DNA of 55,377 nt from Helicobacteraceae bacterium (lineage in GTDB: Bacteria > Campylobacterota > Campylobacteria > Campylobacterales > Sulfurimonadaceae), in assembly GCA_947498025.1 (NCBI GenBank), contig CANMJR010000019.1, positions 1 to 55,377 on the forward strand, in the 5' to 3' direction. The notes beneath the pieces are model-generated. The model was not told the DNA's origin and did not search any database. It saw only the letters and a list, made by a program, of their open reading frames with translations. This document shows, in pieces, positions 1 to 55,377 of the stretch; the first letter of the stretch is position 1; each line of letters starts with the position of its first letter. The position numbers and the translations under genes are program-made.

Positions 1-1676
1 GCAAGTTCTGCTCCATCTTTTGCGGCAGAGTCTGTTTGGTTTGCCATGGTTGCCATTTCGTTTGACTTTTGCACATTGTTCTGTACATTAGATGTCATCT
101 CTTCCATGGCTGCTGCTGTTTCTTCTAGGCTTGCAGCTTGTTGGTTAGATGCTGTTGAAAGAGTTTCTACTGCTTGTTTTAGGGTGCCTGCTTCGCCTTG
201 GAGTTCTATGCCGTTTTGGAGGGACATAGAGAGCATTTCATTAACAGAACTATGCATTAAATTTAAAGCGATTACAAGTCTCTCTAAAATACCGCCTTTT
301 TCATCGGCTGAATTCATCTGTACATTAAGAGTGTAGTTGTGTTTTGCATAACTCTCCAATTTCTCAGTAATATCTAAAAGTCTCGCACGATTACCTTTTA
401 GCATATCGTTTAAAACAACTTTTAAATCAGTTAGATTTGGGTTGTGTGCAGTTGCTTCAACAAATTCACTATACCACCCATTTTTTACACGGTTCATAAC
501 ATGAGTTATATTTTCAATCATTGCAGCATCTGCGATAAGACCTTTTTCGATTGCAGAGATGTTTTCGTTTATGACTTTTGCCATTTGTCCGAATTCGTCT
601 TTGGAATCGAGATTGATTAATTCGGCTTTAGAGCTTTCTCGGTTTAAAAAGCTGAAGAAGGATGTTAGACCTATTTGAATAGAATTTAAAGGATTTAAAA
701 TATTTTTAGTTAAAACTATAGATACGATAACACCGGCTAAAATAAAAAATACGATCAATGCAAGTGCTGTCGTGATTTTAACGGATAAGCTATCCATCTT
801 TTCATCCATAGCTTTATAAACAAATTTGTAAAGCTCAAGTTCTACATTTCTAAGGATGTCTATAGATTCGGTTACATTAGTAAACCAGACACTCGCATCG
901 ATGCCAAAGCCGCCTTCCAATCCTTTTGTTTTTGCCGTTTCAAGCATGGCAAAAGTTTTATCTACCGCTTCGCCTTTAAAGTTATTTTTGTAAAAATCTT
1001 GTAACTCTTTTGGTGCTAGAGTTTCAAATTTTCTATGGTTTACTTCATATACAAGTTCTCTGCCGATAACGAGTGAGTAATTAATATGATTTATAGAATT
1101 CTGATTAAAAGCTTGATTTAACAAAGCTCTTATTTGTCCCAAAGATTCTTTTGCAGAAGATAAGTTTGTATATGCTTGGATAGTATTTCTTCCGTCCATA
1201 TCATTCATTTGTGTCGGTATTATAGCTGCAGCATCAACAAAAGAAATGATAGTTTTAGTATAGTAATTTCCGACATCAGGAGCACTCATTTTTAAAGAAT
1301 CTACGGAAGATCTTTTTTGACTAAGTTCGTTTAAGTTGTTTAAAACAGAGCTATCGCCTTTGGTTTTTGCATAAATTTCTTTTATTTCATTTAATGTAGT
1401 ATCAACTTTAGATCTTATATCGGGAATCTTATCTCCGTTTTTTGCTCCATTGCTTGCGGCAAAACCTACGCTAAGCCCTCTCTCCACCTGTAGAGCATGA
1501 ATCGCTTTTGCTAAAGATTCTACTTCTAAAATACGGCTCTTTGATACTTGCAGGTTCTCTTTTTCGACGAATAATGCGTTTATTGCCAAGACGGAATGGA
1601 ATGTGATTATTAGAAGAGGCGGTACTGCCATCATTAATAATTTCAGTTTTATAGATATGTTGTTTAGAAAATTCAT
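1..1676 (-). CDS. Methyl-accepting chemotaxis protein with NIT sensor domain (C-terminus outside window)
   Basis: A chemoreceptor that senses a small ligand in the periplasm and signals to CheA. About 558 codons are visible and the 3' end lies beyond position 1. In order: N-terminal TM (residues about 10-33), a long periplasmic region with the NIT (nitrate/nitrite-sensing) signature 'QVERGLSVGFAASNG' near residue 65, a second TM ('ALALIVFFILAGVIVSIVLT'), a HAMP region with 'NPLNSI' and 'DEFGQM', a linker, and the start of the helical signalling domain ('QQAASLEETAAAMEEMTS'). The start is the ATG at 1676, which precedes the first TM directly. Translation was done by hand from the minus strand. 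The family is certain. The ligand is inferred from the domain only; NIT domains often, but not always, bind nitrate or nitrite. Confidence 0.93.
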   Translation of the reverse strand, partial: MNFLNNISIKLKLLMMAVPPLLIITFHSVLAINALFVEKENLQVSKSRILEVESLAKAIHALQVERGLSVGFAASNGAKNGDKIPDIRSKVDTTLNEIKEIYAKTKGDSSVLNNLNELSQKRSSVDSLKMSAPDVGNYYTKTIISFVDAAAIIPTQMNDMDGRNTIQAYTNLSSAKESLGQIRALLNQAFNQNSINHINYSLVIGRELVYEVNHRKFETLAPKELQDFYKNNFKGEAVDKTFAMLETAKTKGLEGGFGIDASVWFTNVTESIDILRNVELELYKFVYKAMDEKMDSLSVKITTALALIVFFILAGVIVSIVLTKNILNPLNSIQIGLTSFFSFLNRESSKAELINLDSKDEFGQMAKVINENISAIEKGLIADAAMIENITHVMNRVKNGWYSEFVEATAHNPNLTDLKVVLNDMLKGNRARLLDITEKLESYAKHNYTLNVQMNSADEKGGILERLVIALNLMHSSVNEMLSMSLQNGIELQGEAGTLKQAVETLSTASNQQAASLEETAAAMEEMTSNVQNNVQKSNEMATMANQTDSAAKDGAEL

Positions 1677-2163
1677 TTTTTTCCTTATTTTTTTTTATTT
1701 TTTTTCTTCAATTCTAAAAACAAGTGCGTTATATAAATTTTCCATTTAATATTTTATGGGTAATAAAAAATAGAAGCATTTTTATATTTTTAATGAGTGC
1801 AAAAAAGTAGGATTTGAATTTAGAGATAGATTTTTTAGTATAAAGGTAGAGACAGAGGGAGTATTTAGAGTAAACTAGATTGTGATAATAAGTATCAACA
1901 ACCCCTCGTCTCTCTCTCTACCATAGATACTATTAAAATAAGCTTAAAGTAGAGAAAAAAAATTCTCCAACTGAAATTATTTATTTTATTCAAGATTGTA
2001 TTTCTATGGGCAGCTAAAATTATTTGTTTATGTAACATTAAGATTATACAGCCTTTAATTTATTTGATGAAATCATATAGCTGTAGTGTTGCAAGTATGT
2101 TGCAATTTTAATGCAATTAATTTAGCAGATGTTCATAATGTTGAAATTGTCGATAGGTCTAAT
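1677..2163. other. Intergenic region, 487 bp
   Basis: Very AT-rich spacer between the start of the chemoreceptor gene and the end of the acyltransferase gene. It should hold the chemoreceptor promoter (minus strand). I saw no convincing coding frame, RNA gene, long hairpin or repeat, only some purine-rich stretches. Confidence 0.5.
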
Positions 2164-3357
2164 TTATTGGATTATTAAATCCCTAATATTTTTTATCTCT
2201 TTCTCAATTGCCTCTCTTGTAAGCATAGCAATCTCATCAAAACTAAGATTTTCAGGATAGATTGGCTCTAAAAAAGTGATTCTGATTTTTGCAGGTTTTG
2301 GAAAAAGTTTGCCTGCTTTGAGCGCTTCAAAACTTCCATCTATTACCACGGGGATAACGGGAACATTGTAGGTTTTGCTCAGCATGGCGAAAAATGGACT
2401 GAATTTTAGCAGATTTCTGTCTCTTGTTCTTGCACCTTCCGGAAAAACAACCAAATTATTTCCCTCTTTTAGCACCAAAGCACACCGTTTTATGGAGCGG
2501 ATAAGATTATTGTCTGCATCTATGAGAAGTGTCTGTCCGTTGTCTGAGATTGGACGCAGAAATCTTGTTCCAAAAACCGCTTCATAGGCCAGAAAAAAGG
2601 TCTTTTTTAAGATGCCGTAGGGAAGCGTTGCCTCCATCAAAAAGCCGTCAAGCATGCTTTGATGCGTGGGGGCGATGATGCATGGAGTGGCTGGAATATT
2701 CTCTAGCCCTCGCACTTCGAGGCGGAAATAGAGCGTAAAAAACGGCAAGAGAAGGGTCTTGTAGAGAAACATAATAAAAGGGGAGTAGATAAGTTTTTCG
2801 TTCATCTCTTCGCTGAGCATCTTTATCCAATCCATTTTTATCGGGTTACAATGCTTTTGACGTACTTTTATATAGCTGTACAAATCTCTCATAATCATGA
2901 TTTCTGAGAAAATAACTTCATCTATAAAGACACCAAAGCTCATTTGTACAAAGACAAAAAGTTCGACATAGTCGAGCGAATCAAGCCCTAGGTCAAGCTC
3001 TAAGTGTGAAGAGGGTAAAACTTCGCATCTGCACATGCCGTGCAAAAAAGATTTGAGTGTTCTGTAAAGTGCATCCTCAGGCTCCTCTTCAACTCTTCGC
3101 GGTTCATCTTTTGATAGGGGAAATTGAGAGATTGTGTAGCTTTTTATCTTTTCATCTTCTTCTGCTTTCATGTTGTAGAGCTCAATGCAGTACCAGCGAA
3201 GCTGACTCTCGATGTTTACGATGTGGGCAGATTTGAGTGCCTCGAAATTTGGGTAGAGCAGGGCATGTGTAAATCCATCTTTGATGCGTACTTTAGCCTC
3301 TTTCACGAAGGGTGAAAGGGCTAAAAGCCGCTCCTCTTTTTTGTGTAAATCCATCAT
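2164..3357 (-). CDS. ACP-PlsC acyltransferase with a remnant acyl-CoA-ligase C-terminal domain
   Basis: Probable membrane-associated acyltransferase that moves an acyl chain onto a lysophospholipid or similar acceptor. Three parts are visible. Residues 1-about 90 resemble the small C-terminal domain of AMP-forming acyl-CoA/acyl-ACP ligases ('SPFVKEAKV', 'IESQLRWY', then 'SQFPLSKDEPRR'). Residues about 95-170 are an acyl-carrier domain with the phosphopantetheine site 'LGLDSLDYVEL' (Ser about 127). Residues about 195-390 are a PlsC domain with 'HQSMLD' (HX4D) and 'FPEGARTRD'. The large adenylation domain of the usual ligase-ACP-PlsC fusions is absent. I chose ATG 3357, just after the cupin stop, because the upstream extension to 3429 overlaps cupin coding and looks non-coding. 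Whether this is a functional short form or a decayed fusion is open. Confidence 0.78.
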   Translation of the reverse strand: MMDLHKKEERLLALSPFVKEAKVRIKDGFTHALLYPNFEALKSAHIVNIESQLRWYCIELYNMKAEEDEKIKSYTISQFPLSKDEPRRVEEEPEDALYRTLKSFLHGMCRCEVLPSSHLELDLGLDSLDYVELFVFVQMSFGVFIDEVIFSEIMIMRDLYSYIKVRQKHCNPIKMDWIKMLSEEMNEKLIYSPFIMFLYKTLLLPFFTLYFRLEVRGLENIPATPCIIAPTHQSMLDGFLMEATLPYGILKKTFFLAYEAVFGTRFLRPISDNGQTLLIDADNNLIRSIKRCALVLKEGNNLVVFPEGARTRDRNLLKFSPFFAMLSKTYNVPVIPVVIDGSFEALKAGKLFPKPAKIRITFLEPIYPENLSFDEIAMLTREAIEKEIKNIRDLIIQ

Positions 3358-3367
3358 GCTTTGAGCA

Positions 3368-3721
3368 TTAAATGAGCGTGATGCAATCCTCAGCTTTTGG
3401 AACAAGGCACAAAAAGCTGTAAGTCTCATTTCCTAAAGTTTCGTATGCATGCGCAACATTTGCAGGAATGAGCAGAATATCTCCCGCATTCGCTTCAAAA
3501 ACTGCATCGCCGATCGTCACTTTTGCGCGCCCGCCGAGGACGAACTGCTCATGCTCTATAATGTTTGTGTGAAGCGGCATGTGACCGCCAGCCTCGATTG
3601 TGAAGTTTCTCATGGCGAAGTTTGGAGACTCTTCCGGTGAGAGAAGCATCTTCATGGCAACACCTTTTCCGGCTTTCTGTGGCATTGCCTCAATACTCTC
3701 TATCTTTTTATGTATAAACAT
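3368..3721 (-). CDS. Small cupin-domain protein
   Basis: 117-residue single-domain cupin of the Cupin_2 type. It shows the two conserved segments of the barrel: 'GGHMPLHTNIIEHEQFVLGG' (metal-ligand His/His/Glu plus a later His) and 'GDILLIPANVAHAYETLG'. Such proteins usually bind a divalent metal and act as small dioxygenases, isomerases or sensors; the substrate cannot be told. ATG 3721 is chosen because an AAGAGG ribosome site lies about 6 nt upstream, whereas the longer frame back to 3799 would overlap the divergent kinase gene. It lies 10 bp before the acyltransferase gene on the same strand, so the two are probably co-transcribed. Confidence 0.85.
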   Translation of the reverse strand: MFIHKKIESIEAMPQKAGKGVAMKMLLSPEESPNFAMRNFTIEAGGHMPLHTNIIEHEQFVLGGRAKVTIGDAVFEANAGDILLIPANVAHAYETLGNETYSFLCLVPKAEDCITLI

Positions 3722-3791
3722 CTTTGACCTCTTATGTAGTTTAAAATATAATTTATAGTAGCATAACATAATAAATGTATCGAGGTAAATA

Positions 3792-5396
3792 ATGAGCATT
3801 AAAAAAGCACAAAGCGGTAGTAGATATTTTGGGCTCTATAGTTCACTTTCTTTGATGTTCTCAGTTATTGTTTTAGTTGTTGTCGCTCTTCTCATTCAAC
3901 TTGAAAAAAACAAGCACGAGTTTGAGAGGCATCTTGCTCAAGATATTCTACATAATGCGATTGATAATTTTGATAATATAGTTTTAGCTAGAAGTTGGAA
4001 TGCCTCTTTTAATGGTGTTTATGTAAAAGAGCAAGATGGCATTAAGCCAAATGAGTACCTTAAAGACAATGTTATACATAGCGATAAAAGTGAGACGCTT
4101 ATTAGAATAAATCCCTCTTGGATGACCCGTCAAATCTCTGAATTGTCTAACAAAGAAACAAAACACTACTACAAAATGACATCTCTCAAACCTATAAACC
4201 CAGTAAATAAACCGGATGCTTTTGAGACAGAGGCGTTGAAGTATTTTGAAAAAAACAAAGACGAACGCTACTACTGGAATTTTCAAAAGAGCGGCAATGT
4301 TGTAGAAAAATTTGATTTTATGGGAAGTTTAAAGGTTGTTGAGAGCTGTATATCATGTCATGCCGAGCAGGGCTATAAAGTGGGTGATATTAGAGGCGGA
4401 ATCAGAGTTACTGTTCCTATAGATGAATATAATGATGGAATGATTTTGATAAAAAACGAGAGCGTTCATATGCGGTGGATTATTTTAACAGCCGCCTTGA
4501 TTATAGCTTCGTTGCTCTCATTTTTAATGCAAAAAATATTTACACATCAGAGTGCGATGGCTGTATTCAATAAAGAGCTTGAAGAAAAGGTAGCGCAAAG
4601 AACGCAAGAGCTTCTGGAGATGAATGATACTCTCGAAGCCAGAGTGGCGGATGAGGTAGAAAAAAATAGAAAAAAAGATGAGGCAATCTTGACCCAGTCG
4701 CGCTATCAGGCCATGGGAGAGATAATGGAGATGATCTCTCACCAGTGGCGACAGCCGATTACCGTTATCGGAGTGATTTCAAATAATTTGCTGATAAATC
4801 TTGAACTTGGAATGGATAATAAAGATGAGATGAAAGAGTATCTTGAAAGTATTTCAACTCAGGTACAAAAACTCTCTAAAATAATTACGGAATTCAGCAA
4901 TCTTTTTGAATCTGACTCGGTTGAAACTCTGACCAGACCATGCAAAGTTGTGAATGAGATTTTGGATGTTATGCAAAATAATCTTAAGCACTACAACATA
5001 CAAGTTGAAATTAAGTGTGAAAATAATAGTGAAATGATGCTCATGTCAAGGGAGTTTTTTCAGGTTTGCTGGAACATTATCAACAACGCCAAAGAGATGT
5101 TGCTTGAGAGAAAAATAGTCAATCCGAAAATTACAATAGAAATAGAGGAGAGAGAGAGTGAGGTGATAGCCCGTATCTCTGATAATGCGGGCGGAATAAA
5201 AAAAGAGTATCTAAGCAAAATTTGCGAGCCCTATTTTAGTACAAAAGAGGATCTCAACGGAAAAGGCTTAGGTCTCTACATCAGCAAATCTATTGTAGAT
5301 AAACAGCTGCATGGCGCTCTAAGCGTAGAAAATGGGGAGGAAGGAGCTGTTTTTACAATTGAGATTCCTAAGAATAGAGGCAAAGAGTCAGAATGA
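3792..5396 (+). CDS. Sensor histidine kinase with periplasmic c-type haem (Tll0287/DUF3365-like) domain
   Basis: Membrane sensor kinase, probably responding to redox state or a haem-bound ligand. TM1 is at residues about 18-37. A periplasmic domain (about 38-225) ends with a haem-binding CISCH motif at residues 186-190 followed by 'GGIRVTVP', as in Tll0287/DUF3365 proteins. TM2 is at about 227-248 and a coiled coil at about 255-300. The HisKA-like H-box is 'MISHQWRQPI' (His317), a typical Campylobacterota form. HATPase motifs follow: N-box 'NIINNAKE', 'DNAGG' and 'GKGLGLYIS'. No receiver domain is fused and no response regulator is adjacent. Start ATG 3792 has GAGGT upstream. The stop TGA overlaps the left copy of an 18-bp repeat (see 5392). 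A second haem sensor of the same type is encoded at 22061. Confidence 0.93.
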   Translation: MSIKKAQSGSRYFGLYSSLSLMFSVIVLVVVALLIQLEKNKHEFERHLAQDILHNAIDNFDNIVLARSWNASFNGVYVKEQDGIKPNEYLKDNVIHSDKSETLIRINPSWMTRQISELSNKETKHYYKMTSLKPINPVNKPDAFETEALKYFEKNKDERYYWNFQKSGNVVEKFDFMGSLKVVESCISCHAEQGYKVGDIRGGIRVTVPIDEYNDGMILIKNESVHMRWIILTAALIIASLLSFLMQKIFTHQSAMAVFNKELEEKVAQRTQELLEMNDTLEARVADEVEKNRKKDEAILTQSRYQAMGEIMEMISHQWRQPITVIGVISNNLLINLELGMDNKDEMKEYLESISTQVQKLSKIITEFSNLFESDSVETLTRPCKVVNEILDVMQNNLKHYNIQVEIKCENNSEMMLMSREFFQVCWNIINNAKEMLLERKIVNPKITIEIEERESEVIARISDNAGGIKKEYLSKICEPYFSTKEDLNGKGLGLYISKSIVDKQLHGALSVENGEEGAVFTIEIPKNRGKESE

Positions 5397-5409
5397 AATT
5401 TCACCGAGT
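5392..5409 (+). repeat. 18-bp direct repeat, left copy
   Basis: The sequence aatgaaatttcaccgagt occurs here and again, without mismatch, at 7912-7929, where it spans the start codon of the radical SAM gene. The left copy overlaps the stop codon of the histidine kinase gene. The two copies bracket a 2.5-kb stretch of three otherwise unrelated genes. Confidence 0.9.
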
Positions 5410-5781
5410 ATATAAATAATAAGAGGTTGAAGTAATCTATTAATAATATGTAAGAAACTTGACTTTCAGCTCAAACGGAGAAAATTATTTTGAACTTACA
5501 CGATATAACAATGAAGCTGTTAATAGAAAAATTAGCGTTAAGTTCAACGGATAAAGAGTATAAAAAATTTGATTATTTAATATTTTTGAGATAGCTATTC
5601 GAACTAAAGCAGCATATGAGTTGTTTAAAAAATAGAGTACGCCAGATGGTCTTGATTTTTAAATGTATTATAGTGTAATTCTATGTAAATGAGTGACGCT
5701 GCTTGTGACATAATTATATTACAATTTTAAAGTTGCAAAACACAACAAGGTTTTTCTCAAGAAAGACCAAATTTCAAACAA
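5410..5781. other. Intergenic region with possible decayed coding sequence
   Basis: AT-rich 372-bp stretch just inside the left 18-bp repeat. A 27-codon open frame begins with ATG near 5511 ('MKLLIEKLALSSTDKEYK') and is followed, after a stop, by another short stretch reading 'AIRTKAAYELFKK'. This looks like the remains of a gene broken by stops, but I cannot name a family. A promoter for the downstream secreted-protein gene is probably near 5700. Nothing else is evident. Confidence 0.35.
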
Positions 5782-5790
5782 ATGGTTAAG

Positions 5791-6180
5791 ATGAAGAAGT
5801 TGATTGTTATGGCGTTGATGCTATTTGGGTTAGTTTGTAATGTGAGTGCGGCACCTGCACCTGCTGCGTATTTTTGGGAAATCGAATATATAGGTTCTAC
5901 TGATTATCCTTACTGGGAGGATGTATTTGGAAGTCAAACATCCACAGTTCAGAATCATGGGGGTACAGTGGAAGCAACCATCATAGTTGTAGGCTATAGT
6001 AGTAATATAGTTTTAACATATAATGGCTCTCCAATGTCATTGTATGGTGTTCAAGATATGGATTTAGATGGTGATGGCACTATTGATGCTTGGAGATATT
6101 ATTATATTTCTAGCGGTCCTTCAGGCTATATGCAATTAATAGATTCAGGTGTAGTAAAAGATACTATGTTTGTTCAATAA
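5791..6180 (+). CDS. Small secreted protein, DUF4879 (YolA)-like
   Basis: 129-residue exported protein of unknown function. It has a clear signal peptide ('MKKLIVMALMLFGLVCNVSA', cleavage after Ala) and then a compact beta-rich domain. The spacing of 'NHGGTVEATI', a Ca-loop-like 'DLDGDGTIDAWRYYY' and a serine/glycine-rich end recalls the DUF4879 family (Bacillus YolA type). That match is from memory and uncertain. I chose the ATG at 5791, which starts directly with the basic n-region; an in-frame ATG at 5782 adds three residues. A strong inverted repeat follows the stop. It is the first gene of the repeat-flanked insert and is unlike its neighbours in function. Confidence 0.7.
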   Translation: MKKLIVMALMLFGLVCNVSAAPAPAAYFWEIEYIGSTDYPYWEDVFGSQTSTVQNHGGTVEATIIVVGYSSNIVLTYNGSPMSLYGVQDMDLDGDGTIDAWRYYYISSGPSGYMQLIDSGVVKDTMFVQ

Positions 6181-6184
6181 CTCG

Positions 6185-6214
6185 AAGAATAACACTTTTA
6201 TTAGTGTTATTCTT
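6185..6214 (+). terminator. Hairpin, probable terminator after the secreted-protein gene
   Basis: Perfect 12-bp inverted repeat (6185-6196 with 6203-6214) and a 6-nt loop, just past the stop at 6180. The following T-run is weak, so termination is likely but not certain. Confidence 0.55.
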
Positions 6215-6239
6215 GTAAAATATTCGAAAAGGACATGAG

Positions 6240-7085
6240 ATGATTGTTACATCAACAACTCAAACACAATACATTCCTCAAGTGCAATCTAAATCGTCAA
6301 GTACACAAGAGGCACCCAAAAATAATCAACAAACTAGATATGAAATGCTTCTTGGAATGAAATCAGAAAATATGACACCAGCAGAGCTTGCTGAAAAAGA
6401 GCATTATAATGCAATGCGACCTGTAAAGTATCTTGATGAAGTGGGAAATGAAGCACTCAATAAAGCTCTTGAAGGTAAAACAGATACTGAAAAATTTTCC
6501 ATAAAAATGATGTTAGAATTAGAATTTATGACAAGTGTGAAATTAAATGCTCAAGGCGGCTTAGATAGACAAAAGTTTGATTCTATTGATACGAGCAAGT
6601 CTGCTACAGAAGATAGATTTAGTAATTATCTAAAAACTTATGATGATTTACATCCCCTCGATACTCTAGGAGTTAAAGATATAGTAGCTAAGTTCTTAGA
6701 TATTTATAAAAACGACTCTACTAAAGATGTAAAAAATCAAGAAAATTCAGTCGTAGATAAATTTTTAGAAGATTTATATAGCAAAGAGTCCATTGCATTT
6801 CAATCTAACATGACTAAAGAAAATATCAAAAATAACATGGATGAGTTTCATCAAGCTTTGGTTGATAAACTCGGTAACTCCGATGAAGCAAAAACAGAGA
6901 TTTCCAAAAAAATGGATGAGTATAAAAAAGAGCTGCTTAACCAATATGAAGAGAGTTTAAAGAGTTCCGATACCAAAAGTTTATCGTTGGAACAGCAAGC
7001 TATTATCAAAGTCTTATCGGATGAGAACCTCAAAGAAACTAGTTCATTAAAAGAACTCTTAGCAAATCAGAAAGAAAAGCAATAA
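6240..7085 (+). CDS. Hypothetical protein, helical, probably cytoplasmic
   Basis: 281 residues with no signal peptide or membrane segment. The N-terminal 35 residues are polar and low-complexity (Ser/Thr/Gln-rich, probably disordered). The rest is charged and looks largely helical, with Lys/Glu-rich heptad-like stretches toward the C-terminus. I do not recognise a family. The ATG at 6240 follows 'aaaaggacatgag', a good ribosome site. It is the middle gene of the insert bracketed by the 18-bp repeat and converges on the gene at 7087-7776 with a 1-bp gap and a shared hairpin. Confidence 0.75.
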   Translation: MIVTSTTQTQYIPQVQSKSSSTQEAPKNNQQTRYEMLLGMKSENMTPAELAEKEHYNAMRPVKYLDEVGNEALNKALEGKTDTEKFSIKMMLELEFMTSVKLNAQGGLDRQKFDSIDTSKSATEDRFSNYLKTYDDLHPLDTLGVKDIVAKFLDIYKNDSTKDVKNQENSVVDKFLEDLYSKESIAFQSNMTKENIKNNMDEFHQALVDKLGNSDEAKTEISKKMDEYKKELLNQYEESLKSSDTKSLSLEQQAIIKVLSDENLKETSSLKELLANQKEKQ

Positions 7086-7112
7086 GCTAAAATGACTGTT
7101 TCATTTTAGCTT
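7084..7112. terminator. Bidirectional hairpin terminator between convergent genes
   Basis: Perfect 12-bp inverted repeat (7084-7095 with 7101-7112) with a 5-nt loop, followed by a T-run on the plus strand. It spans the stop of the plus-strand gene and the last codons of the minus-strand gene. Confidence 0.75.
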
Positions 7113-7776
7113 TTTCAAAAATGTCTTGCATTCTTTTAATCGCCTCATCTGATTGTTCAGGAATTTTAAATGCTTCTCCATTTTCTTGTGTGTAACAATT
7201 AAACCCGCCAGAGAGAGATATATTCATAGAATAATTATACTTTGGCTCGATACCGGCAAGGCAATATGCTGTTTCAAGGTAAGATTTACCGGATAGGGCA
7301 TCGGTGATTTTTATTTTTAAATCATCTATATTTTCTAATGATGAGGGAGGAACTAAAAACAGAAAATTTCCTATATACTCACCCTCTTCTATTTGTGCAT
7401 GTAATATTATTTTTCTATCATAAAAAGCTTCTTTTGGAGGTTTAGATGCACTAAGAAGAGATATAGAAAATCTTCCGTTTTTATCTCGTGTACTAGTAAT
7501 AATGAACTCTTTATCTTCAGTAAGTGGCACTTCAACTTCCGGTAAATCCTTCATAATAGGCTTCTTAAGCACTTCTTCTTTAACGAGTTCTTTTTTAGGC
7601 TTTACAGTTTCAATATTTTGTGGTTTTGTAATATAAACAATCTCTTCTTTTGTGATTGTTTTAACTATAGGTTCCGGTGTCGGGATTTCTTTATTGGTTA
7701 GTACAATTGCATAAATACTTAACAACAATAACAGTATAGATAAAACAGCAATGATAATATTTTTATTTTGGTACAT
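7087..7776 (-). CDS. Hypothetical single-pass membrane-anchored periplasmic protein
   Basis: 229 residues. One N-terminal TM/uncleaved signal anchor (about residues 6-26) precedes a Pro/Lys/Glu-rich linker ('VKPKKELVKEEVLKKPIMKD', about residues 58-77) of the kind seen in cell-envelope-spanning proteins, then a globular domain (about 90-225) holding two Cys ('AYCLAG' and 'FNCYTQ') that could form a disulfide. No named family recognised. The linker suggests that it crosses the peptidoglycan. It is the last gene of the repeat-flanked insert and is transcribed toward the 281-residue gene. Confidence 0.75.
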   Translation of the reverse strand: MYQNKNIIIAVLSILLLLLSIYAIVLTNKEIPTPEPIVKTITKEEIVYITKPQNIETVKPKKELVKEEVLKKPIMKDLPEVEVPLTEDKEFIITSTRDKNGRFSISLLSASKPPKEAFYDRKIILHAQIEEGEYIGNFLFLVPPSSLENIDDLKIKITDALSGKSYLETAYCLAGIEPKYNYSMNISLSGGFNCYTQENGEAFKIPEQSDEAIKRMQDIFEKAKMKQSF

Positions 7777-7911
7777 TTGCTCAGCTTTATAATAATTTAT
7801 AAAGTGAATAATAACACTATCATGTCATAGATAATGTCACAAAAAAGTTTGGCTAGAACCTATGATGTTATATTTCCAGTATAATCAATATAAATAATTT
7901 AAAAGAGCTGT

Positions 7912-7929
7912 AATGAAATTTCACCGAGT
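7912..7929 (+). repeat. 18-bp direct repeat, right copy
   Basis: Second perfect copy of aatgaaatttcaccgagt (first at 5392-5409). Here it holds the ATG and first codons of the radical SAM gene. Upstream, 'tataat' near 7880 could be the -10 of a promoter acquired with the insert. Confidence 0.9.
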
Positions 7930-8782
7930 CCATGTAGAAGTAACAAATATCTGCGGTTTGGCATGTACATTTTGTCCGCCGAAGGTGAAGCCTGTCAAAA
8001 CGATGCCGCTTTTCTTTTTTGAATATGTTTTAAAAGAGCTTCGCCCCTATACAAAATCTCTCGCTTTTCATGTGATGGGCGATCCTTTGACCCTCTCCAA
8101 TCTGGTTGATTATCTGGAACTTGCAGAAAAATATGGCTTTGAGGTGGAACTTACGACCAGCGGATATTACCTGAGTAAAACGCCTATGGAAGTGCTGTTC
8201 CATGCAAGTGTGCGCCAGCTCAATATTTCACTCAACAGCTACAATAAAAACTCTCTAAACCTAACTTTTGAAGAGTACATGCACGCTGTTTTCAAGGCAT
8301 GCGGCGATAAACTGCAGAGTTACCCGAAACCCTTTATAAACCTGCGGGTTTGGAATCTTGATGAAAAAAGTTCTGAGGCTGAGTTTAACAGCCTTTTATT
8401 TGAAAAATTGGAGGGTTTCTTCGGTACGCAAATAGATACAGATGAGATTTACAGAGATAAAATAAAATCCCTCCGTCTTGCCCCGAAGATACTTCTCAAT
8501 TTTGACAACTATTTTGAGTGGCCCTCTCTTGGCAGTTCGCATGAGAGTGACGCACCATGTCATGGTCTGAAATCTCATATCGGAATTTTGGCGGATGGAA
8601 CTGTCGTGCCATGCTGCCTTGACGCCGAGGGTGTGATAAATCTCGGTAATCTGCATGAAACAGCGCTCAAAAATATTCTTGATTCTTCGAGAGCAAAAGC
8701 GATAGTTGAGGGCTTTGCACATGCAAAGGCTGTTGAAGAGCTGTGCAAAAAGTGCAGTTATAAATGCCGATTTAACAAATAG
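7913..8782 (+). CDS. Radical SAM protein with SPASM-like C-terminal cysteines
   Basis: 289-residue radical S-adenosylmethionine enzyme. The [4Fe-4S] motif is CX3CX2C in 'CGLACTFCPP' near the N-terminus, followed by 'HVMGDPL' and 'TSGYYL' typical of the partial TIM barrel. A C-terminal Cys cluster ('GTVVPCCLDAEG', 'LGNLHE', 'LCKKCSYKC') resembles the SPASM/twitch auxiliary-cluster region of peptide- or cofactor-modifying members. The substrate is unknown and no obvious precursor peptide lies next to it. The start lies within the 18-bp repeat. In the inferred ancestral order it overlapped the stop of the haem sensor kinase gene (ATGA), hinting at a functional or transcriptional link with that kinase. 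Confidence 0.88.
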   Translation: MKFHRVHVEVTNICGLACTFCPPKVKPVKTMPLFFFEYVLKELRPYTKSLAFHVMGDPLTLSNLVDYLELAEKYGFEVELTTSGYYLSKTPMEVLFHASVRQLNISLNSYNKNSLNLTFEEYMHAVFKACGDKLQSYPKPFINLRVWNLDEKSSEAEFNSLLFEKLEGFFGTQIDTDEIYRDKIKSLRLAPKILLNFDNYFEWPSLGSSHESDAPCHGLKSHIGILADGTVVPCCLDAEGVINLGNLHETALKNILDSSRAKAIVEGFAHAKAVEELCKKCSYKCRFNK

Positions 8783-8814
8783 TATAGTAGAATGAATATC
8801 TATATGTTTTATAA

Positions 8815-11151
8815 ATGAGGTTTTTTTTGAGAAAGTTTCTGTTTGCTTTTTTATTTTTGTTTGGTGCACTTTTTGGTGATGAAAAGGTTGTGTTGCAGCT
8901 GAAGTGGCTGCACCAATTTCAATTTGCCGGTTATTATGCTGCTCTAGAAAAAGGGTATTATAAAGATATCGGCTTAGATGTAGAAATCAGAGAAAGAGAT
9001 TTAAACAAAAGCAATATAAAACAGGTAATAGACGGTGAAGCGGAGTATGGAATTGCTGACTCTGTACTCTTTTTACATAAGGCAAAACAAGAGCCTGTGG
9101 TGATTGTCGCAGCTATCTTTCAACACTCTCCAAATGTACTTGTAACACTCAAAAGCAGTGGAATTGACAGCCCCTATAAACTCCAAAACAAAGATGTAAC
9201 CTTTTATAAAAAAGATATTGACGGCTTTGGAATTCTTGCAATGCTTAAAAGCCTCCATGTTGAACCCACTCTATCAAGGGTTAAAGAGGAGACAAATTAC
9301 ACCTATTTGGCAGATAAAAAAACGGATGCGTATGTTTCCTATTTGAGCAATGAACCATTCTATTTTAAAGAGATGAACACGGAGATAAATATTATAAATC
9401 CAGCCAATTACGGCTTTGATTTGTATGGTGATATGCTCTTTACCAGCATAAAAGAGGCAACTGAAAATCCTCAAAGAGTAGAGAAATTTAAAGAAGCGAC
9501 TCTTAAAGGGTGGAAGTATGCGTTTGAGCATAAAAAGGAGATTATAGAGCTTATCAAAAAGAAATATGCAACAGATAAATCCATAGAGCATTTAAGATAT
9601 GAAGCAGATGCACTGGAGCAGTTGACGCAGCAAAAAAGCATTCCTCTTGGTACGATTGATAAGGGGCGGGTAGAATTTACTCTTGCTGTTTATGAAAAAT
9701 ATGGACTTATAAAAAACAATGTTCCGATAGAAGAGTATATTTTTGACCCTGTAATGAGCAGAAATATTTTCACACAAGAAGAGAAGAGCTATTTAAAAGA
9801 GAAAAAAGTTATCAATATTTGTATAGACCCGGATTGGATGCCGTTTGAGAAAAATGAGGGCGGTAAATATATAGGTATCGGTGCCGATTATGTAGCACTC
9901 TTTGAAAAATCTATTGGTATTCCGATTAGAATGGTAACTACTAAAAATTGGGCGGAGTCTATCACATATTTAAAAGAGAGAAAGTGTGATATTTTATCTT
10001 TGGCTATGCCTACAAAAGAGAGAGAAGCCTACCTTGATTTTACAAAAGCATATTTTAAAACTCCTGTCGTCATTGTGACAAGACCCGATGAACTTTATAT
10101 AGATGACATAATACAAATTACAGATAAAAAGATAGGCATAATAAAAGGCTACGCTTATGGAGAGATACTCAGAAAGAGGTATCCTCGCATAAATATTGAG
10201 GATGTAGAAAGTATAAAAGAGGGATTGGATAAGGTGTGCAGCGGTGCGCTGTTTGCTTATATAGATACCTTGGTTGCAGCCGGTTATAATATACAAAAAG
10301 AGTATATAGGCGAGCTCAAAATTGCGGGAAAATTTGGCGATACATGGGATTTAAGTGTTGCTACCAGAAATGATGAACCGATTTTAAAAGAAATATTTGA
10401 CAAAGCGGTAAATCTTATACCATCCACTACGCAGCAAGAAATTTTTAATAAATGGGTATCGGTACAGTATGAGAAAGATGATAATCATGCAGCTATTTTG
10501 AAATGGGCAGGCATAGTAATTATACTCTTTACCATTATTATGTTCGTGGTAGTTTTTGTAAACAGAAGATTGAGTGCCGAGATAGAGCGCCGCAAAGAGG
10601 CTGAAAAAAGATTTGAGGATCTTTCTATTACAGATGAATTGACATTGCTCTACAACAGAAGATATTTTAATGAGATCTTTCCAAAGCTAATCAACAGTGC
10701 AAAGAGAGAGAATCAGAATATCTGCTTTACTATGTTGGATATTGATTTTTTCAAACAGTACAATGACACTTATGGGCATGCCACCGGAGATGAAGCTCTC
10801 AAAAACATTGCAAAAGCTATGAAAGAGTCTCTCAACAGAGCGGATGATTATTGTTTCAGACTTGGTGGCGAAGAGTTCGGAGTTCTGTTTAAAGGTTTAA
10901 GTGCAAAAGAGGCGAAAGAGCTTGTAGAGAGCATGCGGAAGAATATAGAAAATTTACATATAGCACATAAACAAAACAGTGCAAGCAAATATTTGACTGC
11001 ATCTTTTGGCTTGGTTGTTAAAAATGCCAACTCTGTTGAAGATTTAGAAGAGCTTTACAGAGAGGCGGATGAGCTTCTGTATGAGGCAAAACGAGCCGGC
11101 AGAAATAGGGTTATTGCGACTACATCTTCAGCAATAAATAAAGAAGAGTAA
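8815..11151 (+). CDS. Diguanylate cyclase with NMT1-like and SBP_bac_3-like periplasmic domains
   Basis: Makes the second messenger c-di-GMP in response to periplasmic ligands. Order: signal/TM (residues about 5-22), an NMT1/THI5-like solute-binding domain (about 25-310; 'KWLHQFQFAGYYAALEKGYY' is the family signature), a second solute-binding domain of SBP_bac_3 type (about 335-550; 'PDWMPFEKNEGGKYIGIGAD'), TM (about 560-585), a short coiled coil and a GGDEF domain. The active site is GGEEF near residue 684, and an RxxD inhibitory site ('RADD') sits five residues upstream, so it should be active and feedback-inhibited. ATG 8815 lacks a ribosome site; TTG 8827, with TGAGG upstream, is an alternative start. 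It converges on and overlaps cbiB by 32 bp. Confidence 0.93.
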   Translation: MRFFLRKFLFAFLFLFGALFGDEKVVLQLKWLHQFQFAGYYAALEKGYYKDIGLDVEIRERDLNKSNIKQVIDGEAEYGIADSVLFLHKAKQEPVVIVAAIFQHSPNVLVTLKSSGIDSPYKLQNKDVTFYKKDIDGFGILAMLKSLHVEPTLSRVKEETNYTYLADKKTDAYVSYLSNEPFYFKEMNTEINIINPANYGFDLYGDMLFTSIKEATENPQRVEKFKEATLKGWKYAFEHKKEIIELIKKKYATDKSIEHLRYEADALEQLTQQKSIPLGTIDKGRVEFTLAVYEKYGLIKNNVPIEEYIFDPVMSRNIFTQEEKSYLKEKKVINICIDPDWMPFEKNEGGKYIGIGADYVALFEKSIGIPIRMVTTKNWAESITYLKERKCDILSLAMPTKEREAYLDFTKAYFKTPVVIVTRPDELYIDDIIQITDKKIGIIKGYAYGEILRKRYPRINIEDVESIKEGLDKVCSGALFAYIDTLVAAGYNIQKEYIGELKIAGKFGDTWDLSVATRNDEPILKEIFDKAVNLIPSTTQQEIFNKWVSVQYEKDDNHAAILKWAGIVIILFTIIMFVVVFVNRRLSAEIERRKEAEKRFEDLSITDELTLLYNRRYFNEIFPKLINSAKRENQNICFTMLDIDFFKQYNDTYGHATGDEALKNIAKAMKESLNRADDYCFRLGGEEFGVLFKGLSAKEAKELVESMRKNIENLHIAHKQNSASKYLTASFGLVVKNANSVEDLEELYREADELLYEAKRAGRNRVIATTSSAINKEE

Positions 11152-12037
11152 GTGAAATTAGAAGTGCTAAATCTATCTTGCTTCTAAACTCTAAGGCACG
11201 CTCGACATCTTCACTCGCAATCTCTTCTTTGCCCTCTCCAAAGAAAGCTTTTTCTTTTAGTTTGCCAAAGTAAGAGGTTGGTCCGCCTAGTTTTAACCCC
11301 AGAGCTTGAGCCATAGCCGTGATTGGATAGCCTGCATTTGGACTCTCATGTTTTTTGGCATCTTCATAAAATGAGAAGTTGTTCTTTTGCTTTGAGAGCA
11401 GCATAATTAAGAGAGCGGTTATGCGAGAGGGGACAAAGTTTGCAATGTCATCAAGAATGGCGGCAACTTTTCCATATTGCTCGTACTTTTCATTTTTGTA
11501 ACCAACCATCGAATCCATGGTGTTGATTGCCTTATAAAGAGCAACTCCCACCAGTCCAAAAAGCAGAAGATAAAAAAGCGGAGCAATAACTCCGTCGCTA
11601 AGATTTTCGGCATAGGTCTCTATGTCTGCCTTGTATATGTCGCTCTCACTCATTTTATCAACATCACGACTTACAAGCTGAGAGATTGCTTCTCTCTTAT
11701 TTTCAGCCGATAATACACTTCTTACCGAATCATAGAGCATCTTGTGAGCGATAAACATGGAAGCTACAAACGATGATGCGATTATGTACAAAAGTGTGTG
11801 GAATTCAGCCAAAAAATGATCTACAATCAGGGCGATTGTACCTGTAATTGCTAGGACAAAAGCGACAAGAAAAAACCCTCGTAAAACAGAGTTTTGATAA
11901 AATCTATCTTCAAAATAAGTAACCATTTCGCCGATAGCCACGATAGGGTGTTTCAGTGTACTCTTGTTAAAAAAACTAAACTCACCAAAAATTCTGTCTA
12001 TCAGGTAAGCAAACAGCGTTATTAAAATATTACTCAT
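11120..12037 (-). CDS. cbiB: Adenosylcobinamide-phosphate synthase CbiB
   Basis: Integral-membrane enzyme that attaches the aminopropanol (phosphate) arm to adenosylcobyric acid. 305 residues with several TM segments and the family hallmarks 'DRIFGEF', 'HPIVAIGEM', an amphipathic 'ETYAENLSDGVIAPLFYLLLFG' region (22 residues, about 141-162), 'NTMDSMVGYKNE' and 'SPNAGYPITAMAQALGLKLGGP'. Length is typical. Its start overlaps the end of cobQ by 8 bp, and both lie in a minus-strand cobalamin operon. The 3' end overlaps the convergent cyclase gene, so antisense interference between the two transcripts is possible. Confidence 0.95.
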   Translation of the reverse strand: MSNILITLFAYLIDRIFGEFSFFNKSTLKHPIVAIGEMVTYFEDRFYQNSVLRGFFLVAFVLAITGTIALIVDHFLAEFHTLLYIIASSFVASMFIAHKMLYDSVRSVLSAENKREAISQLVSRDVDKMSESDIYKADIETYAENLSDGVIAPLFYLLLFGLVGVALYKAINTMDSMVGYKNEKYEQYGKVAAILDDIANFVPSRITALLIMLLSKQKNNFSFYEDAKKHESPNAGYPITAMAQALGLKLGGPTSYFGKLKEKAFFGEGKEEIASEDVERALEFRSKIDLALLISLTLLYLLLKM

Positions 12038-13415
12038 GCAGTGCTCTTTGTATAAAGTTTATGTCAACATGTTCTTCGATATGTCTTGTGAACTCTTCTA
12101 TTGATTTGGCTTTGTACTCCCCAAAATTATAGCCGGAGTAGCGCTTGTCAATAGCATTAAATAGAGTATATCTTAACGCATCGCTATCAAAAAGTCCATG
12201 AACAAATGTTCCGTAGAGATTTTTTTTCTTTTTTGTTCTCTTTTTTGCAACACCGTTATGTATCTCGTATCCATCGACAATAGCGCCAAAAAGGTTGTAG
12301 GTTCCCTTTTTTACTCTCTTTTTCTTCTCAAAAACCACATCGCCTTTTATCCGCCCAAACCCTTTTGTCTCTTCCGCTTCAGACTCTACATGCCAAGGGT
12401 CTAGGATACGCTCAAACATCATCTCGTACCCGCCGCAAATAGCGACTACTGTTTGTTCTTTTGAGCTGAGCTTCTCCTCAAATCCATGCTCTCTCAGCCA
12501 TAACAAATCCTCAACAACCCTTTTGCTTCCGGGAATAACAACTACTTGACATGATGCAATCTCGCTCGGGCTTGAGATAAAGGAGAGTTCAATTTCACTG
12601 TCTGCTACAAGCGGCTCAAAATCGGTAAAGTTACTGATGTGCGGAAGTTTGATAACGCCTACTTTGATGATGCTTTTGCTTAGCTCTTGAACATAGTTCA
12701 TGATGGATGCGCTGTCTTCAAAGCCGAGGTTAAAGGGTTTGAACGGCACAACTCCAAGCACTTTTATGCCGAATCTCTCCTCAATAATCTGCACACCCTC
12801 ATCAAAAAGGCTCAAATCTCCTCGGAATTTATTTACGATAACCCCGATTACACTGTTTTTGAGTTTCTTCGGAAGCAGGTTATATACCCCGTAGATAGAG
12901 GCAAAAACACCGCCCCGTTCTATGTCGGCAACCAAAATAATTTTGGTGTTAAACTCATCCGCTATGTAGATGTTGGATAAATCTTTACTCATCAGATTCA
13001 GCTCAACGGGACTCCCGGCACCCTCCGCCACAATACAGTCATACTCTTTAAGAAGCTTTTTAAAAGCTCTCTTGGCATGCGGTTTGAGCGTATCAATATC
13101 TCGGTAGTAGCTCCAAACATCCTTTTCACCGACACTCTCTCCGTTTATAATCATGTGTGCAGAGTTTTTGGAGCCCGATTTCAGAAGAACGGGATTCATA
13201 AAGTGAGAGGTTTTAATCCTGATAGCCTCCGCCGCAAAGTGCTGAGGAATAGCAATCTCCCCACCGTCATCACAAACCTTGGAGTTGTTTGAAACATTCT
13301 GCGCCTTAAAAGGAGCGACTCTTATGCCACGGTGATGCAAGAGGTAGGTAATGGCAAAGCTGAGAGTAGATTTACCAGCGTCAGAGCTTGTGCCGAATAT
13401 GCTGAGGGAGTTCAT
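12030..13415 (-). CDS. cobQ: Cobyric acid synthase CobQ/CbiP
   Basis: Glutamine- and ATP-dependent amidation of the b, d, e and g carboxyls of adenosylcobyrinic acid a,c-diamide. The N-terminal P-loop is 'GTSSDAGKSTL', followed by 'PFKAQNVSNNSKV', 'EGAGSPVELNL' and 'LVADIERGGVFAS', all typical. The C-terminal class I glutamine amidotransferase domain has the nucleophile in 'VAICGGYEMM' and late 'GTFVHGLFDSD'. At 461 residues it is slightly shorter than enterobacterial CbiP. It is directly upstream of cbiB. About 200 bp upstream lies a decayed fragment of the CobD-like gene, whose intact copy is 3 kb further upstream. Confidence 0.95.
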   Translation of the reverse strand: MNSLSIFGTSSDAGKSTLSFAITYLLHHRGIRVAPFKAQNVSNNSKVCDDGGEIAIPQHFAAEAIRIKTSHFMNPVLLKSGSKNSAHMIINGESVGEKDVWSYYRDIDTLKPHAKRAFKKLLKEYDCIVAEGAGSPVELNLMSKDLSNIYIADEFNTKIILVADIERGGVFASIYGVYNLLPKKLKNSVIGVIVNKFRGDLSLFDEGVQIIEERFGIKVLGVVPFKPFNLGFEDSASIMNYVQELSKSIIKVGVIKLPHISNFTDFEPLVADSEIELSFISSPSEIASCQVVVIPGSKRVVEDLLWLREHGFEEKLSSKEQTVVAICGGYEMMFERILDPWHVESEAEETKGFGRIKGDVVFEKKKRVKKGTYNLFGAIVDGYEIHNGVAKKRTKKKKNLYGTFVHGLFDSDALRYTLFNAIDKRYSGYNFGEYKAKSIEEFTRHIEEHVDINFIQRALHE

Positions 13416-13504
13416 TTTGTTACCTTTTTTGATATGTCGATATTTTATAATTTTTCCAACATGTAAATTTTATATGTTAGATTTCTCTGATTTATTTGAC
13501 ATAG

Positions 13505-13748
13505 TATCAATACTCATTTTATAAAAAGCTTCATAATTGCTTGATTTTTTCTGAACCAACTTTACCAAGACAGTAATAAAAATTTTAACTCTTCTTTTGC
13601 AAATTGTGCCCTTAAAAAGTTTCTGTTTATGTATTTTGTGAAGCTCTTTGCTTTTACTTTCAAAGGTTTCGTCTTGCAGCCTCCTCGTTAAAAACTCGGC
13701 GTCAAAAGAGGAGAAGTTCCATCGAGGTTTTTTTAATGAGTTATACAA
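13505..13748 (-). pseudogene. Decayed 3' fragment of a CobD-like aminotransferase gene
   Basis: Minus-strand DNA at about 13611-13735 aligns with 16843-16965 inside the intact CobD-like gene at about 85% identity by eye, encoding 'WNFSSFDAEFLTRRLQDETF' against 'WNLSSFDAEFLTQRLQDETF'. Beyond about 13610 homology continues only in another frame with stops ('NFYY...SEKIKQL' against 'NFFL...ADKIFEHL'), so the fragment is frameshifted and non-functional. Only the part from about codon 214 onward is represented. It sits between cobQ and the plus-strand C39-peptidase operon, consistent with a gene end displaced when that operon arrived. A 92-codon open frame through it (13470-13748) is probably fortuitous. 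Confidence 0.8.
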
Positions 13749-13840
13749 GAAGTTTAATACTAAATAACAATTAAAATTGGAAGGAATGAAACAATAAATT
13801 GGGGAGATAATATTTTATAATTAACTTTAATAAAAAATCA

Positions 13841-13856
13841 AGAGAGAGAGAGAGAG
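13841..13856. repeat. (AG)8 dinucleotide tract upstream of the C39 operon
   Basis: Eight perfect AG units followed by 'atactat'. If TACTAT (13858-13863) is a -10 box, the tract fills the 17-bp spacer to a weak -35 (13835-13840). Dinucleotide tracts in such spacers can vary in length by slippage and switch expression. The role here is inferred. Confidence 0.6.
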
Positions 13857-13869
13857 ATACTATCACTTA

Positions 13870-13893
13870 CATGAATATCTTCGGATATTCATG
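13870..13893 (+). promoter_or_regulatory. UUCG-capped palindromic hairpin in the leader of the C39 operon
   Basis: Perfect 10-bp inverted repeat (13870-13879 with 13884-13893) with a ttcg tetraloop, followed by 'atattattttt' and then the ribosome site GGAG about 8 nt before ATG 13915. It could be an attenuator, an operator or an mRNA-stabilising stem. Confidence 0.65.
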
Positions 13894-13914
13894 ATATTAT
13901 TTTTGGAGTTTTTT

Positions 13915-14283
13915 ATGAAAAAAGGTTTGAGTATATTGGTGGCATCAGCGTTGATGTGTTCTATGGCGTTCGCTTCGCCAACGCTAACAAGTGTTGAACA
14001 AGTGGGTATTACATCATCTGAAATTCAGATGATGCCTGAAAGATTGAATCAAAATGACAGTATGGTTCTTTTTGGTACGGATAAAGTTGAAACCATTGCA
14101 CTTCTTTCTCCGAGTGAGATGATTGACACACAGGGAGCGGGTTGGTTTCAAAGTATAAGAAGTTATTTTTCAAGACCCTCAGTGATATATGGTGTCTTCT
14201 TCTTTACTGCTACAACACTTTTCCCACCTGCAGCAATGGTGTCGATACCTGGCGTTTATTCTGGTGCAATATGGCTATTTTAA
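13915..14283 (+). CDS. Exported precursor with internal double-glycine-type (GA) C39 cleavage motif
   Basis: 122-residue protein of no family known to me. Residues 1-20 are a Sec signal peptide ('MKKGLSILVASALMCSMAFA'). Residues 21-63 form a polar spacer. 'LLSPSEMIDTQGA' (63-75) fits the double-glycine leader pattern of C39-processed peptides: Leu/Ser at -12/-11, Glu/Met at -8/-7 and Gly-Ala at -2/-1; Thr at -4 is atypical. The remaining 47 residues (GWFQSIRS...) are basic at first and then strongly hydrophobic, with aromatic, Gly and Pro residues, like a membrane-active peptide or subunit. I chose ATG 13915 (GGAG upstream) over the longer frame from 13891. It is the first gene of a four-gene plus-strand operon that ends with a C39 peptidase gene. 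Confidence 0.8.
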   Translation: MKKGLSILVASALMCSMAFASPTLTSVEQVGITSSEIQMMPERLNQNDSMVLFGTDKVETIALLSPSEMIDTQGAGWFQSIRSYFSRPSVIYGVFFFTATTLFPPAAMVSIPGVYSGAIWLF

Positions 14284-14304
14284 AAATTGTAAAAGGAGTT
14301 ACTT

Positions 14305-14841
14305 ATGCGTAAAATATTATTATTTGTGCTGTTCACTATAATACTTCAGGCAGATTCGTCAGGACATAAAGGGTTGAATATTGCTTTTGGTATCGGTAGT
14401 GGAGTTATGAAAACGACATATGGCTTAGAAAGTAATAGCGACAATCAATCAGCGGTCTTTCTTACTCGTATAGGGACTGGTATTACAAATAATACTGTAT
14501 TCGTTTTTGAAGCAATTGGCAACTATGGTTCTTTTAACTATACATCATTTGGGAAAAAAGATGTGAGTTATAATTATGATGGTGTTGGAATGAATTATTA
14601 TTTTAATGAGGGTGACACAACTTCTTATATTGGATTCTCTTTTGGTACGGCAGACCATGAGAGTGATCCGAAGTCGTTTGTAAAATCGTCAGGAGTATTT
14701 GGAAATTCCTACAAACTATCGGCAGGTTATGAGTATAACCGATGGTTAGCAGAAGTCAATTATATAAAAGCATCAAGCGAAATTATTAAAACCGATTCCG
14801 TTATATTCGCTATTGGATATAACTTTGCATTATTGCGATAA
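14305..14841 (+). CDS. Small outer-membrane beta-barrel protein
   Basis: 178 residues. It has a signal peptide (about residues 1-16, 'MRKILLFVLFTIILQA') and then alternating amphipathic strands with Gly/aromatic residues ('GLNIAFGIGSGVM', 'GVGMNYYF', 'YIGFSFGTA', 'KLSAGYEYNRWLAEVNYI', 'SVIFAIGYNF'), the pattern of an 8-stranded OmpW/OmpA-like barrel. It ends in 'ALLR' rather than a terminal Phe, which is slightly unusual. It lies 21 bp after the precursor gene and 10 bp before the next barrel gene, so all are probably on one transcript. No named family recognised. An outer-membrane role in export, immunity or anchoring of the processed peptide is inferred. Confidence 0.75.
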   Translation: MRKILLFVLFTIILQADSSGHKGLNIAFGIGSGVMKTTYGLESNSDNQSAVFLTRIGTGITNNTVFVFEAIGNYGSFNYTSFGKKDVSYNYDGVGMNYYFNEGDTTSYIGFSFGTADHESDPKSFVKSSGVFGNSYKLSAGYEYNRWLAEVNYIKASSEIIKTDSVIFAIGYNFALLR

Positions 14842-14851
14842 ATATTTATTG

Positions 14852-15718
14852 ATGCGATTATTGTTTATTGTGGGAATAATCCCCTTATTATTATCCGCCA
14901 AGGCGGTAAAAGTGGATGAAATACTTACTGAAAAAAACCGTATTCAAAGCGATATAAGTATCTCATATCTTAATCTCCAGCGTAACCATGGAGATGTAGG
15001 TCTCGTCCAATATCAAAGTGCAAATGGCGATTATATTACTGTCCCGACTTATATGGGAAGTGCTGAGAGCCAAAGCGATCGATTGCTCTATACTTTGGCA
15101 TTGCGTTACGGTCTGAGTAAGGATTTAGAAGTGTTTGCCTTTGGAAATGTGTACAATTCAACAGAGCACAGCTTAAGTGTTAGCGGTGCAGAGTCTCACC
15201 ATAGCGATGGATTTAATTCATCGGGTGTCGGTGGTGTGTATCAGGTCAGAGGAGAAGATAATTACCCTGCCGTGTTGGTGGGAGGAACGGTCGATTTGAT
15301 TGATTATGATGAAACGCTCAAACAAAATTTTTATCTCAAAAGCGGTTCAGTATTCGTTTCCTCTTACTATACAAGTGACCCTATTGTCTTTTTTATTAAA
15401 GCTTCGTACGGATACAGCAAGAAACGCTCTAATGATAATCATACGCTTGAGATGGGAAACATTGCAAATATTACTCCTCAGATTCATTTTGCGGTGAATC
15501 CTTATACCAGTTTGAATTGGGGTGTGAGGTATCAGTATAAACAAAAAGATGTGTATGACGGTAGTGATGTTTCGATTAATCAAAGTCAACTGAATTGGAT
15601 GTTTGGTACGAGTTATGAAATAAACGCTAAAAGTATTATCAGTGCAGATATGGAGAAAAGCGATACATCAATGTATTCGCAAAGTGCAATCACTTTGAAT
15701 TATTCGTACAAATACTAA
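14852..15718 (+). CDS. Outer-membrane beta-barrel transporter-like protein
   Basis: 288 residues from ATG 14852. A signal peptide ('MRLLFIVGIIPLLLSAKA') is followed by about 260 residues of alternating beta-strand pattern ('SDISISYLNLQRN', 'RLLYTLALRYGLSKDLEVFAFGNVY', 'FFIKASYGYSKK', 'LNWGVRYQYKQK', 'QSAITLNYSYKY'), ending in an aromatic-Lys-Tyr strand. It resembles the broad 'transporter/MetA-pathway' family of 12-strand barrels. A longer frame from 14813 overlaps the previous gene and lacks a signal peptide, so it was rejected. The stop overlaps the start of the C39 peptidase gene by one base (TAATG), implying translational coupling. By position it is the counterpart of FapF, the export barrel encoded with the C39-like FapD in pseudomonad Fap operons; this is an analogy, not a sequence match. 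Confidence 0.78.
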   Translation: MRLLFIVGIIPLLLSAKAVKVDEILTEKNRIQSDISISYLNLQRNHGDVGLVQYQSANGDYITVPTYMGSAESQSDRLLYTLALRYGLSKDLEVFAFGNVYNSTEHSLSVSGAESHHSDGFNSSGVGGVYQVRGEDNYPAVLVGGTVDLIDYDETLKQNFYLKSGSVFVSSYYTSDPIVFFIKASYGYSKKRSNDNHTLEMGNIANITPQIHFAVNPYTSLNWGVRYQYKQKDVYDGSDVSINQSQLNWMFGTSYEINAKSIISADMEKSDTSMYSQSAITLNYSYKY

Positions 15719-16383
15719 TGAAAGTTATATTTTTATTGATTATCTCACTCTCTTTGTGGGGAGGGGTAACTATCGTTCAAAAAGAGTTTATTCTTCATCC
15801 ACCGATAAAATCATGGGTGGAATTCAAAAATAATAGATTGGTTCGGCAGGGGTATGATTATTCGTGTGGCAGTGCGGCATTGGCTACATTACTGAGTCAT
15901 TATTATGATGCCAATGTTTCTGAAGCAATGATTCTAAAAAGTGTATTAGAATCCAAAGGGATTACGAAAGAAGCAACTGCCCTTGAAAACCAAGAAGAAA
16001 ATAACGGGTTATCGTTTTATGATCTCTCACAATACGCCTCAACGCAAGGTTTTAAAGCGGTTGGGATTGCATTGGGAATAGAAGATCTGAAAAAACTTCA
16101 GATTCCCGTCATCGTTTTTGTCAAAATACGGAAGCAGGAACATTTTACAGTACTCAAGAAAATGGACGAACAGTATGCGTATTTAGCTGATCCTTCTTTT
16201 GGTAATATCCGTGTGAGTCATGCGAAATTTAAAGAGATGTTTTTTACCCGTGACGAAGAAGAAAAACCGGGGAAAATACTAGCAGTTTTAGCACAGAGAA
16301 ATATGAAAGGGCGAGAAGAGTTTAAAGCAGTCTTCCCATTTCCTGATAGTATTTATGAAAGGATTAGGAATCCAATGCGTTGA
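15718..16383 (+). CDS. Exported stand-alone C39-family cysteine peptidase
   Basis: 221 residues. Residues 1-16 form a signal peptide or anchor, so the enzyme acts in the periplasm. The C39 fold is evident: oxyanion Gln44 and nucleophile Cys50 in 'RQGYDYSCGSAALATLL', His142 in 'KQEHFTVLKK' and Asp158 in 'YLADPSFG'. The Gln-Cys spacing of 6 and His-Asp spacing of 16 match active C39 peptidases. No ABC-transporter domains are attached, unlike bacteriocin exporters of the PCAT type; the arrangement is closer to FapD-like peptidases. It is translationally coupled to the barrel gene before it. The likely substrate is the GA-motif precursor encoded first in this operon (inference). Confidence 0.88.
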   Translation: MKVIFLLIISLSLWGGVTIVQKEFILHPPIKSWVEFKNNRLVRQGYDYSCGSAALATLLSHYYDANVSEAMILKSVLESKGITKEATALENQEENNGLSFYDLSQYASTQGFKAVGIALGIEDLKKLQIPVIVFVKIRKQEHFTVLKKMDEQYAYLADPSFGNIRVSHAKFKEMFFTRDEEEKPGKILAVLAQRNMKGREEFKAVFPFPDSIYERIRNPMR

Positions 16384-16606
16384 CCCTTTAAGAATGGAAG
16401 TATTCAAGGCTAAATCTCTTTCCGTTCATGGTAATCGTACGACTTTAATCCGCACTCTAATGCAACTGTGTAAAATAATCATTCAACACTTGATTTTGTT
16501 TCTTACCCATAATTACACTAAATATTTGGGTGTGAACCGAATCAAGTTTTCAGTAATAAGATTGGGCTTGTCTTTTATGTAAAAACTCATAAAGTTCTTC
16601 TTTTCA
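16384..16606. other. Spacer between the C39 operon and the CobD-like gene
   Basis: 223 bp between convergent genes. Short open stretches exist on both strands (a plus-strand frame reading 'NRTTLIRTLMQLCKIIIQH'; a minus-strand 17-codon frame beginning MGKKQNQVLNDYF), but none is long enough or similar enough to anything to call. This is where the right junction of the inserted operon should lie. Confidence 0.3.
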
Positions 16607-17614
16607 TTAGTAAAGTATAGAACCAACCGTTAAAATCTCTGCCAGTCTGTTATGCGTGTTAGTCTCTTTCACCGCAAAGCGGAGATAGCTGTTATCTAAA
16701 AAGTCAAAACTTCTGCATGTTCTCACCAAAATTTTATGTTTCAGAAGATGCTCAAAAATCTTATCTGCTCTCTCTGATTTTGTGAGAAAAAAGTTTGAAT
16801 CGCTTTGGTGTATTTCAGTGAAGAGTTTTGACTCTTCTAAAATCTTAAAAAGCTCCTGTTTATGTCTTTGATGAAGCTCTTGACTTTTGCTCTCAAAGGT
16901 TTCGTCTTGGAGCCTCTGTGTTAAAAACTCAGCGTCAAAAGAGGAGAGATTCCAAAGAGGGGTTTTTAATCTTTCAATATTTGAAAAACCAGAGAAAATC
17001 GCTCCGATTCTTACGCCCGCACATGCATTAAATTTAGAAAATGATTGGATTATATATAGTTTATTATTATAATTGATTTGGTTTCTCAAAGAGATGAGGC
17101 TTTCAAATTCCAAAAAAGATTCATCCAAAATTATTGTGCAATTTTGCTCTCTCCAGATGGAAAAAAGTTTCTCTAAGTTGTAATATTTGCCATCGGGAGT
17201 GGATGGATTTACGAAGACAACTATGGATTCTTTTTTTGGTTTTTCATAGAGATTCTCAAAGCGGTTGATTTTGATTATTTTTTTCTTTTCTTGCTTTGCC
17301 GCTTTTTCATATTCGCCGTAGAGGGGCGCATAGAGGTAAACTCTTTTTTCTTTTAAACTCTTTAAGAGTTCAAAGATAGCAGAAGTTGCCCCGTTGTAAA
17401 GAGCCATCTGCTTTTTTTTGATTTGGTACTTTTTTGCGATGGCTTTTTTTAGCCCAGAGTAGGAGCTGTCGCCGTATTTTACTACCAAGGCATCCGTGAG
17501 CGTTATGCTAATGTCAGGGTTATAGCTGTTTATGTTCGATGAGAAGTCTATGATTTCATCCGCTTCACACCCCAGTTTTTTTGCCACTTTGTATATACCT
17601 GCGCCATGTTTCAT
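16607..17614 (-). CDS. cobD: CobD-like threonine-phosphate decarboxylase (PLP-dependent)
   Basis: PLP enzyme of the histidinol-phosphate aminotransferase fold that makes aminopropanol phosphate from L-threonine phosphate for the nucleotide loop of cobalamin. Hallmarks: 'DFSSNINSYNP' near the N-terminus, 'YNGATSAIFELLKSL', 'VFVNPSTPDGKYY', 'ILDESFLEF' and the PLP lysine in 'SFSKFNACAGVRIGAI'. At 335 residues it is slightly short but complete. In Sulfurospirillum the homologue also accepts serine phosphate (norcobamides), so substrate choice is open. A decayed copy of its 3' part lies at 13505-13748. It was presumably adjacent to cobQ before the C39 operon arrived. Confidence 0.9.
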   Translation of the reverse strand: MKHGAGIYKVAKKLGCEADEIIDFSSNINSYNPDISITLTDALVVKYGDSSYSGLKKAIAKKYQIKKKQMALYNGATSAIFELLKSLKEKRVYLYAPLYGEYEKAAKQEKKKIIKINRFENLYEKPKKESIVVFVNPSTPDGKYYNLEKLFSIWREQNCTIILDESFLEFESLISLRNQINYNNKLYIIQSFSKFNACAGVRIGAIFSGFSNIERLKTPLWNLSSFDAEFLTQRLQDETFESKSQELHQRHKQELFKILEESKLFTEIHQSDSNFFLTKSERADKIFEHLLKHKILVRTCRSFDFLDNSYLRFAVKETNTHNRLAEILTVGSILY

Positions 17615-17626
17615 ATTATAATTTAT

Positions 17627-18424
17627 TTAAACAATGTCATTAATTATTTCATCTAGTGTATTATATTTTATAGCTAGTTGCTCTGTATTTTTAAATTTTT
17701 CTCTAAAATGATTTATTATCTCTATATTGTCTTTAATAATAAGTCCTCCTATTATTTTAGCAGGACGAAATAGCTTGTCTTGTTGATTGTCAACAATGCC
17801 CCTAAGAGGTATCCTTAAAATATTGTTGTCTATAATCGTAAATGAAAAATAGAGTGGTCTTTGACTTTGATTAGCAAAAGCAAATGGTTTTATATTTGAT
17901 TTTTTATTTTTTATGATGTCAAATAAAAAGTTTAAATGTTCTTTGTATCTCTCACTTAGTTTTGTTCCAGATAAAGTGTTAGCGCTTATAATACAAGAGT
18001 ATTTAAAATCATTTAAATCATTTAGTTTTTTTTCAAGCATTGAATAGTAATTATCAGAAGTATCAAAGCCCATAGGTGGTTTTTCTTGACCAAAATAATC
18101 ATTATAGATAAGTACTTCATGTGTAGATTTTAGAATATACTCAGAGCTAGTTTTATAAAACTCTTCAGTATTATCAAAGTATTGAATATCTCCTTTACCG
18201 CTTGAATATAAATCTGTTAATACAATTGAGATATTTTCTACATGAGAAGAATGTTTATAATATATATACAAAAATGTTAAAATGAAAATTAAAAACAATG
18301 AAAAGTAATCAATAAGTGAATCCCTTAACAGTTTAGAAAGAATTATTCCTGCCAATAAGCCAAATATTGATAACGCTAGTTTTTCTATAAAGCTAATATT
18401 GATTTTTGATATTTTATCTTTCAT
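17627..18424 (-). CDS. Hypothetical membrane protein with cytoplasmic domain
   Basis: 265 residues and very AT-rich. Two closely spaced TM segments (about residues 13-31 and 37-54) are followed by a soluble domain of about 200 residues containing 'STHEVLIYNDYFG', 'YSCIISANTLSG' and 'PLYFSFTIIDNNILRIPLRG'. The pattern loosely recalls phospholipase-D-like folds or the ligand domain of TrmB-type regulators, but no HKD motif is present and I do not assign it. It lies 12 bp upstream of the CobD-like gene on the same strand, inside the cobalamin cluster, yet has no evident link to the pathway. Base composition suggests a later arrival. Confidence 0.7.
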   Translation of the reverse strand: MKDKISKINISFIEKLALSIFGLLAGIILSKLLRDSLIDYFSLFLIFILTFLYIYYKHSSHVENISIVLTDLYSSGKGDIQYFDNTEEFYKTSSEYILKSTHEVLIYNDYFGQEKPPMGFDTSDNYYSMLEKKLNDLNDFKYSCIISANTLSGTKLSERYKEHLNFLFDIIKNKKSNIKPFAFANQSQRPLYFSFTIIDNNILRIPLRGIVDNQQDKLFRPAKIIGGLIIKDNIEIINHFREKFKNTEQLAIKYNTLDEIINDIV

Positions 18425-18484
18425 AAGAATCCATTTTTAGTGCTAAAGTTAAAAACTCATTTTATCATATAAAAGAGTTAAGTA

Positions 18485-19288
18485 CTATATAGCAGAAAGT
18501 ACAATTTTAGCTCTTTTTGTATTTTTATGTATGTATATTCCAAAGAGTGAATAAAATATTTTTGCTATTTCCATAGATAATAATAATTCTTTTTTTGAAA
18601 TTTTTTTAGGTGAATTTTGATTATATGTATTAAGAAATATATTAATAAAAAATAGGTTATTTTTTTTTACATTGAAGCCAAAAAGTGCAACTGAAACATC
18701 AAAAACAAAAGATCCAGAATTTGATTCTATAAAGTCAAAAACACCAATTTTTCTACCATCAAAAACTGTGTTGTCTTTAAAAATATCACCGTGAATTATT
18801 CCATCACATTTTGAAATATTAGTTCTTAACAATTCTAGTTTTTTATAGTAAAAATAAAAGTTTGATTTTGTATAAGATAAAAATACTTCTATTTCATCTT
18901 TATTTAGAAAGTTGGAATTAGAGCATTTTCTGTAGGTATAAGTATGCATTTTTGCCATAAATCTTGCAAGAGCTTGTATATGGTGAATTTTTATATTTTT
19001 TGGCTGTTCGCCTTGTAATTTTTCGTATATGTACAGCTCGTTGCTTTCATCTATGCAAATAGAAACATTTAATCCAAAAGATTTCAACTCATTGAGAAGT
19101 TGCATATTTGTATAAATTATATTGAAAATATCTCTTTCATATTTTTTTAAAATATAGCTATTCTCTTTTGTAGAGATTATATATGTGGTATCCATTACGC
19201 CAGAACTAGTTGCCTGTATATGAATAAAATTATAAGAAGGGAATACTCTGTTTAACGCATCAAGCGTAATTATAGTTTTAACGCCCAT
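18485..19288 (-). CDS. APH-fold small-molecule kinase in cobalamin cluster
   Basis: 267-residue aminoglycoside-phosphotransferase/choline-kinase/homoserine-kinase-II-like protein. Visible motifs: 'SYILKKYE' (ATP-binding Lys), Brenner motif 'IIHGDIFKDNTVF' (catalytic Asp and Asn) and 'IGVFDFIES' (metal-binding Asp). Its end lies close to the CobD cluster and it abuts the Cys-rich gene with no gap. The context suggests that it supplies phosphorylated threonine (or serine) to the CobD-like decarboxylase, doing the job of PduX/BluE with an unrelated fold. That is inference. It is AT-rich and the C-terminus appears complete. Alternatives are homoserine or another amino-alcohol kinase activity. Confidence 0.8.
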   Translation of the reverse strand: MGVKTIITLDALNRVFPSYNFIHIQATSSGVMDTTYIISTKENSYILKKYERDIFNIIYTNMQLLNELKSFGLNVSICIDESNELYIYEKLQGEQPKNIKIHHIQALARFMAKMHTYTYRKCSNSNFLNKDEIEVFLSYTKSNFYFYYKKLELLRTNISKCDGIIHGDIFKDNTVFDGRKIGVFDFIESNSGSFVFDVSVALFGFNVKKNNLFFINIFLNTYNQNSPKKISKKELLLSMEIAKIFYSLFGIYIHKNTKRAKIVLSAI

Positions 19289-19714
19289 CTATAAACTGCA
19301 CTTTTTCATAATCTTTTTCCAATCCAAATCAAAGTTTTTAGTAATATAACTTTTGAGATGGGGAACTCTGCACTTGGAGCAGTCTTGGTGAATTTTGTCG
19401 CCATATTCACCCTGTTTTCCATCTTTAGAATCTATGGAGCAGAGGCTATACTGCACTTTTTCCCCTACTTTTTTAATCCCCTCATCTTTAAAGCGGAAGT
19501 TTGGGCAGGCACAGAGGTAACAGTTGAGCTCCTCCATCGCATGGCACTTTTTGTTTTCCTTGTACAAAGGGCAAAAATCAGGCTCCTCTTTGATCATATT
19601 ATCAAAATCAAAATAGTCGATGATTTGCTCTTGTGTATAATTCTTTTTTGTAAGTTTATAAACAATGGATTTATGCTTCTGTGCATGTGCTTCAAACCAA
19701 GATTGGTAACTCAT
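19289..19714 (-). CDS. Cysteine-rich small-domain protein linked to cobalamin synthesis
   Basis: 141 residues with about a dozen Cys in paired arrangements ('DFCPLYKENKKCHAM', 'NCYLCACPNFRF', 'QDCSKCRVPHLK'), matching the 'cysteine-rich small domain' (zf-like, PF04071), which elsewhere is found fused to or next to CobD-type aminotransferases. It probably binds a metal or an Fe-S cluster; its biochemical role is unknown. Its stop is directly followed by the start of the kinase gene, so the two are translationally linked. It is the first gene of the minus-strand cobalamin operon, which should be driven from the spacer upstream of 19714. Confidence 0.85.
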   Translation of the reverse strand: MSYQSWFEAHAQKHKSIVYKLTKKNYTQEQIIDYFDFDNMIKEEPDFCPLYKENKKCHAMEELNCYLCACPNFRFKDEGIKKVGEKVQYSLCSIDSKDGKQGEYGDKIHQDCSKCRVPHLKSYITKNFDLDWKKIMKKCSL

Positions 19715-19787
19715 TTTGTGCCTCTATTGACAATTAAAAGTAGTAAGAACCATACACACAGTTTACACATATTCATCCATTATCCAA

Positions 19788-19876
19788 AATTATGCAGTAG
19801 AACATTAAATTTTTTTTTACTAAACATCCCTTAAACACAAGCATAAACAATTTTTAGAAATATCTACTGCATAATT
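19788..19876. repeat. Perfect 14-bp inverted repeat pair with 61-bp spacing
   Basis: aattatgcagtaga at 19788-19801 and its exact reverse complement at 19863-19876. The T-rich interior holds no gene. It looks like the ends of a small non-autonomous element or a long-looped structure. Confidence 0.7.
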
Positions 19877-20010
19877 CTGGTTTATTATTTTCATCAAAAA
19901 GATTGTTATTCTATCAAAAAAATGAACTTATATTTTTAATACATTGATGCGAGCAGAAGCTTTTTCTAAATTTTCACTTTTTTAGTCAATTGTTCGTATT
20001 TACTCAATAG

Positions 20011-20104
20011 ACTTCTTGCATAATGCGGTTTTAACAGAAATTTTAGTGCCTATTTTTATAGTTTTGCAAGAAGTTTATTAAAATTATTTTAGACATAACC
20101 GCAT
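20011..20104. repeat. Interleaved inverted repeats (A-B-A'-B')
   Basis: acttcttgca (20011-20020) pairs with 20065-20074, and atgcggtt (20023-20030) pairs with 20097-20104, so the two pairings cross. The 'ttgcataatgcggtttta' end also resembles, in direct orientation, 'ctgcataattctggttta' at 19867, suggesting repeated copies of one terminal sequence. Confidence 0.6.
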
Positions 20105-20316
20105 ACTATGTCACAAATCTTCATTAAATATTCATTATCTTGGTGTATTGTTGTTGTACAAATAAATGGGGAAGGAGAAAAAATATGAAAAAAACCAAGA
20201 GTTAAAGTGAAATTTTATATACAAATAGAGTTTCTCTAGTGAAGTTCTATTGATGAAAATAGATGCAATTCATGATGGTTTGCATAACAAAATTTTTACA
20301 AATGGAGAATAAAAAT

Positions 20317-21561
20317 ATGAAAATACAATTTAAATCCGTCTTAACAGCAGTCGCCGCTTTAGCAACCTTTATTGTTGCTACACCGAGTGAAGCAATGCCG
20401 GCTTTTGCGAGACAAACAGGAATGGAGTGCTCATCTTGCCACTTTCAACACTATCCATCGCTAAACGAAACTGGTCGAGCTTTCAAAGCTAGCGGATACA
20501 CAATGATGGGAAAACAAGGTTTGATTGATGCTGATAGCCTATCAATTCCAGAAGTGCTTAATGCCGGAATCACGACTAAAATTCGTTATCAAAAGTCTAA
20601 TGGACCAGCTACTACCACTAACAGTTATAAGACGAATGACGGTCAATTGCAATTTCCAGATGAATTTCTTTTGCAACTCGCAGGGCGCGCAAGTAAAAAT
20701 ATTGGCTTTATACTTGATATAAATCTAAATAATAGTGGAGAAAGTGTTCTTGAGAGTGCAAAAGTACCTATCATTTACGATGTATCTGGCATCAATATTG
20801 GTTTAATTCCATTTACAACTGTTACGCAAGGTGTTTCGTACGGATTTGAACTTTTAAATACTGGTGCAGTGCGAGGTCAGCGTATAATCGAAGCGCGCAA
20901 AAGCTTTTCTGCACAACAATATATCGGTACGGCAACTATGGCTGAGGGTGCCGCTTTTGTGGCTAGTAATTCACTATTTTTTGCTAATGTGAGCAAATGG
21001 TCACCTCGCTCTGTAGATAGCAATACAGAAGGTTCTCCATCTGCAACCTATCTTCGTGCAGCTGTTACACCAATGGTTGGAGCATGGGATTTAGGTCTTG
21101 GGGTTCAATATTGGACTGGACAAGCGACTCAAGATAGCACTACAGCTGGCACTGGTATAGATGTAGATACTGATGCATGGTCTGTTGATGCACAGGCACA
21201 AGGGAGTGTTGGTCGTTTCCCTCTTGGCGTTTATTTCTCTCACGCACAAGCGGATGGTTCACCTACTAGTGGTAACAAAAATCTATTTAATTCAAATTCT
21301 GAGACAAAGAGTGCCACTGCTATATCAGCTGAATTAGGTGTAATACCGAGAGCAGCAACGCTAACGCTCGGTTACCGCAATGGCGACAATGGTAAAACAA
21401 CAAAAAGCAGTGATGATGCAATATTATTGGGTGGTACTTATCAACTTGCAGAAAATTTCCAACTGCAAATTAATCATGAGCTTTATTCAGGCGATGCGAC
21501 TAGCAGTTCAACAGGAAATGGAGACCAACTCACAACTCTCATGTTGTTTGCTGCATTCTAA
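20317..21561 (+). CDS. Cyc2-like outer-membrane cytochrome-porin fusion
   Basis: 414 residues. Residues 1-26 form a signal peptide ('...ATPSEA'). A single c-type haem motif, CSSCH, at 38-42 sits in 'FARQTGMECSSCHFQHYPSL', followed by 'NETGRAFKASGYTM', the recognisable N-terminal segment of Cyc2-type fused cytochrome-porins. The remaining about 340 residues alternate hydrophobic and polar in a long beta-strand pattern and end in 'LMLFAAF', with a terminal Phe as in outer-membrane barrels. In iron oxidisers Cyc2 takes electrons from outside the cell; the donor here is unknown. I chose ATG 20317 because of GGAG upstream and the signal peptide. The Ser/Thr/Asn-rich barrel is typical of surface loops. 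It appears monocistronic, with a hairpin downstream. Confidence 0.85.
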   Translation: MKIQFKSVLTAVAALATFIVATPSEAMPAFARQTGMECSSCHFQHYPSLNETGRAFKASGYTMMGKQGLIDADSLSIPEVLNAGITTKIRYQKSNGPATTTNSYKTNDGQLQFPDEFLLQLAGRASKNIGFILDINLNNSGESVLESAKVPIIYDVSGINIGLIPFTTVTQGVSYGFELLNTGAVRGQRIIEARKSFSAQQYIGTATMAEGAAFVASNSLFFANVSKWSPRSVDSNTEGSPSATYLRAAVTPMVGAWDLGLGVQYWTGQATQDSTTAGTGIDVDTDAWSVDAQAQGSVGRFPLGVYFSHAQADGSPTSGNKNLFNSNSETKSATAISAELGVIPRAATLTLGYRNGDNGKTTKSSDDAILLGGTYQLAENFQLQINHELYSGDATSSSTGNGDQLTTLMLFAAF

Positions 21562-21601
21562 ATCAGTTAAGCTTTAGTTTACTGGAGGAATTGAATCTAT
21601 A

Positions 21602-21632
21602 ATTGGAAAAGTCTTTGATAAACTTTTTCAAT
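21602..21632 (+). terminator. Hairpin, probable terminator after the cytochrome-porin gene
   Basis: Imperfect 11-bp inverted repeat (21602-21612 with 21622-21632, one mismatch) followed by 'ttta', 40 bp past the stop codon. Confidence 0.5.
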
Positions 21633-21739
21633 TTTATCAAGTTAAAAACTAATACTGTGCACTTTTCTAAAAGTACATGACATCACCGTTATTCTCTTAC
21701 ATTTTATGTGAGTAGCTTTAGGCGAGTGTGTAACATCGG

Positions 21740-21940
21740 TCAAAAAGAAAGTATATTTTCATTCAATCTTCTTTTTTCATTCCATCTTCTCCTGGATGGA
21801 ATGGCATCTATAACTTTATAAAGTCTCTTTAAATTTGCATCATCAAAAAAGCTATCCTCATCAGAGTATAATTTTTTTATGTTTAGAGGCGTGTTTATTA
21901 AACCAATTTGTATAAGTTATGTTTATTTACCAGTACATTC
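21740..21940 (-). pseudogene. Possible gene remnant (C-terminal fragment)
   Basis: The minus strand reads, in one frame ending in TGA at 21740-21742, 'INTPLNIKKLYSDEDSFFDD', then 'ANLKRLYKVIDAIPSRR', then 'RWNEKRRLNENILSF' and stop. Over 50 codons are open with protein-like composition but no start and no ribosome site, and a stop lies a few codons further upstream. It looks like the tail of a lost gene. I cannot name the family; a transposase or recombinase end is one possibility. The rest of the 21562-22060 spacer shows nothing else beyond the hairpins. Confidence 0.35.
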
Positions 21941-22060
21941 TGTTCCAATGTGATGAAAAGTTACTTAAATGTCTTTCTTAATAAAAATGTACATAAATTC
22001 ATATAAATTTTATAATTATGAAAGTAGTATAGTAAACTAAATTAATCAGAGGTAGTTGCT

Positions 22061-23593
22061 ATGATGGAAAAAGAGTTCACTACGAATAAAAAATTATTTT
22101 TAAAAATTATTGTCATTATGACATTAGTCGGCATCGTGTTCGCCTACTTTTCTAGTACTTATATGAGAAACATGGCACTCAGTAATCTTGCTGAAGATGA
22201 TGCAAAAAAGACAAGCGAATTGGCATTTGAGGTTTTATACACAAAAATGCAAGATGGTTGGGCGAGAGACGATTTGTACAAGATTATTGCAAGATTGAAT
22301 AACCTTAAGGAAGGTCTCAATATTAAAACATATAGGAGTACTCTCGTAGAGGAACTTTTTGGCTCAATTGCAACAGAAAAAAGTGGGCTTGACGACCCTT
22401 TAATACAACAAGGACTCAAAGGGGAGACACTCTTTATTGCAGCCGATGATAATAAAATGAGATATATTCGTCCTATGGTTGTAAAACAGGAGTGTATAAC
22501 CTGTCATTACAACGCAAAAGTGGGAGATGTGAACGGTGTAATTGATATGACATTCCCCTCCAATGATATAAGAATACCCCTTGACCAGATTATTACCTAT
22601 TTTTTAGTTTTCACAATAGTTGCGATTATTGCTACATTTTTTATCTTTCAATTTTTAATGAGTAAAATATTTATAAATCCTATATCAACCTTTGTCGCAT
22701 CTATTAAAGTTGTAAAAGAGAGCCAAAATTACGCAGAATCAATCACTTGTACTCCTAAAACTTATGAGCTATACATGCTCGAAAAAACATTTAATGAGCT
22801 GCTAAGAAAAGTAAATTCAACGCTGGAAAAGTTGCGTTCTAAAAATAAGACGCTGGAAGAGTATAAAAAAGCGATAGATAAATCAACAATCGTCTCCAAA
22901 GCGGATTTGAATGGCGTAATTACTTATGTAAATGATCAATTTTGCATGATTTCCGGTTATACAAGTGATGAACTTATCGGAAAGAATCATAATATTGTAA
23001 GATCTCCGAATATGCCTCGCGAGGCTTTTAAAGAGCTGTGGGAGACAATACAGGCAAAAGAGACATGGAGAGGCGTAGTAGAAAATAGAGCAAAAAACGG
23101 AAAAAGCTATTTTGTTCAAGCGACCATTATGCCTATACTGGATGAAAACAGCGAAATTGTTGAATACATAGGCATAAGACAAGATATAAGTGAGCTCAAA
23201 AATCTTCAATTTAAAGAGTTGAGCGATAGCGTTAATATGGCACTCGATATACATTTTCAAGATATTCTCAAGATGATTCCTGCAAGTGCTGTTATTGTCG
23301 ATAAAGATGCGATTATACACTTCTCTAATGATATATTTAATAGTAAATTTTCATATTTGGACAATTCAAAAATAAGTCTCGAATCTCTCTTTATAAAAAA
23401 AGAGGGGTATGTTTGCGGTGGCTCTATTTTGGATTGGAAAGATATGAGCTCTGCTTTTCAGGAAAATTGTTCACAAAAAGCTTTAATTGCAATTTTTGAT
23501 GAAGAGGTCGAATTTTATCTCTATAGCAAACATCTTGAGGAAGAAAATTTTTATTTAATACTGCTGATTGATGTAGCTGTACACGAAGTATAG
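22061..23593 (+). CDS. Haem-containing PAS sensor protein without output domain
   Basis: 510-residue membrane signal-input protein. TM1 is at about 12-31. A periplasmic domain (about 32-185) carries a c-type haem motif CITCH at 145-149 followed by 'GDVNGVIDMTFP', the same Tll0287/DUF3365-like sensor class as the kinase at 3792. TM2 is at about 188-210, then a HAMP-like segment and coiled coil, a PAS domain with PAC (about 275-390; 'GVITYVNDQFCMISGYTSDELIGKNH') and a second degenerate PAS-like region (about 410-505). No kinase, GGDEF or methyl-accepting domain is present, so it must act through a partner. The next two genes on the strand (WD40 and HD-GYP) are the obvious candidates. Confidence 0.9.
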   Translation: MMEKEFTTNKKLFLKIIVIMTLVGIVFAYFSSTYMRNMALSNLAEDDAKKTSELAFEVLYTKMQDGWARDDLYKIIARLNNLKEGLNIKTYRSTLVEELFGSIATEKSGLDDPLIQQGLKGETLFIAADDNKMRYIRPMVVKQECITCHYNAKVGDVNGVIDMTFPSNDIRIPLDQIITYFLVFTIVAIIATFFIFQFLMSKIFINPISTFVASIKVVKESQNYAESITCTPKTYELYMLEKTFNELLRKVNSTLEKLRSKNKTLEEYKKAIDKSTIVSKADLNGVITYVNDQFCMISGYTSDELIGKNHNIVRSPNMPREAFKELWETIQAKETWRGVVENRAKNGKSYFVQATIMPILDENSEIVEYIGIRQDISELKNLQFKELSDSVNMALDIHFQDILKMIPASAVIVDKDAIIHFSNDIFNSKFSYLDNSKISLESLFIKKEGYVCGGSILDWKDMSSAFQENCSQKALIAIFDEEVEFYLYSKHLEEENFYLILLIDVAVHEV

Positions 23594-23610
23594 CGGTGGA
23601 GACTCACTCA

Positions 23611-25734
23611 ATGTTTGATTTATTAACATCCATAAGAACAGATAGTTCTATCTTGTCTATGTCTATATCTCATGAAAAAATTGTACTGCTTACAAACCAG
23701 TATCTATTGCTGGTGTACAGTAATAATTCATATAAGTTGCTAGAAAAGAAGCAGTTAAGCAGTGAATTTGAAACGAGACATGTATATGAAAAATCATTTG
23801 CACTTTCATCTAACATGGATACTTTTTTTACTGCATCCAATTCACCAAAATCTTTTTTGCTACTCCATAACGATGAGTTACAAAACATAGCAACGCTCTC
23901 ATTTCATAGAAAACCTGTAAGTAGTGTGGCATTTAACAACGCATCCGATATTATCGCTATCGGCGGAGAAGATGGAAAGGTCTTTTTTTATTCATTGACG
24001 GATAATACAATTATCAGCTCTCTTAAAACGAGACCTGATTACATTTCAAATATTACATTTTCAAAAAATGATAAATTTTCCTCGATTCACTCGTTTGATA
24101 AAACAAATGCAGTTTACTATTTTGACCGTGCATGCGAAACAAAAGCTTTTGTGAGTGCCGATGTCGTTGAGCGGTCTCTATTTTCAGATGACAACTCTAA
24201 GCTTATTTGCATCAGCAGAAATAAAAAATTAAATCTTTTTGACATGCAGACAAATGAGGTACATGTGTCGGAATTTTCATTCGATGAGTGGCCGACTAGT
24301 ATTTTAGAAGTTACAAATTCATGCATTTTAGTAGGCACAAAGGGCAAAACTTTGTATCTTGTAAACTATGAAAAAATGGAGATTTTATCGACGATAACGC
24401 TCGATAACAGCGGAGTAACTTTTCTGAAAATTTTTGCAGATGAGTTATATATCAGCTTTATTGACGGTGAGATAAAAGTTATTAATTTAAATAGTAATTT
24501 AGAACAATTTATACTCAATCTCAAGCTTAATAAATTTTATGAAGCAAGTCAGTTAATTGAAAATAATATCTTTTTGGCAATCCATGAGAGTGCCAAAAAA
24601 TTTGACGAGGCTTGGGATGATACTTTATCAGATGCAAAAAAATCGCTTGTGTCTAACCAAAAAGATGAAGCCAAAAAGTTAGTTACGCCCTTCTTTTTTA
24701 ATAAATCAAGACATGACGAGTACCTTTTTTGTTTAGGACATATTGAGCACTATGCTCTATTTACAAAATTTATTGCAGAGAAGAAATATATAGAAGCATT
24801 TCAAACGGCGGACGAAAAAGAATTTTTAAAAAAAACCAAAGATTATGAATCGCTTGAAAAATATTTCATAAAAGTTTTTCACAACTGCAAATTACTCTTT
24901 AGTAAAGGCGATTTGCAAAGTGTAGCCAAGGCACGAGATACTTTATATGAATTTGCTCTCATAAAATCAAAAAAAGAGCTGATAAATAATTTGTTAGTGA
25001 GATATAAGGTCTTTGTCTCTGCAGATAATTTAATAAAAGAGAGAAAATTCAAACTCTATTTTATACTCGTAAGACAAAACAAATTTCTTGAAGATGAAGA
25101 GATATATAACAGGGTGCTCCTTATAGGAAATCAAACATTTTCAAAATTAATAATCTATGAACAAGAACAGAATTTTGCAAAAGCGTTAGAGGTTGCCGAG
25201 TATTTGAAAGATTTTTTACCTTTAAAACAAAGAGTTGAGCAGAAGATAAATGTACTCAATAATAAGCAATTTTTATCTAAAAATATAATGGATAATAATA
25301 TAAGCGTGGTTTATAACTTAGTAGAAAATGAGTCGGAGTATGAAACATTTTTGCCATTTATAGAGTTCCATGAAAGATTTTTAAACTTAAAAAGAGAAGC
25401 ACATGAAATAGCTAAAAATGGTGATGCCATGGGCTTGCTAAAAATATTTGAAGAATATTTGGATGTAGAATATACAATTCATCTTATAGCACAAGAGTTT
25501 AAAATAGCTTATTTGGCTCAAATCGAGAAAGGTGTTTCGTCGGCAAGTACGAATAAAAAAGAGATAAATTGGATTGAAAGTTTGAAGAGTTATGAGTCGT
25601 ATTTTGGACTGGATAATGAGCTTGTTTGCTTCTCGGATGCATATTACTTAAGTGATTACATAGTAAAAGTAAAGAGTTCAGGTAAATTCGACGGCTATAA
25701 AAATAAAAAGTTTATTGGCTCGATAATCGTTTAG
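23611..25734 (+). CDS. WD40-repeat beta-propeller protein with helical C-terminal half
   Basis: 707 residues from ATG 23611, chosen because GGTGGAG lies 9-10 nt upstream; an in-frame GTG at 23596 would bury that site. Residues about 10-300 show repeated beta-propeller blades of WD40/quinoprotein type, e.g. 'HRKPVSSVAFNNASDIIAIGGEDGKVFFYSL' (31 residues, about 110-140) and 'LICISRNKKLNLFDMQ'. Residues about 310-700 are helical, Lys/Glu-rich and TPR-like in pattern. No signal peptide or TM, so it is cytoplasmic. Propellers of this kind serve as protein-binding platforms. It lies 17 bp after the haem-PAS sensor gene and 80 bp before the HD-GYP gene, suggesting a scaffold between sensor and phosphodiesterase (inference). 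Confidence 0.85.
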   Translation: MFDLLTSIRTDSSILSMSISHEKIVLLTNQYLLLVYSNNSYKLLEKKQLSSEFETRHVYEKSFALSSNMDTFFTASNSPKSFLLLHNDELQNIATLSFHRKPVSSVAFNNASDIIAIGGEDGKVFFYSLTDNTIISSLKTRPDYISNITFSKNDKFSSIHSFDKTNAVYYFDRACETKAFVSADVVERSLFSDDNSKLICISRNKKLNLFDMQTNEVHVSEFSFDEWPTSILEVTNSCILVGTKGKTLYLVNYEKMEILSTITLDNSGVTFLKIFADELYISFIDGEIKVINLNSNLEQFILNLKLNKFYEASQLIENNIFLAIHESAKKFDEAWDDTLSDAKKSLVSNQKDEAKKLVTPFFFNKSRHDEYLFCLGHIEHYALFTKFIAEKKYIEAFQTADEKEFLKKTKDYESLEKYFIKVFHNCKLLFSKGDLQSVAKARDTLYEFALIKSKKELINNLLVRYKVFVSADNLIKERKFKLYFILVRQNKFLEDEEIYNRVLLIGNQTFSKLIIYEQEQNFAKALEVAEYLKDFLPLKQRVEQKINVLNNKQFLSKNIMDNNISVVYNLVENESEYETFLPFIEFHERFLNLKREAHEIAKNGDAMGLLKIFEEYLDVEYTIHLIAQEFKIAYLAQIEKGVSSASTNKKEINWIESLKSYESYFGLDNELVCFSDAYYLSDYIVKVKSSGKFDGYKNKKFIGSIIV

Positions 25735-25814
25735 CGTGCTTGATGCTGTTTTAAATATGGACTTATTTTGGTAGTTCTTTAGATTGGGTAACATAAAAAA
25801 TAAGTGAGAATATT

Positions 25815-26564
25815 TTGATAAATAGTGAATTTGTAAAACATTTAAGCAGAGACGAACAACATGTGAAAAACGACCATATAATCGAACTAACGAAAATACT
25901 CTACTGCAAGACGGCTGATAATATAAAAAATGTCTTTAGCAGTATAACAACTATTGATAGCTTGGATTTTATAGATGAAAATGCCAAAGAGATGGTAGAT
26001 TTTATAACAAACGATCGCTGTACGATTGAATCTTTGTCAAATATTTTAGAGCATGATTATTACACGCATACGCACTCCATAAATGTGGCTGTATATGCCA
26101 TATTTTTTGGGCAAATCCTAAAACTAGACAAAGAAGAACTTGAGTATTTGGGTATATCCGCTATTTTGCACGATTTGGGCAAGAGTAAAATCACCTTAGA
26201 TATTATCAATAAAAATGGAAAGCTGAACGAAGAGGAGTTTGCCACAATCAAAGAGCATCCAAGATTAGGATACGAAATTGCGAAAAGTTTAGGCATAAAA
26301 AATGAAAAAGTTCTCAGCGGAATTAAGCATCATCATGAGAGACTTGACGGGAAAGGGTATCCTGATAATTTAATCAATGATGAGTTAAAATTTTTTCCTA
26401 GAATTATTGCAATTTGCGATGTTTTTGATGCACTGACAACAAAACGCTCCTACAAAGAACCCATGAGCACTTACGATGCATTTAAGCTTATGAAAGAGGA
26501 TTCACTCCACCTTGATGCAGTGCTTTTAAGAAAATTTATGCAGATGATGGTGCATACAAAATAG
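25815..26564 (+). CDS. HD-GYP domain c-di-GMP phosphodiesterase
   Basis: 249 residues. The N-terminal about 75 residues are unassigned and helical, with no receiver domain. The HD-GYP domain follows with 'HSINVAVYAIFFG', the metal-binding 'ILHDLGKSKI', 'IKEHPRLGYEIAKSLG', 'HHHERLDGKGYPDN' (the GYP signature) and 'ICDVFDALTTKRSYK', so hydrolysis of c-di-GMP is expected. The start is a TTG at 25815, with AAGTGAGA 6-9 nt upstream; no ATG lies in a better position. It follows the WD40 gene by 80 bp and converges on cbiA with a 9-bp gap. It probably forms the output of the haem-PAS/WD40 unit. Confidence 0.92.
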   Translation: MINSEFVKHLSRDEQHVKNDHIIELTKILYCKTADNIKNVFSSITTIDSLDFIDENAKEMVDFITNDRCTIESLSNILEHDYYTHTHSINVAVYAIFFGQILKLDKEELEYLGISAILHDLGKSKITLDIINKNGKLNEEEFATIKEHPRLGYEIAKSLGIKNEKVLSGIKHHHERLDGKGYPDNLINDELKFFPRIIAICDVFDALTTKRSYKEPMSTYDAFKLMKEDSLHLDAVLLRKFMQMMVHTK

Positions 26565-26573
26565 TTAATGGCT

Positions 26574-27842
26574 TTAAAATAGCGTGTCAATTATTTTGGT
26601 GTTGCTTCTGAACATTACATGCAGGTATGTTCCAAAAACTCTCCCTTTTTGCCAGCTTCCCACTTTTCCCTCATCTTTTTTTGTTTTGAAGAGTCTATCC
26701 GTTCCCTCTTTTTCATCTACAATATTTGTGTAGTGAAAAGCATGCCCTTTGATGTTTTTGGAGTTGTGGTAGTACCCCATTCTCTGGAACCTATTGTGGA
26801 GGGTAAAATTCAGATCTAAAATTCCAGACATCTTCTTCTCATCCACGGAGTTTCCGAGGTAGAGCATCCCCGCACATTCGGCATATATGGGTTTTGTTTT
26901 GGCATGCGTTATGAGTGAATCTCTAAAGTTATACGATTCTTTTACTCTCTCATAGCTCTCTTTCGTCTCCACATAACCGCCCGGAATATAGACAATATCC
27001 GCATCAATTCGCTCATCTTTTACGGAGGAGACAAAACTGACCTCTCTAAAAATCTCTTTTAAAAATTGAACATTGTCATGGTACAAAAAGGAGAAATTTG
27101 CATCATTTACAATCGCCAGTTTTTTCTCTATTCTTTGAATTTTTTCAAAGGGGTACCATTCACTGTTCGTTCTCTCTTCGTTTTGGCACATTCGAGTTGC
27201 ATGTGCCAAATCTTCAACCATTTTTATATCTATATTTTCAAGCACCTCTTTTGAAACGCTCTCTATCTTTGAGATATCCTCCAAATCAAGCCCCAAATGG
27301 GTATCGCTCAAAGAGGTTAAATCATTTTTTATCCACCCGAGAACAGCGACATCCGAGAAATCTTTTAAAATCTGATTTTTAATAAGCTCGAAGTGGGAAG
27401 CCGAAGAGAGTTTGTTTAAAACTACCCCCTTTATGGTGTTGTCGTCTTTGTATGTTTTTAGCCCCTTCAAAACGGCAGAGACGGTTATGTAGCTGGAGCT
27501 TCCATCAAGAAGAAGGATGGTTGGAATCTTCAGCAGTTTGGAGACATCATATGCACTGCATCCCATATCCATGCCGTCATAAAAACCCATCACTCCCTCA
27601 GCAATCGAAATTTTTTTGTCGCTGTATTTTTGAAATATCCATTGCACCTGCTCTTCGCTCATCATGAAAGTATCAAGGTTTACGGAGGGAGTGGAGCATA
27701 TTTTGGTATGAAACTGGGGATCTATAAAATCCGGTCCTATCTTAAAGGGTCTCACGGAATCTCTAAAGTAGTAGAGCAGAGCCGTTGTAAGTATCGTTTT
27801 GCCTTGGTTTGAAGCGGTCGCGCTGATGCATAAAGCTTTCAT
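26574..27842 (-). CDS. cbiA: Cobyrinate a,c-diamide synthase CbiA/CobB
   Basis: Glutamine-dependent amidation of the a and c carboxyls of cobyrinic acid. The N-terminal P-loop is 'ISATASNQGKTILTTAL', followed by 'PFKIGPDFIDPQFH', 'EGVMGFYDGMD' and 'GVVLNKL'. The glutamine amidotransferase domain has 'YIPGGYVE' and the nucleophile in 'IYAECAGMLYLG', with a late 'GTYLHVMF'. 422 residues from ATG 27842; longer upstream frame is non-coding because it lies in btuC. The start overlaps the btuC stop by ATGA. It is the last gene of the btu operon, linking uptake to corrinoid remodelling or synthesis. Confidence 0.94.
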   Translation of the reverse strand: MKALCISATASNQGKTILTTALLYYFRDSVRPFKIGPDFIDPQFHTKICSTPSVNLDTFMMSEEQVQWIFQKYSDKKISIAEGVMGFYDGMDMGCSAYDVSKLLKIPTILLLDGSSSYITVSAVLKGLKTYKDDNTIKGVVLNKLSSASHFELIKNQILKDFSDVAVLGWIKNDLTSLSDTHLGLDLEDISKIESVSKEVLENIDIKMVEDLAHATRMCQNEERTNSEWYPFEKIQRIEKKLAIVNDANFSFLYHDNVQFLKEIFREVSFVSSVKDERIDADIVYIPGGYVETKESYERVKESYNFRDSLITHAKTKPIYAECAGMLYLGNSVDEKKMSGILDLNFTLHNRFQRMGYYHNSKNIKGHAFHYTNIVDEKEGTDRLFKTKKDEGKVGSWQKGRVFGTYLHVMFRSNTKIIDTLF

Positions 27843-28783
27843 CTCTTTTCTCTTTTTATGATGAGGTATATAAAGAATGGAGCGCCCAGAAATGAGGTGA
27901 CAACTCCTATGGGTACATCCGAAGCCGTTCCTAAATTTCTTGCTATTAAATCGCACCCAACCAGAAATATACCGCTGTAAAAGAATGTAATCAAGAGGAG
28001 TTTGTCGGCACTTTTTTTGTAAATGGCTTTGAGTATGTGAGGCACTATAAGCCCGACAAAGCCGATAGGTCCGGTAATGCTCACAGCAACTCCGATGGCG
28101 ATTGAGACCGATACCAAGAGAATAGTGTTGATTTTGCGAACTTCTACCCCTTTTAAAAAGGCGTTGTCATAGGAGGTCAGAAGCAGCTTAATCTCCTTTT
28201 TGTATTGAAGGGAGATGAAAAGAAGCAAAATACTTACAACAATAACCGGAACGGTATCTCTGATTCCAACTACATCGAGGCTTCCCATGGTGAATCTGAG
28301 TATTTCATAGCTTTGAGATTGACTACTGAGATAAAAGAGAATCATAAGTGAGGCACTATAAAAAAATGAGAGAGCGATACCCACCAGTAGGAGCGATGAG
28401 GTGTCATAACCTTTAATTTTGGAGGCGATGCTAAAGAGTATCGCAATGGTCAGAAGTGCTCCGAAAAAGCCAAAAATAGGGACGAGCGTGACAAAGCCGA
28501 AAACTATTGCAAAGGCACTTCCCAAGGTCGCTCCGCTCGCCACACCAAGCGTAAATGGTGTACTCATAGGGTTTCTAAAGAGCGATTGAAAAATGAGACC
28601 ACTCAGACCAAGAAGTGCACCCGTGAAAAAGGCAACAATAATTCTAGGAAGTCTCAAATCCCAGAAGAGTTTATAATCCATAGAAGCCGTATAGTTTATG
28701 TTAAAAAGATGCAACTCAATCTGCCCAAAGAACGGAGCCGTAAGAAGAAGGGCTATGGAGAGAATAATAAATATATATTTCAT
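27839..28783 (-). CDS. btuC: Corrinoid ABC transporter permease BtuC (FecCD family)
   Basis: Inner-membrane permease, 314 residues, with about nine hydrophobic segments. FecCD hallmarks: 'LRLPRIIVAFFTGALLGLSG' near the N-terminus, 'QSLFRNPMSTPFTLGVASGA', and the cytoplasmic coupling region 'GPIGFVGLIVPHILK' that contacts the ATPase. The first gene downstream is cbiA and the gene upstream is btuD (4-bp overlap). The substrate is assigned as cobalamin/corrinoid from the neighbours, since the family also carries ferric siderophores. Confidence 0.9.
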   Translation of the reverse strand: MKYIFIILSIALLLTAPFFGQIELHLFNINYTASMDYKLFWDLRLPRIIVAFFTGALLGLSGLIFQSLFRNPMSTPFTLGVASGATLGSAFAIVFGFVTLVPIFGFFGALLTIAILFSIASKIKGYDTSSLLLVGIALSFFYSASLMILFYLSSQSQSYEILRFTMGSLDVVGIRDTVPVIVVSILLLFISLQYKKEIKLLLTSYDNAFLKGVEVRKINTILLVSVSIAIGVAVSITGPIGFVGLIVPHILKAIYKKSADKLLLITFFYSGIFLVGCDLIARNLGTASDVPIGVVTSFLGAPFFIYLIIKREKR

Positions 28784-29472
28784 ATATTCACCACAAAATA
28801 GCCATCTATATGTTTTATGCTTGAGCCAAAAAGTTTTTCCAAGTTTGACGCTTCAAAAAACTTTTTATTCTCATCAAAAAACTCTACCTCTCCCTCTTGC
28901 ATGTAGAGTATTTTATACCCCAGTTTGTGAACCAGATTCAAGTCATGGGTTATGATGATTCTGTTTTTAATCACATCGCTCTTTAGCATCTCATATACCT
29001 GCAACGTTTTTTTCGGATCCAAATTTGCCGTCGGTTCATCAAAGATGGTAAGTTTGGCACCATGCAGTATCGATGAAGCAAGCATGGTTAGCTGCTGTTC
29101 ACCGCTGCTGAGAGTTTTACATGGCTTATCTGCTAGCGTATCCAAATTTAAAAGAGAGATAACTTCATCCACATGCAGTGAAGAATGGAGTCTGCTTAGT
29201 TCAAGATACTCTTTGAGTGAGATGTAGTCGTCAAAAATTTCCAGTTTCGGAGGGATGTAGTTTATAAGTTCCGCTCTTTTTTTGGCATGTAAAAGTTCCA
29301 GCTTTTCACCAAAGAGTTCAACTTTATTCGAGTAAAGAATGCCGCATGCAACTTTTGCCAGAGTAGATTTGCCGGCACCGTTTGAACCTAGCAATATTAG
29401 GTTCTCGCCCTCTTTGAGGTGAAAGTTTATCTCGCTGAGTATAGCATTGCTGAAGTGGTTTATTTTAAGCAT
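28780..29472 (-). CDS. btuD: Corrinoid ABC transporter ATPase BtuD
   Basis: 230-residue ATP-binding subunit. Walker A 'LLGSNGAGKSTLAKV', a signature close to 'TLSSGEQQLTMLA', Walker B 'LTIFDEPTANLDP' and H-loop 'IIITHDLN' are all intact, so it should power uptake with BtuC. Shorter than the average FecE/BtuD by about 20-30 residues at the C-terminus. It starts 1 bp downstream of the btuF stop region and overlaps btuC by 4 bp. Confidence 0.9.
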   Translation of the reverse strand: MLKINHFSNAILSEINFHLKEGENLILLGSNGAGKSTLAKVACGILYSNKVELFGEKLELLHAKKRAELINYIPPKLEIFDDYISLKEYLELSRLHSSLHVDEVISLLNLDTLADKPCKTLSSGEQQLTMLASSILHGAKLTIFDEPTANLDPKKTLQVYEMLKSDVIKNRIIITHDLNLVHKLGYKILYMQEGEVEFFDENKKFFEASNLEKLFGSSIKHIDGYFVVNI

Positions 29473-29473
29473 A

Positions 29474-30319
29474 TTAGAGCCTTTTTTCTGCAGAGATGGA
29501 TTTTTTGTAATCCTTTAAAATTGCTTGAAAATCTTGTAAAAAATAGACCAATCTGTCGCTCGGAATGCCTGCGTAGAGTTTATCAATAATGTAAATGGAG
29601 TTCGTTCTGCCTGCATTTATAGGGAGTTCTCTCCACGGAGCCGTTAAATCATTTTTGCTTAAACCCTTCTCATGCATGGAGTGTGCCAAAAGTATAACAA
29701 TATCGGGATTACATGCAATAATATTCTCCATGTTTAAAATAGGCTGCCCTTTTCTTTGGCTTTGCAGGGCATTTCTGTTTCCGCTCCCGTTGATAATATC
29801 GTCAAAATAGAGGTTTTGACCTGCGACAAAAATTCTTGAAGCAAGAGAGGTGTTGTGTCCTATGACGATTAAAATTCTTTTATCTGCGGTGATGTTTTTT
29901 AGCTTTTGCAGCTCCTGATCTATCTTATTTACTACCATCTGGGCATCTTCTTGTCTGTTTAAAGTTTTTCCGATATCCAGTAGAGAATTTTTTATCTCCG
30001 AGAGGGTGTCAATTTTTACAACCTGAGTTTTTATTCCAAGTTGTTGCAGCTTTTGACTTAGTTGGTGGCTGTTTTGCTGCATGATGACAAGGGTTGGATT
30101 GAGTGAGAGAATCTTCTCCAGCGAAGGGTCGAAGTAACCTCCGACTTTTGCTATCTTTTGCGATGCCTCGGGATAGTCGCAGTAGCTTGTATTGCCTACT
30201 ACATCATCGCCTTTGCCCAGCGCAAAAATTATCTCATTTATTGACGGGGAGAGGGCTACTATCCTCTCTCCTGCAAAGAGAGAAAAAGTGATTAGAAGAA
30301 GTAAAAAAAGTTTTATCAT
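29474..30319 (-). CDS. btuF: Periplasmic corrinoid-binding protein BtuF
   Basis: 281 residues. A signal peptide ('MIKLFLLLLITFSLFAG') is followed by the class III solute-binding fold: 'RIVALSPSINEIIFALGKGD', 'GYFDPSLEKILSLNPTLVIM', the linking helix around residues 115-140, and 'LPINAGRTNSIYIID'. It captures cobalamin delivered by the outer-membrane receptor and hands it to BtuCD. ATG overlaps the btuB stop by one base (TAATG). Siderophore binding cannot be excluded by sequence alone, but the cob/btu context favours a corrinoid. Confidence 0.88.
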   Translation of the reverse strand: MIKLFLLLLITFSLFAGERIVALSPSINEIIFALGKGDDVVGNTSYCDYPEASQKIAKVGGYFDPSLEKILSLNPTLVIMQQNSHQLSQKLQQLGIKTQVVKIDTLSEIKNSLLDIGKTLNRQEDAQMVVNKIDQELQKLKNITADKRILIVIGHNTSLASRIFVAGQNLYFDDIINGSGNRNALQSQRKGQPILNMENIIACNPDIVILLAHSMHEKGLSKNDLTAPWRELPINAGRTNSIYIIDKLYAGIPSDRLVYFLQDFQAILKDYKKSISAEKRL

Positions 30320-32136
30320 TAAAAAAGAGCCTTCATTCCTATATATCCGCTTCTTGACGCAGTCGCATAACCATCGACCACTTGAAAGTATCTGTTTGTT
30401 AGATTATCCACTTTCATGTATGTTTGAAAGTTTTTGTTTATATCGTAGTTGGCAACAAAATTTGCAATCCCATACTCTCCGGTTTGCATGCCTTGTTCAT
30501 CATCTTTTTCAAACCTCTTGCCGACATATTCACCGTTTAAACCAAAGTGCAAATTTTCAGAGACATAATAATCAATACCGGCTTTAATACTCTTTTGCGG
30601 TTTTCTTGCCAATACTTTATTATCGCTGTTTTTGGCATCTAGCAGTGTATAGTTTGCATTTGCCACAAACGCAGTTGTTATATTTGTGCTATATTCCAAC
30701 TCGTACCCTTGAAGTTTAGATTTTCCGGCTATATTACTGTATCTTGAAGTTGTAAAATCGTAATCAATCATGTCGGTTACATCACTGTTAAAGTAGGTGA
30801 TTTTAAAATCATTGTACCCGATTGTCACATCATAACTTTGCGTGTTTTCCGGATTCAAATTACTATTTCCGTACATCGGGTCATAAAGGTTATAAAGAGT
30901 TGGCACATTGTACGCCGTTCCGATATTTGCACTTGTAATAAGCCCTTCAATCTTTTCGTTCATGTGTTTGAGACCTAATTTACCGGTAATCTTGTCATTA
31001 AATGAGTCGTACATGTCACTTCTAATGGACTCTGTAAGAATAGTTTTTCCTCCTGTAAATCCATCAAACTTGTTGTTGTTTGTAAGAAAAACACCCTTAT
31101 TATTATATTTTTCGTTCAACTCATTTTTGTGTTCAAATATTTTGTAGTCGGCACCGACAACTACAAAGCTCCTCTCGGCATATGGGATATTTGATTTTAG
31201 ACCATACTCCCCAATGTCACCGTTATACGCTTTTGTATATCCCTGCGGATAGTTTCTCTCAAAGAGTGATTTTTTGGCATAAATGTCAACTTTATTGAAA
31301 CTGTCAACATGGTTGAAGTTGATTTGAGAAAAACTGTTTTTCGTAGTTGAGTATAAATTCCCGTTTGGGTCTTTGTATCCGTCATATTCAGTGTAGGAGT
31401 CTATGATGGTGTGAGAGAGGTCAACTTTGTTTGATTGATCGAGATTCAATCCAGCCTTAAAATTTGAAGTTGTGTTTGTATAGCCGTCCTTCTCATACTT
31501 TTTTATATCTTCTCCTCTAGGAGCCTGTGCGCTAAAACCGTCTGTCGTGATTTTTTGCGAATCTATTTTCACATAGTAGTTGTCATCTTTGTAAGAAACT
31601 AGCGCACCATATTTTTTTGTATTGAAGCTTCCTGCTTCAGCAGTGGTAGAAGCGTGAAGACCCTTTTTGGAGCCCTTTGTGATAATGTTTATTACACCGG
31701 CAGTTGCGTCCGCGCCCCAAACACCGGATTGAGCTCCTTTTACAACTTCTATCTGTTCTATATCGTTTATCATCAAATCAGAAAATGGAGCTCCTGAAAG
31801 ACCCGTAATGTCGTTATATCTTATGCCGTCTATCAAAACTAAAACTCTCTTTGAATCAAATCCTCTTACACTTACGGAAGTTGTTTTACCTAGACCGCCA
31901 TTGTTTGTAAAGCTGATTCCGGAGATACTGTTGAGTGCCTCAGCCACTGTTGAGTAATGTTTTTCTTCTATCTCTTGGCTGGTTATAACATTGATATCTG
32001 ATGTAACATCTTTAAGTAACTGAGCTGTTTTTGTGGCACTTATAACTTCAATGGGTGCAAGTGTTATATCTTGTTCTGCATGGAGTGAGCTGATTAAAGC
32101 AACTGAAATCATTGATAGTGTTATTTTGTTTTTCAT
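30319..32136 (-). CDS. btuB: TonB-dependent outer-membrane cobalamin receptor BtuB
   Basis: 605 residues. A signal peptide ('MKNKITLSMISVALISSLHA') is followed by a TonB-box-like 'ITLAPIEVISATKTA', a plug domain ('NSISGISFTNNGGLGKTTSVSVRGFDSKRVLVLIDGIRYND', about residues 68-108, and 'IEQIEVVKGAQSGVWGADATAGVINIITK', about residues 127-155) and a 22-strand-type barrel ending in 'YIGMKALF' with terminal Phe. Length matches BtuB (about 600), shorter than most siderophore receptors. It heads the btuB-F-D-C-cbiA operon. I looked for a cobalamin riboswitch in the 480 bp upstream and did not find its conserved core. Confidence 0.9.
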   Translation of the reverse strand: MKNKITLSMISVALISSLHAEQDITLAPIEVISATKTAQLLKDVTSDINVITSQEIEEKHYSTVAEALNSISGISFTNNGGLGKTTSVSVRGFDSKRVLVLIDGIRYNDITGLSGAPFSDLMINDIEQIEVVKGAQSGVWGADATAGVINIITKGSKKGLHASTTAEAGSFNTKKYGALVSYKDDNYYVKIDSQKITTDGFSAQAPRGEDIKKYEKDGYTNTTSNFKAGLNLDQSNKVDLSHTIIDSYTEYDGYKDPNGNLYSTTKNSFSQINFNHVDSFNKVDIYAKKSLFERNYPQGYTKAYNGDIGEYGLKSNIPYAERSFVVVGADYKIFEHKNELNEKYNNKGVFLTNNNKFDGFTGGKTILTESIRSDMYDSFNDKITGKLGLKHMNEKIEGLITSANIGTAYNVPTLYNLYDPMYGNSNLNPENTQSYDVTIGYNDFKITYFNSDVTDMIDYDFTTSRYSNIAGKSKLQGYELEYSTNITTAFVANANYTLLDAKNSDNKVLARKPQKSIKAGIDYYVSENLHFGLNGEYVGKRFEKDDEQGMQTGEYGIANFVANYDINKNFQTYMKVDNLTNRYFQVVDGYATASRSGYIGMKALF

Positions 32137-32152
32137 AAATCTAATTCCTAAG

Positions 32153-32506
32153 TTATATTTTTATTGTCTGTGAGTTGGCATATAAAAATGGAGGAGAGAT
32201 TGCATTATTGAGAGTTTTAAAATAGTTTATATTTTTCTTTTGAGAGTGGCATTGTTTGAGAGTTTTTTTTGTTTTTTTAAAAAAGTAGCAGTTGCAATGG
32301 CAAGGTTTGGCAGAGAGTTCTAGCGTGCAAAGGGTGGCGGTGAGTTCGGCATCCTCTTCCAACGCTTCAAGTTCATCTGAGCTAAAGTTTAGCATGTGAA
32401 AAGTTTGTACACGAGAGGCATTTGCATTGAGCGTTATCTGGTTTGTCGTAGCGGTAATAGCTCTGAGGGTAAAATAGTTTTTACCAAAACCTTTAGGAAG
32501 ACGCAA
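32153..32506 (-). CDS. Possible small Cys-rich protein upstream of btuB
   Basis: Weak candidate of 117 codons from a TTG, or 81 codons from an internal ATG at about 32395 ('MLNFSSDELEALEED'). Codon texture of the first 75 residues looks protein-like, with 'LRAITATTNQITLNANASRV' and a Cys cluster 'CTLELSAKPCHCNC'; the C-terminal 40 residues are lysine-rich and less convincing. No family recognised. It ends 16 bp before btuB on the same strand. The surrounding 32137-32618 interval otherwise contains only AT-rich sequence and the btu promoter region. Confidence 0.35.
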   Translation of the reverse strand: MRLPKGFGKNYFTLRAITATTNQITLNANASRVQTFHMLNFSSDELEALEEDAELTATLCTLELSAKPCHCNCYFFKKTKKTLKQCHSQKKNINYFKTLNNAISPPFLYANSQTIKI

Positions 32507-32618
32507 GCAGACTCTTTTTTATTTTTTTGTGATTGTAGCGAAAAATTCTTTTGGATTGTTATGTTCATGTGAAAGAAACGACACACCATAAATGTGCCGT
32601 TTTTTGAAGAAGGAAAAA

Positions 32619-33656
32619 TTAGATTTTGTTTGTTTCATACTTTGCTTTTAATTTTAAGTAGTCTTTGTAGTCATCAGAGTTGATGTTTTGAGAAACTGAC
32701 TTAGTTGAATCATTCGCATTGTTAGAGATAGTTTTTGTGCTATCGTTAGCGTTGCTTGTTGCAGTTTTACTAGAATCATTTGCGTTGTTAGAGATAGTTT
32801 TTGTACTATCATTTGCATTGTTCGTTGCAGTTTTTGTACTGTCGTTCACATTGTTAGAGATTGTCTTAGTTGAATCGTTCGCATTATTAGAAATAGTGTT
32901 AGTAGAGTCATTCAAGTTGTGAGAGATTGACTTAGTTGAGTCATTCGCATTGTTTGATGCAGTTTTTGTGCTGTCATTTACATTGTTTGACATTGTGTTT
33001 GTAGAGTCATTCAAGTTGTTAGAGATTGACTTAGTAGAATCATTAACATTGTTTGACGCAGTCTTAGTTGAATCATTGATGTTGTTAGAGATTGTCTTAG
33101 TAGAATCGTTAACATTGTTTGACGCAGTTTTTGTTGAATCATTAATGTTGTTAGAGATTGTTTTAGTAGAATCGTTAGCATTGTTTGACATTGTGTTCGC
33201 AGAGTTGTTCATGTTGTTAGAAACAGAAACTGTGCTATCTTTAAAGTCTTTAGTAGCCATTGTTGAACTATCTTTAAAGTCTCTGGTAGTATTAGAAATT
33301 GAATCTTTAGAATCCTCTGCAATTTCAATTGTACTATCTCTTACATCTCTACTGATTCCGGTTGTTGTATCTGAGCCACTCTTCACAGTTGCAATCTCAG
33401 CAGTTTTTAGGTCATCAGAAGCTTTTACAGCTGAATCTTTGGCATCTTTGCTCACACTTGTTACAGTACGCTCACCGCTTTTAGAAATTTCAACACCACC
33501 GTCAACACCTGATTTAACAGCATCTTTAGCATCTTTACTCATTGATGTAACACCATCTTTCATATCTTTAAACATATCACCGAAACTAAAATCTGCTGAT
33601 AAAGTTGTTGTTACTGCTAGTGCTGCAATTGCGCTTATTACTAATTTTTTCTTCAT
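32619..33656 (-). CDS. Exported 11-mer repeat (LEA-like) protein
   Basis: 345 residues. Signal peptide is 'MKKKLVISAIAALAVTTTLSA'. After a segment with degenerate 11-residue periodicity ('KDAKDAVKSGV', 'RDVRDSTIEIA', 'RDFKDSSTMAT'), residues 147-322 are sixteen tandem 11-mers of the form NNxNDSTKTxS, ending with a charged tail ('YKDYLKLKAKYE'). Repeats of 11 residues with this polarity are the hallmark of LEA_4-type and related apolipoprotein-like helices that unfold in water and fold on membranes or during drying; here Asn/Ser/Thr replace many Ala/Lys. No cell-wall anchor. A periplasmic protectant or surface filament is possible; the function is unproven. Ribosome site AGGGAG precedes the ATG. 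Confidence 0.85.
   Translation of the reverse strand: MKKKLVISAIAALAVTTTLSADFSFGDMFKDMKDGVTSMSKDAKDAVKSGVDGGVEISKSGERTVTSVSKDAKDSAVKASDDLKTAEIATVKSGSDTTTGISRDVRDSTIEIAEDSKDSISNTTRDFKDSSTMATKDFKDSTVSVSNNMNNSANTMSNNANDSTKTISNNINDSTKTASNNVNDSTKTISNNINDSTKTASNNVNDSTKSISNNLNDSTNTMSNNVNDSTKTASNNANDSTKSISHNLNDSTNTISNNANDSTKTISNNVNDSTKTATNNANDSTKTISNNANDSSKTATSNANDSTKTISNNANDSTKSVSQNINSDDYKDYLKLKAKYETNKI
32691..33218 (-). repeat. Sixteen tandem 33-bp coding repeats
   Basis: 528 bp of 33-bp units within the LEA-like gene. Units differ mainly at two codons, so the array could change length by recombination or slippage while staying in frame. Long open frames on the opposite strand here are a by-product of the repeat composition. 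Confidence 0.9.
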
Positions 33657-33866
33657 TTTTTCTCCCTTTTTTCCATTTAAGTTAGGGAAAACTATAACCC
33701 TTTAAAGCTAAATAAAAACTGAATGCTAATAAAAATTTCTAATAATTACTTATAATGTTTTGATATATCACATTTGGTATTTATATTAATAATTTTGATT
33801 TTATGGCTTACTTATTTGTGAATTTTTTAGATACAATGCTTCGAAATTTATTAAAGGAATATATTA

Positions 33867-34277
33867 ATGAAAAAAATTGTTTTGGCATTTACACTTATGG
33901 GAAGTTTGTTGTTGGCGGAACCTTATACTAAAGAAGACAGAATAAAAGACATGCACGAAATGGCAGATGCTATGAATATAATTCAGAGCGGGTTTTTCTT
34001 TAATAACTACGATACGGTTGCCAGCGGGGTAACATCTTTGTCTGCAGCAATTGCGAGAGTGAAGCCACCGATGGAAGAGGAAGAGGATAAAGATCCTTTA
34101 GCCAAATACATGAATGTAAAAATTCAGATGTCAAACAAAATAGGAAAGAGTATAAATCAAAAAGCTTTAACAATTTTAGAAAGATTTAAAGATGGGGATT
34201 CTGCTCAAGCCGTACAGGCATACACAAAAATCATGGGTCAGTGCATGAAGTGTCATAGAGAATTAAGACACTGGTAA
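33867..34277 (+). CDS. Small periplasmic class II (c'-like) cytochrome
   Basis: 136 residues. Signal peptide ('MKKIVLAFTLMGSLLLA'), then a helical body with a C-terminal CMKCH haem motif ('GQCMKCHRELRHW') and no other CXXCH. A haem site near the C-terminus of a four-helix protein is the cytochrome c'/c556 layout. Such proteins bind gases (NO, CO) or carry electrons. It lies 11 bp before the HlyD-like adaptor gene on the same strand, so the two are co-transcribed; a functional link (e.g. electron supply or sensing at the envelope) is open. Confidence 0.82.
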   Translation: MKKIVLAFTLMGSLLLAEPYTKEDRIKDMHEMADAMNIIQSGFFFNNYDTVASGVTSLSAAIARVKPPMEEEEDKDPLAKYMNVKIQMSNKIGKSINQKALTILERFKDGDSAQAVQAYTKIMGQCMKCHRELRHW

Positions 34278-34288
34278 AAAGGAAAGGA

Positions 34289-35113
34289 ATGAAGTATGTA
34301 ATACTTTTTTTAATCACAGTTAATTCACTTTTCTCAGCAGATTTAATTTTGACCGGTACAGTAATATCAAACAACCAAAAAATGATTCCGGCAAGATATA
34401 TGGGGTATATCAAAAAGATAAATTTTGAAGTCGGTGATATGGTTCAAAGAGAAGATGTGCTTTTTGAAATGGAATCAGCTGAATTTGACATACTTGAGAG
34501 TCAAGCTGATTTGGGGTTAGAACAGGCAAAGCTTATGCTTGAAGTTTATCAAAAGTCATTTAATGGGCTAAAAAAAGAAAAAAGGGATTTAGAGAGAGAT
34601 AAGGGTCTTTACTCTAAAGAGAAGTTTGGGTTCGAGATGAGTGATCTTAAACAAAGCACTGAAAATGCAACTGCTGCATTAGAATCAGCACAAGTTTTAG
34701 TCAAACAAGCATCAGAAAAAACCAAACAATTCGCAACAATATCAGGATATTTAAAAGTAAAAGCGCCAAATAACGGCATTTTGGTTGATAAAAGAATTCA
34801 AGTTGGCGATATGGTCGCACCCGGCATGCTTACCATGATAGTTGTTGATATGGAACATCTTGAAATAGAGGCTGAAGTTGCCGAATCTGACCTCAAGTAT
34901 GTCAGAAGAAATAAGGTTGTAGATATTACAATTCCTTCACTTGGATATAAAGCCTCAGGATATATTAAGGCAATAGTTCCGAGTGCAAATCCTATGGCAC
35001 ACACATTTAAAATTCGTATTCACTTTGAGAAAAAGAATGATATGATTTTCCCCGGAATGTATGCCAAAATCCATATGGATTTAACAGACGAGATAGCTAC
35101 TAAAATTCAGTAA
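34289..35113 (+). CDS. HlyD/RND-type periplasmic adaptor (membrane-fusion) protein, orphan
   Basis: 274 residues. Signal peptide ('MKYVILFLITVNSLFSA'); biotinyl-lipoyl-like halves at 'YIKKINFEVGDMVQREDVLFEME' and 'NNGILVDKRIQVGDMVAPG', separated by a coiled-coil hairpin (about residues 70-145); then a beta-barrel segment 'LEIEAEVAESDLKYV' and 'VPSANPMAHTFKIRIHF'. Together these are a membrane-fusion protein. Adaptors normally travel with an RND or ABC pump and often an outer-membrane channel; neither is encoded here, only the small cytochrome upstream. Ribosome site AAAGGAAAGG before ATG is strong. It may serve a pump encoded elsewhere. Confidence 0.88.
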   Translation: MKYVILFLITVNSLFSADLILTGTVISNNQKMIPARYMGYIKKINFEVGDMVQREDVLFEMESAEFDILESQADLGLEQAKLMLEVYQKSFNGLKKEKRDLERDKGLYSKEKFGFEMSDLKQSTENATAALESAQVLVKQASEKTKQFATISGYLKVKAPNNGILVDKRIQVGDMVAPGMLTMIVVDMEHLEIEAEVAESDLKYVRRNKVVDITIPSLGYKASGYIKAIVPSANPMAHTFKIRIHFEKKNDMIFPGMYAKIHMDLTDEIATKIQ

Positions 35114-35119
35114 TGAACT

Positions 35120-35153
35120 CTTTAAAAGTAGTAGTTCAATACTGCTTTTAAAG
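35120..35153. terminator. Bidirectional hairpin between convergent genes
   Basis: 14-bp inverted repeat with one G-T mismatch (35120-35133 with 35140-35153) and a 6-nt loop. It lies just past the adaptor gene and runs into the last codons of the Lnb-like gene. Confidence 0.65.
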
Positions 35154-36948
35154 TCTCTCTCTTTTGCACGCTTTTCAAATACTGTTTTTCGCCATAATCA
35201 TACTTAAATTTCAACTGCAGGTTTTGCGACACTCTAAAATTTTGTGACGCTTCTGCCAGCCACTGCTCTTCGTCTGTATCGTACCATCTTCTTGTCAGCT
35301 CTAAATTTGTACTCATGTATGAAAATCTATCTATAATTAGACCTACGCTACCTCCGATAGCAGTAACTATCTTTTCTGTGCTGTAAAAGAGCGGGTCTGC
35401 CATCAGATAGATGTAAGCAAGCTTATTTCCCCAGCTGTATCCGGCTCCCGCAGTAGAGATGAAGTTCGCTTTCTCGCCCATGTAGTCTCTGTCCCAACCG
35501 GCTTTTGCTCTCCATGAAAAGCTATCAAAAAATTCAGACCTTTGATTGAGTGATGCTGCTGAGAGAATAGTTGCTTCCTCTACACTTACATTATTCTCTG
35601 CGTATGAAAGCTGAAGGTTTAAAAACTCTATTTGAGAGCCCCGTAAAAAGCCGTAGCTGCTATCTTCCAAATCATGATGCGCCGGACGGATACCTAAAAA
35701 ACCAATCGGCTTATTATCTCTGTATCCTGCACCTGCAGATACTCTTAGAGCCCGATGGCTCTCCAGTGGGTCTTGCGGTACTTCGACATTGAGCTTCTCT
35801 CCTCTTCCAAGTGCAGCTCTTGCTTTTGTTATATTATGAAAAAGGGATAGATACTTCTCTTCGCTCATATAGTGCTTGGCAAAGGAGTACTCTAAAAATT
35901 CAAGAGCAGCCTCTAAAATATATCTCTTTTGTTGTTTATCAATACTTTTATTGTTTACAATAGCGCTCAGTTCAATTTTTGACTCTACAAGATTTCGTGG
36001 CTGGTGGATATTTTCATCACTTAGCAGCTCTTCATACTTTAAAAGAATTGACCTTTTTGAGGCTCTGTAATGAACACTTTCTATAATATTCTCCTCTTTG
36101 GCTGCATGCACGGTTTCAAGTGGAATAATGTCGTAGCCGAAGTGCTCTCTGAGGTGGATAGACGGTCTTGCAATCTCCAAAAACCAAAGCATATTATAGG
36201 AACAATTTTCAGTAAAAAAATAGTAGTCGGATTTTGTATTTTTGAGCTCCCAAATATGCATCAGCATTTTTAGAACTTCTTCTTCGCTTAAGTTTAAATC
36301 ATATTCCCACACATCTCTCTGCTCTGTGTCTCTATACTCTTTTAATTTTTCATAATAGGGCAGAAGCGAATAACTCCCGGAAAAACCGCCTGTCAGACCT
36401 TTTGTAGCATACATAAACATACTTGTTTTCTTTGATTCAACTTCAGCCGCATAGTTTACGGCATACGAGAGAAGTCGGGAGTTGTAGCCTGAATTTATCC
36501 GTATCAGCGTATGCCCGAACATGGAGGTAGGCGAGCTTATGTGCGCTGAGGGATAGACAAGAGTGGCAGACTTTGGATTCAATTTTTTTAAAGTATCGTC
36601 ATATTTTTTGCAGGTGACATGTACAAAATCGTTAATATTGAGTTTCTCTTTGAGCCAGACTTTTCTTGCCGGAAATTTACAGGCACTCGAGTTGTCATCA
36701 AAGCTTTTTTCTTGAAAGAGAGCATCGAGCGTTGCATCAAGTTCACTCTTCGCATTCGTCTTGCCATCGGGTGCGAAAAAGAATTGGGCATCGTCAATCT
36801 CACTTGCACCATCGACCATGTGAAGAAGCAAATTCCAGTATCTCTCCTCCGAGAGTTTGAGTTCATGTGCTCTGTTTTTATACTCTGCGAGTGAGGCGTA
36901 TGAAGAGGTGATGCAAAAAAGAGTGCTAAAGAGGAGTCTGAGTATGAT
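35122..36948 (-). CDS. Exported Lnb/DUF4105-like protein, apparently with a non-canonical start
   Basis: About 608 residues. The N-terminal third resembles the DUF4105/Lnb_N domain, a NlpC/P60-like fold that in Lnb transfers an acyl chain within lipoproteins: 'PSAHISSPTSMFGHTLIRIN' (His), 'YAVNYAAE' and 'FFTENCSYNMLWFLE' (Cys). The C-terminal 200 residues show outer-membrane beta-strand patterns ('LRVSAGAGYRDNKPIGFLGI') ending 'KAVLNYYF'. The first usual start codon in frame is TTG at 36831, which would give no signal peptide, but the frame stays open upstream and encodes 'LRLLFSTLFCITSSYA', a good signal peptide. There only ATC (36948) or ATA (36945) can start, 6-9 nt after AGGAA. Confidence 0.78.
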   Translation of the reverse strand: MILRLLFSTLFCITSSYASLAEYKNRAHELKLSEERYWNLLLHMVDGASEIDDAQFFFAPDGKTNAKSELDATLDALFQEKSFDDNSSACKFPARKVWLKEKLNINDFVHVTCKKYDDTLKKLNPKSATLVYPSAHISSPTSMFGHTLIRINSGYNSRLLSYAVNYAAEVESKKTSMFMYATKGLTGGFSGSYSLLPYYEKLKEYRDTEQRDVWEYDLNLSEEEVLKMLMHIWELKNTKSDYYFFTENCSYNMLWFLEIARPSIHLREHFGYDIIPLETVHAAKEENIIESVHYRASKRSILLKYEELLSDENIHQPRNLVESKIELSAIVNNKSIDKQQKRYILEAALEFLEYSFAKHYMSEEKYLSLFHNITKARAALGRGEKLNVEVPQDPLESHRALRVSAGAGYRDNKPIGFLGIRPAHHDLEDSSYGFLRGSQIEFLNLQLSYAENNVSVEEATILSAASLNQRSEFFDSFSWRAKAGWDRDYMGEKANFISTAGAGYSWGNKLAYIYLMADPLFYSTEKIVTAIGGSVGLIIDRFSYMSTNLELTRRWYDTDEEQWLAEASQNFRVSQNLQLKFKYDYGEKQYLKSVQKRETLKAVLNYYF

Positions 36949-37018
36949 AGTGCGTTCCTGAATATAGTGTGAAAAAAGAGGTTAATTAAACGAAAAAACA
37001 GCTCTATTCTATAATTAC

Positions 37019-37345
37019 TTACATGCTAGTTGCAGAGATGCTATTCAATACATCAGCAATTGTTCCATTTTGAGTCATGTATATTCTGTTGTAATTTGCT
37101 TGAAGAGAAGCAGAAAAAAGAGCTACATTCTCAATATTTAAAAGCTCAGCCAATGTGTCAATCGACTCGCCATGCCCCATAGCAATCTCTTTTTCAAGAA
37201 TAGGCATGTTTGAAGCTACAAACTCTTTGGCTCTCTCATTCATTATAGAATTGCTTTTTTTTGAACGAAGTTGATTATTTATATCTGACATTGCCAGCGT
37301 GCTGAGAGCCATAAGAGCCAATGCACTTACTAAAATTTTTTTCAT
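37019..37345 (-). CDS. Small exported DUF3015-like protein
   Basis: 108 residues. Signal peptide ('MKKILVSALALMALSTLAMS', cleavage near residue 20), then 'FVASNMPILEKEIAMGHGESIDTLAELL', which matches the conserved C-terminal segment of DUF3015 proteins (of the form 'N...L..DIA.G.GE.L..LA.LL'). The N-terminal part of DUF3015 is mostly missing, so this is a short form. Function unknown; periplasmic or outer-membrane associated by its signal. It stands alone on the minus strand between the Lnb-like gene and the SQR-like gene. In-frame ATGs at 37354 and 37375 would add 3-10 residues. Confidence 0.75.
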   Translation of the reverse strand: MKKILVSALALMALSTLAMSDINNQLRSKKSNSIMNERAKEFVASNMPILEKEIAMGHGESIDTLAELLNIENVALFSASLQANYNRIYMTQNGTIADVLNSISATSM

Positions 37346-37436
37346 TAAAACCATTTCTTTGTTTGATTTATACATTTTGAAAGAGAATTATATCAAATAA
37401 TTCTCAGGTAAAGCCGATGAGAAACACATCTATTAC

Positions 37437-38621
37437 TTACATTCCGGGAATTCTAGGAATTTTCCCCAGTTTTGAGTATCTGCAGTAAACGCCCCAACCC
37501 TTTTTAAGCCAATGCCCGATAATCGGAAGAGGAAGCATGAAAGCCCTTTTATTGTCTCTGTAAATAAAAGCAGCTCCGTCGCCGCTATCCATAACGCATA
37601 AAATATTGAGATGCTCTTGATACCCTTTAAAATCTGAGCGGTTGTTCTCTCTCTCCTCTATATTATGCGCCGTTATTTTTGCCATAATCTCTGCTATATG
37701 TCCCTGTTTTGCTCTCCACTCATACCCCTCAAGTGCAGCAGTGTCGCCGATAGCATAGATATTTGTAGGGAGTTCAGAGTCTTCAAACAGCACATTACAA
37801 AAATCATCTATTTTGATAAATCCTGCTGCATTGGTCGGTAAATCTGAATTTTTTATCACTTCATGTCCATCACCGGCAGGTATAAACATGGTAAAGTCAG
37901 AGTCTAGTTTTGTGTCATCCTCAAAAACAATTGCATCAACTTCAAAATTTTTGATTTTTTTGCCGTAGTGCGATTTTATATTGAATCGTGAGAAGTAAGA
38001 ATCCATCATCTTCAAGGCTTGAGGACCCATTCTCTTGCCTGGTTCCGCCATAGGTGCAAAAAATGTCAGTTCAAAATTGTGTCGAATCCCTTTTTTCTTT
38101 AAAAGATTGTGCACATTAAAAAGCAGCTCAAATCCAGGACCGCCGCGAACTGCTGAGGTGTCATTCGGATTTCCGCCAAAGCCAAAGCAGATTTTACCGC
38201 TTCCTTTTGCTATAAGTGCATCAAGCCTGTCCCTGATAAGAAGTGACTGTTCAGGTGCACCACAAATGGAGAGTGTGCTTTCAATCCCTGCATGTTTCAT
38301 TTTTGACGCACCCATGGCGATTATTAGATAGTCATACTCATTTAAAACCTCTCCGCTTTTAAGCGTAACAGAGCTCTCTTTTGCACTGATTTTCTCGACT
38401 GCATCCACTATGAGTTTGAAGCCATGCGCCTCCTGAAGTTCACTCAGATTGAGGCAGACATCGCTAAATTCACTTTCATGTGTCGGAACCCAAATAGAGG
38501 TAGGATAGATATAAAAGTACTCTCTGTCACTTACCAAAGTTACGGCATAGTTTGATTTTGTAAAATGAATTGCGGCATCAATACCGGCAAAACCACCGCC
38601 TAAAATAAGAATTTTTTTCAT
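37437..38621 (-). CDS. Sulfide:quinone oxidoreductase-like FAD flavoprotein
   Basis: 394 residues of the SQR/NDH-2-like flavoprotein family at the inner membrane. FAD-binding 'KILILGGGFAGIDAAIHF' starts the protein. 'YDYLIIAMGASKM' and 'NIYAIGDTAAL' are the second and third FAD/NAD signatures. 'FIPAGDGHEVIKN' and late 'LCVMDSGDGAAFIYRD' (with a Cys in a position typical of SQR) argue for SQR over NDH-2, but I cannot confirm the full catalytic Cys trio. The basic C-terminus ('HWLKKGWGVYCRYSKLGKIP') could contact the membrane. It would feed electrons from sulfide or polysulfide into the quinone pool, in line with a sulfur-oxidising lifestyle. Confidence 0.82.
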   Translation of the reverse strand: MKKILILGGGFAGIDAAIHFTKSNYAVTLVSDREYFYIYPTSIWVPTHESEFSDVCLNLSELQEAHGFKLIVDAVEKISAKESSVTLKSGEVLNEYDYLIIAMGASKMKHAGIESTLSICGAPEQSLLIRDRLDALIAKGSGKICFGFGGNPNDTSAVRGGPGFELLFNVHNLLKKKGIRHNFELTFFAPMAEPGKRMGPQALKMMDSYFSRFNIKSHYGKKIKNFEVDAIVFEDDTKLDSDFTMFIPAGDGHEVIKNSDLPTNAAGFIKIDDFCNVLFEDSELPTNIYAIGDTAALEGYEWRAKQGHIAEIMAKITAHNIEERENNRSDFKGYQEHLNILCVMDSGDGAAFIYRDNKRAFMLPLPIIGHWLKKGWGVYCRYSKLGKIPRIPGM

Positions 38622-38707
38622 ATTGTTACCCTAATAATATATAATTTTTTTATTTTATGTATTATAGCTGATAATAATTAAATAATTTTAAAACTTAAAT
38701 AGTGTTA

Positions 38708-39577
38708 TTAAATACTTTTTTTGTTGATGAAAAGAACTGCAATCATGCTGATCGCTCCGCCGATAACTATGTGAAGTTGGAGCGGCTCATCCAAAATAAG
38801 CCAAGCAATAAAAAGAGCAAAAACGGGGACTAAAAACATAAACGAGCTTGTCTTTTCGCTTCCCAACTTTCCCGATGCCATGAAAAATATGGTTGTTGCC
38901 ACGCTTTGCCCCAAAACAGCCAGATAAATCAAAGCAACCCAAAACTTTGCACCTTGGTTGAAAACGCTGAGTAAGTCTGAATTGAAGGCATAAATAAATG
39001 TGACAATTGAGGCAAAGACAGAGATTAAAAAGCTGAAATGGATTGGATGAATATGTTTTTGCGAGTGTTGAGAGAGCAGGGTAAGTGCCGCCCAAACGAG
39101 TGCGCAAAGCAGAAAGTAGATGTTAGAACTATTTAAAAAGAGGCTCATGTCGCTCAGCTGAAGCATAATCACTCCGCCGAATATGCCGATGGCTAAACCA
39201 AAATATTGAATATTCGCGAGCCTCTTTCTAAAGACAAGTGCAACAAGCAGAAATGTCATAACAGGACTAAGCGTAGTGATAATAACGCTTCCCCCTCCGG
39301 CAAATCCATATTTGATTCCTACAAAGGAAAAGAACATGAAAGCGATATTTAAGAGAGAACTTCCAACCACATACTTGAGATTTGATTTGCCAAGAACCAG
39401 AGGAATTTTTAAAAAATAGAGTATCGGCAAAAAAGAGAGACTCATAATAAAAAAGCGCCAAAAAACAATTACATCCACGCTTAAATCATGCGTTAAAATT
39501 TTTAAAGCACTCCAGCCGCCCGCCCATAATAGCATCGCAAGAATTAAGAGATAGGAGTAGGTGGAAGTTTTCATCAA
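38708..39577 (-). CDS. EamA/DMT-family transporter
   Basis: 289 residues with ten hydrophobic segments in two homologous halves, each an EamA unit ('LAMLLWAGGWSALKIL' begins the first; 'FLLCALVWAALTLLSQ' begins the second, and 'PVFALFIAWLILDEP' is the family's conserved end). Such inner-membrane proteins export amino acids, nucleobases or other small metabolites; the substrate cannot be told. Single gene between the SQR-like gene and the divergent glycosylase gene. Confidence 0.9.
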   Translation of the reverse strand: MMKTSTYSYLLILAMLLWAGGWSALKILTHDLSVDVIVFWRFFIMSLSFLPILYFLKIPLVLGKSNLKYVVGSSLLNIAFMFFSFVGIKYGFAGGGSVIITTLSPVMTFLLVALVFRKRLANIQYFGLAIGIFGGVIMLQLSDMSLFLNSSNIYFLLCALVWAALTLLSQHSQKHIHPIHFSFLISVFASIVTFIYAFNSDLLSVFNQGAKFWVALIYLAVLGQSVATTIFFMASGKLGSEKTSSFMFLVPVFALFIAWLILDEPLQLHIVIGGAISMIAVLFINKKSI

Positions 39578-39686
39578 ACCCTTTGTGTTTTATAATCAAT
39601 TTTTCATATTTTTAAGAGTAGGATTCTAGCATATTAAATATACTTTGAGAATAAGGCAGATGAGGGTTGCATTGTGAGAAAACAAA

Positions 39687-40349
39687 ATGAATAAAATAAT
39701 CCAAATCTACAAAACGCTTTATGAGAAATACGGAACGCAAGGATGGTGGCCATTTATAGATAGCGGTTACCATCCAAGCGAGTATGATTTTCCAAAAAAC
39801 GAGAATCAGATTTTTGAGATTTGTTTGGGTGTGATTCTGACCCAAAATACTACATTTACCTCCGTTGTAAAATCATTGAACACTCTCAACGCTATGAATT
39901 GCCTAGACTACAAAGCAATCAAAAATATGCCTCTTGATACGCTCAAGAACACCATAAAACCCTCAGGATATTTCAATCAAAAAGCAAACTATATCTTGGC
40001 ATTTATAGATTTTTTTGAGAGATTAGAAGACAAAACTCCAACGCGTGAGGAACTCTTAGCTATAAAAGGAATAGGTCCTGAGAGTGCCGACTCCATTCTT
40101 CTTTATGCATACAATCAGCCTGAGTTTGTGGTCGATGCCTACACAAAAAGATTGCTTTTACATGCAGGGCTGATAGATGAAAAAGCAAGTTATTACGCAA
40201 TCAAAAAATTTATGGAGAGTGAGATAGAAAAAGAGGTAAAAGATAGAGATGAACTTCTGATTTGCTATCAGGAGTTTCATGCGCTCATCGTTGCACATGC
40301 TAAGCTTTTTTACTCTAAAAAACCTTACGGAGTTGGCTGTTTTTTATAA
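39687..40349 (+). CDS. HhH-GPD DNA glycosylase, MagIII/endonuclease III-like
   Basis: 220 residues. The helix-hairpin-helix and GPD loop are clear in 'LLAIKGIGPESADSILLYA' and 'FVVDAYTKRLLLH', with the catalytic Asp in VDAY. The Lys of bifunctional endonuclease III is replaced by Glu/Ser in 'IGPESAD', and the four-Cys Fe-S loop at the C-terminus is absent. Both fit the monofunctional 3-methyladenine glycosylase MagIII of Helicobacter rather than Nth. Base-excision repair of alkylated DNA is expected. It stands upstream of the SIR2-TPR gene on the same strand with a 100-bp gap. Confidence 0.87.
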   Translation: MNKIIQIYKTLYEKYGTQGWWPFIDSGYHPSEYDFPKNENQIFEICLGVILTQNTTFTSVVKSLNTLNAMNCLDYKAIKNMPLDTLKNTIKPSGYFNQKANYILAFIDFFERLEDKTPTREELLAIKGIGPESADSILLYAYNQPEFVVDAYTKRLLLHAGLIDEKASYYAIKKFMESEIEKEVKDRDELLICYQEFHALIVAHAKLFYSKKPYGVGCFL

Positions 40350-40449
40350 CATCTATTTTCATTCAAACACTTAGAATGCTACTTACAAATAAAGAGTGAA
40401 TAAGGTCTCTTGAGTATAATGCTTTGATACTAAGCAAGGTACTTTTAAA

Positions 40450-42189
40450 ATGCAAATAATAACACAAACTAATTTAGTCAGAATTTTCAAAGATAACAAA
40501 GATAACGGGAGCGATACACGCTTTGTATTTTTGCTTGGTGCCGGAGCTTCTGTGCAAAGTGGTATTCCATCTGCTACTACACTTGCAAAACAGTGGAATG
40601 ATGAGATAAAAAATGATTTTGGTGATGATGCGTACAACAAGTGGATTAAAGATAAAGCTATAGATGTTAAAGAGTTAGCGTCATCTTACACCAACATTTT
40701 TCAAAAAAGATTTGGGCATAGTCCACAAAATGGCTACGAAACACTTCAAAAGTTAATGGAAAACAAAGAACCGAGTATCGGCTATACGATACTCTCCCAG
40801 ATACTAGAACAGACCAAACATAATTTTGTCATAACAACAAACTTTGATACACTTATCGAAGATGCCTTGTTTTTATTTACCGCCAAAAGACCTCTTGTCT
40901 GCGGACATGAGTCGTTAGCGGATTTTATACAGCTTAACTCTACGCGCCCTACCATTATCAAAGTACATAGAGACATACTGCTCGACCCTTACAATACACC
41001 TTCTAATACAAGTACAATGGAAGATAAATTGACAAATGCCCTCAACCCTATTTTAGAAAACTCTCCTATCGTTATCATCGGATATGGCGGAAACGACCAA
41101 AGTATCATGAAACTTCTGCAAAACCAAAATAGAAAACCAATCTACTGGTGTGTACGAGATACTGTCGCTGTCAGTCAAAACATAAAAACCTTACTTAAGA
41201 AATCTGACATGCTTGTAAAAATAGATGGTTTTGATGAACTAATGGTTGCACTACAAGCAAAAGTTTATGAATTTGAATCGATAAAATCGCTTTCACATGA
41301 AGATAAGATGGACTCTATGATTGTCAAAAATGCTATAAAAAAAGTGGATGGATACAAAAAACAACTAAAGAAGTTTGAGCAAGAGGTTGCAACATCCGGT
41401 TCGCAAGAGTTCAAAGAAAACTCAAAATCTATTCTTCCTGAATGGTGGAAGTATGAGCTACAAGCAAAAGCAGAGACAGATACAAACAAAAAAGATGCTA
41501 TATATCAAGAGGGAATAAAAAAACTTCCTAACAGTCCAGAGCTACATGGCAACTATGCCAACTTTTTAAATGACATCACAAAAGATTACGATGGTGCAAA
41601 ACACCATTACCTTAAAGCTTTAGAGATAGAGCCAAATAAAGCGAATTATAATGGCAACTATGCCGTCTTTTTAAACGACATCGAAAAAGATTATGATGGT
41701 GCAAAACACCATTACCTCAAAGCCTTAGAGATAGAACCAAATCATGCAAACAATAATAGCAACTATGCCACCTTTTTAAAGGACATCACAAAAGATTACG
41801 ACGGTGCAAAACACTATCACCTCAAAGCTTTAGAGATAGAACCAAATAATGCATATGCCAATATCAATTATGCCGGTTATTTGTTAGGATATAACCAAAA
41901 GTCTGAAGGTGAAAAGTTTTTGAATATTGCTTTTAATCTTTTATCAGATAAATACGATCTTCAATTAGAATTCTACTTTTATAAAATGGTACACTTTTTA
42001 GAGAGTTTTCAAGAGGCAAAAGATGCGATTGATATTTTGATTGACAAAGGGTATGACTCACTAAATTGGGATTTTTCTCGCAATATTCTTCAAGCTATCA
42101 AAGAGAATCATCCACATGTAGAAACACTCAAAAAGTATGCTAAAAAAATCAGCGGCATTGACTACTCAAATGTTGAAACGATGGAGTAG
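40450..42189 (+). CDS. SIR2-like NADase with C-terminal TPR repeats (candidate defence protein)
   Basis: 579 residues. The N-terminal SIR2 domain (about 20-270) has 'FLLGAGASVQSGIPSA' (NAD loop), 'FVITTNFDTLIEDAL' (Asn131/Asp133), 'IIKVHRD' (catalytic-position His173) and 'IVIIGYGGNDQSI'. A charged linker follows, then TPR repeats (about 360-480), three of them nearly identical 35-residue units built on 'NYANFLNDITKDYDGAKHHY' and 'LKALEIEPN'. The SIR2-plus-repeat layout is typical of single-gene anti-phage NADases, where the helical part senses and the SIR2 part destroys NAD. It could instead be a protein deacylase, but this SIR2 subtype is usually an NADase. It stands alone, with a 'tataat' -10 at 40415 and a 77-bp downstream gap. 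Confidence 0.88.
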   Translation: MQIITQTNLVRIFKDNKDNGSDTRFVFLLGAGASVQSGIPSATTLAKQWNDEIKNDFGDDAYNKWIKDKAIDVKELASSYTNIFQKRFGHSPQNGYETLQKLMENKEPSIGYTILSQILEQTKHNFVITTNFDTLIEDALFLFTAKRPLVCGHESLADFIQLNSTRPTIIKVHRDILLDPYNTPSNTSTMEDKLTNALNPILENSPIVIIGYGGNDQSIMKLLQNQNRKPIYWCVRDTVAVSQNIKTLLKKSDMLVKIDGFDELMVALQAKVYEFESIKSLSHEDKMDSMIVKNAIKKVDGYKKQLKKFEQEVATSGSQEFKENSKSILPEWWKYELQAKAETDTNKKDAIYQEGIKKLPNSPELHGNYANFLNDITKDYDGAKHHYLKALEIEPNKANYNGNYAVFLNDIEKDYDGAKHHYLKALEIEPNHANNNSNYATFLKDITKDYDGAKHYHLKALEIEPNNAYANINYAGYLLGYNQKSEGEKFLNIAFNLLSDKYDLQLEFYFYKMVHFLESFQEAKDAIDILIDKGYDSLNWDFSRNILQAIKENHPHVETLKKYAKKISGIDYSNVETME

Positions 42190-42266
42190 TGTTTTCTGAA
42201 TAACAGGAATAAAATCTAGATTTGCGTTTTGTTGTAACAATCAAATATTATTTATAACATTCCTGT

Positions 42267-42845
42267 TTAATCAAAATTTTTGATTAGCATTCTCTCTTCT
42301 TCCAATGAAAGGTAACGCCACTGACCGCTTTCGATGTTGAGTTTAAAGCTGCCAATGCTGATTCGGCTCAACTCTAAGACCTTTAATGGCGTCCCGAATT
42401 TTGGGTCTTTCAGTGCCCCAAAAAGTCGGCGGATATGCCGATTTTTGCCCTCGTCAATAATTACTCTGAGTTTTGTTTTCGCGCCACCCATGCTTATCTT
42501 CTCGACTTCAAGAGCCCTCAGAAGACCGTGCGGACTTTGCACTCCTTTCATAGCCTCTGCAATATGTTCGTCTGTTACATGTCCTCTGACCCAGATCTCA
42601 TATACCTTAATGCAATTCCCTGGTTTGGTCAACGCATCGCCGATTTTACCGTCGGTTGTGAATAATAGAAGCCCTTTAGATTCTAGATCAAGTCGTCCAA
42701 TTGGCATCCATCCGTCATGAAAAACCCAATCGGGCAAAAGATTATAAACTGTTTTTCGCCCAAGTTCGTCAGATCGTGTGACCACGTAACCCTTAGGTTT
42801 ATTGAGTGCTAAGAGTTTTTTCGAATAGGGCGTTGTTTTATTCAT
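42267..42845 (-). CDS. 23S rRNA pseudouridine synthase, RluE/RsuA family
   Basis: 192 residues. The RsuA/RluB/E/F motif is 'MPIGRLDLESKGLLLFTTDG', with the catalytic Asp in GRLD; 'KVYEIWVRG', 'LRVIIDEGKNRHIRRLFGAL' and 'LELSRISIGSF' complete the family set. There is no N-terminal S4 RNA-binding domain, which favours RluE (U2457 in E. coli numbering) over RsuA or RluB. Cytoplasmic rRNA modification. The gene is single, on the minus strand, and its end converges with that of the SIR2-TPR gene. Confidence 0.9.
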   Translation of the reverse strand: MNKTTPYSKKLLALNKPKGYVVTRSDELGRKTVYNLLPDWVFHDGWMPIGRLDLESKGLLLFTTDGKIGDALTKPGNCIKVYEIWVRGHVTDEHIAEAMKGVQSPHGLLRALEVEKISMGGAKTKLRVIIDEGKNRHIRRLFGALKDPKFGTPLKVLELSRISIGSFKLNIESGQWRYLSLEEERMLIKNFD

Positions 42846-42887
42846 TAGGTTATTCCTTATATTACTTTTAGATAAAAATCATGAAGC

Positions 42888-44723
42888 CTACAACATCCAC
42901 TTCTTCATCCAAACACTCAGAACATAAAGCCCCCAGACATGCTGCTTGAAGCTCCCTTTTGAAGCGGTTGCGATGTACTCATCCAGCTCTTTCGTTTTAA
43001 ACATTCCGGTCTCTTTGTTTACCTCTTTTATGAGGTCGATTTGTTTTGAGTTTATGAGATACTCCATGTAGGGGTTTGAGAACCCTTTTTTCTTTCTTTT
43101 TAAAATCTTATCGTCCAGTTTATCTCTCATAATCTCTTTTAAAAGCGATTTTGTAACTCCATCCTCATAGCGTAGGTGCGGAGCAATAGTAAAGATTGCG
43201 GATGCCAACTTATGGTCTAAAAACGGAGTGCGCGATTCTATCCCATGTGCCATACTTACGCGGTCGAGTTTGGTCAAAAAATGCTCCCCTTGAAAGAGGT
43301 TGAGATCGATGTAGCTGTACCAGATGCTCTCATCACTGTGGGCTGAGGTCTCGAATCTGTCACGGTAGGGTTTGAGATATTTGAGCGATTCGTTATCTTT
43401 GACATTTCTTCGCATGAGGTTGTTTTTTTGAAGGTCCGTGAATTTATCTCCCGATGTACGAAACAAAAGCGTCTCATCAAAAATCCGTTTGTACCACTCC
43501 CATTCTCGGTTCATAGAAAAGTTAGAGTGGAAATACTTTTTGAGCCAGTTTTTGTGTGCCAGAGTAGAGGCTTTTTCGATGTCGAGATACTCAAAATATT
43601 GTCGATACCCCAAAAACAGCTCATCGCTTCCCTCTCCGCTTAAAACCACTTTGTAACCATCCTCTTTTATCTGCCCGAAAAGGAGATAGAGCGGAATAGC
43701 GGCAGGGTCGTTGAGCGGTTCGTCCAGCGTCTCTAAAACGGCTCCACATGCCGAGATAAAATCATCCTGATTTATCTCCACTTGCGTGTTATCCAGACCC
43801 AAAAACTCCGCACTCTGTAAGGCATTTTGTCTCTCGTCATACTTTGCAAACTCTTTGTACCCCAGCGTGTAAGTGTGAAGATTTACTCCGCTTCTTTTTG
43901 CATAATAGTTGAGCGTAGCACTGTCGATTCCGCCTGAAAGAAGCGATGCCATGGGAACATCGGCGTTCAGCCGCATGGTAATTGATTCTTCAAGCAGACG
44001 CTCCAGCATGTGAATCGCTTCGTTTTTGTCTGTTATGATATTTGGTTGAGAGTCTAGCAAATCAAAATATCTTTTTATCTCTACATGCGCTGTGAGCGAA
44101 TGCGAGGAAGTACCCTTGGGGTGACCGTTTGCGAACTTTAAATACTCTCCGCTTGCCAACTTGTTTATTCCTTTAAAAAAGGTGTGCGGCGGAGTCGGGG
44201 CTAGAAAACTGAGGTAGCTCATAAGTGCATCGTCATTGAGTTCATGTTTGTTCAAAAAGGGAGTTAACCCTTTTATTTCAGAGCTAAAGATAAAGCTTTT
44301 GCCATGCATGTAAAAGAGAGGTTTTTTGCCTAGCCTATCGCGAAAAAGGTAGAGTGTTTCGCCGTCAAGCAGAGCGATAGCAAACATGCCTCGAAGGTGG
44401 TTGACAAAATGGATTCCCCATTTTAGGTAAGCGGCGATGATTACCTCGCTGTCTCCATCACTTTTAAAATCAAAATCCAGCTCTTTTTTTAACTCTCTGA
44501 AGTTGTAAATCTCTCCGTTAAAAGAGAGAAGTATTTTTTCATGTGTTAGAGGCTGGTGGGAGCGGGAATCTCTATCTAATATACTCAATCTTTGATGTGC
44601 AAAAAAGAGATTTTCTCTCTGCACAATTCCACAAAAATCTTCTCCTCTGTGGGCTAAAAGAGAGAGTGCATGTTTGGCTTTTGCTTCGTTGTATTCGCCG
44701 ATTATTCCAAAAATAGCGCACAT
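42888..44723 (-). CDS. asnB: Glutamine-hydrolysing asparagine synthase AsnB
   Basis: 611 residues from ATG 44723, so that the mature N-terminus is the catalytic Cys of 'CAIFGIIGEY'; a longer upstream frame would bury it. The GATase II domain has 'SLLAHRGEDFCG', 'FAHQRLSILD' and 'LLSFNGEIYNF'. The synthase domain has 'SGGIDSATLNYYA' (PP-loop) and 'VLSGEGSDELFLGY'. Makes asparagine from aspartate, ATP and glutamine, or amidates a cell-surface or secondary-metabolite substrate. It shares one base (TAATG) with the methyltransferase gene before it, so the two are translationally coupled, suggesting a joint task beyond plain asparagine supply. Confidence 0.92.
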   Translation of the reverse strand: MCAIFGIIGEYNEAKAKHALSLLAHRGEDFCGIVQRENLFFAHQRLSILDRDSRSHQPLTHEKILLSFNGEIYNFRELKKELDFDFKSDGDSEVIIAAYLKWGIHFVNHLRGMFAIALLDGETLYLFRDRLGKKPLFYMHGKSFIFSSEIKGLTPFLNKHELNDDALMSYLSFLAPTPPHTFFKGINKLASGEYLKFANGHPKGTSSHSLTAHVEIKRYFDLLDSQPNIITDKNEAIHMLERLLEESITMRLNADVPMASLLSGGIDSATLNYYAKRSGVNLHTYTLGYKEFAKYDERQNALQSAEFLGLDNTQVEINQDDFISACGAVLETLDEPLNDPAAIPLYLLFGQIKEDGYKVVLSGEGSDELFLGYRQYFEYLDIEKASTLAHKNWLKKYFHSNFSMNREWEWYKRIFDETLLFRTSGDKFTDLQKNNLMRRNVKDNESLKYLKPYRDRFETSAHSDESIWYSYIDLNLFQGEHFLTKLDRVSMAHGIESRTPFLDHKLASAIFTIAPHLRYEDGVTKSLLKEIMRDKLDDKILKRKKKGFSNPYMEYLINSKQIDLIKEVNKETGMFKTKELDEYIATASKGSFKQHVWGLYVLSVWMKKWML

Positions 44724-45304
44724 TATTTGAAAAATCCTACGGTTATATCGTTCTCCATATACCCTTGCGAGTAGGTTACACATTTGACACCAAGCTTTTT
44801 TGCAATATTCTCTATCTGCTCAGTCGTCGTATAGTTGTATGTTGTTCTATCGAAATCACCGTGCAGAATATTAAATATAAAGCCGATGCTACATGCCGAG
44901 AAACAGTTGCGGATAAAGAGATGCGTTTCAAATTCATTGAGCACATTCATCGCACCGCTACAGATATAATAGTCGGCATGCGGAAGCAACTCTTTGCAGA
45001 TATTTGCTTGAATTATCTCACATCCTGTTTTCTCTTTTGCTACATTGCACATAAATTCAAGAGTGTCAATCCCCATATATTTTTTACACATTTGAGAGTT
45101 TTTTTCCATATATGTATAAAAATCTCCAAATCCGCACCCTGCATCACAGAGCGTGAAGCTCTCTAAATCATTAGGGAGCATCTCTAAAATTACATCAAAT
45201 CGAATCTCTTGAGAGAGGTTAGAGTGCCAGTTTAGACCCATCGCGGTTATGCCATGTTTTTTTATAGCGGCTTCATAAAATGCTTTATCATCAATGCGCG
45301 GCAT
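44723..45304 (-). CDS. SAM-dependent methyltransferase
   Basis: 193 residues from ATG 45304, which has AAAGGAAAGG directly upstream; the longer frame from 45424 overlaps the divergent panE gene. Class I Rossmann fold: motif I 'LCDAGCGFGDFYTYM', motif II 'YMGIDTLEFMCNVA' and a later 'YYICSGAMNVL'. Substrate unknown. Its stop overlaps the asnB start by a single base. The pairing with AsnB suggests modification of one shared product. Confidence 0.88.
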   Translation of the reverse strand: MPRIDDKAFYEAAIKKHGITAMGLNWHSNLSQEIRFDVILEMLPNDLESFTLCDAGCGFGDFYTYMEKNSQMCKKYMGIDTLEFMCNVAKEKTGCEIIQANICKELLPHADYYICSGAMNVLNEFETHLFIRNCFSACSIGFIFNILHGDFDRTTYNYTTTEQIENIAKKLGVKCVTYSQGYMENDITVGFFK

Positions 45305-45372
45305 AACCTTTCCTTTTGTGAAAATATAAAATGTATTATATAATACTTCAAGAGATAAGAGGGGTGATTGAG

Positions 45373-46311
45373 ATGAGAATAGCAGTGGTCGGTCTTGGCG
45401 GAGTCGGTGGGTATATTGCGGCAAATTTGGCTAAAACTTCGCATGAAGTTGTTGGATTTGCAAGGGGTGAGCATCTTCGTAAGATTCAAAAAGATGGAAT
45501 TACGATTATTGAAGATGATAACTCAGGAGAAATAAGCTCTTGGCACCCCGAGGGCACTTCCTCGCTGACGCTCACGACGAATGTAAAGTTAAAAGCAAAA
45601 AGTTTGGATGAGGCGGATGGCTATTTTGACATTGTACTTTTTTGTGTAAAGAGCTACGATTTGAAAAGCTCCTATGAGGCGATAAGCTCTCATGTGGATG
45701 AAGAGACAATTGTTTTGAGTCTTGCAAACGGTGTCGAACATGGGGACGAGTTGCGGGTTCTAAGTGAATGCAAGGTTTTGGATGCCTGCGTATATATACT
45801 CTCACATGTGCAAGAGGCAGGGGTTATAAGAAAAAAAGGGAAGGTATTTGCCCTTGTTTTTGGTGGATTGGCAGAGGAGTCAAAAATTTTAAAAGCGGTT
45901 TGCGACGAGGCTTCTCTTCGTGCAAAAGTTGAAGAGGATAGTAAAACTGCTATCTGGAAAAAGTATATATTTATCTCCGCCTTTGCCACGGCTACCTCTT
46001 TTTATGACAATACAATCGGCTTTGTTTACGAACACCACTATGAAGAGGTTAAAACACTTTTGCAAGAGATAGTGGAAGTGGCACATGCAAAGGGGGTAAA
46101 TATATATGATGAGGTTGAAAAATCTTTAGAAATTGCTAAAAATCTGCCGTACGATTCATCCACTTCCATGCATCTTGATTTTCAAAACAGAAGAAGAGAT
46201 GAGCTGAAAACCTTGAGCGGATATATTGTAAAAGAGGCAAAGAGAGAATTTGTAGAAGTTCCTCTCATGCAAAAGATGTATGGGGAACTCTTAAAGCAGC
46301 ATAAAGAATAA
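45373..46311 (+). CDS. panE: 2-dehydropantoate 2-reductase (ketopantoate reductase) PanE/ApbA
   Basis: 312 residues from ATG 45373. The N-terminal NADPH-binding fold is 'IAVVGLGGVGGYIAANLA'; 'LFCVKSYDL' and 'LANGVEH' are the next conserved segments. The C-terminal domain includes 'TAIWKKYIFISAFATATSFYDN' (22 residues, about 196-217; catalytic Lys) and 'STSMHLDFQNRRRDELKTLSGYIV' (24 residues, about 257-280), ending the active site. NADPH-dependent reduction of ketopantoate to pantoate in coenzyme A synthesis. It stands divergent from the methyltransferase/asnB pair and is followed by a structured repeat. Confidence 0.92.
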   Translation: MRIAVVGLGGVGGYIAANLAKTSHEVVGFARGEHLRKIQKDGITIIEDDNSGEISSWHPEGTSSLTLTTNVKLKAKSLDEADGYFDIVLFCVKSYDLKSSYEAISSHVDEETIVLSLANGVEHGDELRVLSECKVLDACVYILSHVQEAGVIRKKGKVFALVFGGLAEESKILKAVCDEASLRAKVEEDSKTAIWKKYIFISAFATATSFYDNTIGFVYEHHYEEVKTLLQEIVEVAHAKGVNIYDEVEKSLEIAKNLPYDSSTSMHLDFQNRRRDELKTLSGYIVKEAKREFVEVPLMQKMYGELLKQHKE

Positions 46312-46332
46312 ATCCACTACTTCTTTAAATCT

Positions 46333-46413
46333 CACAAAGCTTGCTTTGTGTAGCTTTAGGGACTTTAGCAGCAGCCACTCAAACGGATGCGTTCGTTTGA
46401 GTGCATAACATCA
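46333..46413. repeat. Two-hairpin intergenic repeat, copy 1
   Basis: Hairpin A (46333-46340 with 46343-46350), the conserved string 'tagctttaggg', 'gcagcagcc', then hairpin B (46376-46385 with 46394-46403, loop gatgcgtt), ending 'ataacatca'. The same module with compensating stem changes occurs at 49682-49790. Both copies sit between convergent genes. Confidence 0.75.
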
Positions 46414-46418
46414 GATGG

Positions 46419-47489
46419 CTAACGAAAAATTTTGTCGCAATCTGCTGTTATTGCCCCCGGAACAGTTGCGATTGTCATAAACTCGGACATTTTTATCATA
46501 GGGTACATGACTGAAATATAAAATCTCGGTTCAAGAATTTTAGCCTCTCCATTTTCTATAATGATAGGGTAAGGAAGCAGACCACCATTTAAGTACCCTA
46601 TTTTTTTAACAAATTTACTTGTTCTTTTTTCGAGTTCAACACCCAAAACGATGGTGCCGTTGCCTAGATGTTGCTCATAAACAATCTTATTAGAGGCTTT
46701 GGCTTTAGCGAGCAACTCATCATTTGTTCCGGTAGCCACAACTTGCATATCCTTATAAAAAGGCATGTTTTCCATAAATTGGAAATGCTCTAAAACAGAA
46801 AATTTTACAATATCTTCTGAATTTTTAAGCCCCTCAAAGCTCCCTCTTATGCGTTTAAGTGCGTCTTGGGCAATTTTAGAGTTATACTCCTCTTGCAAAA
46901 AAGCTCCCATGACATAAATCGGATTTGAGATGTTGACAATTGAGTTTTGTGTGTCAATAAGCACTCTCAAAGTGCTGGCAAAACCTCTGCTTTTTTTAGC
47001 GGACGCTTCTTCCATCGCTTTGTCGCTGAACACTATCGATACTATTTCACCCTTATCATCAACTTTATACTCAGCCAAAACAGTGAATCCTGCTTTTTCT
47101 AAGTTTGATTTTACCTGTTCAACCGTAAGCAGAGGAGAGTGCAAATAGGCTGCTACTCTGCCATTGTCAATATCGCCAACTTCGACTTTTGTAGCATTAA
47201 TTTCTTTTTTTACCGGATACTGTGAAGGTGCTACATGGTCACTGAAGATAACTTTTGTTGGAGCAAGTAGCTCTTTTACCGTTTCGTTCGGCTTGATATT
47301 TCCATTTTCTACTACCTTGACAGTTGGAACAGCTGCTTCTACTTTCGGTACATCCGGAACTTTTGGAAGTTCGATTGTTACGATATTTTCTTCAACTTTT
47401 GTTGCATTCGTGTCATCACCACACAACGAACTAGCACTGAATAACGCAATTGCACTCAAGCATAAAACCACTTTTTTTGTATTTTTCAT
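46419..47489 (-). CDS. Hypothetical exported protein
   Basis: 356 residues. Signal peptide ('MKNTKKVVLCLSAIALFSASSLC', with a Cys near the cleavage site), then an acidic, Val/Pro-rich linker (about 25-80, 'VPDVPKVEAAVPTVKV'), then a globular domain of about 270 residues with 'YLHSPLLTVEQVKSNLEKAG', 'TLRVLIDTQNSIVNISNPIYVMGAF' (25 residues, about 172-196) and 'HLGNGTIVLGVELEKR'. No enzyme signature and no family recognised. The linker suggests that it reaches across the periplasm. Single gene, convergent with panE, with the two-hairpin repeat in between. Confidence 0.78.
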   Translation of the reverse strand: MKNTKKVVLCLSAIALFSASSLCGDDTNATKVEENIVTIELPKVPDVPKVEAAVPTVKVVENGNIKPNETVKELLAPTKVIFSDHVAPSQYPVKKEINATKVEVGDIDNGRVAAYLHSPLLTVEQVKSNLEKAGFTVLAEYKVDDKGEIVSIVFSDKAMEEASAKKSRGFASTLRVLIDTQNSIVNISNPIYVMGAFLQEEYNSKIAQDALKRIRGSFEGLKNSEDIVKFSVLEHFQFMENMPFYKDMQVVATGTNDELLAKAKASNKIVYEQHLGNGTIVLGVELEKRTSKFVKKIGYLNGGLLPYPIIIENGEAKILEPRFYISVMYPMIKMSEFMTIATVPGAITADCDKIFR

Positions 47490-47646
47490 TAGTTTTCCTA
47501 ATATTTTAACTTCAATAAAGTCAATACTCTATTGTATTAATCTTATAAGTTTTCTTAATTTCTTAATTTAAAGAGTTTTGTGCGAATTATTAGAGGACTT
47601 TTGTGTAATAATTGGACAAACTATAAAATATTTGGAGTCTTTAAAC

Positions 47647-48174
47647 ATGAAAAGAGAGAGATTAGTTTTGGGTGGTGGATGTTTTTGGTGTATTGAAGCT
47701 GTTTACTCTAATGTAAAAGGTGTTTTCTCAGCTCTCAGTGGATATGCAGGCGGAGCGAGGGCAAATCCTTCTTACGAGAGCGTTTGCACGGGTGCAACAG
47801 GTCATGCAGAGGTTGTAGATATAGAGTTTGATGCAGATGTAGTTACGAGAGCTGAACTTTTAGATATATTTTTTGGAGTGCATAATCCTACCACGCTCAA
47901 CCAACAGGAAGCAGATCGCGGGACGCAGTATCGTTCGGTGGTTTATTATGAGAACAGTGAGCAAAAGGAGCTGATTTTGAGTGCAATTTCAAAAGCACAG
48001 GAGTATTTTAGAGATAAAATAGTTACTGAAGTGAGTCTCTTATCTGAAGTTTATCTAGCTGAAGATTATCATCAAAACTATTTTAAACACAACCCATCTC
48101 AAGCATATTGCCAAGCTGTGATAATGCCAAAACTTCAAAAGTTTATGATGAATTTTGCTAAAAATTTGGAATAA
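47647..48174 (+). CDS. msrA: Peptide-methionine (S)-S-oxide reductase MsrA
   Basis: 175 residues. The catalytic motif 'LGGGCFWCIEAVYSNVKGV' (GCFWC) and 'SGYAGG', 'HAEVVDIEFD', 'FFGVHNPTTLNQQEADRGTQYRS' (23 residues, about 76-98) and 'YFKHNPSQAYC' define MsrA. It repairs oxidised methionine using thioredoxin. I chose ATG 47647 directly before the conserved start; the frame back to 47578 is non-coding in character. The 3' end, including the stop, is followed by a near-copy of itself (see 48143). Confidence 0.94.
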   Translation: MKRERLVLGGGCFWCIEAVYSNVKGVFSALSGYAGGARANPSYESVCTGATGHAEVVDIEFDADVVTRAELLDIFFGVHNPTTLNQQEADRGTQYRSVVYYENSEQKELILSAISKAQEYFRDKIVTEVSLLSEVYLAEDYHQNYFKHNPSQAYCQAVIMPKLQKFMMNFAKNLE

Positions 48175-48224
48175 ACCCCGAAGGGGGAAGTTATGATAAA
48201 TTTTCCTCAAAATTTGGAATAAAC
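48143..48224 (+). repeat. Tandem 34-bp imperfect repeat of the msrA 3' end
   Basis: 48143-48176 (last codons and stop of msrA) is repeated at 48191-48224 with 31 of 34 positions identical. In between lies 'ccccgaagggg', a short GC-rich stem. Confidence 0.8.
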
Positions 48225-48245
48225 ATCAAAATTTTGGGTAAAAAT

Positions 48246-48614
48246 TTATAAATTTTTTAGAAGGCAGGGTACATCAGCTGAACTTTTTATCTCGTTAAAT
48301 TCATTCAGCTCTGCATTTACAGTCTCAGTAAATGTCTCTATGCTCGCATTTAACATATCTCTAGCTTCATCTACCAGTTTTTTTTGCGTCTCTTCTACGG
48401 CTGCGAACTGTTCCATTGTTTTTATGAAAAAATATTTGTCTTCCGTGAGTAAAACTATCTCCTCTTTTTTTACCCATTTTCTTTGAATTTTCCCATCTTT
48501 ATTAAATTCAAAAATAACACTATCGTTATTTTTTGAAGCTATAAATTTTGGAACCATAAAACCTATGAAACATGACAGTGGTTTGTCTAATTGTCTTTTA
48601 ATTACATAATACAT
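48246..48614 (-). CDS. Hypothetical small cytoplasmic protein
   Basis: 122 residues, no signal peptide or TM. The N-terminal half is beta-rich ('YYVIKRQLDKPLSCFIGFMV', 'VIFEFNKDGKIQRKWVKKEE'). The C-terminal half is an acidic helical stretch with coiled-coil character ('MEQFAAVEETQKKLVDEARD') and a final 'CLLKNL'. No family recognised. Single gene on the minus strand, convergent with msrA and divergent from the flavin reductase gene. Confidence 0.7.
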   Translation of the reverse strand: MYYVIKRQLDKPLSCFIGFMVPKFIASKNNDSVIFEFNKDGKIQRKWVKKEEIVLLTEDKYFFIKTMEQFAAVEETQKKLVDEARDMLNASIETFTETVNAELNEFNEIKSSADVPCLLKNL

Positions 48615-48679
48615 TTCGCCAGTATATAATAAAAATAATAAATTATGTTAAAATTTATATTTCAACCTTAGGAGCAGAT

Positions 48680-49630
48680 ATGAACCATGTACACGAACTA
48701 GCGATTATAGGAGCAGGACCGGCGGGCATTGCCACCGCGGTGGAGGGTTATCTCCAAGGAATTCGAGATATTGTTTTGTTAGAAAAAGAGGGAAATCACA
48801 ACTCCACAATAAGAAAATATTACAAAGACAACAAAAGAGTTGATAAAGATTGGAAAGGTCAGAAAGTTGAACTTGATGGCAGAATTTACTTTGTAGATGG
48901 CACAAAAGAGACCACTCTGGACTTCTTTGACGAGATTCTGGCACACCACTCTGTTGAGTTGCAGACGCATGTTGAAGTGCAAAGTATTAAAAAATTAGAT
49001 GACTGTTTTGAAGTTTTTATGGCAGGCAAGAGTATAAAAGCCGAACATGTGGTTGTCACAATCGGTCGAATGGGCAAACCTAATAAACCGAGCTACAAAA
49101 TACCGATGGGCATTAAAAACAGGGTAGGTTTTACACTTGACGGGTGTGTTGGAGATGAAAAAGTTTTGGTTGTGGGTGGCGGAGATAGTGCAATAGAGTA
49201 TGCAGTGGATTTAGCTGATAAGAACAGTGTTTCGATTTGTTACAGAAGAGAAACTTTTGAGAGAGCAAATCCTACGAATCAAAAAAATATTGCGGATGCT
49301 ATTCAAAATGGTGAAGTTAGACCAATCTTGGGTGTTAATATTGACGACTTAGAAGAGGAGAACTCTAAAGTCAAAGTAATGTTTAACGAGATAGAATCTG
49401 AGCTTTTTGATAGAGTTATTTATGCAATCGGAGGTACGACTCCCAGCTCATTTTTGGCAAGTTCAGGCATACAAGAAGAAAATGGAAAACCTGTACATGA
49501 TGAAAATTATGAGACAAATATTAAAGGGCTTTTTGTAGCCGGTGATATTACGCAAGAGAGCGGAGGAAGTATTGCCTTGGGATTAAATCATGGCTATGCA
49601 ATAGCCTGCTATATTCAGGGCGGATGTTAA
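48680..49630 (+). CDS. TrxB/YpdA-like FAD-NAD(P) oxidoreductase without redox CXXC
   Basis: 316 residues. FAD motif 'LAIIGAGPAGIATAVEGYL', NAD(P) motif 'VLVVGGGDSAIEYAVDLAD' and C-terminal 'GLFVAGDITQESGGSIALGL' give the two-domain thioredoxin-reductase fold, but the CXXC pair between the FAD and NADPH domains is missing. That matches the YpdA/ferredoxin-NADP-reductase-like subgroup rather than true thioredoxin reductase. Substrate unknown (low-molecular-weight disulfide or ferredoxin are possibilities). Followed by the second copy of the two-hairpin repeat. Confidence 0.87.
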   Translation: MNHVHELAIIGAGPAGIATAVEGYLQGIRDIVLLEKEGNHNSTIRKYYKDNKRVDKDWKGQKVELDGRIYFVDGTKETTLDFFDEILAHHSVELQTHVEVQSIKKLDDCFEVFMAGKSIKAEHVVVTIGRMGKPNKPSYKIPMGIKNRVGFTLDGCVGDEKVLVVGGGDSAIEYAVDLADKNSVSICYRRETFERANPTNQKNIADAIQNGEVRPILGVNIDDLEEENSKVKVMFNEIESELFDRVIYAIGGTTPSSFLASSGIQEENGKPVHDENYETNIKGLFVAGDITQESGGSIALGLNHGYAIACYIQGGC

Positions 49631-49681
49631 ATATAAAATACCTTGTAATTCTCGAAAAACAAAGTTTTTACTAAAGAAACA

Positions 49682-49790
49682 TTTTCGCTTTGCGAAAAGC
49701 GCTTCGTTTGTTTTCGTAGCTTTAGGGGGTTGTAGGGACAATATGCAGCAGCCGCTAAAACGGACGCGTTCGTTTTAGTGCGTAACATCA
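49682..49790. repeat. Two-hairpin intergenic repeat, copy 2
   Basis: Hairpin A (49682-49688 with 49692-49698), 'gtagctttaggg', 'gcagcagcc', hairpin B (49753-49762 with 49771-49780, loop gacgcgtt) and 'taacatca'. Compared with copy 1, one stem position is a C-G pair there and an A-T pair here, and one A-T pair is G-T here, so pairing is kept while sequence changes. Confidence 0.75.
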
Positions 49791-50138
49791 TTTGAGTATG
49801 GCTGGGTCTTTTTGACTAATAATGCCATCAGGAGTTGTAAGTAGGAGTTCTATCTCTGAGTGCAGGTACTCAGAACTGGTGAGCGGTGTGAAATTTTTAT
49901 CTTCAAAAGCAGATTTTTTAGCATTATAAACTATATCTTCTAGCAAAGTTTTTGAAGCCTCTTGAGAGGAGTAGGAGCCTCTAAGCTCATGGTTGAGATA
50001 AATATTTACGGTTGTAGCTATTTTCTCATTCAAAAGAGGATGTTCCTCTAAGAGAGTTTTTCTGTCTATTGTTCTTTGTGCTTCAAAAACTTCATGGATT
50101 GAATCACGGGCGAGTTGAAGCAAAACAGAGCGAGACAT
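49788..50138 (-). CDS. Short AMMECR1-like protein
   Basis: 116 residues resembling the N-terminal part of the AMMECR1 family: 'LLQLARDSIHEVF' start, 'ATTVNIYLNHELRGSY', 'NAKKSAFEDKNFTPLTSSE' and 'EIELLLTTPDG'. The family's conserved LRGCIG is changed to LRGSYS here, and the C-terminal half of the usual 180-200 residues is missing. It may be a short functional form or a truncation. Stop TGA lies within the two-hairpin repeat. It begins 1 bp after the antiporter stop, so it is probably co-transcribed with that gene from upstream. Confidence 0.75.
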   Translation of the reverse strand: MSRSVLLQLARDSIHEVFEAQRTIDRKTLLEEHPLLNEKIATTVNIYLNHELRGSYSSQEASKTLLEDIVYNAKKSAFEDKNFTPLTSSEYLHSEIELLLTTPDGIISQKDPAILK

Positions 50139-50139
50139 C

Positions 50140-51303
50140 TCATTCCACCTTTGTTTTATAGATTATTGAAATTAAGAACTTTAATAAACTCATAATAATT
50201 ATACCAGATAACATACCTGCTACGACAAATGAGAGATATTCATTATGAGATATGAGTGAAGCTTCGTAAGAGATGGTTGCTATCGCTATAATAAATGTCA
50301 GAGGCATGGAGTCTCCGAGCGCCAATAAAAAAGTTTCAACAGGGTTTAAATGTTTACTATATGCAAGATAAGAGCTGACTACCCTGACAAAAATCATAGC
50401 AGAGAGTATCAGAAGTGCACGGTAGATAACTTCCGTGCTAAAAATCATATTTAAATCGAGCGTTGTACCGACATAAATAAAAAATACAGGAACTAAAAAA
50501 CCAAATCCGACCTTATGAAGTATATGCGGCAAATCTTTTTTATGCTCAAAAAAGTTTGAAATATAGATACCCGCAAAGAAGGCACCCAAAACCATGTCAA
50601 TATGAAGTATTTTCATAACGGTAATAAGTATAATGAAAAATGCAATACTCACTCGAACACTTTGAGCCTTAGAATCATCCTCCGGCATAAGAAGTTTTTT
50701 GAGTTCAGGATACCACCAAAATAGAATATTTAAGATTTTAAAAGAGTAATAGAATAAAAGTAAAACGGCAAAAAATATAAATATATTTTTATAAAATTGG
50801 AAAGTTACACCGAAATGAATATAGGACTCATACATAACTATCGCAGAAATACTGAGTATTTCACCCAGAACCCCTACAATTAGAACTATTTCAAGCCATT
50901 TAAACTTTTTTCCCTGTTCATTTATAAGAGCCATAATCATCCCGAGAGAGACAATCGGTATGGCAACGATATAAACAGGATTGAGGTCAAAAAAGAGATA
51001 TATAGAGAATGATAATCCATAGAGAGTTATAAAATAGATAATTGCACTGTTGAGGAGCTTGCCTTTTTTTGCTGCAAATTGTTTGAGGTCTATCTCTAAT
51101 CCTGCTAAAAACATGAGATAAAAAAAGCCTATTTTGGCAATACTTTTAAAAAGTTCATTACCGGTATCAAAAAAACCAAACCATACTGCCAATGCACCAA
51201 GAATAATCTCTACAACTACGACCGGCAGTTTTGTAACATTTGAAAAAATGGGTGAGATTACAATTAAAAAGGCTATCCCGATAAAAAGTACAGAACTGCT
51301 CAT
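50140..51303 (-). CDS. Cation:proton antiporter (CPA2/NhaP-KefB type)
   Basis: 387 residues with about 11-12 TM segments. Family marks: 'LPVVVVEIILGALAVWFG' at the start, 'IGFFYLMFLAGLEIDLKQF' and 'IDMVLGAFFAGIYISN', with an Asp in a transport helix. No C-terminal TrkA-N domain is attached, so it is a membrane-only exchanger. Moves Na+ or K+ against H+ for pH and ion balance. It lies 8 bp after bioB on the same strand; the two appear co-transcribed though unrelated in function. Confidence 0.9.
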   Translation of the reverse strand: MSSSVLFIGIAFLIVISPIFSNVTKLPVVVVEIILGALAVWFGFFDTGNELFKSIAKIGFFYLMFLAGLEIDLKQFAAKKGKLLNSAIIYFITLYGLSFSIYLFFDLNPVYIVAIPIVSLGMIMALINEQGKKFKWLEIVLIVGVLGEILSISAIVMYESYIHFGVTFQFYKNIFIFFAVLLLFYYSFKILNILFWWYPELKKLLMPEDDSKAQSVRVSIAFFIILITVMKILHIDMVLGAFFAGIYISNFFEHKKDLPHILHKVGFGFLVPVFFIYVGTTLDLNMIFSTEVIYRALLILSAMIFVRVVSSYLAYSKHLNPVETFLLALGDSMPLTFIIAIATISYEASLISHNEYLSFVVAGMLSGIIIMSLLKFLISIIYKTKVE

Positions 51304-51311
51304 CTCTACTC

Positions 51312-52154
51312 CTAAACGGCCGCGGCAATGTGAAGATTGAGAGACTTTAACATCTCTAAATCCTTATTCATATCTCTGCCGTTTGTTGTGAGATAGTTTC
51401 CTATGACGATTGAATTTGCGCCGTATGCAAAAATCTCATCTTGTCTTGTACCGAACATAAGCTCTCGTCCGCCTGCCACCATTATTCGCTCGGCATGCGG
51501 GATTGTCTCTCTTGTCAGTTTTATAAGTTCTAATGCCTCATCAACGCTTAGAGGATTTGGCTGAAGTTCAAGAGCTTCATTGTGATGATAAAAGTTTATA
51601 GGAACTGAGGTTGGATGCAGTGTGTTCAAAGAATTTAACATGGAAATTCTATCCTCATGTGACTCCCCAAGACCAAAAATACCGCCAGAGATGAGCACCA
51701 TCCCAGCCTTGTTTACACTCTCGCAAGTCTCATATCTCTCCTGCCATGTATGCGTTGTACAAATCTCTTTATAAAACTCTTCTGAGGTCTCCAAATTGTG
51801 GTTATACGCTTTTATTCCAGCCTCTTTTAAAATCAGAAGCTGTTCAAGCGTGGCTGTTCCGTTACATGCTATAAGTCTTAGTTCCGGTGCAACTTCACTT
51901 ACGGCTCGTGCGACTGCGCAGACAAATTCAAGAGTTTTATCGTTTAGCCCTTTGTCGGCGGTAACCAAACAAAAACCCAAAGCACCATGGTCTCTGGCAT
52001 GCTTTGCCTCTTGTACAATCTCATCGAGCGGTTTTTTTTTGTAGCGTGCTACATCTGCTTTGTATTGTACGCTTTGGGAACAAAATTTACAATCTTCATT
52101 ACATGTTCCGCTATTTATATTACAGATAGAGCAGAGAAAAATTTTTTGATTCAT
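51312..52154 (-). CDS. bioB: Biotin synthase BioB (short epsilonproteobacterial form)
   Basis: 280 residues. Radical SAM cluster CX3CX2C in 'NINSGTCNEDCKFCSQSVQY', then 'EAKHARDHGALGFCLVTADKG' (21 residues, about 50-70), 'YNHNLETSEEFY', 'MVLISGGIFGLGES' and 'AGGRELMFG', the ligand set of the second (2Fe-2S) cluster. It inserts sulfur into dethiobiotin. Length is about 40 residues less than E. coli BioB, as is usual in Campylobacterota. Start ATG 52154 overlaps the phosphoesterase stop (ATGA). Confidence 0.94.
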   Translation of the reverse strand: MNQKIFLCSICNINSGTCNEDCKFCSQSVQYKADVARYKKKPLDEIVQEAKHARDHGALGFCLVTADKGLNDKTLEFVCAVARAVSEVAPELRLIACNGTATLEQLLILKEAGIKAYNHNLETSEEFYKEICTTHTWQERYETCESVNKAGMVLISGGIFGLGESHEDRISMLNSLNTLHPTSVPINFYHHNEALELQPNPLSVDEALELIKLTRETIPHAERIMVAGGRELMFGTRQDEIFAYGANSIVIGNYLTTNGRDMNKDLEMLKSLNLHIAAAV

Positions 52155-52672
52155 GATGTAACTCTTTTATACAAAAATTCTTTTGCTATAAATGTATCAG
52201 ATTTTTTATCTCTTGCGTAGTAGGTTACCAAAAAGTTTGTATCGCTAATTTCAAGCATGGCACACTCTGAGAGAGGTTTGTTCCTTGCACAACACTCTCC
52301 GGAGTTCAGAAAGAGAGTTCCATTTATAAACTCACATGAAAACTCATGTGTATGCCCGGATATAACTACTTCTGCATCTGGTGTCATGTAAAAAGGGAGG
52401 TGCATAAGTTTAAATTTTGTATTGCCCAGCTTGAAGTAGTGAGGTTCTTGTACAAGGTTATAGTTTGGGTGGTATTGCACAAGATGGGCATCGTTATTTC
52501 CATAGACGGCTACATATTTTTTAGTAGAGTTTTTTAGAAGTTCCAGTACCTCCTGCTCTACAATATCACCTGCATGGATTATAAATTCAGCACCATTTTC
52601 TAGGAGCATATTAAGAGCTTTTGAAGCTTTTTTAACTTTTTTATGCGTATCTGATAGGATGCCGATTTTCAT
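52151..52672 (-). CDS. YfcE/MJ0936-family metallophosphoesterase
   Basis: 173 residues. Dimetal phosphoesterase motifs 'IGILSDTHKK' (DXH), 'IIHAGDIVEQEV' (GD), 'YGNNDAH' (GNXD), 'SGHTHEFS' (GHXH) and 'LNSGECC' are intact. Such enzymes hydrolyse small phosphodiesters; the physiological substrate is unknown. Lies between topA and bioB on the same strand, 7 bp after topA and overlapping bioB by 4 bp, so the three form one transcription unit. Confidence 0.93.
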   Translation of the reverse strand: MKIGILSDTHKKVKKASKALNMLLENGAEFIIHAGDIVEQEVLELLKNSTKKYVAVYGNNDAHLVQYHPNYNLVQEPHYFKLGNTKFKLMHLPFYMTPDAEVVISGHTHEFSCEFINGTLFLNSGECCARNKPLSECAMLEISDTNFLVTYYARDKKSDTFIAKEFLYKRVTS

Positions 52673-52679
52673 ATTGAAA

Positions 52680-54899
52680 TTACTTTATCTCTTCTTTTGG
52701 TGTTCTGACTTTACATTTCACACACTCATAAACTTCTTTGTTTCTGTAAACTCTCTCTGCTAAAACGCCGCTACACCCTTTTTCTTTACATTTTATTGTG
52801 CTTGGTTCGAATTTGCTTATAAATTTACATTTAGGGTAGGCTTCACATCCCCAAAATGCACCGCGAAATGACTGTTTCCAGAGAAGTTTTCCGCCGCAAT
52901 CCGGGCATGGAATATCTGAAGTTTTACTCTCAGTTGCCATGCTTTTTGTATTCTTACACTCCGGATAGCCGCTGCATGCCAAAAATTTGCCGTTTCTGCC
53001 GCTTTTTATAATCATATCTTTGCCGCATTTGTCGCATTTCTCATCGCTGAGTTCTACTTTTGCCTCTACCTTATTTCCCTCTTCATCTACCTGCTCTGTA
53101 TATTTACACTTTGGAAAACCGCTGCAGGCTACAAAAGTTCCAAATCTGCCGGAGCGAAGAAGCAGCTCTTCACCGCATTTAGGGCAATTTTTCCCTGTTG
53201 GTTCTGCTATTTTGAGTGATACGATTTTGTCTTTAGCCTCATCTACCTGTGCCACAAAAGGAAAGTAGAAGTCACTTAAAAGTTTTTGCCAATCCACTTG
53301 CCCTTCTGCAACTTCATCCAGTTTCTCCTCCATGTTTGCAGTAAAAGAGATGTCAACAATATTTGCAAAGTTTTTTTCTAAAATTTCTGTTACTGTAAAA
53401 GCCATCTCGGTTGGAATAATCTGTTTGTTTTCAATGCTTACATAGGTGCGGCTGCTGAGTGTTGCAACCGTCGGAGCATAGGTTGATGGTCGCCCGACTC
53501 CTTCGGATTCGAGTTTTTTAATCAAAGATGCTTCAGAGTATCTTGCTGGTGGCTCTGTAAAGTGCTGCTCCGGTTTTATGCTTTGAAGGTCAATTTTTTC
53601 GCCCTCTTTGAGCGTTGGAAGGAGTTTATCTTTGTCTTCGGCTCCTGTGAGCGCATAGAAACCGTCAAAAAGCAGCTTTCTTCCGGTTACCTTGTATTCA
53701 TTGTTTGAACCTTTTAAAATAATACTTTGTTGCTCAAAAAGTGCATCATTCATCTGACATGCCATAAATCTCTCATAGATAAGCGTGTAGAGTTTAATCT
53801 CATCACCTTTTAAAAACTTTTGTGCAATTTCCGGTGTAAAATTAAGCATTGTGGGGCGAATAGCCTCGTGCGCTTCTTGTGCGCCTTTTGCTTTTTTGTT
53901 ATAAACTTTCGGTTCGTTTGGCAAATATTTTGCACCGAATCTGCTGAGAATTGCCTCTCTAACAGATTCTATAGCTTCACCGGCTAAGTTGAGAGAATCT
54001 GTTCTCATGTAGGTAATAACACCCGAAGTTCCATCGGGAGTTTTTACACCCTCGTAAAGCGTTTGCGCCACCATCATAGTTTTTTTAGGAGTAAATCCTA
54101 GTTTGCTTGATGCAGTTTGTTGTAGGGTGGATGTCATAAACGGTGGTGGAGTTGAACTTTTTCTTTGCTTCGTTTCAATCGCTTCAATTATAAACGAATC
54201 ACTTTTTACACTCTCTACTATAGAAGAGGCTTCATCTTTATTGTGAATTGAGAGTTTTGAGAGCTTGTCACCTTGATGCACTACTAAACTTGCTTCTATA
54301 TCTTTTTTAAATAGAGTGTCTATAGTCCAATACTCCTCTGGAACAAAAGCTCGTATCTCTCTCTCGCGGTCAACAACAAGTTTAAGAGTAGAGGATTGAA
54401 CACGCCCGCCGGAGAGTCCTTTTTGAATTTTTGAACTAAGAAGAGGAGAGAGTTTATACCCAACAACACGGTCAAGAAGACGACGAGCTTGTTGAGCGTT
54501 TACCATGTCCATATCAATTTTACGGGCATTTTCGAGTGCATGGTTGATTGCAGTTTTTGTAATCTCATGAAAAACAATACGAGGAAGCCCAGCAGGGTCT
54601 TTTTTTATTGCCTGTGCAATATGCCAACCAATTGCCTCACCCTCGCGATCCTCATCGGTCGCGATATAAATTGTGTCACACTTTTTGGCTAAAGCGGTTA
54701 TCTCTTTGACTGTAGCAGCATTCTCTTTTGCTACACTATAGGCAGGAATAAGCTGATTATTCTCATCAATTGTTATTCCAAAGCGGGATTTTGGTAAATC
54801 TCTAATGTGCCCTTTCGAGGCAATGACCTCATAATCCTTGCCTAAAAAGTTTTTAATAGTCCTAGCTTTAGCGGGTGATTCGACGATAATTAAGTTCAA
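52680..54899 (-). CDS. topA: DNA topoisomerase I TopA
   Basis: 739 residues, type IA topoisomerase that relaxes negative supercoils. TOPRIM domain: 'LIIVESPAKARTIKNFLG' and 'YIATDEDREGEAIGWH'. Active-site Tyr is in 'VITYMRTDSLNLAG', and 'SRTYVSIENKQIIPTEMA' marks the core end. The C-terminus holds four Cys4 zinc ribbons: 'CPKCGEELLLRSG', 'CDKCGKDMIIKSG', 'CPDCGGKLLWKQ' and a final 'CKEKGCSGV...CVKC'. Length and layout are typical of the epsilon group. It heads the topA-phosphoesterase-bioB unit. Confidence 0.96.
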   Translation of the reverse strand: MNLIIVESPAKARTIKNFLGKDYEVIASKGHIRDLPKSRFGITIDENNQLIPAYSVAKENAATVKEITALAKKCDTIYIATDEDREGEAIGWHIAQAIKKDPAGLPRIVFHEITKTAINHALENARKIDMDMVNAQQARRLLDRVVGYKLSPLLSSKIQKGLSGGRVQSSTLKLVVDREREIRAFVPEEYWTIDTLFKKDIEASLVVHQGDKLSKLSIHNKDEASSIVESVKSDSFIIEAIETKQRKSSTPPPFMTSTLQQTASSKLGFTPKKTMMVAQTLYEGVKTPDGTSGVITYMRTDSLNLAGEAIESVREAILSRFGAKYLPNEPKVYNKKAKGAQEAHEAIRPTMLNFTPEIAQKFLKGDEIKLYTLIYERFMACQMNDALFEQQSIILKGSNNEYKVTGRKLLFDGFYALTGAEDKDKLLPTLKEGEKIDLQSIKPEQHFTEPPARYSEASLIKKLESEGVGRPSTYAPTVATLSSRTYVSIENKQIIPTEMAFTVTEILEKNFANIVDISFTANMEEKLDEVAEGQVDWQKLLSDFYFPFVAQVDEAKDKIVSLKIAEPTGKNCPKCGEELLLRSGRFGTFVACSGFPKCKYTEQVDEEGNKVEAKVELSDEKCDKCGKDMIIKSGRNGKFLACSGYPECKNTKSMATESKTSDIPCPDCGGKLLWKQSFRGAFWGCEAYPKCKFISKFEPSTIKCKEKGCSGVLAERVYRNKEVYECVKCKVRTPKEEIK

Positions 54900-55010
54900 A
54901 TAGCTTTCCTATATATAAAGAATAGTGGTTTTTAGTGTCGGAAGTGTATCAAAAAAGTTTAAATAATAAAAATGACTCTTAAATTATTAGATTTAAATCT
55001 GAACATTAAT

Positions 55011-55037
55011 TAAAGTTATATTTTTTAATACCGATAT
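55011..55037 (+). promoter_or_regulatory. FliA (sigma-28)-type flagellin promoter
   Basis: TAAAGTTA (55011-55018), 11-bp spacer, ACCGATAT (55030-55037). This is close to the TAAAGTTT-N11-GCCGATAA consensus for flagellar sigma-28 and lies about 80 bp before the flagellin ATG. Confidence 0.85.
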
Positions 55038-55080
55038 AAGTTGTAATTAACAAGGAAGTTAATAAACTTTGACAAACAGC

Positions 55081-55097
55081 AAGAGCGCAAGGCTCTT
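55081..55097 (+). promoter_or_regulatory. Leader hairpin before the flagellin gene
   Basis: 6-bp perfect stem AAGAGC/GCTCTT with a 5-nt loop, in the 5' leader, 7 nt before the AAAAAGGA ribosome site. It may stabilise the mRNA or tune translation. Confidence 0.5.
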
Positions 55098-55115
55098 ACC
55101 CAAAAAGGATTTAAC

Positions 55116-55377
55116 ATGGGATTTAGAATAAACACAAATGTTGGTGCAATGAATGCACACATGCAAGCTACAATGAATAATGTTGGACTTGATAAAAGTC
55201 TTAATGCATTAAGCTCAGGTCTAAGAATAAATAAAGCGGCTGATGATTCGGCAGGTTTGGCAATTGCGAATAAACTCTCCTCTCAGTCACAAGGTTTAGG
55301 TCAGGCTATTAAAAATGCAAATGATAGTATTGGTATGGTTCAAACAGTTGATGGAGCATTGGCAGAATATAGCAATA
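55116..55377 (+). CDS. Flagellin (C-terminus outside window)
   Basis: The first 87 codons of a flagellin: '[20 protein letters not shown]' and the coiled-coil D0/D1 segment '[20 protein letters not shown]' followed by '[14 protein letters not shown]' and '[20 protein letters not shown]'. It is the filament subunit, exported unfolded by the flagellar type III system. ATG 55116 has AAGGA at 55105-55109. A sigma-28 promoter lies upstream, so it is a late flagellar gene. The gene continues past the window end. Confidence 0.97.

Follow-up and report, generated by a model that had tools for sequence, protein, structure and literature searches.

A probable haemocin-type, bacteriocin-like cassette in a Helicobacteraceae bacterium, with a predicted outer-membrane barrel at the immunity position

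How might a small peptide with a double-glycine-type processing site be matured and released by an operon that encodes no ABC transporter? The question is raised by four plus-strand genes that span positions 13915-16383 of a 55,377-nucleotide stretch of DNA from a Helicobacteraceae bacterium (contig CANMJR010000019.1; the whole stretch is called "the window" below). The operon and its flanks contain the following features:

13611..13737, minus strand: gene fragment, CobC/CobD-like (cobalamin aminotransferase), on the left flank; 84% identity with 16844-16970
13841..13856, plus strand: (AG)8 simple repeat ahead of the operon
13870..13893, plus strand: 10-pair hairpin upstream of gene 1 (z -2.2; 3 of 200 shuffles equally good)
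13915..14283, plus strand: gene 1, precursor, 122 aa, ATG start with a GGAG ribosome site
14140..14280, plus strand: cargo peptide as predicted after maturation, 47 aa, GWFQSIRSYFSRPSV...YSGAIWLF (C39-type site placed by alignment with other leaders)
14305..14841, plus strand: gene 2, signal peptide and putative 8-stranded outer-membrane barrel, 178 aa (predicted model, Foldseek, position)
14852..15718, plus strand: gene 3, HmcD/FapF-like putative outer-membrane barrel, 288 aa from the ATG, candidate export channel (family profile)
15718..16383, plus strand: gene 4, predicted periplasmic stand-alone C39 peptidase, 221 aa (Pfam, conserved residues)
16844..16970, minus strand: counterpart of the fragment on the right flank, within an intact CobC/CobD-like gene that spans 16607-17614

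The ORF coordinates bear out the spacing given in the first-pass annotation, with gaps of 21 bp and 10 bp followed by a 1-base overlap (TAATG); the start reported there, 13841, falls on the AG repeat, where there is no gene. The longest ORFs for genes 1 and 3 would begin at 13891 and at a TTG (14813), respectively. Terminator-like sites in the hairpin region number 2, against 1.8 expected, and the CobC/CobD-like fragment to the left of the operon appears to be the mark of an insertion. As stated in the same annotation, each of the four products has what looks, on reading by eye, like a signal peptide at its N terminus, and none of the four genes encodes an ABC transporter; a Pfam scan restricted to the operon returned no ATPase match.

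Gene 4 encodes a member of Peptidase_C39 (Pfam E=9.5e-21). The catalytic residues Cys50, His142 and Asp158 and the oxyanion residue Gln44, described as intact from the first reading of the sequence, are all present, and among related peptidases Gln44, His142 and Asp158 are conserved in 42 of 42 and Cys50 in 41 of 42. Comparison supports its predicted action as a periplasmic peptidase. The protein scores 98.7 bits against the FapD equivalog NF058616 (cut-off 330 bits) and 80.8 bits against the FilB model NF050078 (cut-off 475 bits), and, with both scores under the cut-offs, membership of Fap or Fil was rejected.

The product of gene 1 consists of a signal peptide (approximately aa 1-20, its end read by eye), a C39-type leader (aa 21-75, ..LFGTDKVETIALLSPSEMIDTQGA) and a hydrophobic cargo (aa 76-122) that on reading shows no repeats. 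The predicted GA site, Ala75-Gly76, falls at LLSPSEMIDTQGA|GW, the bar marking the cut. Searched against 5019 ORFs, a model trained on 34 other leaders recovers the precursor (E=2.2e-10, 38.9 bits), a match whose independence is incomplete because these leaders had been collected with an earlier model for which the gene 1 leader was one of the seeds. The double-glycine leader consensus used for comparison is the one in PMC3897388. Gene 1 also weakly matches JUQZ, a bacteriocin family of NCBIfam (E=0.15); JUQZ-1 originates from Brevibacillus, according to a literature listing.

The two barrels named in the first-pass annotation are not equivalent: gene 3 is the conserved exporter candidate, and gene 2 occupies a variable cargo-partner slot. 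The predicted fold of gene 3 is poor (pLDDT 40, model from three sequences), and its putative barrel character is read from family-level sequence matches. The best PDB matches of the gene 3 profile are FapF chains (E 0.007-0.013), and 7 of 14 family members match OMP_b-brl at E<=0.1, a threshold at which the gene 3 protein of the operon itself gave no match to it. Across 397 genomes of the class, a gene-3 barrel lies within 700 bp upstream of 41 of the 42 window-type peptidases (relatives of gene 4 at E<1e-30). Gene 2 is predicted to form an 8-strand barrel (mean pLDDT 74, model from three sequences) with Ail/OmpX/OmpW as best Foldseek matches (TM-scores about 0.4-0.6, E down to 9e-7), and its family has only 3 members in the surveyed genomes. 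Clear homology between gene 2 and a partner family of ~250 aa was not found (hhalign probability 49%, 41 columns at the signal peptide). Its position in the slot after the precursor makes gene 2 a candidate immunity protein or cargo partner; outer-membrane barrels are not known to act as bacteriocin immunity proteins.

In the surveyed genomes, peptidase and leader occur together. The window-type peptidase is present in 41 of the 397, good leader matches in 40, and both in 36 (Fisher p=3e-41, kinship ignored); once the 21 genomes that contributed to the leader model are set aside, leaders occur in 15 of 20 peptidase genomes and in 4 of 356 others (p=2e-19, kinship ignored). The leader search yielded 62 genomes at E<=0.001, of which 40 were kept (E<=1e-7, reaching the model end) and 22 dropped, the latter including G083 and G180 (matches at 3e-5), which both have a window-type peptidase; the 102 mapped leader positions include a few weaker than 1e-7. 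Peptidases regularly devoid of a motif-bearing small gene, which the first-pass annotation had regarded as contrary to its reading, are not what we find, as judged from the 36 of 41 peptidase genomes with leaders at E<=1e-7, the weaker matches in G083 and G180, and the 15 of 20 outside the leader model. A precursor lies no more than 6 kb from 33 of 42 peptidases, and 5 of the other 9 are cut by contig ends. The exceptions are three genomes with a peptidase or its remnant in which no leader was found (G155, G244, G161) and four with leaders in which no window-type peptidase was found (G015, G233, G286, G358). Up to 7 leader matches are present per genome, many of them far from export genes, and at least 12 genomes have 3-7 each. 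The leaders resemble one another (mean normalised score 0.37) and the cargoes do not (0.10; 87 distinct cargoes), with a cargo length of 20-58 aa in 83 of 94. The motif had been given as GG/GA; the site of gene 1 itself is GA, but over all 94 leaders, near-identical ones included, P1 is Glu in 61 and Ala in 6. P2 is Gly in 91 of 94, a Gly that the search pattern itself demands. Glu at P1 is unusual for C39 peptidases. Viral contigs gave 40 pattern matches, 0 of them confirmed, and phage records 3 distant matches. Among the matches listed from the open-access literature, we found no description of this large Campylobacterota family.

The gene after the precursor tracks the cargo: cargoes with a "NAP" motif are followed by a small membrane protein, and most others by a larger exported protein. 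The small membrane protein comes next in 12 of 13 NAP-motif cargoes versus 5 of 53 other cargoes (p=1.5e-8); the 13th NAP-motif cargo is followed by a 43-aa membrane ORF, and 2 of the 5 other cargoes scored with a membrane partner really precede a second precursor. The underlying table had 94 rows, reduced to 83 by removal of 3 without cargo, 5 without a next gene and 3 duplicate cargoes; 10 of the 83 (followed by the core barrel) and 7 (followed by other genes) stand outside the 2x2 table. Within the main family of larger partners, cargo and partner vary together (Mantel r=0.55, or 0.52 as a partial correlation given the leader; n=40 of 41 pairs, one being without cargo), with p=0.0002, the floor of 4999 shuffles. 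Both the NAP and the co-variation patterns were first noticed in the same tables later used to test them. For the ~250-aa partner family, "barrel" is a term that we infer, because no PDB relative of its profile was found (best E=0.81) and only 2 of 20 members match OMP_b-brl. As would be expected of immunity genes, partner matches without a leader just upstream number 45 of 95, and in 3 genomes a partner occurs in the absence of both peptidase and leader, the partner counts being lower bounds with at most 6 candidates scored per genome. The orphans include gene pieces, tandem copies and contig-end cases, and ordinary outer-membrane proteins may be among them.

The closest described system is haemocin, whose operon is called hmcDCBAI; the comparison uses the annotated record of Avibacterium paragallinarum plasmid p250 (NC_005245.1). 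The gene 3 family profile matches HmcD with 83.6 bits, the C39 profile matches the p250 C39 protein with 85.0 bits, and the leader model matches HmcA with 29.0 bits (24.5 bits for the motif only, with the signal peptide removed, the best of all ORFs in five loci). In the peptidase tree, HmcC is placed on a long, unsure branch and not beside gene 4. A blastp search with HmcI (118 aa, no family match) found no relative among gene 2 and the larger partner proteins (best E=1.1). According to PMC8873416 and PMC10986600, haemocin is a bacteriocin of Haemophilus influenzae. By virtue of the matches to HmcD, the C39 protein and HmcA, the route proposed in the first-pass annotation is therefore supported by comparison, and its claim of novelty is not. 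Comparison favours a precursor that passes through Sec and carries a C39-type leader behind its signal peptide, a C39 peptidase acting in the periplasm and a barrel partner; the GG/GA motif needs correction. The parts said to be combined in no described system are combined in haemocin and, by its description in PMC11798529, in the gonococcal nap island.

We consider it probable that the operon is a haemocin-type, bacteriocin-like cassette with an outer-membrane barrel as its immunity-position gene, killing, cleavage and immunity being predicted roles. Gene 1 would be made as a pre-pro-peptide whose signal peptide directs it through Sec. In the periplasm, gene 4 would recognise the second leader (..LxxxEMxxTxG-x) and, as the alignment suggests, cut after Ala75. 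The freed 47-residue hydrophobic peptide may then exit via the HmcD/FapF-like gene 3 barrel, and most likely would act on competing bacteria, as suggested by homology with haemocin and by the behaviour of the cassettes. Gene 2, at the place of haemocin's immunity gene, would most likely provide self-protection matched to the cargo, which is the weakest step. Several observations weigh against this reading: the operon has no HmcB equivalent and its partners no HmcI relative, Glu prevails at P1, the peptidase also matches FapD and FilB, the tree does not put HmcC beside gene 4, and some genomes have only one of peptidase and leader.

The cut peptide could instead be the subunit of a fibre, adhesin or coat, crossing the FapF-like barrel and staying on the surface as part of a Fap/Fil-like structure that gene 2 anchors or nucleates; Fap has been described as an amyloid system and Fil as a putative pilus. 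Such a role would agree with the matches of the peptidase to FapD (98.7 bits) and FilB (80.8 bits), albeit below the cut-offs, and with FapF as the best PDB match of the gene 3 profile. It would also agree with PMC5557850, in which FapD is periplasmic and required for FapC secretion. The same paper leaves the target of FapD unclear and calls periplasmic C39 peptidases "yet to be characterised". We nevertheless find it unlikely in view of the short (20-58 aa in 83 of 94) and very diverse cargoes, the 3-7 leader matches in at least 12 genomes, the cargo-matched partners, and the existence of a bacteriocin, haemocin, with the same architecture.

Autolysis or sibling lysis, in which the peptides act on their own population and the next gene is an antidote, draws on the nap island, which according to PMC11798529 combines similar parts, promotes autolysis and yields mature peptides that did not inhibit the strains tested. 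Many distinct cargo-partner pairs per genome, however, suit competition better than one death programme, and we give this possibility little credence. It is very improbable that the trimmed peptide is a signal or pheromone sensed by kin: double-glycine leaders are also used by signals and response-regulator-like ORFs lie near two loci (L045, L046; by reading), but reading of the listed loci by eye shows no recurrent regulator-like gene separating precursor from peptidase, and the cargoes are hydrophobic and linked with partners that are membrane or exported proteins.

If the bacteriocin-like reading is extended to the whole family, Campylobacterota may hold a large, hypervariable arsenal of Sec-exported, periplasmically matured bacteriocins, with peptide-matched outer-membrane barrels for self-protection in most cassettes, and haemocin, Fap, Fil and Nap may be branches of one Sec-C39-barrel route with a G-(E/Q/A/G) site; this broader picture is possible but tentative, and we lean somewhat against it. 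The family offers some ninety natural substrate leaders in which P2 is Gly and P1 is usually acidic, and substrate recognition by periplasmic C39 peptidases therefore becomes directly testable. It also offers many candidate antibacterial peptides in Campylobacterota and related small plasmids, and possibly a new kind of self-protection via outer-membrane barrels.

In class II microcins and bacteriocins, leader removal falls to a C39 domain fused to an ABC exporter and takes place in the cytoplasm. The operon resembles class II microcins in its C39 chemistry, LSxxEMxxxxG-type leader, small hydrophobic cargo and cargo-specific next gene, but ABC-linked double-glycine export uses a fused C39 domain and an N-terminal leader, whereas here the peptidase stands alone and a Sec signal peptide precedes the leader. 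At the Acinetobacter Fil loci (L013 and L014, presumably FilB, judging by their organisms and by the 80.8-bit match of gene 4 to FilB), a C39 peptidase likewise has barrel-like genes as neighbours, together with Sec-exported proteins whose leader ends in ..TGQ (by reading), but these substrates are large (about 265-326 aa). Fap shares the periplasmic C39 peptidase and the FapF barrel, but its cargo consists of the repeat-bearing amyloids FapB/FapC, unlike the 47-aa cargo of gene 1. The gonococcal nap island, which we liken to the operon by description alone and not by sequence, comprises, according to PMC11798529, several small GG peptides (NapABC), an immunity-like gene, a channel related to FapF and a stand-alone C39 peptidase (with NapP, NapF and NapI completing the named genes), and its mature peptides were not inhibitory to the strains tested. 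These peptides are reported there to be cytoplasmic products, and a holin-like protein is proposed to take them across the inner membrane; the main text contains neither "signal peptide" nor "Sec". One gonococcal stretch (L146), considered as the nap island, was rejected, its neighbours marking another C39 locus.

Haemocin shares with the operon an HmcD-type barrel gene immediately ahead of the gene for a stand-alone C39 peptidase, in the order of genes 3-4, a precursor (HmcA) with a signal peptide and the same kind of leader (..LFxx..VLSQKEMSEVKGG), and an immunity gene directly after the precursor, in the slot of gene 2. It differs in having an AAA ATPase gene (HmcB), for which the operon has no equivalent, in its canonical GG site (GA in gene 1), in its Cys-rich cargo, in its export-first rather than precursor-first gene order, and in an immunity protein that looks soluble, whereas gene 2 is predicted as an outer-membrane barrel with a signal peptide.

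The four-gene arrangement claimed in the first-pass annotation is genuine: the same spacing of 21 bp and 10 bp, followed by a 1-base overlap, was recovered.

13915-14283, gene 1, precursor with a signal peptide, a C39-type leader and a cargo
14305-14841, gene 2, predicted barrel
14852-15718, gene 3, HmcD/FapF-like predicted barrel
15718-16383, gene 4, C39 peptidase

Gene 4 is the only one of the four products with a Pfam match (Peptidase_C39, E=9.5e-21), and its nearest named NCBIfam families are FapD (98.7 bits, cut-off 330) and FilB (80.8 bits, cut-off 475). In 42 window-type peptidases (E<1e-35), Gln44, His142 and Asp158 (window numbering) are invariant, and Cys50 is kept in all but one, a remnant fused to another gene in genome G161. 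The remnant at locus L141 (7140-7862), which lacks the catalytic Cys, has lost its front part to a membrane-anchored stretch of unrelated sequence that by eye resembles a chemoreceptor. The predicted structure of gene 2 is an 8-strand barrel (pLDDT 74), with Ail, OmpX and OmpW as the closest folds. The structure model of gene 3 is poor; in the PDB, its family profile best matches FapF, with four chains from three entries (E 0.007-0.013), and 7 of 14 family members match OMP_b-brl. Just 5' of gene 1 lie an (AG)8 repeat (13841-13856) and a 10-pair hairpin (13870-13893), which may act as a switch or in control of the mRNA.

Gene 1 encodes a signal peptide, a second leader, LFGTDKVETIALLSPSEMIDTQGA, and a hydrophobic cargo of 47 aa. 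With L/S at -12/-11, E/M at -8/-7 and G at -2 from the predicted cut, this leader has the spacing of the classical C39 leader consensus. A published form of the consensus is LSX2ELX2IXGG (PMC3897388). A model of 34 other leaders, with the window left out, recovered the window leader at E=2.2e-10 among 5019 ORFs. The final two leader residues in 94 leader-bearing ORFs are GE (61), GQ (10), GF (8), GA (6, the type found in the window), GK (3), GN (3) and others (3).

The peptidase alignment has matches at E<=1e-10 in 82 of the 397 genomes of the class, 41 of which carry the window type (E<1e-30), and good matches to the leader alignment occur in 40 of the same 397. Both are found together in 36 genomes (Fisher p=3e-41, kinship of genomes ignored). 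The leader alignment was built from leaders found near peptidases, to which 21 genomes contributed; with these removed, leaders are present in 15/20 peptidase genomes versus 4/356 others (p=2e-19, kinship again ignored). The leader occurs without the peptidase in G015, G233, G286 and G358, and the peptidase without a good leader in G155, G161 and G244, as well as in G083 and G180, which have weak leader matches. A gene-3 barrel lies <=700 bp upstream of 41/42 window-type peptidases, in several cases as two split ORFs, and a precursor within 6 kb of 33/42, in five of these on the opposite strand only (L047, L048, L050, L056, L060). Among the nine peptidases with no precursor within 6 kb, a contig end lies <=2 kb upstream in five (L004, L006, L063, L065, L077), L066 belongs to a genome (G171) with precursors elsewhere, and L052, L069 and L141 have no precursor at all.

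The gene following the precursor, here termed the partner, depends on the cargo. Cargoes of the 94 leader-bearing ORFs are 20-58 aa long in 83 cases; while leaders resemble one another (mean normalised score 0.37), the 87 distinct cargoes barely do (0.10). Cargoes with the NAP motif (for example LNAPGPNSNTYSG) are followed by a small membrane protein in 12/13 cases versus 5/53 for other cargoes (p=1.5e-8, an optimistic value because the motif was noticed in the same data), and in the sole exception a 43-aa single-helix ORF sits in the gap. Of 45 larger partners, 41 form a single family of ~250-aa proteins with signal peptides and four a second family; a third is common to the window, L044 and L006. 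Within the 250-aa family, partner distance tracks cargo distance (r=0.55, p=0.0002, n=40), and it still does so after correction for leader distance (r=0.52, p=0.0002, n=40). Where paralogues exist in the same genome, the nearest partner nonetheless belongs to a different genome in 20 of 29 cases. Class-wide, 50 of 95 partner matches have a leader <=700 bp upstream and 45 have none there, some matches being pieces of one gene; G135, G371 and G385 contain partners but neither peptidase nor leader at the thresholds used. Short of proof of killing, this pattern is that of bacteriocin/immunity cassettes.

The operon splits a run of cobalamin genes, in which CobQ and CbiB reach NCBIfam cut-offs and a third, CobC/CobD-like gene falls below its cut-off. 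The cassette was probably acquired, because 127 bp of the CobC/CobD-like gene recur on both sides (13611-13737 and 16844-16970, 84% identity) and the three genes are together in 3/9 other same-genus loci (L154, L156, L158); in the remaining six the CobC/CobD-like gene is absent within the 1.5-kb flank. Elsewhere in the same genome, the end of contig C48 (L004 13038-15072) encodes a second barrel-peptidase pair, accompanied by an accessory gene of 160 aa, and the start of C16 (L104 155-641) a NAP-type precursor and a small membrane ORF; judging from the gene order in G177 (L136), these ends probably adjoin as one broken-up second locus. A third barrel-C39 pair, on C51 (L005 227-1620), groups with the Campylobacter type described below, and no precursor was seen on that contig end. 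G266, of the same genus, has four spaced precursors (L083 1605-5983) that match the model weakly; their leaders are almost the same, ending in DEMKDADGG, and their cargoes are rich in Tyr, Ser and Gly.

The peptidase search of plasmids yielded 219 records; 142 Salmonella records in the plasmid collection have a distant C39 match. The mobilizable 6.3-kb Acinetobacter plasmid pTR11_4 (L145 404-2033) encodes a barrel divided between the two ends of the record, a 188-aa precursor with a GA leader and a C39 peptidase, adjoined by a toxin-antitoxin pair. A second, related type resides on Campylobacter plasmids: in C. volucris an HmcD-like gene is followed directly by the C39 gene, and canonical GG leaders occur on plasmids of C. 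volucris, C. jejuni and C. concisus. Precursors of this type, some on small plasmids, have a signal peptide, a canonical ..E(M/L)xxxxGG leader and a larger cargo (about 85-160 aa). Sec-exported neighbours also accompany C39 loci of Acidobacteria, Smithella and Acinetobacter/Moraxellaceae, where some leaders end in (G/A)Q and may reveal a substrate rule of periplasmic C39 enzymes.

L095-L097, Campylobacter-type precursors
L147 5923-6357, Campylobacter-type precursor
L159 6645-7241, Campylobacter-type precursor
L160 2659-3294 and 7465-7932, Campylobacter-type precursors
L009 5178-5645, C39 locus with Sec-exported neighbour
L010 2096-2578, C39 locus with Sec-exported neighbour
L013 4680-5639, C39 locus with Sec-exported neighbour
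L014 1849-5638, C39 locus with Sec-exported neighbour

The export logic proposed earlier, in which the precursor passes via Sec, is cut by C39 in the periplasm and its tail exits through or docks on a barrel, is well supported by comparison with relatives. The precursor would cross by Sec, be cut at the predicted site and leave through gene 3; the peptide may act against bacteria, with gene 2 as the putative immunity protein. Going by its published description (PMC11798529), the gonococcal nap island is similar in make-up: its GG peptides are encoded together with a C39 peptidase, a channel like FapF and an immunity-like gene. The plasmid matches also include p250 from Avibacterium paragallinarum, whose annotation names HmcD, a C39 peptidase, an AAA ATPase, a hemocin structural protein and a hemocin immunity protein; haemocin is a bacteriocin (PMC8873416, PMC10986600). 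The gene-3 profile scores 83.6 bits against the HmcD of p250, and the peptidase profile 85.0 bits against its C39 protein. The hemocin precursor reaches 29.0 bits with the leader model; with just the motif part it reaches 24.5 bits, the top score among all ORFs in five loci. The haemocin operon has an AAA ATPase, whereas that of the window has none, and the immunity slot of the latter, unlike that of haemocin, holds a predicted outer-membrane barrel. On these homologies, the system appears to be a variant of the haemocin kind, with an ATPase-less operon and with a predicted outer-membrane barrel where haemocin has its immunity gene.
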